From contig JAILHQ010000077.1 in NCBI GenBank assembly GCA_024695725.1, positions 1 through 21,220 of the forward strand: 21,220 nt of DNA, read 5' to 3'. The notes below the pieces were generated by a model that was not told the DNA's origin, did no database searches, and was given only the letters and a program-made list of their open reading frames with translations. The translations under genes and the position numbers were made by a program. Shown piece after piece: positions 1 through 21,220 of the stretch. Numbering within the stretch: the stretch's first letter is position 1; each line of letters starts with the position of its first letter. The stretch comes from Cyanobacteria bacterium RUI128 (GTDB lineage Bacteria > Cyanobacteriota > Vampirovibrionia > Gastranaerophilales > Gastranaerophilaceae).

Positions 1-1
1 T

Positions 2-664
2 TTTGGTGGCAGTGGATATGAACTCGCTGCAATAAACGAATTGGCAGCAAATGCAGTAGACTCAGGAACATTGACAACATACTTAAATTCTTTATATGAC
101 TACTTATGCGGAAGTGGTTCTAAACCGTCTGCTACAATTCCGGGAACTATCAGCAGCTGCATTATATCACAAGTATCAAAAGGTAATTGTCAGGTTGAAT
201 ACGATACAACTCCTCAATGGACCGGTAACTGGGTATGGGATACTACTGATCCTGACTATATTCACTATTCACAAGAATATGATAATCTGCTTCAATTACA
301 GAATGCTACCGTTACATATAAGATTATTGATGACACGTTAGCCGAAGATCCTGAATATCTCAACAACCTCTTTGCAAACGGTTCATTTGTTCTCATAGAT
401 TACTCTAAAGGTCTCGGGGATGATATGACTCACACAAGTGTTTCTGTTGAAACAAACTTAAGAGAAGTTGAAGACGAAACTAATCTCAGAAAGGCTGAAG
501 CTAAATACGAAGCTGATATGAGAAAAATCGACCACAAAGACAGAAGATATGATATCGAATTAGCTGCATTAGATGCAGAAAGAAACGCTATAAAATCAGA
601 GATGGAAACACTCAAAACTGTTGCTAAAGATAACGTTGAAAGAACATTCAGATTGTTCTCATAG
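2..664 (+). CDS. Unknown protein, 3' part, with C-terminal charged coiled coil
   Basis: The reading frame is already open at base 2, so the start lies left of the window and 220 codons are visible. The first two thirds is Ser/Thr/Tyr/Asn-rich and contains three Cys and a Trp-rich patch (QWTGNWVW). The last 75 residues form a long charged helix with Arg/Lys/Asp/Glu spacing typical of a coiled coil (DRRYDIELAALDAERNAIK), ending in TFRLFS. I do not recognise a family. A structured head followed by a long C-terminal helix is seen in secreted filament or appendage proteins, but that is only an analogy. It ends 2 nt before the stop of the convergent FlhA-domain gene, with no terminator between them. 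The coding frame is certain; the function is unknown. Confidence 0.8.
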   Translation, partial: FGGSGYELAAINELAANAVDSGTLTTYLNSLYDYLCGSGSKPSATIPGTISSCIISQVSKGNCQVEYDTTPQWTGNWVWDTTDPDYIHYSQEYDNLLQLQNATVTYKIIDDTLAEDPEYLNNLFANGSFVLIDYSKGLGDDMTHTSVSVETNLREVEDETNLRKAEAKYEADMRKIDHKDRRYDIELAALDAERNAIKSEMETLKTVAKDNVERTFRLFS

Positions 665-666
665 GT

Positions 667-2127
667 CTAAACCGTTTCAACAACGTCTATATTTGTTTCA
701 CAAGATAATTCTTCATGAGCTATTACGGTTAAATTATTAATGAACTCTGAGAAAATTGCAAATGTCATATGACGAATTTCCATAGGAACGAGAATTATAA
801 CTTCCTTCATTTCGTGTTTTTCCGCAGCTTTTATGATTTTCTTAGCAATTTTTTCTGCAATTTTGCCGTCAACCTTAATAATAGCCTCATCATCCGATTC
901 GGTTAATTTGAACATACTGTCAAGAGTTGTACCAGAAAACTCTATGACTTTAGTTGCTTCGCTTCCAATGAATCTTCTTGAGATATGTTTAGCAAGCGAC
1001 AGTCTGATTCTGTCGAGCAAACCGTCTTTTGATACTTCGTCTGAAAAATCGTTTATTTTTTCAAAAATATAATCAATATCTTTTATCGAAATCTTTTCCC
1101 TTATGAGGTTAATAAGAATGTATTTCAGTTCTGCAAGGGTAATGAAATCAGGAATAATATTATTTATTACAAACGGATTTCTCTTTTCAACAAGTGAAAC
1201 GTATCTGTTTATATCACTGTAATCAAGAAGTTCGGATACATATTTAACTGATATAAACTCAATGGCACGAGCAATATATTCAACTGCACTGTATCCTTCT
1301 GCCCAGAAATCTTCTGCCTGATTGCCATCTATCCACCAGACTTCTTTTCCGGTAATTTCGTCTTTTGCAACGATAGTTCCGGCTGGTTTTCTTGAAAGTT
1401 TTATATCATCTTTAAAGTATGCAATATGTTCAGGAACAGCCACAGACTTATAGACTTCAAGATTATGAACTTTTATACTGAACTCGTACGGTGCGAGTGT
1501 GTCTTCATCCTGAAAAATCATTTTCGGAATCACATATCCGAGTTCGTCAGTCAGTTTCTGTCTTGATTTTACGGTTTCAGACAACAAGTCGTTCTGACTA
1601 TCGGGACTCACAAACTCAAGCAATTCGTCGCTCAGGTTTACCGTAAATTTTTCTTCCCCTATTCTAGAATACATTACTCCCGGTGAAATCTCTTTAACCA
1701 AATCTTGTTTCAAGCTGTCTAATCTTTGCAGTTCGTCAGACATCTGTCTGTTCAGGGTATCTCTTTCAGACCAGTCAACCTTATCAATTTCTGCCTTAAC
1801 ATTTGCAACTCTTTCTTTTTGAGCTCTTATTTTGCCTATAATATCTTTACAAGTTTCGTAAGGAGTCATATTGTTTGATAACATTTTTTCCATCTGAGCC
1901 TTAAAGTTCTTGATGTTAACAACTTTATCAAAAACTTCATTATCGTCAGACATAGGGCGTTCACGCATAAAGATGCAGCTGTATAAATATTCTTCATCAG
2001 TTTCAACTTCGTGCAAAGTGTATAAATCCCACCCTTCAAGGGACATCTCATTCAACAAATCTTCAAGAGCTTGTCTGTCGTCTGTCTGAACTTCTTTGAT
2101 TACATACTCTAAATTTCTGCTAAACAT
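667..2127 (-). CDS. Soluble FlhA/SctV C-terminal-domain protein with DUF4177-like N-terminus
   Basis: 486 residues with no signal peptide and no membrane segment. Residues 1-57 resemble the small DUF4177 fold (LLNEMSLEGWDLYTLHE, then an aromatic strand ending in a basic pair). Residues 75-150 are a charged helical linker. From about 190 to the end the sequence follows the cytosolic domain of the flagellar/type III export gate FlhA/SctV: TDELGYVIPK, YEFSIKVHNLEVYKS, a WWIDGNQAEDFWAEGY block matching the WIxxxxxxxAxxxGY region, KRNPFVINNIIPDFITLAEL, then LINLIREKISIKDIDYIFE. FlhA normally has about 700 residues with eight N-terminal membrane helices, which are absent here. In flagellar export this domain docks chaperone-substrate complexes. 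ATG start with AAGGGAC upstream. It is the last gene of the bamA-skp run. The homology call is firm from motifs; the role without a gate is unknown. Confidence 0.75.
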   Translation of the reverse strand: MFSRNLEYVIKEVQTDDRQALEDLLNEMSLEGWDLYTLHEVETDEEYLYSCIFMRERPMSDDNEVFDKVVNIKNFKAQMEKMLSNNMTPYETCKDIIGKIRAQKERVANVKAEIDKVDWSERDTLNRQMSDELQRLDSLKQDLVKEISPGVMYSRIGEEKFTVNLSDELLEFVSPDSQNDLLSETVKSRQKLTDELGYVIPKMIFQDEDTLAPYEFSIKVHNLEVYKSVAVPEHIAYFKDDIKLSRKPAGTIVAKDEITGKEVWWIDGNQAEDFWAEGYSAVEYIARAIEFISVKYVSELLDYSDINRYVSLVEKRNPFVINNIIPDFITLAELKYILINLIREKISIKDIDYIFEKINDFSDEVSKDGLLDRIRLSLAKHISRRFIGSEATKVIEFSGTTLDSMFKLTESDDEAIIKVDGKIAEKIAKKIIKAAEKHEMKEVIILVPMEIRHMTFAIFSEFINNLTVIAHEELSCETNIDVVETV

Positions 2128-2221
2128 AATGTCCCTTTCTGTGGCTCATAAATAAATTAAATAGTATCTTATAACTTGCAATTTTTCAAGAGGAAACATT
2201 TCATTATTTACATAAAAGGAT

Positions 2222-2249
2222 AAATTATTTACCCTAAATATATCCCCTA
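2222..2249 (-). repeat. GGGGTAAATA-type element, degenerate double copy after skp
   Basis: Read on the minus strand, the skp stop TAG is followed by GGGATATATTTAGGG and then TAAATAATTTA. This is a near copy of the stretch following the bamA stop, with the same TAGGGG opening and the same GTAAATAATTTA ending. An in-frame second stop (TAA) falls inside the element. Confidence 0.55.
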
Positions 2250-2699
2250 TAATTTAGCACCTTTAAGTCTGTCGATAAGAGTTTTGGTAATATCAACACC
2301 ACCGCAGAATACAGCCTTATCACTGATAACAGCATCAAGTTTTTGCTCTACCATAATACCTTTAGCAACTTCTCTTATCTTAGTAAAAATCGCCTGTTCT
2401 GTTTTAGCCTGTTCTCTCAGGTATTCGGTTTGTTTTGCTTTAAGTTCTGCAGTAACCTTATCCTGGAAATTTTGTTTTTGTACCGGTGACTGAATTGCTT
2501 CGTATTCCTTTTCCTTATCAAACATATATTGTTTGATAGCCAAAGCTTTTGAGTCTAACTGTTTTTTTGCATTAAGTGCAAAAGAACAATTTTCAATAAC
2601 TTCTTCGTAATCAACATATCCTATACCACCTGCAAACGAAACACCTGTACACATTATTGTTAATAAAGCCGTTAAAATAGCAACTTTGATTTTTTTCAT
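2247..2699 (-). CDS. skp: Periplasmic chaperone of the Skp/OmpH family
   Basis: 150 residues. Residues 1-23 form a signal peptide (lysines, hydrophobic core TALLTIMCTGVS, cleavage near SFA-GG). The mature protein opens with GIGYVDYEEVIENCSFAL, matching the conserved OmpH start (IGYVDxxxVhxxxP). A long charged helix of about residues 45-115 forms the tentacle-like coiled coil, and the C-terminus (KLDAVISDKAVFCGGVDITK) is the usual strand returning to the trimer core. Skp/OmpH proteins hold unfolded outer-membrane proteins on their way to BamA, and bamA lies directly upstream. The ATG start is supported by AAGGAG at good spacing. The gap to bamA contains repeated GGGGTAAAT motifs and no terminator, so co-transcription is likely. 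The family call is strong. Confidence 0.88.
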   Translation of the reverse strand: MKKIKVAILTALLTIMCTGVSFAGGIGYVDYEEVIENCSFALNAKKQLDSKALAIKQYMFDKEKEYEAIQSPVQKQNFQDKVTAELKAKQTEYLREQAKTEQAIFTKIREVAKGIMVEQKLDAVISDKAVFCGGVDITKTLIDRLKGAKL

Positions 2700-2733
2700 A
2701 ATATTTCTCCTTAAATTTTTGTTTTCCTAAATT

Positions 2734-2757
2734 ATTTACACCTAATATTTACCCCTA
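2734..2757 (-). repeat. GGGGTAAATA element, two units at the bamA stop
   Basis: On the minus strand the bamA stop TAG runs directly into GGGTAAATATTAGGTGTAAA. The exact 9-mer GGGGTAAAT lies at 2747-2755 and a one-mismatch copy (GGTGTAAAT) at 2734-2742, 13 nt apart. The last G of the TAG stop is the first G of the motif, and the TAA of the first copy is a second in-frame stop. Confidence 0.65.
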
Positions 2758-4677
2758 GTACATCATGTCGCCGACACCGAAGGTGAAGTAACCGTGTTTG
2801 CTTCCGTAAGCACCGCTACGTGTAAGAGGAATACCGTAATCAACAGACAGAGGACCTACACCCGGAATATAGAGTTTCAAACCGATACCTGCCGTAATTG
2901 CTTCCATTGGTCTATCATAAATATAGTCAGATGTATATCCCTTGAACACCTTACCTGCGTCAACAAAGAAGGTTAAACGGAGGTTTTGGAAGAAATTAAC
3001 TTTTAATCTGTCTAAGAATAATACAGGAGTTGCAAGTTCGATTGAACCCATTGCAAAAGCGTCACCTGTACCAACACCGTTAATCTTATAACCTCTCACT
3101 GTATAAGGGCCACCTAAACGGTAAGCCATAACTTCAGGCATATGATCTCCGAAAATCTTTCCGCCTGCTTTTGCGGTAAGTGATAATGATGACTTAGACG
3201 CAACAGGGAAGAATCTCTTCAGCATACCTGTAAGTTTACCGTTAGTTCTGTTAAATTCATCCAGACAAAATGCCTGATCATATCTGATTGATGCCAATAC
3301 ACCGTTTCTCGGGTTAAGAGAAGAATCTCTTGTATCGTATCTTAAGCCCGGGCTGAGTGTTAAGAACAAACCGCCTTCTAATTGTTTAGCACGTTCGGAA
3401 ATAGGAACCCCTTTTCCTCTAAACATATTTTTAATTCTTTTTTCATCCCCTTCTTTCAGGTGAATATTTTCAGCCCCGAGAGATAATGATGAAACGAGGT
3501 TAGGATTTGTCTTCATTTGGTGAGACAAAGTAGCCTCAAAACCAATTCTGTTTTCAACTGCCAACGGTACGTTATAACTACCAAAATCTCTGAAGAAGAT
3601 CTTACTCATCAGAGAAGTATCAGCATTAAACAAATACGGCTGGAAGAAACTCAGCTCAGCCTGAAAGTTCATGTGGTTCTTAACGGTTGTATCGCTCATG
3701 ATAACACCGGAACCAACCAAACCGCTTAGTGAAACTCTCTGATTCAGACCTCTGAAGTTATTATCACTGATACCCAATGAACCGAAGACACCGGTACTTG
3801 AATCAAGACCACCACCCAGTGAAATAGATGCAGTTCTTTGTTCTGTAATTATTATTGTAATATCATACTTGTCAGGATCGTCAGGACAAGCATCAATACT
3901 TCTGTTAACATCCTTGAAGGCCTGCGTAGAATATAATCTTACCAGGTCTTGTTTGATTTGGTTTTCATTATAAACCATACCCGGTTCTGTCAAAATATTT
4001 CTTGTAATAACATATTCTTTAGTTTTATTATTTCCGGAAATAAGAATCTTGTTGATAGTACCTTCTTTTAAACTGATATTGATAGTTCCGTCAGGGTCGT
4101 CGTATATAGCATCAACCCTTGCCAGAATGTATCCTCTTGATGCATAACATTCATTAATCTTTTCAATAGCCTTGTTTACATCGTCAATATTCTGAGGTTT
4201 GCCTATAAGCGGAGCAACCAACGGCATCAATTCTTCCGTTGATATAACCGTATTTCCGTCAATCATAACATCTCTTACCGGAATATTTTCTTCCAGTAAA
4301 ATCTTCAGGGTAATTGTTCCGTCAGCATTTTCAACCGGAATAGCTTTCATCTTTTCCGTAAAGAAACCCATCTGGTAAATGTTTTTCAAATCTCTCTGAA
4401 TCATGTCTGCATCAAAAGGATCCCCTTTTTTCATCTGCATCTTAGACAACACAGCTGCCGGCTTGATAACATTGGTACCAAGGATTTCTATATCCCGAAT
4501 AGTCTGGGCATTTTTAATAGAAGTGTCAAAATATTCTTCACTGCCTGAATTATCGGACGGAAGCCCAAAATCAGATTGCTGACCATTTATAAATGTCTCA
4601 GCATCAGCTCCTCCGGCCAGTGTGAAAAACGCGCACAAAAATATTAAACTTTTTCTCAATATATCAACTGAGTTCAA
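2755..4677 (-). CDS. bamA: Outer-membrane protein assembly factor BamA (Omp85) with three POTRA domains
   Basis: 640 residues. Signal peptide about 1-26 (SLIFLCAFFTLAGGADA). After a short Ser/Asp-rich spacer come three POTRA repeats at about 60-132, 133-210 and 211-285; each has the alpha-beta pattern with a G(N/T) turn (IEILGTNVI, VMIDGNTVI, ILISGNNKT). The rest is a 16-strand-type barrel with repeated aromatic and Gly-rich strands, the loop-6 motif VRGY near residue 530, and a terminal aromatic residue (GDMMY). E. coli BamA has five POTRAs; cyanobacterial Omp85 proteins typically have three. BamA inserts beta-barrel proteins in the outer membrane and is essential. The start is TTG, chosen because GGGGAAGAGAG lies 7 nt upstream and the signal peptide then has a basic n-region. 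A TATAAT occurs about 25 nt before the start. skp follows. Confidence 0.92.
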   Translation of the reverse strand: MNSVDILRKSLIFLCAFFTLAGGADAETFINGQQSDFGLPSDNSGSEEYFDTSIKNAQTIRDIEILGTNVIKPAAVLSKMQMKKGDPFDADMIQRDLKNIYQMGFFTEKMKAIPVENADGTITLKILLEENIPVRDVMIDGNTVISTEELMPLVAPLIGKPQNIDDVNKAIEKINECYASRGYILARVDAIYDDPDGTINISLKEGTINKILISGNNKTKEYVITRNILTEPGMVYNENQIKQDLVRLYSTQAFKDVNRSIDACPDDPDKYDITIIITEQRTASISLGGGLDSSTGVFGSLGISDNNFRGLNQRVSLSGLVGSGVIMSDTTVKNHMNFQAELSFFQPYLFNADTSLMSKIFFRDFGSYNVPLAVENRIGFEATLSHQMKTNPNLVSSLSLGAENIHLKEGDEKRIKNMFRGKGVPISERAKQLEGGLFLTLSPGLRYDTRDSSLNPRNGVLASIRYDQAFCLDEFNRTNGKLTGMLKRFFPVASKSSLSLTAKAGGKIFGDHMPEVMAYRLGGPYTVRGYKINGVGTGDAFAMGSIELATPVLFLDRLKVNFFQNLRLTFFVDAGKVFKGYTSDYIYDRPMEAITAGIGLKLYIPGVGPLSVDYGIPLTRSGAYGSKHGYFTFGVGDMMY

Positions 4678-4722
4678 TGACTCTCTTCCCCAAAACTATT
4701 ATATTTATAATTTTAACACAAG

Positions 4723-4758
4723 AAACATGCGTGGGCAAAAGTTAAAGAGTGCATGTTT
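4723..4758 (-). other. Imperfect hairpin between recF and bamA
   Basis: AAACATGC (4723-4730) pairs with GCATGTTT (4751-4758) around a 20-nt loop, downstream of the recF stop. The T-run is on the plus-strand side and only a short mixed T stretch follows on the minus strand, so this is a weak terminator candidate at best. Confidence 0.25.
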
Positions 4759-4791
4759 TTTAGGTTTATGAAGCATCCTGAAAGCTAGTAT

Positions 4792-5874
4792 TTACGGCAT
4801 TATTTCCCCGTTAGATATATTGTATATCTTTACATTTCTTAAGAATGACTCATCAAACAACAAAGTATCCACCGAAGTTATTACTGTTTGGGTATCTGCA
4901 GATATTGATTTTAAGAGATAATTTTGCCTTAAATCGTCAAGTTCCGCAAGAACATCATCTAAAAGTAACACCGGACTGTACCCTTGTTTCTCTGTTATAA
5001 GCTCTATTTCAGAAAGTTTTAATGCAAGAACAATTGTTCTGTGCTGTCCCTGCGATGCAAACTTTGTTGAATCCTGTTTATCAAGATAAAAATATATGTC
5101 ATCACGATGCGGACCGACACATGCCTGACGGCGCGCAAGCTCTTCCGCCCGCCGTTCATTTAATTCACTGCGAAGCGCCTGAGCGATTTCATCATTTTCA
5201 AAATAAGGGAAACTGTACTCAAAGGAAAACTCTTCATTTGATGATATCCCTTTGTATTTTTCAACGGCATGTTTTCTAAGCTCGGATAAAAACTTTTGTC
5301 TTGTAAAGATAATATTTGCTCCGGATATAACAAGCTGTTCGTTAAAAACGTCAAGCAAATCATGGTTTACTTCCGGCTCTTTTAACAAGTTGTTTTTTTG
5401 AATACGAATTTTATTATATTTTGATAATCTTTCATCATGCGCCGGATAAATCTGCGCGATAGCATTATCAAGCCAGTCACGTCTGTCCTGCGGGGTGCCT
5501 CTGAGCAGAAGCAAATCTCTTGTTGAAAACAAGACCGTGCTCATTGCAGACTTGTAATTCTTCGGGGTGGTTTTTAAGCCGTTCAGTTTTACGCTTTTTG
5601 TTTTGTTAAGCTCATAATCGACTTCAAGTTCAATCTCTGCATCAGACTTATTTAAAATCCCATGTATATTAAAACCGTTTTCTCCAAATCTGACAAAATC
5701 TTTTATATTGGAAGTCCTTGGCGATTTGAGTGCAGACAAGAAATAAATACTCTCAAGAATATTTGTTTTACCCTGAGCATTTTTCCCGATAATAATTATC
5801 TTGTCGTGGTCTAAATCTAACGAGATTTTAGGACAATTTCTGTAATTTGTAAGGTCTAAACTTTTTAATCTCAT
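4792..5874 (-). CDS. recF: DNA replication and repair protein RecF
   Basis: 360 residues from the ATG at 5874, the usual RecF length. The protein opens with MRLKSLDLTNYRN, the standard RecF start. Walker A is GKNAQGKT at about residues 30-37, the ABC signature region is SQGQHRTIVLALKLSEIEL, and Walker B is LLLDDVLAELD. RecF is an SMC-like ATPase that helps load RecA at single-strand gaps with RecO and RecR. An upstream in-frame GTG at 5889 would add five residues, but TATAAT lies between it and the ATG, exactly 6 nt before the ATG, with no Shine-Dalgarno. I therefore chose the ATG and infer a leaderless message. The gene follows the rpsR terminator, so it is probably its own unit next to the rpsF-ssb-rpsR operon. 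Identification is strong. Confidence 0.93.
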   Translation of the reverse strand: MRLKSLDLTNYRNCPKISLDLDHDKIIIIGKNAQGKTNILESIYFLSALKSPRTSNIKDFVRFGENGFNIHGILNKSDAEIELEVDYELNKTKSVKLNGLKTTPKNYKSAMSTVLFSTRDLLLLRGTPQDRRDWLDNAIAQIYPAHDERLSKYNKIRIQKNNLLKEPEVNHDLLDVFNEQLVISGANIIFTRQKFLSELRKHAVEKYKGISSNEEFSFEYSFPYFENDEIAQALRSELNERRAEELARRQACVGPHRDDIYFYLDKQDSTKFASQGQHRTIVLALKLSEIELITEKQGYSPVLLLDDVLAELDDLRQNYLLKSISADTQTVITSVDTLLFDESFLRNVKIYNISNGEIMP

Positions 5875-5880
5875 ATATCG

Positions 5881-5886
5881 ATTATA
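5881..5886 (-). promoter_or_regulatory. recF -10 box (TATAAT) with 6-nt gap to ATG
   Basis: The minus strand reads TATAAT-CGATAT-ATG, placing the expected transcription start at or next to the A of ATG. No good -35 hexamer is seen. It lies just after the rpsR terminator, where a new promoter would be needed. Confidence 0.5.
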
Positions 5887-5890
5887 CACT

Positions 5891-5928
5891 AAAACTAAAA
5901 GAGGGCAGATTAAAATCTGTCCCCTTTT
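5891..5928 (-). terminator. Rho-independent terminator after rpsR
   Basis: A 15-bp stem (5897-5911 with 5914-5928) has one mismatch and one G-T pair. On the minus strand it ends in CTCTTTTAGTTTTAG. It lies 20 nt beyond the rpsR stop and closes the rpsF-ssb-rpsR operon. Confidence 0.75.
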
Positions 5929-5948
5929 ATCAAAAACAATTTATCAGC

Positions 5949-6179
5949 CTAGTCGAATGTATATCCGATAATTGCTGCTTCTCTTGCTCTTTTGATTGCC
6001 TTAGCAATCATTCTCTGGTGTTCCGCACAGTTTCCAGTTACACGTCTAGGAATGATTTTACCAGCTTCTGTTAAATATCTTTTTAACTTAGATGCATCCT
6101 TGTAATCAATCTCAGTAACGTGGTCAGCACAGAAACTGCAGGTTTTACGTTTTTTTCTGTCTTGATCTTGTTTTGCCAT
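5949..6179 (-). CDS. rpsR: 30S ribosomal protein bS18
   Basis: 76 residues, normal for bS18. The core KDASKLKRYLTEAGKIIPRR and TGNCAEHQRMIAKAIKRAR is the family signature for binding 16S rRNA in the platform with bS6. The N-terminal CSFC pair together with NCAEH suggests the zinc-binding (C+) version of S18. It is third in the conserved rpsF-ssb-rpsR order, 55 nt after ssb, and is followed by a terminator. The start ATG has AGAAAGG upstream at rather long spacing. A TTATAAC stretch precedes the ATG, but since the gene is inside an operon I do not read it as a promoter. Identification is certain. Confidence 0.97.
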   Translation of the reverse strand: MAKQDQDRKKRKTCSFCADHVTEIDYKDASKLKRYLTEAGKIIPRRVTGNCAEHQRMIAKAIKRAREAAIIGYTFD

Positions 6180-6234
6180 TGTTATAATTTGCCTTTCTAG
6201 CCTTGTTATACTACTTTTAACTTTTTATTTATCC

Positions 6235-6657
6235 TTAGAACGGAATTTCATCTTCGCCTATAAGGACTTCTTCCTCTTCAGCGAAATTAGGAGCTTCAAA
6301 TTCTCCGAACTTAACTTCTTCAGCCGGAGCCTGAGAAGGAGCAGGTGCTGACAGATTTCCCGAGGCTGACAACAACTCTATATCACTGGCGTCAATTTCA
6401 AAGTATTTTCTTTCTGACCCGTCTGCAGACTTGGTTGACGACACCTGTAATCTTCCGTCTACAAGTAATCTGTCCCCCATTTTTACACCATCAAGAAGGC
6501 CAGCAAGAGATTTTCTTTTTGAAACTACTCTTACCAATAATTCTTCATTGTCATCTACTTTGAGAGTAAGCCCGAAAACAGCAACGTCGTTTTGAGTAAA
6601 ACGCTTTTCCGGTGCTCTGTATACAGTTCCTGTTACTGTTGCTTTAGCTAAAGTCAT
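6235..6657 (-). CDS. ssb: Single-stranded DNA-binding protein
   Basis: 140 residues. An OB-fold domain occupies about 1-100 (ATVTGTVYRAPEKRFTQN, then LVRVVSKRKSLAGLL, GDRLLVDGRLQVSS). A Pro/Ala/Glu-rich linker follows, ending in the acidic tip GEDEIPF, the docking tail for repair and replication partners. SSB coats single-stranded DNA as tetramers. The whole protein has no tryptophan; the position usually occupied by Trp in the WFRV block is Leu here (LLVRVV). ATG starts one nucleotide after the rpsF stop, and AGGAG sits inside the end of rpsF, so translation is probably coupled. It lies between rpsF and rpsR as in many bacteria. Identification is strong. Confidence 0.94.
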   Translation of the reverse strand: MTLAKATVTGTVYRAPEKRFTQNDVAVFGLTLKVDDNEELLVRVVSKRKSLAGLLDGVKMGDRLLVDGRLQVSSTKSADGSERKYFEIDASDIELLSASGNLSAPAPSQAPAEEVKFGEFEAPNFAEEEEVLIGEDEIPF

Positions 6658-6658
6658 C

Positions 6659-6958
6659 TTATACTCCTGCTTTTGTAGATTGTTCTAAGAACATTGTTCT
6701 TAAAATACTGTCGTTCAAACGTAACTGACGTTTAAATTCAGCAACCTTTTCTTCAGGTAATGATAATACCATTGAAGTAAAGAAACCATCTCTGAAGTTT
6801 TGGATTTCATAAGCTAATTTTTTGCGACCTATTTTATCGATAGAATCTGCACTACCGCCTAAAGCTTCTGCATCTGAAGAAACCTTTGCAATAAGTTTAT
6901 CTACTTCTTCTGCATCTGCATTTGGCTTGAAAATTACTAATAATTCATATTTTTTCAT
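6659..6958 (-). CDS. rpsF: 30S ribosomal protein bS6
   Basis: 99 residues from MKKYELLVIF, the normal bS6 start and length. Conserved blocks are KIGRKKLAYEIQNFRDGFF and the LRLNDSILRTM end. bS6 binds bS18 on the ribosomal platform. The open frame extends 35 codons upstream, but the ATG at 6958 has AAAGGAGAAATATA directly before it, which decides the start. First gene of rpsF-ssb-rpsR. A TATAAT at 7042-7047 (minus strand) lies about 85 nt upstream and would give a leader of about 80 nt, long enough for S6:S18 autoregulation as known in other bacteria; I could not identify the leader structure itself. Confidence 0.96.
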   Translation of the reverse strand: MKKYELLVIFKPNADAEEVDKLIAKVSSDAEALGGSADSIDKIGRKKLAYEIQNFRDGFFTSMVLSLPEEKVAEFKRQLRLNDSILRTMFLEQSTKAGV

Positions 6959-7094
6959 TATATATTTCTCCTTTTTTAGAAATAGTACCATAAACATACT
7001 AATTTCAACAGTCATAGTGAAGAAACTTAACAAAGGTATATTATAATTTCCCCCACCTGACACTCTATTTTTTACTCTCTGGCAAGAAGGTTAA

Positions 7095-7127
7095 ATTTAC
7101 CCCTGTATTTACCCCTGCATTTACCCC
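7095..7127 (-). repeat. Three tandem 12-bp GGGGTAAATACA units at the end of the HAD gene
   Basis: Exact GGGGTAAAT copies lie at 7095-7103, 7107-7115 and 7119-7127, spaced exactly 12 nt, with linkers CA plus one variable base. The stop TAA of the HAD gene (7121-7123) is inside the first unit read. Because 12 is a multiple of three, each following unit supplies another in-frame TAA. Confidence 0.85.
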
Positions 7128-7612
7128 CTTTTAATCGTCAGTCTTTCAAGCCAGCGAACAAAACGAGTCGGGATACCCTCATTCGCCGCATTGATAGAAC
7201 CTACCAAAATAGTCATACAGCCTAATCTTTTACCGCATAAAATATCGGTAAGCGGTCTGTCCCCAACCATAGCGCAGTCGTCTTTTGATAACCCGCAGGA
7301 GGTAATATATTTCCCGATAATTTTTGTGCCTGGTTTTGCACATGAACCCAAAACATCAAAATCAGATATCTCACGCACACCGTCAATATATTTACCACGA
7401 TTGTTGTTGGATACTACAACAATTTTAAAATCTTGTTTTACTCTGTTTAACCATTCAACCGTTTCGGGAAGATATTTCCCCGATTTTGAAACCATTAAGG
7501 TACTGTCCAAATCAAACATTATAAGTTTGACCCCTTTAGATTTAAGCTCATCCAGATCTATATCGTAAATACTCTTCAGATTATAATCAGGTACTAAAAA
7601 CACTCTCCCCAA
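7121..7612 (-). CDS. yqeG: YqeG-family HAD phosphatase
   Basis: 163 residues. HAD motif I FDLDSTL has nucleophile Asp34 and acid/base Asp36. Motif II is VVVSNN (Ser68), motif III is the Lys93 of CAKPG, and motif IV is GDRPLTDI (Asp118, Asp123). The small size and the absence of a large cap fit the HAD-IIIA YqeG family; its substrate is not established. It starts 4 nt after the stop of the U32 gene, so it is probably co-transcribed and coupled. The start is uncertain: TTG at 7612 (used here) or GTG at 7603, which has GGGGAG very close. Its stop codon is embedded in the first of three tandem GGGGTAAAT repeats. Confidence 0.85.
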   Translation of the reverse strand: MGRVFLVPDYNLKSIYDIDLDELKSKGVKLIMFDLDSTLMVSKSGKYLPETVEWLNRVKQDFKIVVVSNNNRGKYIDGVREISDFDVLGSCAKPGTKIIGKYITSCGLSKDDCAMVGDRPLTDILCGKRLGCMTILVGSINAANEGIPTRFVRWLERLTIKRG

Positions 7613-7616
7613 CCTT

Positions 7617-8849
7617 CTATTTTATCCCGACAGTCCTTACAAGAGCGTACTTGTAATCTTTTATGTCGTTATCAAATTTTACCCAAAGCTCATCGTTTGT
7701 ATTTGCAAACTCTTTGATTTCACCCTCTGCGGTTTTCATCTCAACCGCCCTTGTTATGAATTTTTCTGATGGGGAAATAACCTCTATATCCTCATTTATA
7801 AAGAATTTGTTCTTTGTCTTAATCTTATAATACCCGTCTTTCCTGTCATGAATTTCGCACAGGAAATCAGCTCCTGCCAGACCTTTTGCAATATCATAAC
7901 TGTAACCGTCAGCCGGATATTCGCCGTCACCCAAGTAAAAACCTGTTGTATACCCTCTGTTGCCCACCTTCAGTAATTCATTATAGTATGGTGTCATATC
8001 GGCATTTCTGTCTTTATAAACAGCATCTATTGCTTCTCTGTAGGTTTTGGCTACCGCAGAAACATAGTAAAGGCTCTTTGTTCTGCCCTCAACCTTCAAA
8101 GAATCAACCCCTGCATCAATAAGTTTATTCAGATGATGAACAAGACACAAATCTTTTGTACTCATAATATGCGTACCGCGTTCGTTTTGTTCGATATCAT
8201 AGTATTGTCCGGGTCTTGTTTCTTCAACAAGTTTATAACTCCAGCGGCAAGGCTGACAACAGTTCCCCTGATTAGCTTTTCTTTCGCCGTCTGTCATATA
8301 ATCACTAATCAGACAGCGTCCTGAAAAGGATACACACTGTGCCCCGTGGATAAAGACTTCAAGCTCCATATTTGGTACTTTTTGTTTTATTTCGGCCATA
8401 TCGTTTATGTTAACTTCTCTGCCTAAAATAACACGTGTTGCACCAAAATCTTCCCAAAACTTTACAGCCTCATAATTGAGCGTACTTGCCTGAGTGCTGA
8501 TATGAATAGCAGTATTCGGCATATACTTCTTTGCAAGCCTCATTATACCTGTGTCACTAATGATAAGCGAATCCGGGTTAGTATCGGATATTCTCTCAAT
8601 ACATCCTTCCAACTGTTTCATATCGCTATTGAACGCAAAAATATTTAACGTCAAATAAGCTTTCTTTTTAAGCTCATGAGCCAAGTCAATAATCTCTTTC
8701 AGATTATCAAGGGTAATCAGTTCGCCCTTTCTCATAGCGCGCAGACTAAAATCTACCATGCCGAAATAAACGGCATCAGCCCCATATCTGATTGCGTACT
8801 CTAATTTTTCTTTACTGCCTGCCGGCAACAATAACTCTATCTTATCCAT
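7617..8849 (-). CDS. U32-family protein, TrhP/YegQ-like tRNA hydroxylation protein
   Basis: 410 residues. It opens with KIELLLPAGSKEKLEYAIRYG and GADAVYFG, the U32 start. The central Cys block HGAQCVSFSGRCLISDY, then NQGNCCQPCRW, is the family hallmark. The middle STKDLCLVHHLNKL and SLKVEGRTKS blocks and the C-terminal beta domain follow. Members called YegQ/TrhP take part in prephenate-dependent 5-hydroxylation of U34 in tRNA, with the cysteines implicated in cofactor or iron-sulfur binding; the older name is peptidase U32. I cannot separate TrhP from TrhO or RlhA subgroups with certainty. The ATG at 8849 has no Shine-Dalgarno; an extended -10 (TGTTAAAAT) ends 6 nt before it, so the message may be leaderless. 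Confidence 0.85.
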   Translation of the reverse strand: MDKIELLLPAGSKEKLEYAIRYGADAVYFGMVDFSLRAMRKGELITLDNLKEIIDLAHELKKKAYLTLNIFAFNSDMKQLEGCIERISDTNPDSLIISDTGIMRLAKKYMPNTAIHISTQASTLNYEAVKFWEDFGATRVILGREVNINDMAEIKQKVPNMELEVFIHGAQCVSFSGRCLISDYMTDGERKANQGNCCQPCRWSYKLVEETRPGQYYDIEQNERGTHIMSTKDLCLVHHLNKLIDAGVDSLKVEGRTKSLYYVSAVAKTYREAIDAVYKDRNADMTPYYNELLKVGNRGYTTGFYLGDGEYPADGYSYDIAKGLAGADFLCEIHDRKDGYYKIKTKNKFFINEDIEVISPSEKFITRAVEMKTAEGEIKEFANTNDELWVKFDNDIKDYKYALVRTVGIK

Positions 8850-8855
8850 AATTCA

Positions 8856-8864
8856 ATTTTAACA
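8856..8864 (-). promoter_or_regulatory. Extended -10 (TGTTAAAAT) 6 nt before the U32 start codon
   Basis: The minus strand reads TGT-TAAAAT-TGAATT-ATG. The TGn extension compensates for a poor -35. It sits between the transglycosylase terminator and the U32 ATG, and the spacing equals that at recF and the 18083 gene. Confidence 0.45.
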
Positions 8865-8870
8865 TAAAAG

Positions 8871-8905
8871 AAAAGAAGTTTTGATTAAAAAATCAAAACC
8901 TCTTT
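8871..8905 (-). terminator. Rho-independent terminator after the lytic transglycosylase
   Basis: Stem 8875-8886 pairs with 8891-8902 with one mismatch and a 4-nt loop. On the minus strand GGTTTTGATT...AATCAAAACTTC runs into CTTTTCTTTTATG. It lies about 20 nt beyond the stop at 8925. Confidence 0.7.
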
Positions 8906-8924
8906 ACCAAACAAAATTGTATAA

Positions 8925-9563
8925 TTAAACTTCCGAACTTGTATGTTCTCTTGTTTTCGCATCTGCCTCATGTAAACCATTTGCCTTATCAGCAGCCTCA
9001 GCCTGAGCCTTAGCGGCTTCAGCTTTAGCCTTTGCCTCAGCCCGTGCTTTTGCCTCTGCCTGTTTCTTAGCAAGCTCAACCTGTGAATTGTGTCTTTGAA
9101 TAGACGGATCCGTGTGAGCCTTCATTCGATAATAGTCCTGCATAATAGCAGAAATATATCTTTTTGAACAAGGTGCAGGCTTCTTGTATTTCAACACATA
9201 AGCCGGGCCTGTGTGATATGCCGCAAGGGCAAGTTCCTGAGAACCAAACATTTTGTATAACATTTTGTAGTACATCAAACCGCCTCTGATATTTCCGTCG
9301 AGGTGGTAAGGGTTAACACCTAATTTTTTAGCTGTTGCCGGCATAAGCTGGAATACACCAACCGCACCGTAAGGGCTTCTTGAAGAATGACTGTACCCTG
9401 ACTCTGCCTTTGCTAAGGACAGTGCTAACGCAGGGTCAACGCCCATTTCGACTGAGTGTTTAACAATTTTGTCTTTTACGTGGTTTACAGGTATCTCTGA
9501 TGCTTCGACTCTCATAGCCAATAATATCACTAATGTAGTGAATACTGCTAGTTTTCTAATCAT
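8925..9563 (-). CDS. Periplasmic lytic transglycosylase (SLT fold) with Ala/Lys/Glu-rich tail
   Basis: 212 residues. Signal peptide about 1-21 (LAVFTTLVILLAMRVEA). The SLT domain spans about 27-150: MGVDPALALSLAKAESGY carries catalytic Glu54, followed by YGAVGVFQLMPATAKKLG, the GLMYYKMLYKMFG helix and LALAAYHTGPAYV. This matches Slt/MltE-type enzymes that cleave the MurNAc-GlcNAc bond to give 1,6-anhydro ends. The tail of about 163-195 is built of AKAEA-type units and should form a single charged helix, perhaps a spacer or wall-binding arm. AGAGGA precedes the ATG at good spacing. It is followed by its own terminator, so it is monocistronic. Confidence 0.9.
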   Translation of the reverse strand: MIRKLAVFTTLVILLAMRVEASEIPVNHVKDKIVKHSVEMGVDPALALSLAKAESGYSHSSRSPYGAVGVFQLMPATAKKLGVNPYHLDGNIRGGLMYYKMLYKMFGSQELALAAYHTGPAYVLKYKKPAPCSKRYISAIMQDYYRMKAHTDPSIQRHNSQVELAKKQAEAKARAEAKAKAEAAKAQAEAADKANGLHEADAKTREHTSSEV

Positions 9564-9666
9564 CTAAATCCTCTTTTAATTGTACATTGCACTCCGCAAA
9601 AAATTCGCCTCTTTCAGTTAACTACTCTGTCCGATTTGAACAACGCGGAAAATTGATTATGACTTC

Positions 9667-9694
9667 ATGATACATAATCAAGGTAAAAAATCAA
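9667..9694 (-). promoter_or_regulatory. Candidate sigma-70 promoter of the lytic transglycosylase gene
   Basis: The minus strand has TTGATT (9689-9694), a 16-nt spacer and TATCAT (9667-9672). An overlapping alternative is TTGATT (9676-9681), 16 nt, TAATCA (9654-9659). Either would give a leader of about 80-100 nt. Confidence 0.4.
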
Positions 9695-9921
9695 GTCCTT
9701 TTCCCGTATTTTTAAAAAGACAATCGCTAAAATTCAGTCATAGCTTAACTATTAAGAAATGTTAAGAATGGTAAATTTCGGGTGTTTTTTGTGAAAAACG
9801 TATATATATTAAATTTTTATATAGCCTAAACGGACTATTTTTTCAGACCAAAATTCTACAATCTGACATAAAAAATATATCAATATATGATATATTTTTA
9901 TTAATATATCGTTACATGTAA

Positions 9922-9950
9922 TTGATTAGATGTATTATTTATTCTATTCT
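9922..9950 (+). promoter_or_regulatory. Candidate sigma-70 promoter of the 9986 gene
   Basis: TTGATT (9922-9927), a 17-nt spacer and TATTCT (9945-9950) precede a start codon with GGGGAG. The leader would be about 30 nt. Confidence 0.45.
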
Positions 9951-9985
9951 GAACTTATAAAACAACTATATTTGGGGAGAATAAG

Positions 9986-10621
9986 ATGAAAGTAATAACA
10001 CTAAACGGCATCAAAACTGGTGCAAAGAGAATTTCAAACTCAATAAGAGAAGCCGAAAAAGATCTTAGAGCAAATGTTCGCAACATACGCGAAGAAATAC
10101 AGGAATGGAGAGAAGTAGGTAAAGTTCACAAAGCAGGGGTTACCGATGACACCGTCTTGGAACAACTGGGACCTGCAACAAAAGGGCTTGAAGACTATGC
10201 GAAAGCTAATAATATTAATATTACTTTCCACACACCACAAAAACCTGCTGAAGTTGGATCAAATGATTTTGAAAAACCGCTGTCAATAACTGTATATAAA
10301 GACGGATTTTTAAATTCGTATATGACTGCACGCACAATCGATGGTGATGTTAGTAAGGTTACACAGGCAAAAGTTGAGCTTAATCAACCTAACGGTAAAA
10401 AAGTTACAGCAAATGTTGAAGACAGTTTCTTAGGCCGAGTATATAGAACCGTATCGGAAATGGCAGGTGAAATAAACACCAAACGACAAAAAAATGCAGA
10501 AGGTCGTTTCTGTAATATAGTAAATGATGAATTGAGAGAAGAAATCAGAGCTTCACACGAACAAATAAGAGAAGGCATAAAGGATTTCTTCACTTCATTC
10601 GTCCCGAAGAAAAAATCATAA
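9986..10621 (+). CDS. Unknown cytoplasmic protein with charged helical ends
   Basis: 211 residues of no family I recognise. The N-terminal 45 residues are strongly helical and basic/acidic (AEKDLRANVRNIREEIQEWR). The middle (about 50-150) looks like an alpha-beta domain with strands INITFHT, LSITVYKDGF and AKVELNQPNGKKVTANVED. The end is another amphipathic helix (ELREEIRASHEQIREGIKDFF) and a basic tip (PKKKS). There is no signal peptide or membrane segment. The ATG is preceded by TTGGGGAGAATAAG, a good Shine-Dalgarno. It stands alone on the plus strand, with a promoter candidate before it and a strong terminator after it shared with the convergent neighbour. The coding call is strong; the function is unknown. 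Confidence 0.85.
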   Translation: MKVITLNGIKTGAKRISNSIREAEKDLRANVRNIREEIQEWREVGKVHKAGVTDDTVLEQLGPATKGLEDYAKANNINITFHTPQKPAEVGSNDFEKPLSITVYKDGFLNSYMTARTIDGDVSKVTQAKVELNQPNGKKVTANVEDSFLGRVYRTVSEMAGEINTKRQKNAEGRFCNIVNDELREEIRASHEQIREGIKDFFTSFVPKKKS

Positions 10622-10630
10622 AACAAATAA

Positions 10631-10659
10631 AAAAAAGCCGGCGAATAAACCGGCTTTTT
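10631..10659. terminator. Bidirectional rho-independent terminator
   Basis: GCCGG (10637-10641) pairs with CCGGC (10650-10654). The stem is flanked by an A-run and a T-run that extend it, giving a T-tail on both strands. It serves the converging genes ending at 10621 and 10668. Confidence 0.9.
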
Positions 10660-10667
10660 ATTTATAA

Positions 10668-12026
10668 TTAAGAATTTTTCTGTTCGTTAAATTCTCTTAC
10701 CCCGAGAACCCAGTTTTCTGTTTGCTGCATATTTTTCTCAGCAATTTCAGTCGGGATACCTGCGTGATGGATAGTCGGAATCAATTTTGCAGCAGGGCAG
10801 ATTATTGGTTCCGGATTATCATCATCTGTATCATTACAGATGAAGTATAATTCACCATTTTTATCAGTTTGTGCATCAATAATTGTTATTTCGTGGCCGC
10901 CGACAATATGTTTGTTTTCATCTGTCATTGTATAGCCGATAATAATATTTTTACCTGAATTCAAGGTTTCAAGAAGTTGATCTTTTACAGTATTATAATC
11001 AGCCTCATAACCTACGACATTTTGATTATCATCAACCTTCTGATATGTAACGGATGTGATATTTTTATCTTCTACTACTGATTCAAGGAAGGTTTTTTCA
11101 AAATCAATAAGTCCTCTGTCATCATTTGAGAATTTGCCGCCGCGTCTGTCTTTTAACGTATTATATGATTGCTGAGAGCCGATATTCATAAATGTTGACT
11201 GCATCAAGACATCGATAGGTGAACGTTCCAGATTATCCTGATGTCTTTCCTGAATTTGTTCTCTGATATAAGCATTCTCATCCGGCGCCAAGGTGATTTT
11301 TGCTGTTTTGAAATCTTTTGCTTCGTATGGAATTTCAAAAGCATTCAATAACCAGATAGCATCTAAAGTCTTGTCTGATAAACTGTCAAGTTTTATCTCT
11401 TTCTGAACTGATTTATTTGGAGAAGACAAGCCTTCAGCGAATCTTGCAAACTCAGCAGGATTTCTTGAAGCCAGATTAAATTCTTCACTTGCAGCAACAC
11501 AGCAGCCCGAGAATAAATCTGTTATCTCATAATCAGCCATTTTTCTGTCTATAAGGTTTTTAGAGCCATTTGTTAACTTATCTATAACACCCGGTTTATA
11601 CTCATCAGGAACATCGCCAAATCTTTGAGTTATAATGTGAGGATTTGCGATTGTTGCGATTATGTGCTTCAGCAAAATATCAGCATCCATACCTTCTGCT
11701 CTCGGAGTTGTTGCTAATTTGTACAAATTTTCTAACGTTGTAGATTTGTCGTTAGAGTCATTTTTCAGCAAACTACCCGTTTTCAAAAGGGTTTCAAGCT
11801 GTTTCCGGCCAACTTTGTCAAGACGTTTTGTTAAGTATTTGTATTCTGCCTTCTCTTCTTTCGTTGACAAAGATGTTCTGAAACTTACTTCAGGTGCTGA
11901 ACCCTTAAAGCTTGGTGCCGAAGCGTATGAGGTATTCTTAACAGAAGCCTTTTGACTGTCCGCATTTGAACGAACAGAGGCAATTCCATAATTAGGTATA
12001 ATACTGTTAGAATACACACTTAACAT
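10668..12026 (-). CDS. Putative papain-like cysteine peptidase with FKG-containing N-terminus
   Basis: 452 residues, no recognised family by full sequence. The N-terminal 50 residues are Ser/Ala/Asn-rich and low in structure, with SFKG at 39-42. Residues 55-170 are helical. Then comes FSGCCVAASEEF, which parallels the papain active-site helix (CWAFS) with Cys176 as candidate nucleophile. Much later KNIIIGYTM, GGHEITIIDA (His378) and GELYFICNDT (Asn398) follow the order and spacing logic of C1/C39 peptidase His and Asn strands. The peptidase role is inference from these three blocks. There is no signal peptide. The ATG has no clear Shine-Dalgarno; TTTAAT lies a few nt upstream. It is monocistronic with the bidirectional terminator. 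Its upstream region shares a 20-nt motif with the 18292 gene. Confidence 0.8.
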   Translation of the reverse strand: MLSVYSNSIIPNYGIASVRSNADSQKASVKNTSYASAPSFKGSAPEVSFRTSLSTKEEKAEYKYLTKRLDKVGRKQLETLLKTGSLLKNDSNDKSTTLENLYKLATTPRAEGMDADILLKHIIATIANPHIITQRFGDVPDEYKPGVIDKLTNGSKNLIDRKMADYEITDLFSGCCVAASEEFNLASRNPAEFARFAEGLSSPNKSVQKEIKLDSLSDKTLDAIWLLNAFEIPYEAKDFKTAKITLAPDENAYIREQIQERHQDNLERSPIDVLMQSTFMNIGSQQSYNTLKDRRGGKFSNDDRGLIDFEKTFLESVVEDKNITSVTYQKVDDNQNVVGYEADYNTVKDQLLETLNSGKNIIIGYTMTDENKHIVGGHEITIIDAQTDKNGELYFICNDTDDDNPEPIICPAAKLIPTIHHAGIPTEIAEKNMQQTENWVLGVREFNEQKNS

Positions 12027-12047
12027 ACTTTATTAAAAACACGAAAT

Positions 12048-12067
12048 CTTAAAAAATTGCCTTTTAT
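12048..12067 (-). promoter_or_regulatory. Shared upstream motif ATAAAAGGCAATTTTTTAAG
   Basis: The minus-strand motif lies 21 nt before the start of the 12026 gene. A near copy with three extra bases (one each in the A, G and T runs) lies upstream of the 19152 gene at 19220-19242. Its role is unknown; a common regulator site or promoter element is possible. Confidence 0.35.
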
Positions 12068-12095
12068 GAACAATTTTGTTACTCTTTATTAAGAG

Positions 12096-12104
12096 GGGGT
12101 AAAT
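12096..12104 (+). repeat. Single GGGGTAAAT element upstream of the TOPRIM gene
   Basis: An exact copy of the 9-mer found at the ends of bamA and the HAD gene. Here it is in a divergent intergenic region and directly abuts the TATAAT at 12106. Confidence 0.6.
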
Positions 12105-12105
12105 A

Positions 12106-12111
12106 TATAAT
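12106..12111 (+). promoter_or_regulatory. TATAAT 6 nt before the candidate TTG start of the TOPRIM gene
   Basis: The sequence reads TATAAT-CACGTA-TTG. The spacing matches the recF and 18083 genes, but the start codon is TTG and the -35 is poor. Confidence 0.35.
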
Positions 12112-12117
12112 CACGTA

Positions 12118-13137
12118 TTGCTTGATTATACAGATAAAATAAAAATGCCCAATATACAAAACATCAAATTTAAAAAATTAACACCTCAGCAGATTGTGAT
12201 TTCAATCGACAGGCTCACACGTTTTAAACCGACAGAAGAAAAATATCTGAGGGTTTTCAGCGACATTATTACCTCAAACCTGATTGAGCCAAAGATTAAA
12301 AAATCTGCCCTGCAGGATATGAATTATGAAGAAATAAGAGATATAGCAGTTAAAATATTTAATAACTCTGTCGGTTCCTATCCTGAGAATACGGATATTA
12401 ACAAAAAACTGGAAAAATACGAAAATTCGGTTTTCATAAACAGCAATGAAACACAACTTTTACTTAAAAATAATCTGAATTATGAAGGAGCACTTTCACT
12501 TGCAAAAGATGACCTTCCTTTAAATCTGAAATGGCTGAAAAGAATTATAACAAGTGATGATTTAACGGGAATAAGAAAAAAAGAACAGTTACTCTATCCG
12601 ATAGAGCAGGTTGTCATAGCGGAAGGGATAACCGAAGAGATTTTACTTCCAGTATTTGCACAACACTGTAACTATAATTTTTATGAAAACGGGGTGAAAG
12701 TCATAGCGGCAGGCGGGAAAAATCAGGTAGTTAAACTCTATTATAAACTGTGCGAAGAGCTCAGAATACCGATATTTGTATTGCTCGATAAGGATGCTGA
12801 AAGCAACGAATTTTCAATAAACACAAAACTTAGAAAAACAGATAAAGTATATTTATTAGACAGCGGGGAATTTGAAGATTTACTTCCGAAAGAACTTATT
12901 ATTAAAACAATAAACAATGAGTTTAAAAACTTTGTTTCCATAAAGAAGTCAGACCTTGACCTTGAGATGCCCATGGTAAAAACTCTTGAGGAACTCTTCA
13001 AAGACAAATGTCTGCACGAATTTAAAAAAGCAGAATTTGCCCAAAGAGTGAAAACTCAAATCAAGTCAGATAAAGATATATCCGACGAACTAAAAGAAAT
13101 CATTAAAACCATCGCATCACAACAGGCTCTTGTATAA
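12118..13137 (+). CDS. Standalone OLD-type TOPRIM domain protein
   Basis: 339 residues. The N-terminal 150 are helical and unrecognised (KKLTPQQIVISIDRLTRF). From about 160 the sequence is a TOPRIM domain of the OLD-nuclease class: VVIAEGITEEILLPVF with catalytic Glu169, VIAAGGKNQV at about 195-203, IPIFVLLDKDAE with Asp224 and Asp226, and EFEDLLP at about 251-257. In OLD and Gabija GajA proteins this metal-dependent nuclease domain follows an ABC-type ATPase; no Walker motifs exist here or in the neighbours. The start is uncertain: TTG at 12118 (TATAAT 6 nt before) or ATG at 12145 (no good Shine-Dalgarno for either). The 3' end overlaps the convergent glgA by 21 nt. TOPRIM assignment is good; nuclease activity is inferred. 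Confidence 0.8.
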   Translation: MLDYTDKIKMPNIQNIKFKKLTPQQIVISIDRLTRFKPTEEKYLRVFSDIITSNLIEPKIKKSALQDMNYEEIRDIAVKIFNNSVGSYPENTDINKKLEKYENSVFINSNETQLLLKNNLNYEGALSLAKDDLPLNLKWLKRIITSDDLTGIRKKEQLLYPIEQVVIAEGITEEILLPVFAQHCNYNFYENGVKVIAAGGKNQVVKLYYKLCEELRIPIFVLLDKDAESNEFSINTKLRKTDKVYLLDSGEFEDLLPKELIIKTINNEFKNFVSIKKSDLDLEMPMVKTLEELFKDKCLHEFKKAEFAQRVKTQIKSDKDISDELKEIIKTIASQQALV

Positions 13138-14556
13138 TTCAAGATACTGCATAGAGCTTTTCTTCCAGCTAAAATCTGCCTGCATAGCAGATCTTCTCAT
13201 TGCATTGAAGGTATATCTGTCGCTATAAACTCTCAGAGCGCAGTCAATTGCTTCCTTCATCTGCCAGCCGTCATAACCCCAGAATTTAAAACCTGTTGAA
13301 TTATCAAGCGGATACCCGACAACAGTATTATCCAACCCGCCTGTTGCCCTTACTATCGGCAGCGTACCGTATCTCATTGCAATAAGCTGACTTAAACCGC
13401 AAGGCTCAAACGCAGAAGGCATCAGGAAGAAATCACTTCCCGCATAAATCTGATTAGCCAAATCTGCCCTGTAACCGACATAAGTTCTGACATTCGGACT
13501 GTTATTTGAAAGCCATATAAACAGGTTTTCATAAGCACCGTCACCTGAACCGAGGAAAATAAAATCAGCATTCATGTTCTTCAGTTCATTTTCAACCTGT
13601 CTTATCAAATCAATGCCCTTTTGCGGAACAAGTCGTGATATCAGTGATATCAATGGTCTGTCAGGATTGTATTTCAAGCCAAAATATTCACAAACCTGCT
13701 TTTTGTTTGCATCTTTTCCGCCGATAGAATCAACATCATAGTTTTTGACAAGATTTTTATCTGTCTTAGGGTTGAATACATCATAATCTATACCGTTAAG
13801 GATACCGACAAGTTTATTCGTATGACCGCGAAGGGTATAATCCATACCTTCACCGTATTCACCCGTCAAAATTTCCTGGGCATAGCGTGGAGAAACCGCA
13901 ACAACTTTATCCGAATAGTTGATAGCACCCTTCATCCAGTTAACCTTGCCCCAGTGTTCACACCCCCATTCATTATAAACAATATCTTTTCTCATATTGG
14001 CAAAGTCTAAGACGTCTTCAAACCAGACACCCTGATAAGCCAAATTATGTATTTCAAAGACATTTTTTGTCCTTGACCAAAATTCATCAAACTTGTAATT
14101 TGCCTTTATATAGAGAGGAATCATTGCCGTATGCCAGTCATTGGAATGAATTATATCCGCTCTAAAATTTAAGTCTTTTGCATACTCAAGAGTTGCAAGC
14201 GAAAATGCGATATATCTTTCATGCTCATATCTTGTATCAAGCCATTTAGGATAAACCTCTTTAAAGCAGGTAAAATACCAGTCATTATGAACAAAAAACA
14301 CATTTATATCCGTTCCCGGAAGTTTTGTCATAAAGAGTCTGAACTTCATCGGGCGCCCGCCGAAGGAAATCCATTTTTCAGAGTTTTCAAGTTCTTTTAT
14401 CCCGTATTTATTGACATCAATACAACCGTGCAGTGGTGTAAAAATTGCAATCTCAGCATCTTTTTCCAAATACTTTGGCAAACTTCCGATAACATCCGAC
14501 AAACCACCTGCTTTTGAAAAAGGTGCAACTTCCGCAGACGCAAATAATATTTTCAT
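13117..14556 (-). CDS. glgA: Glycogen (ADP-glucose) synthase
   Basis: 479 residues, full length (E. coli GlgA has 477). GT5 family: MKILFASAEVAPFSKAGGLS carries the KxGGL nucleotide-sugar site near residue 16. HSNDWHTAMIPLY and FEIHNLAYQGVW are the N-terminal domain hallmarks. SLISRLVPQKGIDLI opens the C-terminal Rossmann domain, and PSAFEPCGLSQLIAMRYG carries the catalytic Glu motif. The enzyme elongates alpha-1,4-glucan from ADP-glucose. The ATG has GAGGAAAGAGCT before it and starts 20 nt after the stop of the large 14577 gene, so the two are likely co-transcribed. Its 3' end overlaps the TOPRIM gene tail to tail. No other glycogen gene is in the window. Confidence 0.96.
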   Translation of the reverse strand: MKILFASAEVAPFSKAGGLSDVIGSLPKYLEKDAEIAIFTPLHGCIDVNKYGIKELENSEKWISFGGRPMKFRLFMTKLPGTDINVFFVHNDWYFTCFKEVYPKWLDTRYEHERYIAFSLATLEYAKDLNFRADIIHSNDWHTAMIPLYIKANYKFDEFWSRTKNVFEIHNLAYQGVWFEDVLDFANMRKDIVYNEWGCEHWGKVNWMKGAINYSDKVVAVSPRYAQEILTGEYGEGMDYTLRGHTNKLVGILNGIDYDVFNPKTDKNLVKNYDVDSIGGKDANKKQVCEYFGLKYNPDRPLISLISRLVPQKGIDLIRQVENELKNMNADFIFLGSGDGAYENLFIWLSNNSPNVRTYVGYRADLANQIYAGSDFFLMPSAFEPCGLSQLIAMRYGTLPIVRATGGLDNTVVGYPLDNSTGFKFWGYDGWQMKEAIDCALRVYSDRYTFNAMRRSAMQADFSWKKSSMQYLELYKSLL

Positions 14557-14576
14557 AGCTCTTTCCTCTTTAGTTT

Positions 14577-17500
14577 TTATCCGGCATTATCTTCAGCCTG
14601 TGCTGCAGCCTCATTCTTTGCCTGCTCTTCAGCCTCACGTTTAGCCTGTTCTTCGGCCTCTCTCTCAGCCTCAAGTGCGGCCTGTTCTGCAGCAATAGCA
14701 TCCTTGAACTGCTGCATGTATTCCGGATCAAGATAGTTCTGTTCGTCGACAAGCTTATAGAAGTTTTCAAGATTAAATCTTTCAGCCTCATAAGTAAGTC
14801 TGTACACGATAATTGGAATATCTGTTTTCTTGCTTTCGATTTTAACTGCAATATTCAGCATTAAAATATACGTTAAGATCATCAGCAAGCGGTCTTTTAT
14901 ACGCTGACGTTTCATACTGTTTGACAAGGTCATAATGAGTTCATAAGCATCCTCATACATTTCTTTGTCTTTAAGTAAGGTAATTTTGAACCAGTTAGTC
15001 CACAATACCAAATCGTTCATACCTGAAAGCTGAGCGGTTTTATAAACGTCTTCATATATTGTTTCACATTTTTTCCAGGATACCTGATTTTCAACATTGA
15101 TTTTCTGGTAAGAATATCCTATCAACAAATCACAAAGCAGTGAGAATAACATCAACTTGCTGTTCTGAACCGCAAGTTTTGCCTTGTAAATATTTTGGGC
15201 AAACTCATTATACCCTGATGAGAAGTTTTTGAAGGCCTGTATGAGTTCTGATATGAAGTTTGAAATAACGTCGTTTGAAATACCTGCATTATTATCAAAT
15301 TCTTCATTGTGATAAAGCTTTTTAAGCAGTAACAGGAACGCTTCTGACAGAATTGTTCCGCCAACTTCTTTAACCTTTTCAAAGAATTCTTCAAGTGAAT
15401 CATCTGCAATAATAATTCTTGCGAGTGCCGAATATACAAGAATATCCATTACGTACGACATAAACTGCGATTTATCGACACCGCTCCCGCTCAATTTTTC
15501 CGTAAATTCTGGAGTCAGAGTGCTCAAAATCTTGTCACAAACCGCGATACAGTGATCGTACTGTGCCAGATTAAACTCTATTTTCGCCTGAATACAAGAA
15601 TATATTACAAACTGAGGTGTATAATCTTCACCCTCAATAATGAGTTTAGGGTTAAGAATTCTTGTCAGAATATTCTGGATACACTGCTGAGCAAGAACGA
15701 AATCTCCGCCGTTCATTGCCGAGTCAAGTACAAGGTGAGAAACATTTACGATAGTTTCATCATCTTTATTTGCGGTAGCATTAGCCAAAATAGCTTTAGA
15801 AATGCCATATACCTTAGTTGACGGATATCTGTTGAGGTGATTAACAAGTATTGAATAAAGTTCGTTCTTGTTGTCAATTGCTTCGCCCTCTTTGATTTTC
15901 AGCTCGTCAATCAGTGCAAAATAAACCTTTGCACAATTCAGGTATGAATTGAAGTCCCCAAAGTGTAAACAATTTATTGCCAAATCGTGTATCCTTGCAA
16001 GCTTTTCTACATCTTGCCCCATAATGTTATAGAGTTCATAACTTGTATAACCTAATATGGTCATGATATTTGTTGCCAAAGTTTGTTTTACATCAAGCGG
16101 AACAGCCTTCAAAAAGGCAGGATAGAAGATTCTGTAATTTTCTATCGTGAGAATTTCATCATGGTAATTTACCAAAGACTTATTGATTACGTTCTGAATA
16201 GCCTCTTCGAGATTTTCGGCATCCGGCATCAGTTTTTGAATACGTGCGACATTCGCACTGCCGCCGAGAAGCATTGTATATGCAACAACAAGTCCCTCAT
16301 TTTCAGGAAGTGAAGTAAATCTTCTTGTGAACAATTCCTGAACCGTACCAGGGAACACGATAGTTTTTTCTGCATTTATCATGAGTTTGTTTTCAAAAGT
16401 GATAAATACGTTTGTATCCTTAAGATACTGAAATTCATTCTTAAAGTATATCAGGCTGCCTGCACAACGTTCTTCCAGCTTGGATATATAGAACGATTCT
16501 TTGACCTCGCTGATATCATCAGGTATTGATGCAAGAAATTCCGCATAATCACCCTTGGTAACATTAATTTCTTTATAGAAAGGTGAGTGCAAAAGTTTTG
16601 GAATGCTTTTGTAAACCGAATATTCTGAACGAACAGTTACAGCAAAAGATAACGATAAATCACCTACATTTACCAGTGAAGATATGTAGTCATTAAGGAT
16701 TCTGAGAGAGGTTTCATCAATCAGGTCAAGGTTTTCTATGAATATAACCGCATTCTTCTGTTTTGATAAAAATTCTCTAAACGCATTGACATAATTAACA
16801 AATGCAGTATCCGGATCAGTCTCTGACGGTTTGTTATTCAATAGGTTTGAAAACATATTATTTGTATCAAACTGACCAATACCCGCAGATATCTTTTGTG
16901 CTGCATTTTCGTGATTTAAATCTATGTTAAGTATGTTCGCAAGCAAATCTCTGAAGAACGTGTACGGCTGATATTTAAAGTTCTCTTTACATACAACATG
17001 CCATACATTCTGATATTTTGTTTTCAGGAAATTCAGAATATCAGCGGTAGGCAAATCTCTTCGTTCTGTTGTTTTAAGCGCAACAAACGCATTTGAATTG
17101 AACAGTTCATTGAGAACATTGAAGATATTATGCGCAGGAACCGATAAGAACTGACCTTCAGTCGAAATATCGATAGCCTTGTTACCGTACAATATTTCAT
17201 GAAGTTTGTCATCATCATCATAAATTTTAAGTTTCGGTAAATCTCTCGGGCCTTTTAAAATACTCTTGTCAGATACCTGTTCTTCCTCAACAATAGGAAT
17301 AATCTGATCTTCCAGCGGGAATTCGTAGAACATCAAAAGTTCATCACCAACCTGTGAGGAGTAAATCATTTCTAAAGTGTATTCACGAGAAATAATGTTG
17401 TTAATATATTGGTCGGTAATTAACTGAAGCCCGTCAGTATATTTTTCTTCAGTGTTATCCTTGATGAGCTTAATGTTAAGACCTGTATTAAATTCGTTGT

Positions 17501-18083
17501 TATCTGTTTCAAAAGTCTTTTTCAGAATTGTCATTTTACAGTGCAATCTGACATTTTTACCTTTTTTCAGTTTATGGCTGATACCGCCGATTTTATTTAA
17601 AAGCTCGATAGCTGATTTAACAGCCTTTTTAACAGAACTTGTAAAAGAAAACTCTTTGTAATACTTGATTACATAAGTTTCACCAAAAGCCTGCGCACGG
17701 TTATCCTGACTCTTTGCATATCCGAAAAGTGCCTGTTTAAGTTTCTTTTTGAACTTGTTGAAAATTTGTTTATTTTTAAGTGCCGGTCTTAAATCTTCGA
17801 GGTTAGGGAAAGTAATCGCCAAACAAGCGTATTCTTCTGTTTCAGCCTCATTCATAATGACACTTTTTGCAGTAGAAAATCCGCATTTACGGCACTTGCC
17901 CGAATTTGGTCCCGGGGTACCGCATTGATGACACTTAACAATTATTACGTTACCGCACTCTTCACAAACGGTTCCGCGATTAAACTTATGGCAAACAGGG
18001 CATTCTAACTGCAGGACCTTATTACAATAAGGGCACTTTTTATCGCTATCTTTTACCTCGTTACCGCACTTTGGACATTCCAT
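14577..18083 (-). CDS. Triple zinc-ribbon, degenerate cyclase/STAND-ATPase protein with helical repeats
   Basis: 1168 residues from the ATG at 18083. Residues 1-69 have 12 Cys in six CxxC pairs (3/6, 17/20, 28/31, 40/43, 51/54, 64/67): three zinc ribbons. About 80-255 follows a class III cyclase outline (LAITFPNLEDLRPA, late block TDGLQLITDQYINNIIS ending in LMFYEF) without recognisable metal-binding Asp. About 300-520 resembles the AAA/STAND ATPase usually fused to such cyclases: Walker B-like NAVIFIENLDLIDETSLRIL, but at the P-loop position (FVALKTTERRDLPTADI) there is no GKS/T. The remainder is helical repeat (TPR-like), ending in an AEEQAKREAEEQAK tail. I infer a scaffold or sensor rather than an enzyme. 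TATAAT 6 nt before the ATG decides the start over a TTG at 18107. glgA follows. Confidence 0.85.
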   Translation of the reverse strand: MECPKCGNEVKDSDKKCPYCNKVLQLECPVCHKFNRGTVCEECGNVIIVKCHQCGTPGPNSGKCRKCGFSTAKSVIMNEAETEEYACLAITFPNLEDLRPALKNKQIFNKFKKKLKQALFGYAKSQDNRAQAFGETYVIKYYKEFSFTSSVKKAVKSAIELLNKIGGISHKLKKGKNVRLHCKMTILKKTFETDNNEFNTGLNIKLIKDNTEEKYTDGLQLITDQYINNIISREYTLEMIYSSQVGDELLMFYEFPLEDQIIPIVEEEQVSDKSILKGPRDLPKLKIYDDDDKLHEILYGNKAIDISTEGQFLSVPAHNIFNVLNELFNSNAFVALKTTERRDLPTADILNFLKTKYQNVWHVVCKENFKYQPYTFFRDLLANILNIDLNHENAAQKISAGIGQFDTNNMFSNLLNNKPSETDPDTAFVNYVNAFREFLSKQKNAVIFIENLDLIDETSLRILNDYISSLVNVGDLSLSFAVTVRSEYSVYKSIPKLLHSPFYKEINVTKGDYAEFLASIPDDISEVKESFYISKLEERCAGSLIYFKNEFQYLKDTNVFITFENKLMINAEKTIVFPGTVQELFTRRFTSLPENEGLVVAYTMLLGGSANVARIQKLMPDAENLEEAIQNVINKSLVNYHDEILTIENYRIFYPAFLKAVPLDVKQTLATNIMTILGYTSYELYNIMGQDVEKLARIHDLAINCLHFGDFNSYLNCAKVYFALIDELKIKEGEAIDNKNELYSILVNHLNRYPSTKVYGISKAILANATANKDDETIVNVSHLVLDSAMNGGDFVLAQQCIQNILTRILNPKLIIEGEDYTPQFVIYSCIQAKIEFNLAQYDHCIAVCDKILSTLTPEFTEKLSGSGVDKSQFMSYVMDILVYSALARIIIADDSLEEFFEKVKEVGGTILSEAFLLLLKKLYHNEEFDNNAGISNDVISNFISELIQAFKNFSSGYNEFAQNIYKAKLAVQNSKLMLFSLLCDLLIGYSYQKINVENQVSWKKCETIYEDVYKTAQLSGMNDLVLWTNWFKITLLKDKEMYEDAYELIMTLSNSMKRQRIKDRLLMILTYILMLNIAVKIESKKTDIPIIVYRLTYEAERFNLENFYKLVDEQNYLDPEYMQQFKDAIAAEQAALEAEREAEEQAKREAEEQAKNEAAAQAEDNAG

Positions 18084-18089
18084 AATTTT

Positions 18090-18117
18090 ATTATAGCACG
18101 AGGGCAATATTAGACAA
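18090..18117 (-). promoter_or_regulatory. Sigma-70 promoter giving a leaderless mRNA for the 18083 gene
   Basis: The minus strand has TTGTCT (18112-18117), a 16-nt spacer, TATAAT (18090-18095), then AAAATT and ATG. Transcription should begin at or next to the A of ATG. This is the best-supported case of the leaderless pattern in the window. Confidence 0.65.
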
Positions 18118-18140
18118 GTTTATTAAAATATGCTACGAAC

Positions 18141-18171
18141 AAAAAAAAAGAAAAGGACGGTTATACCGTCC
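18141..18171 (-). terminator. Rho-independent terminator after the 18292 gene
   Basis: GGACGGT (18155-18161) pairs perfectly with ACCGTCC (18165-18171) around a 3-nt loop. On the minus strand it is followed by TTTTCTTTTTTTTT. Confidence 0.9.
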
Positions 18172-18176
18172 AAACC

Positions 18177-18260
18177 TTATCTTACTATCTTATTCCCATA
18201 TCCCATACGGGACTCTACTCTCGCATTATCGATACACGATTTCGATGAAATCTTTTTTAT
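18177..18260 (-). other. Possible small ORF with AUA start and Shine-Dalgarno, directly before the terminator
   Basis: On the minus strand AGGAG (18267-18271) is followed after 6 nt by ATA and an open frame of 27 codons (begins IKKISSKSCIDNARVES, ends GNKIVR), with TAA at 18177-18179, just before the terminator hairpin. The layout (ribosome site, frame, stop, terminator) looks like a small gene, but AUA is a very poor start codon and the nearest ATG leaves only 8 codons. The stretch can also fold small hairpins (GATTTC-ATC-GAAATC; TCCC-GTAT-GGGA), so a structured 3' UTR is an equal reading. Confidence 0.25.
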
Positions 18261-18291
18261 AAAATTCTCCTGTTTTCTTATTGTATTTGTC

Positions 18292-19152
18292 TTATTCCTC
18301 CTCCGGTTTCAATTCGGTTTGTGACTCAAGATTCTGCAATTGTATCATTGCCTCAAGTCTTGTTCTTTCTTCTTCAAAACGAACATCTTCAGCCATTAAG
18401 TCAACCATAATTTCAGCTTTTTCTTCTGCTGATGCAGATTCATTGTATTTTTTTAAAAGAGCATTTGTTCTAGCCTGAAATGCAGCTTGCATATTACTTA
18501 GTATATCTCTGGCTCTTGCAATTGATTTTTCAAATCTTGAATGAGTTCTTAAAAGATTTGCTGTTTCTAATGTTTCAGGAGTATCAAATTCCTCAGCATC
18601 ATTTGCTGCAGCTTCTGAAACTTCTTGAGCTCTGCCTGATTTTATTGCATCAGAGATATATTTTACAGCACCCGGGGTGCTTTCAGCCATAATATTAACT
18701 AATTCAGCATCAAATCCTGCTTCTGTTAATGACTCAACAGATTCACTTTGAGCAGAAAGCATAGGTTTTTTATTTTCTTCTCTTAATTTATCGATATCAA
18801 CACCATCTTCAGCTGATAATAATGACATCATATTTTCTAAAGATATTTCATCTTCAGAGAAGAACGGTTCTTTTTCTGTACCTTTATTTTCAACACCGGC
18901 AGATTTACCAAATTCAGCACCAAGTAAAACTGCCAATTCTAATTTCATTTCTGATTCCAAACCATCAATATTAACCTGTTCATTAGCATTTGCAGGTTTA
19001 GCATTCTCAGCTTCAGCTTTTACCTTAATTGCATCCCAACCTGAAACATAAGTGTTTAATTCTGTTTTTGTATCGATTTTTGACTTATCATTTTGCATAC
19101 TTGCAGCAGTTGTACCTAAGTTGCCAATCAATTTTCCGAAGTCGATACCCAT
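18292..19152 (-). CDS. Unknown acidic, Ala/Glu-rich helical protein
   Basis: 286 residues, not recognised. It begins MGIDFGKLIGNLGTTAA without a true signal peptide. The middle is acidic and probably mostly disordered or helical (FFSEDEISLENMMSLLSAED). The last 90 residues form a strong charged coiled coil (FEKSIARARDILSNMQAAFQ, then EDVRFEEERTRLEAMIQ), ending LKPEEE. There are no cysteines. ACAGGAGAATATATA before the ATG is a good Shine-Dalgarno. It is monocistronic, with a strong terminator 120 nt beyond the stop. Its upstream region shares a 20-nt motif with the 12026 gene and is divergent from the ThiE-like gene. The coding call is strong from length, ribosome site and terminator; the function is unknown. 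Confidence 0.82.
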   Translation of the reverse strand: MGIDFGKLIGNLGTTAASMQNDKSKIDTKTELNTYVSGWDAIKVKAEAENAKPANANEQVNIDGLESEMKLELAVLLGAEFGKSAGVENKGTEKEPFFSEDEISLENMMSLLSAEDGVDIDKLREENKKPMLSAQSESVESLTEAGFDAELVNIMAESTPGAVKYISDAIKSGRAQEVSEAAANDAEEFDTPETLETANLLRTHSRFEKSIARARDILSNMQAAFQARTNALLKKYNESASAEEKAEIMVDLMAEDVRFEEERTRLEAMIQLQNLESQTELKPEEE

Positions 19153-19219
19153 TATATATTCTCCTGTGTTAAATAATATTCTAAATTCTTATTTCCTATG
19201 TATATATAAAGTATATCTA

Positions 19220-19242
19220 CTTAAAAAAATTGCCCTTTTTAT
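19220..19242 (-). promoter_or_regulatory. Shared upstream motif ATAAAAAGGGCAATTTTTTT(AAG)
   Basis: Near copy of the motif at 12048-12067, in the same orientation relative to its gene, 68 nt before the 19152 start. The two differ only by one extra base in each of the A, G and T runs. Confidence 0.35.
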
Positions 19243-19330
19243 TTCTCTTTTGTAAAGAAATTTTAACAAACAGTCCGAAAATTGTTTATAATAAGGTTTT
19301 CCGTAAGTAATAAATATGGTTATTTTGTAA

Positions 19331-19336
19331 TATAAT
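19331..19336 (+). promoter_or_regulatory. TATAAT 7 nt before the ATG of the ThiE-like gene
   Basis: The sequence reads TATAAT-CATAGAC-ATG with no Shine-Dalgarno and no good -35. The spacing fits a leaderless message. Confidence 0.45.
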
Positions 19337-19343
19337 CATAGAC

Positions 19344-20012
19344 ATGAACGGAAAATTAAGAGAACAGATAATACAGAAAAAGATTCGTGAAAAACACGCA
19401 GGGCTTGAGGCCGTCTTCAGCGGATATCCGAGCCTTGATGAGTTTATCGACAAGATAGCATCAGCACTCTCCGGCGGAATAGAGATCGTTCAGCTGAGCG
19501 GGGAGAACCTGTCAGATAAAGATTTTCTGGACTGCGCAAGAAAGATAAAACAACTCTGCGAGATGTTTAACGCTACGTTCATCGTCAAAAACAGAGCCGA
19601 CATTGCCCGCCTTAGCGGGGCTGATAGTGTAAATCTTGAACAGGAGGATATCGATATCCGAAACGTGAAAGAAATTATTGGAGAAGAAATCCTTGTTGGT
19701 TTATATGTAAACACCGAAAACGATGTATTATTGTCAGTAAAAGATGGTGCTGATTATATCAGTATTAACCAAATATTTCCAACACCACAAGAGCCTGTTA
19801 AAAACACAGGATTAGAGTATGCAAAATGGGTTAGCGAGAATACCCTTTGTCCGGTACTATTGAGTGGGAATATCAATGTAAACAACTACCAAATTCTACT
19901 CAATAACAATTTCAATAGATTCTTGATTGATAATTCTCTACTAGATACCTTTTCCCCAAACTCAGTAACCGTAAATATCCTTAATTGCCTTAAGGATTTT
20001 GAATCCTACTAA
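19344..20012 (+). CDS. Diverged ThiE/TenI-like TIM-barrel protein
   Basis: 222 residues, the length of thiamine-phosphate synthase. The fold order is clear: GIEIVQLSGENLSDKDFLD where ThiE has QLRxK; FIVKNRADIARLSGADSVNL where ThiE has INDRxDxAxxxxADGVHLGQ; EEILVGLYVNT for IGxSxHT; GADYISINQIFPTPQEP for GADYxGxGPxxPTxTK; and CPVLLSGNINVNN for PVxAIGGI. Most substrate residues are altered (R/K to S/E, ND to KN, HLGQ to NLEQ, TTK to TPQ), so ordinary thiamine-phosphate synthesis is doubtful. It may be a TenI-like or repurposed member. GC content drops from about 50% (19381-19620) to about 34% (19621-19980) within the gene. No other thiamine gene is nearby. TATAAT lies 7 nt before the ATG, with no Shine-Dalgarno. 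Confidence 0.75.
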   Translation: MNGKLREQIIQKKIREKHAGLEAVFSGYPSLDEFIDKIASALSGGIEIVQLSGENLSDKDFLDCARKIKQLCEMFNATFIVKNRADIARLSGADSVNLEQEDIDIRNVKEIIGEEILVGLYVNTENDVLLSVKDGADYISINQIFPTPQEPVKNTGLEYAKWVSENTLCPVLLSGNINVNNYQILLNNNFNRFLIDNSLLDTFSPNSVTVNILNCLKDFESY

Positions 20013-20036
20013 AAACACTTTCCTTTCTGCTATACT

Positions 20037-20186
20037 CTAAACGAGCCCAAGCACCTTTTTATACCAGGAAAAAGTTTCCAGTTCAGATCCGTTGAAAGTA
20101 GTCTTGATGCATTGCTTTTTGAGATAGTTTTCAAATTCATCATTGAAGCTAGACTTGCTTTCCTTAACTTTTGACGCAGTTTTCAT
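20037..20186 (-). CDS. Small 49-residue protein of unknown function
   Basis: 49 residues beginning MKTASKVKESKSSFNDEFEN and ending SWYKKVLGLV, slightly basic, with one Cys and no membrane segment. The frame is open 20 codons upstream, but the ATG at 20186 is chosen because AAGGAG sits 6 nt before it, an excellent ribosome site. A perfect TTGACA-17-TATAAT promoter lies about 90 nt upstream on the same strand. A fully consensus promoter with a strong ribosome site argues for a real and highly expressed gene despite its size. It faces the ThiE-like gene tail to tail (24 nt between stops) and is divergent from aspS. I do not recognise a family. Confidence 0.7.
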   Translation of the reverse strand: MKTASKVKESKSSFNDEFENYLKKQCIKTTFNGSELETFSWYKKVLGLV

Positions 20187-20272
20187 AATTTTCTCCTTAT
20201 CGGAAGAGTCACACATTTTTATATTATTTATTATTTTAAATCGCACTAAACTTCAATTGATTCTACAAATAC

Positions 20273-20301
20273 ATTATATAGTTTTTCATGAAATCTGTCA
20301 A
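20273..20301 (-). promoter_or_regulatory. Perfect consensus sigma-70 promoter (TTGACA-17-TATAAT)
   Basis: The minus strand has TTGACA (20296-20301), a 17-nt spacer and TATAAT (20273-20278). It is the only fully consensus promoter I find in the window. It drives the 49-residue gene with a leader of about 80 nt. Confidence 0.85.
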
Positions 20302-20523
20302 TGAATTTCGGGCAAAAATCAACTTTTATTACAAATAATTTACATTCACTAAAACCCTGGCAGAGTGTGTGTTTTAGGCACACAAAACATGCACTTTGAT
20401 TACAAAACTTCATGAACTTTTCTTAAAAACTTGATTTTCTTCAAAATTTATGCATTTAGACCATACCTTTGGATATTTTTTTGGTTTTACAAAAAAAAAT
20501 ATTTCATAAAATTTACCCTTTTC

Positions 20524-20552
20524 TTCACTTTTTATCATGTTTTTGTTATTAT
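20524..20552 (+). promoter_or_regulatory. Candidate sigma-70 promoter of aspS
   Basis: TTCACT (20524-20529), a 17-nt spacer and TATTAT (20547-20552). The expected start lies near 20559, giving a leader of about 29 nt. Confidence 0.5.
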
Positions 20553-20587
20553 TTATACGCACAGGAATTTAGTATGGGGGAAAAATA

Positions 20588-21220
20588 GTGAAAACTGCAT
20601 TAAAATCACATAATTGCGGACAGATTACCGCAAAGAATATAGGCGAAGAAGTTACTCTTTCCGGCTGGGTAGCATGTGTCAGAGACTTAGGCGGAATTAT
20701 TTTCGTTGAATTAAGAGACAGAACAGGGTTCTTTCAGTTAGTTGCGGATCCTCAGGTTAATCCTGATATCCACGAAATTTTCTCAAAGCTGAAAACCGAA
20801 TCAGTTATTAACATAAAGGGTAAAGTTACAAAAAGACCGGAAGAAACTTATAATGACAAACTTCCGACAGGTGAAGTTGAAACTTATCCTACTTATGCAA
20901 AGGTATTGTCAGAAGCTAAAACTCTTCCTTTCGTTCTTGATGACGATAACGTATCTGAAGATGTACGTCTTAAATATCGTTACCTTGATTTGAGAAGAGA
21001 ACAGATGCTTCATAATATGACCTTGCGTCATAAAATTGTGACTGCCGTAAGAAACTATTTAAACAATGAAGACTTCCTTGAAGTCGAAACACCTATCCTT
21101 ATCAAAACAACACCTGAAGGCGCAAGAGATTACCTCGTTCCTTCACGTGTTCAGGAAGGTAAATTCTATGCACTTCCGCAATCACCGCAAATCTTTAAAC
21201 AGTTATTGATGGTTGGCGGT
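20588..21220 (+). CDS. aspS: Aspartyl-tRNA synthetase, 5' part
   Basis: 211 codons are visible and the frame is open at the right edge; the complete bacterial enzyme has about 590 residues. The N-terminal OB-fold anticodon-binding domain (VTLSGWVACVRDLGGIIFVE, LRDRTGFFQLV) is followed by the bacterial-type signature KYRYLDLRRE, then class II motif 1 (FLEVETPILIKTTPEGARDY) and YALPQSPQIFKQLLMVGG, where aspartyl-adenylate is formed. It charges tRNA-Asp; whether it also mischarges tRNA-Asn cannot be told from this part. The start is GTG at 20588, the first codon giving the conserved N-terminus; GGGGGA lies about 7 nt upstream. A four-codon frame beginning ATGGGG ends in a TAG that overlaps this GTG by one base. 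Confidence 0.96.
   Translation, partial: MKTALKSHNCGQITAKNIGEEVTLSGWVACVRDLGGIIFVELRDRTGFFQLVADPQVNPDIHEIFSKLKTESVINIKGKVTKRPEETYNDKLPTGEVETYPTYAKVLSEAKTLPFVLDDDNVSEDVRLKYRYLDLRREQMLHNMTLRHKIVTAVRNYLNNEDFLEVETPILIKTTPEGARDYLVPSRVQEGKFYALPQSPQIFKQLLMVGG

What the first reader, a model, noticed from the sequence alone, without database searches (positions are those of the whole stretch)
667..2127. Export-gate domain without the gate: a soluble FlhA/SctV C-domain fused to a DUF4177-like module
Seen: no membrane helices, a clear FlhA C-domain pattern from about residue 190 on, and a small DUF4177-like module in front. Known: this domain of FlhA/SctV forms a ring that receives chaperone-bound export substrates, and it is normally the tail of an eight-helix membrane protein. 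Here it stands alone at the end of a bamA-skp run. It could be a relic of flagellar loss, a decoy or regulator of a type III system elsewhere, or an adaptor in an undescribed secretion or envelope process.
Basis: partly seen in the sequence, partly recalled or inferred. Interest (0 to 1): 0.72.

Follow-up and report, generated by a model that had tools for sequence, protein, structure and literature searches.

The report
Soluble paralogue of type III gate
Gut-dwelling relatives of cyanobacteria carry a membrane-free copy of the cargo-docking half of a protein-export gate, fused to a small extra module, alongside a second export machine that looks like a flagellum without its filament.

Summary

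It is not a flagellar relic. A strong match is in 116 of 117 sampled genomes of the order Gastranaerophilales, including all 73 without flagellin, and the window copy differs from its nearest relative mostly at third codon positions. It co-occurs with a second, flagellum-like type III core: FlhA2 by score in at least 110 of 117, FliP of some kind in 116 of 117. It groups with FlhA2 rather than flagellar FlhA.

Linker, D1 and D3 stay closest to FlhA2; D2, D4, the flagellar chaperone dimple and the GYXLI glycine are changed.

Best reading, inferred: a cytosolic accessory or regulatory gate subunit acting with FlhA2. The window's own genome is not held, and no interaction was tested.

The parts
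667..2127 (-). Gene for the soluble FHIPEP C-domain protein, 486 aa
   Evidence: ORF; Pfam FHIPEP; fold; codon-position differences
1960..2112 (-). N-terminal beta-alpha-beta-beta module (residues 6-56), DUF4177-like below cut-off
   Evidence: AlphaFold2 of residues 1-62, mean pLDDT 86.9; PF13783 weak in 14 of 14
1687..1902 (-). Helical stretch with a hairpin (residues 76-147) between the N-module and the gate domain
   Evidence: AlphaFold2 model, helices 76-83, 89-116, 119-147; pLDDT below 50 at 59-85
1648..1686 (-). Linker (residues 148-160), counterpart of FlhA_L, with positions shared with FlhA2
   Evidence: P351 and M354 (E. coli numbering) shared with FlhA2, not with flagellar FlhA; helix 149-156
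670..1656 (-). FlhA/SctV cytosolic domain (residues 158-486), D1-D4
2132..2138 (-). Ribosome-binding-site-like AAAGGGA upstream of the ATG
   Evidence: read directly from the sequence
2161..2189 (-). Promoter-like TTGAAA-17-TACTAT between skp and the gene
   Evidence: consensus scan; the region holds 8 such sites against 8.7 in shuffles, so weak
2247..2699 (-). skp/OmpH-like gene, upstream neighbour (context)
   Evidence: PF03938; linkage clade-limited
2755..4677 (-). bamA (Omp85) gene (context)
   Evidence: PF01103 and POTRA

Best explanation
It is a cytosolic, membrane-free paralogue of the docking domain of FlhA2, the export-gate subunit of a second type III apparatus, present also without flagellin, found throughout Gastranaerophilales. 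The soluble proteins form one clade, so one origin by duplication near the FlhA2 lineage is the simplest history. The copy has no membrane half, has a beta-alpha-beta-beta module and a helical hairpin instead, and kept the linker, D1 and D3 (by published work on FlhA, the parts that make ring contacts) closest to FlhA2, while the cargo face (D2, D4, chaperone dimple, GYXLI switch) was remodelled. Most likely it works in trans as an accessory gate subunit: it binds the FlhA2 ring, or forms a matching ring below it, through linker/D1/D3 contacts, and uses its altered D2/D4 face and N-module to admit, hold or block a different set of substrates. Shown: domain identity, solubility, near-universal retention together with the second core, kinship with FlhA2, loss of the canonical chaperone-site residues. 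Inferred: physical contact with FlhA2, ring formation, the regulatory role.
For: Fold and family. Strong match in 116 of 117 genomes of the order; FliP of some kind in 116 of 117; FlhA2-type full-length FHIPEP, typed by score, in at least 110 of 117 by my count, whose list is cut off near 701 bits. Flagellin in 44 of 117; the one genome without the soluble gene, G041, has flagellin, so all 73 flagellin-less genomes keep it. In the 13 nearest genomes: FlhA2 13/13, one of them cut by a contig end, FliP 13/13, FlhB 13/13, Flg_bbr_C rod/hook-type proteins 13/13, FliI-type ATPase C-domain 11/13, flagellin 5/13. Second-core clusters carry FliE, FliF, a divergent FliG-like protein, FliH, FlhA2 and SpoA/FliN, FliO, FliP, FliQ, FliR. 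Trees: soluble one clade 100/100, FlhA2 100/84, flagellar FlhA with E. coli FlhA 100/100; in a wider set soluble (100/98) and FlhA2-type rows share one 100/100 branch apart from flagellar FlhA. At 90% conservation 12 positions are shared by soluble and FlhA2 but not flagellar FlhA, 0 by soluble and flagellar FlhA but not FlhA2. Consensus agreement soluble=FlhA2: linker 0.32, D1 0.42/0.35, D3 0.39, D2 0.15, D4 0.19; the control FlhA2=flagellar has D4 0.40. F459 kept in 0/60 (T 49), T490 in 0/60 (R or K 48), G368 in 3/60 (S 56); roles of these residues from PMC8166844 and PMC9431611 (passages). In one genome, G005, the gene ends an unbroken same-strand run from FliN2-FliO-FliP-FliQ-FliR through tonB-exbB-exbD-recF-bamA-skp, followed by murA. 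In a class member, G154, a different stand-alone FHIPEP C-domain lies directly downstream of FlhA2.
Against: Apart from the G005 run, no operon with a type III gene was seen in the 36 genomes whose surroundings were annotated (31, 5). FlhA2 lies within 30 kb in only 6 genomes (my reading), near what I would expect by chance (about 3 to 4); FliP2 within 11 kb in 6, more than the roughly 1 expected, but 4 of them look like one clade. Three genomes (G018, G030, G109) have the soluble gene but only flagellar FlhA and one more match with PF00771; all three still have two FliP genes, and all are drafts. FliP of the second kind was not found in G041 or G076. Co-retention of two near-universal features cannot prove a shared pathway. 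The sister relation to FlhA2 assumes that the root lies on the flagellar side; no outside outgroup beyond E. coli FlhA was used, and the tool warned of long branches. The soluble clade is more diverged than FlhA2 (mean identity 0.47 against 0.79, on unlike samples of 52 and 17 rows). D2 also differs between the membrane paralogues (0.22), and D4 is no nearer to FlhA2 (0.19) than to flagellar FlhA (0.21). D456 is kept in 58/60, so the dimple is not wholly lost. Ring-linker residues E351 and W354 are absent, as in FlhA2. Domain limits D1-D4 are recalled. No interaction was tested.
Confidence: 0.42

Rival explanations
1. Independent cytosolic ring: the protein self-assembles into its own nonamer and acts as a soluble sorting hub that collects or stores second-system substrates, never touching FlhA2.
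For: Complete D1-D4 fold with linker; the N-module and hairpin could replace the membrane anchor as an oligomerisation aid.
Against: The GYXLI glycine and two of three chaperone-dimple residues used in flagellar docking are changed. No ring was modelled here: no multimer predictor was on hand.
Confidence: 0.22
2. Moonlighting: the gate fold was co-opted for something outside type III export, for example envelope biogenesis, or signalling through the DUF4177-like module.
For: bamA-skp-recF neighbourhood in the window's clade; divergence and remodelled cargo face; almost no type III operon linkage; three draft genomes with the gene but no FlhA2-type match.
Against: Co-retention with the second core across the order; bamA in the fetched stretch of only 4 of 19 further genomes. 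Co-retention cannot separate cause from shared core status.
Confidence: 0.22
3. It serves the ordinary flagellum, as a decoy for flagellar FlhA or its chaperones.
For: FHIPEP homology; sources name some members flagellar biosynthesis protein FlhA.
Against: Present in all 73 sampled genomes without flagellin; groups with FlhA2, not flagellar FlhA; F459/T490 site changed.
Confidence: 0.05
4. Relic: a decaying leftover of a flagellar flhA.
For: Published reading that non-motile members keep only a flagellar gene subset (PMC4040986, passages); more diverged than FlhA2.
Against: Strong match in 116 of 117 genomes, two of them partial and one with a stop; differences by codon position 45/20/228; also present in genomes with flagellin and flagellar FlhA.
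Confidence: 0.02

Closest known systems
FlhA cytosolic domain (FlhA_C), flagellar export gate
   Different: No membrane half; N-module and hairpin instead; GYXLI glycine and chaperone-dimple F459/T490 replaced
SctV cytosolic domains of injectisomes (CdsV, MxiA, InvA, SsaV, EscV)
   Different: Lower sequence score than FlhA (TIGR01399 74.1 bits against TIGR01398 129.9); no membrane half
FlhA2, the full-length FHIPEP of the order's second type III core
   Same: Closest membrane paralogue; 12 positions shared against flagellar FlhA
   Different: About 700 aa with membrane helices; keeps R147, R154, D158, K203 and G368 in 37 of 37, T490 in 32 of 37
FlhX, a soluble copy of the FlhB cytosolic domain (nature recalled; the passages seen in PMC9321776 and PMC10746217 only name it)
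   Same: Precedent for a stand-alone cytosolic half of a type III gate protein
   Different: Copies FlhB, not FlhA
Other stand-alone FHIPEP C-domains of the same class (G154 289 aa; G156 553, 320 and 315 aa; G132 two pieces at contig ends)
   Same: FHIPEP C-domains without the membrane half in genomes with a full-length FlhA2-like protein
   Different: Not strong matches of the soluble-family profile; G156 553 and 315 and the G132 pieces branch with those genomes' own FlhA2, the G156 320-aa one on a long branch beside the soluble clade, the G154 one on a very long branch elsewhere

Membership tests
FHIPEP family (PF00771), C-terminal domain | Profile match over the cut-off and FlhA_C fold | tested here: met
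FHIPEP family, full export-gate membrane protein | N-terminal membrane half (profile 1-320) with helices | tested here: not met
   profile match starts at 321; 0 hydrophobic windows in the window protein; R154, D158, K203 in 0 of 60 soluble rows
FlhA equivalog TIGR01398 | Score over 772.1 bits | tested here: not met
   129.9 bits
SctV equivalog TIGR01399 | Score over 692.25 bits | tested here: not met
   74.1 bits
FlhA flagellar chaperone docking platform | Hydrophobic dimple with D456, F459, T490 (PMC8166844, passages) | tested here: not met
   D456 58/60 kept, F459 0/60, T490 0/60
FlhA flagellar chaperone docking platform | GYXLI switch glycine G368 (PMC9431611, passages) | tested here: not met
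   G in 3 of 60, S in 56 of 60
FlhA/SctV nonameric ring | Ring assembly through linker, D1 and D3 | not testable with these tools
   no multimer prediction on hand; linker and D3 positions shared with FlhA2
DUF4177 (PF13783), N-module | Profile match over 25 bits | tested here: inconclusive
   13.2 bits for the window; weak in 14 of 14, best E 0.0022
Second type III core of Gastranaerophilales | Co-occurrence with FlhA2 and FliP | tested here: met
   soluble 116, FliP of some kind 116, FlhA2 by score at least 110, each of 117; G018, G030 and G109 without an FlhA2-type match; the window's own genome not held
Second type III core of Gastranaerophilales | Encoded in the same operon | tested here: inconclusive
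   same-strand run with FliN2-FliR2 in G005 only; not in the other 35 genomes annotated, some on short contigs

The most novel reading that the evidence does not exclude
The order runs a two-part export gate: a membrane FlhA2 ring plus a dedicated soluble FlhA-type subunit that forms a mixed or stacked ring with it and re-codes cargo choice through a new N-terminal module. It serves a type III machine without flagellin that is not a flagellar remnant but an uncharacterised secretion or envelope-spanning device of common gut bacteria.
Probability: 0.25. Interest if true: 0.8.

Novelty: new variant of a known kind. Interest (0 to 1): 0.62.

Why it matters
Export-gate docking domains are known as tails of a membrane ring. 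Here one stands free of the membrane, is kept across nearly a whole order, and is changed at sites used for flagellar chaperones. It also points to a second type III core, kept with or without flagellin, in nearly all sampled Gastranaerophilales; earlier genome papers read the gene sets of non-motile members as an incomplete flagellum (PMC3787301, PMC4040986, passages). If the machine is real, common animal-gut bacteria have an unstudied export device, and the soluble subunit is a ready handle on how gate rings choose cargo.

Tried and rejected
Relic and flagellum-only readings: rejected by distribution and selection. bamA-skp as a functional link: in the 12 annotated nearest loci bamA lies upstream in 12 and skp in 11 (L013 showed none; L007 was not annotated), but among 19 further genomes bamA lay in the fetched stretch in only 4 (G110, G116, G077, G070); some stretches were short. 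Physical linkage to FlhA2: 6 genomes within 30 kb (G020, G026, G106, G123, G110, G116), near chance by my estimate. To FliP2: 6 within 11 kb (G005, G104, G027, G055, G060, G105; the last four alike), above the roughly 1 expected, but on opposite strands except in G005. These distances and chance figures were worked out by eye from the listings, which are cut off.

Papers: no listed paper dealt with this soluble protein or with a second type III core in this group. Only open-licence PMC text is covered and several lists were capped (20 of 47, 10 of 12, 8 of 27, 8 of 55), so this is weak. Titles and abstract starts only, except the passages named.

Rows dropped before counts: of 140 FHIPEP proteins collected, 8 short ones were left out (L007, L031, L055's 470-aa piece, L109-L113) and E. 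coli was used at its annotated length, giving 60 soluble, 37 FlhA2, 34 flagellar plus E. coli. The tree used 91 after thinning at 90%, the domain table 45/13/20 after thinning at 85%; one search used 60/37/34. AlphaFold used 94 of 223 listed homologues. Of the 43 weakly matching class genomes, 24 were looked at again, with G041.

Full report

N-module. Residues 1-62 fold alone as beta-alpha-beta-beta, mean pLDDT 86.9. DUF4177 is the only Pfam family hit by all 14 near relatives, but below cut-off (window 13.2 bits against 25; best E 0.0022); six also hit RraB weakly. NCBIfam Sp36 hits 81 of 94 homologues at E up to 0.1. Fold searches gave no assignment.

Where it occurs. Close relatives come from Candidatus Gastranaerophilales and uncultured-bacterium bins. 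No genome is held for the window itself, so what follows rests on relatives. In 117 genomes drawn from the order of G008 (the genome of L008, titled Candidatus Gastranaerophilales), a profile of the soluble family finds a match below 1e-100 in 116; the exception G041 has only a weaker match. Two matches are partial (G032, G028) and one (G039) has a stop. In a 240-genome draw of the class, 186 match, of which by my count 143 are strong and 43 weak (none better than 1e-52); 54 do not match.

The second type III core. The 13 nearest genomes all carry a full-length FHIPEP of about 725 bits besides the soluble gene (G012's is cut by a contig end), and five of them a further ~701 aa FHIPEP of about 870 bits. 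The latter lies next to a FlhB match in all five, and these same five have flagellin. The former, FlhA2, lies in a cluster FliE-FliF-(divergent FliG-like)-FliH-FlhA2, and a second cluster holds SpoA/FliN-FliO-FliP-FliQ-a small exported-looking protein-FliR. FliP is in 13 of 13, FlhB in 13 of 13, Flg_bbr_C rod/hook-type proteins in 13 of 13, a FliI-type ATPase C-domain in 11 of 13. Across the 117 genomes FliP of some kind is in 116 (all but G076) and flagellin in 44. G041's only FliP match lies about 3 kb from its flagellar FlhA, so the second-kind FliP was not found there either. By my count, typed by score, 41 genomes carry the flagellar-type FHIPEP and at least 110 the FlhA2 type; that list is cut off near 701 bits. 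So the soluble gene is in all 73 flagellin-less genomes and follows the second core, not the flagellum. Against this, G018, G030 and G109 have the soluble gene and flagellar FlhA but no FlhA2-type match among their two PF00771 matches; each has two FliP genes, so gaps in the drafts are likely. Co-retention in a near-universal state shows that the gene is core to the order but cannot prove a shared pathway.

Earlier papers. Di Rienzi et al. [quoted passage not shown] Soo et al. [quoted passage not shown] The data here suggest that this subset is largely a separate machine: of the 13 nearest genomes, the five with flagellin have both cores, and FlhA2 is a distinct, conserved clade (mean identity 0.79).

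Ancestry. On 91 C-domains the soluble proteins form one clade (100/100), FlhA2 another (100/84), and flagellar FlhA with E. coli FlhA a third (100/100). With three clades the sister relation depends on the root; with the root on the flagellar side, soluble and FlhA2 are sisters. Two further results favour this: in a 50-row tree with class-wide FlhA2-like proteins, soluble and FlhA2-type rows share one 100/100 branch apart from flagellar FlhA and E. coli, and at 90% conservation 12 positions are shared by soluble and FlhA2 only, 0 by soluble and flagellar FlhA only (19 against 3 at 80%). The tool warned of long branches meeting at the soluble clade. Of 25 genomes (24 of the 43 weak ones plus G041), 17 have both full-length types by score, so FlhA2 is wider than the soluble family.

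What changed. In E. coli FlhA numbering (roles from PMC8166844 and PMC9431611, passages): of the chaperone dimple, D456 is kept in 58/60, but F459 is T in 49/60 and never F, and T490 is R or K in 48/60 and never T; FlhA2 has Y/F 37/37 and T/S 37/37 there. The order's own flagellar FlhA has E at 456 in 34/34, so that column is not strict. G368 of GYXLI is S in 56/60, G in 37/37 FlhA2. By domain, soluble and FlhA2 consensus agree at 0.32 (linker), 0.42/0.35 (D1), 0.39 (D3), but 0.15 (D2) and 0.19 (D4) (domain limits recalled). D2 also differs between the membrane paralogues (0.22), so the clearest special change is D4 (0.40 in that control). The ring-making half is kept closest, the cargo half is rebuilt.

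Mechanism. I commit to an accessory or regulatory gate subunit acting in trans on FlhA2 (0.42). Shown: family, solubility, retention, kinship, altered docking site. Inferred: contact with FlhA2, ring or cap formation, altered cargo choice. Rivals are an independent soluble ring (0.22) and moonlighting (0.22). Flagellar decoy and relic are near excluded.

Context. The bamA-skp pair is upstream in the window's clade, but bamA was not in the fetched stretch in 15 of 19 further genomes. In G005 the same-strand run reaches from FliN2-FliO-FliP-FliQ-FliR over tonB-exbB-exbD-recF-bamA-skp to the soluble gene and murA; no other of the 36 annotated genomes shows that. The gene has a promoter-like TTGAAA-17-TACTAT, but such sites are as common in shuffles.

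Recurrence. Other class members have different stand-alone FHIPEP C-domains: G154 encodes a 289-aa one directly downstream of FlhA2 in the FliF-FliH-FlhA2 cluster; G156 has three, one of 553 aa with a hydrophobic N-terminus; G132 has two pieces at contig ends. Two of the G156 proteins and the G132 pieces branch with those genomes' own FlhA2. So freeing of the gate domain may have happened more than once in this class.

Noticed in passing
L288:8998-9867 (G154): A 289-aa stand-alone FHIPEP C-domain ending before D4, directly downstream of FlhA2 in the same cluster.
   Followed up: partly
L289:5295-6956, L290:289-1236, L291:151-1113 (G156): Three further stand-alone FHIPEP C-domain proteins in one genome, one with a hydrophobic N-terminus.
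   Followed up: partly
L104:2705-15630 (G005): Same-strand run FliN2-FliO-FliP-FliQ-FliR, tonB-exbB-exbD-exbD, recF-bamA-skp, soluble gene.
   Followed up: partly
L105:8566-8919 and counterparts in L101, L103, L104, L106: A small exported-looking protein between FliQ and FliR of the second core, weakly like the T2SS-T3SS pilus N-domain (E 0.019 for L105).
   Followed up: no
L105:8949-9440: FliQ of the second core is 163 aa, about 90 residues longer than its Bac_export_3 match, with a tail shared by the other loci.
   Followed up: no
L046:4985-6070: FliG-like protein of the second core is barely recognisable (FliG_M E 0.0047).
   Followed up: no
window 14577-18107: 1176-aa protein with N-terminal zinc ribbons and a weak AAA match, all below cut-off; function unclear.
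   Followed up: no
window 9986-10621, 10668-12026, 18292-19152: Three ORFs (211, 452, 286 aa) without a Pfam match over the cut-off.
   Followed up: no
G012:C50:7495-7905, G012:C43:7482-7865, G012:C40:11937-12344: Flagellin-N matches inside open frames of about 1400 aa, much longer than ordinary flagellin.
   Followed up: no
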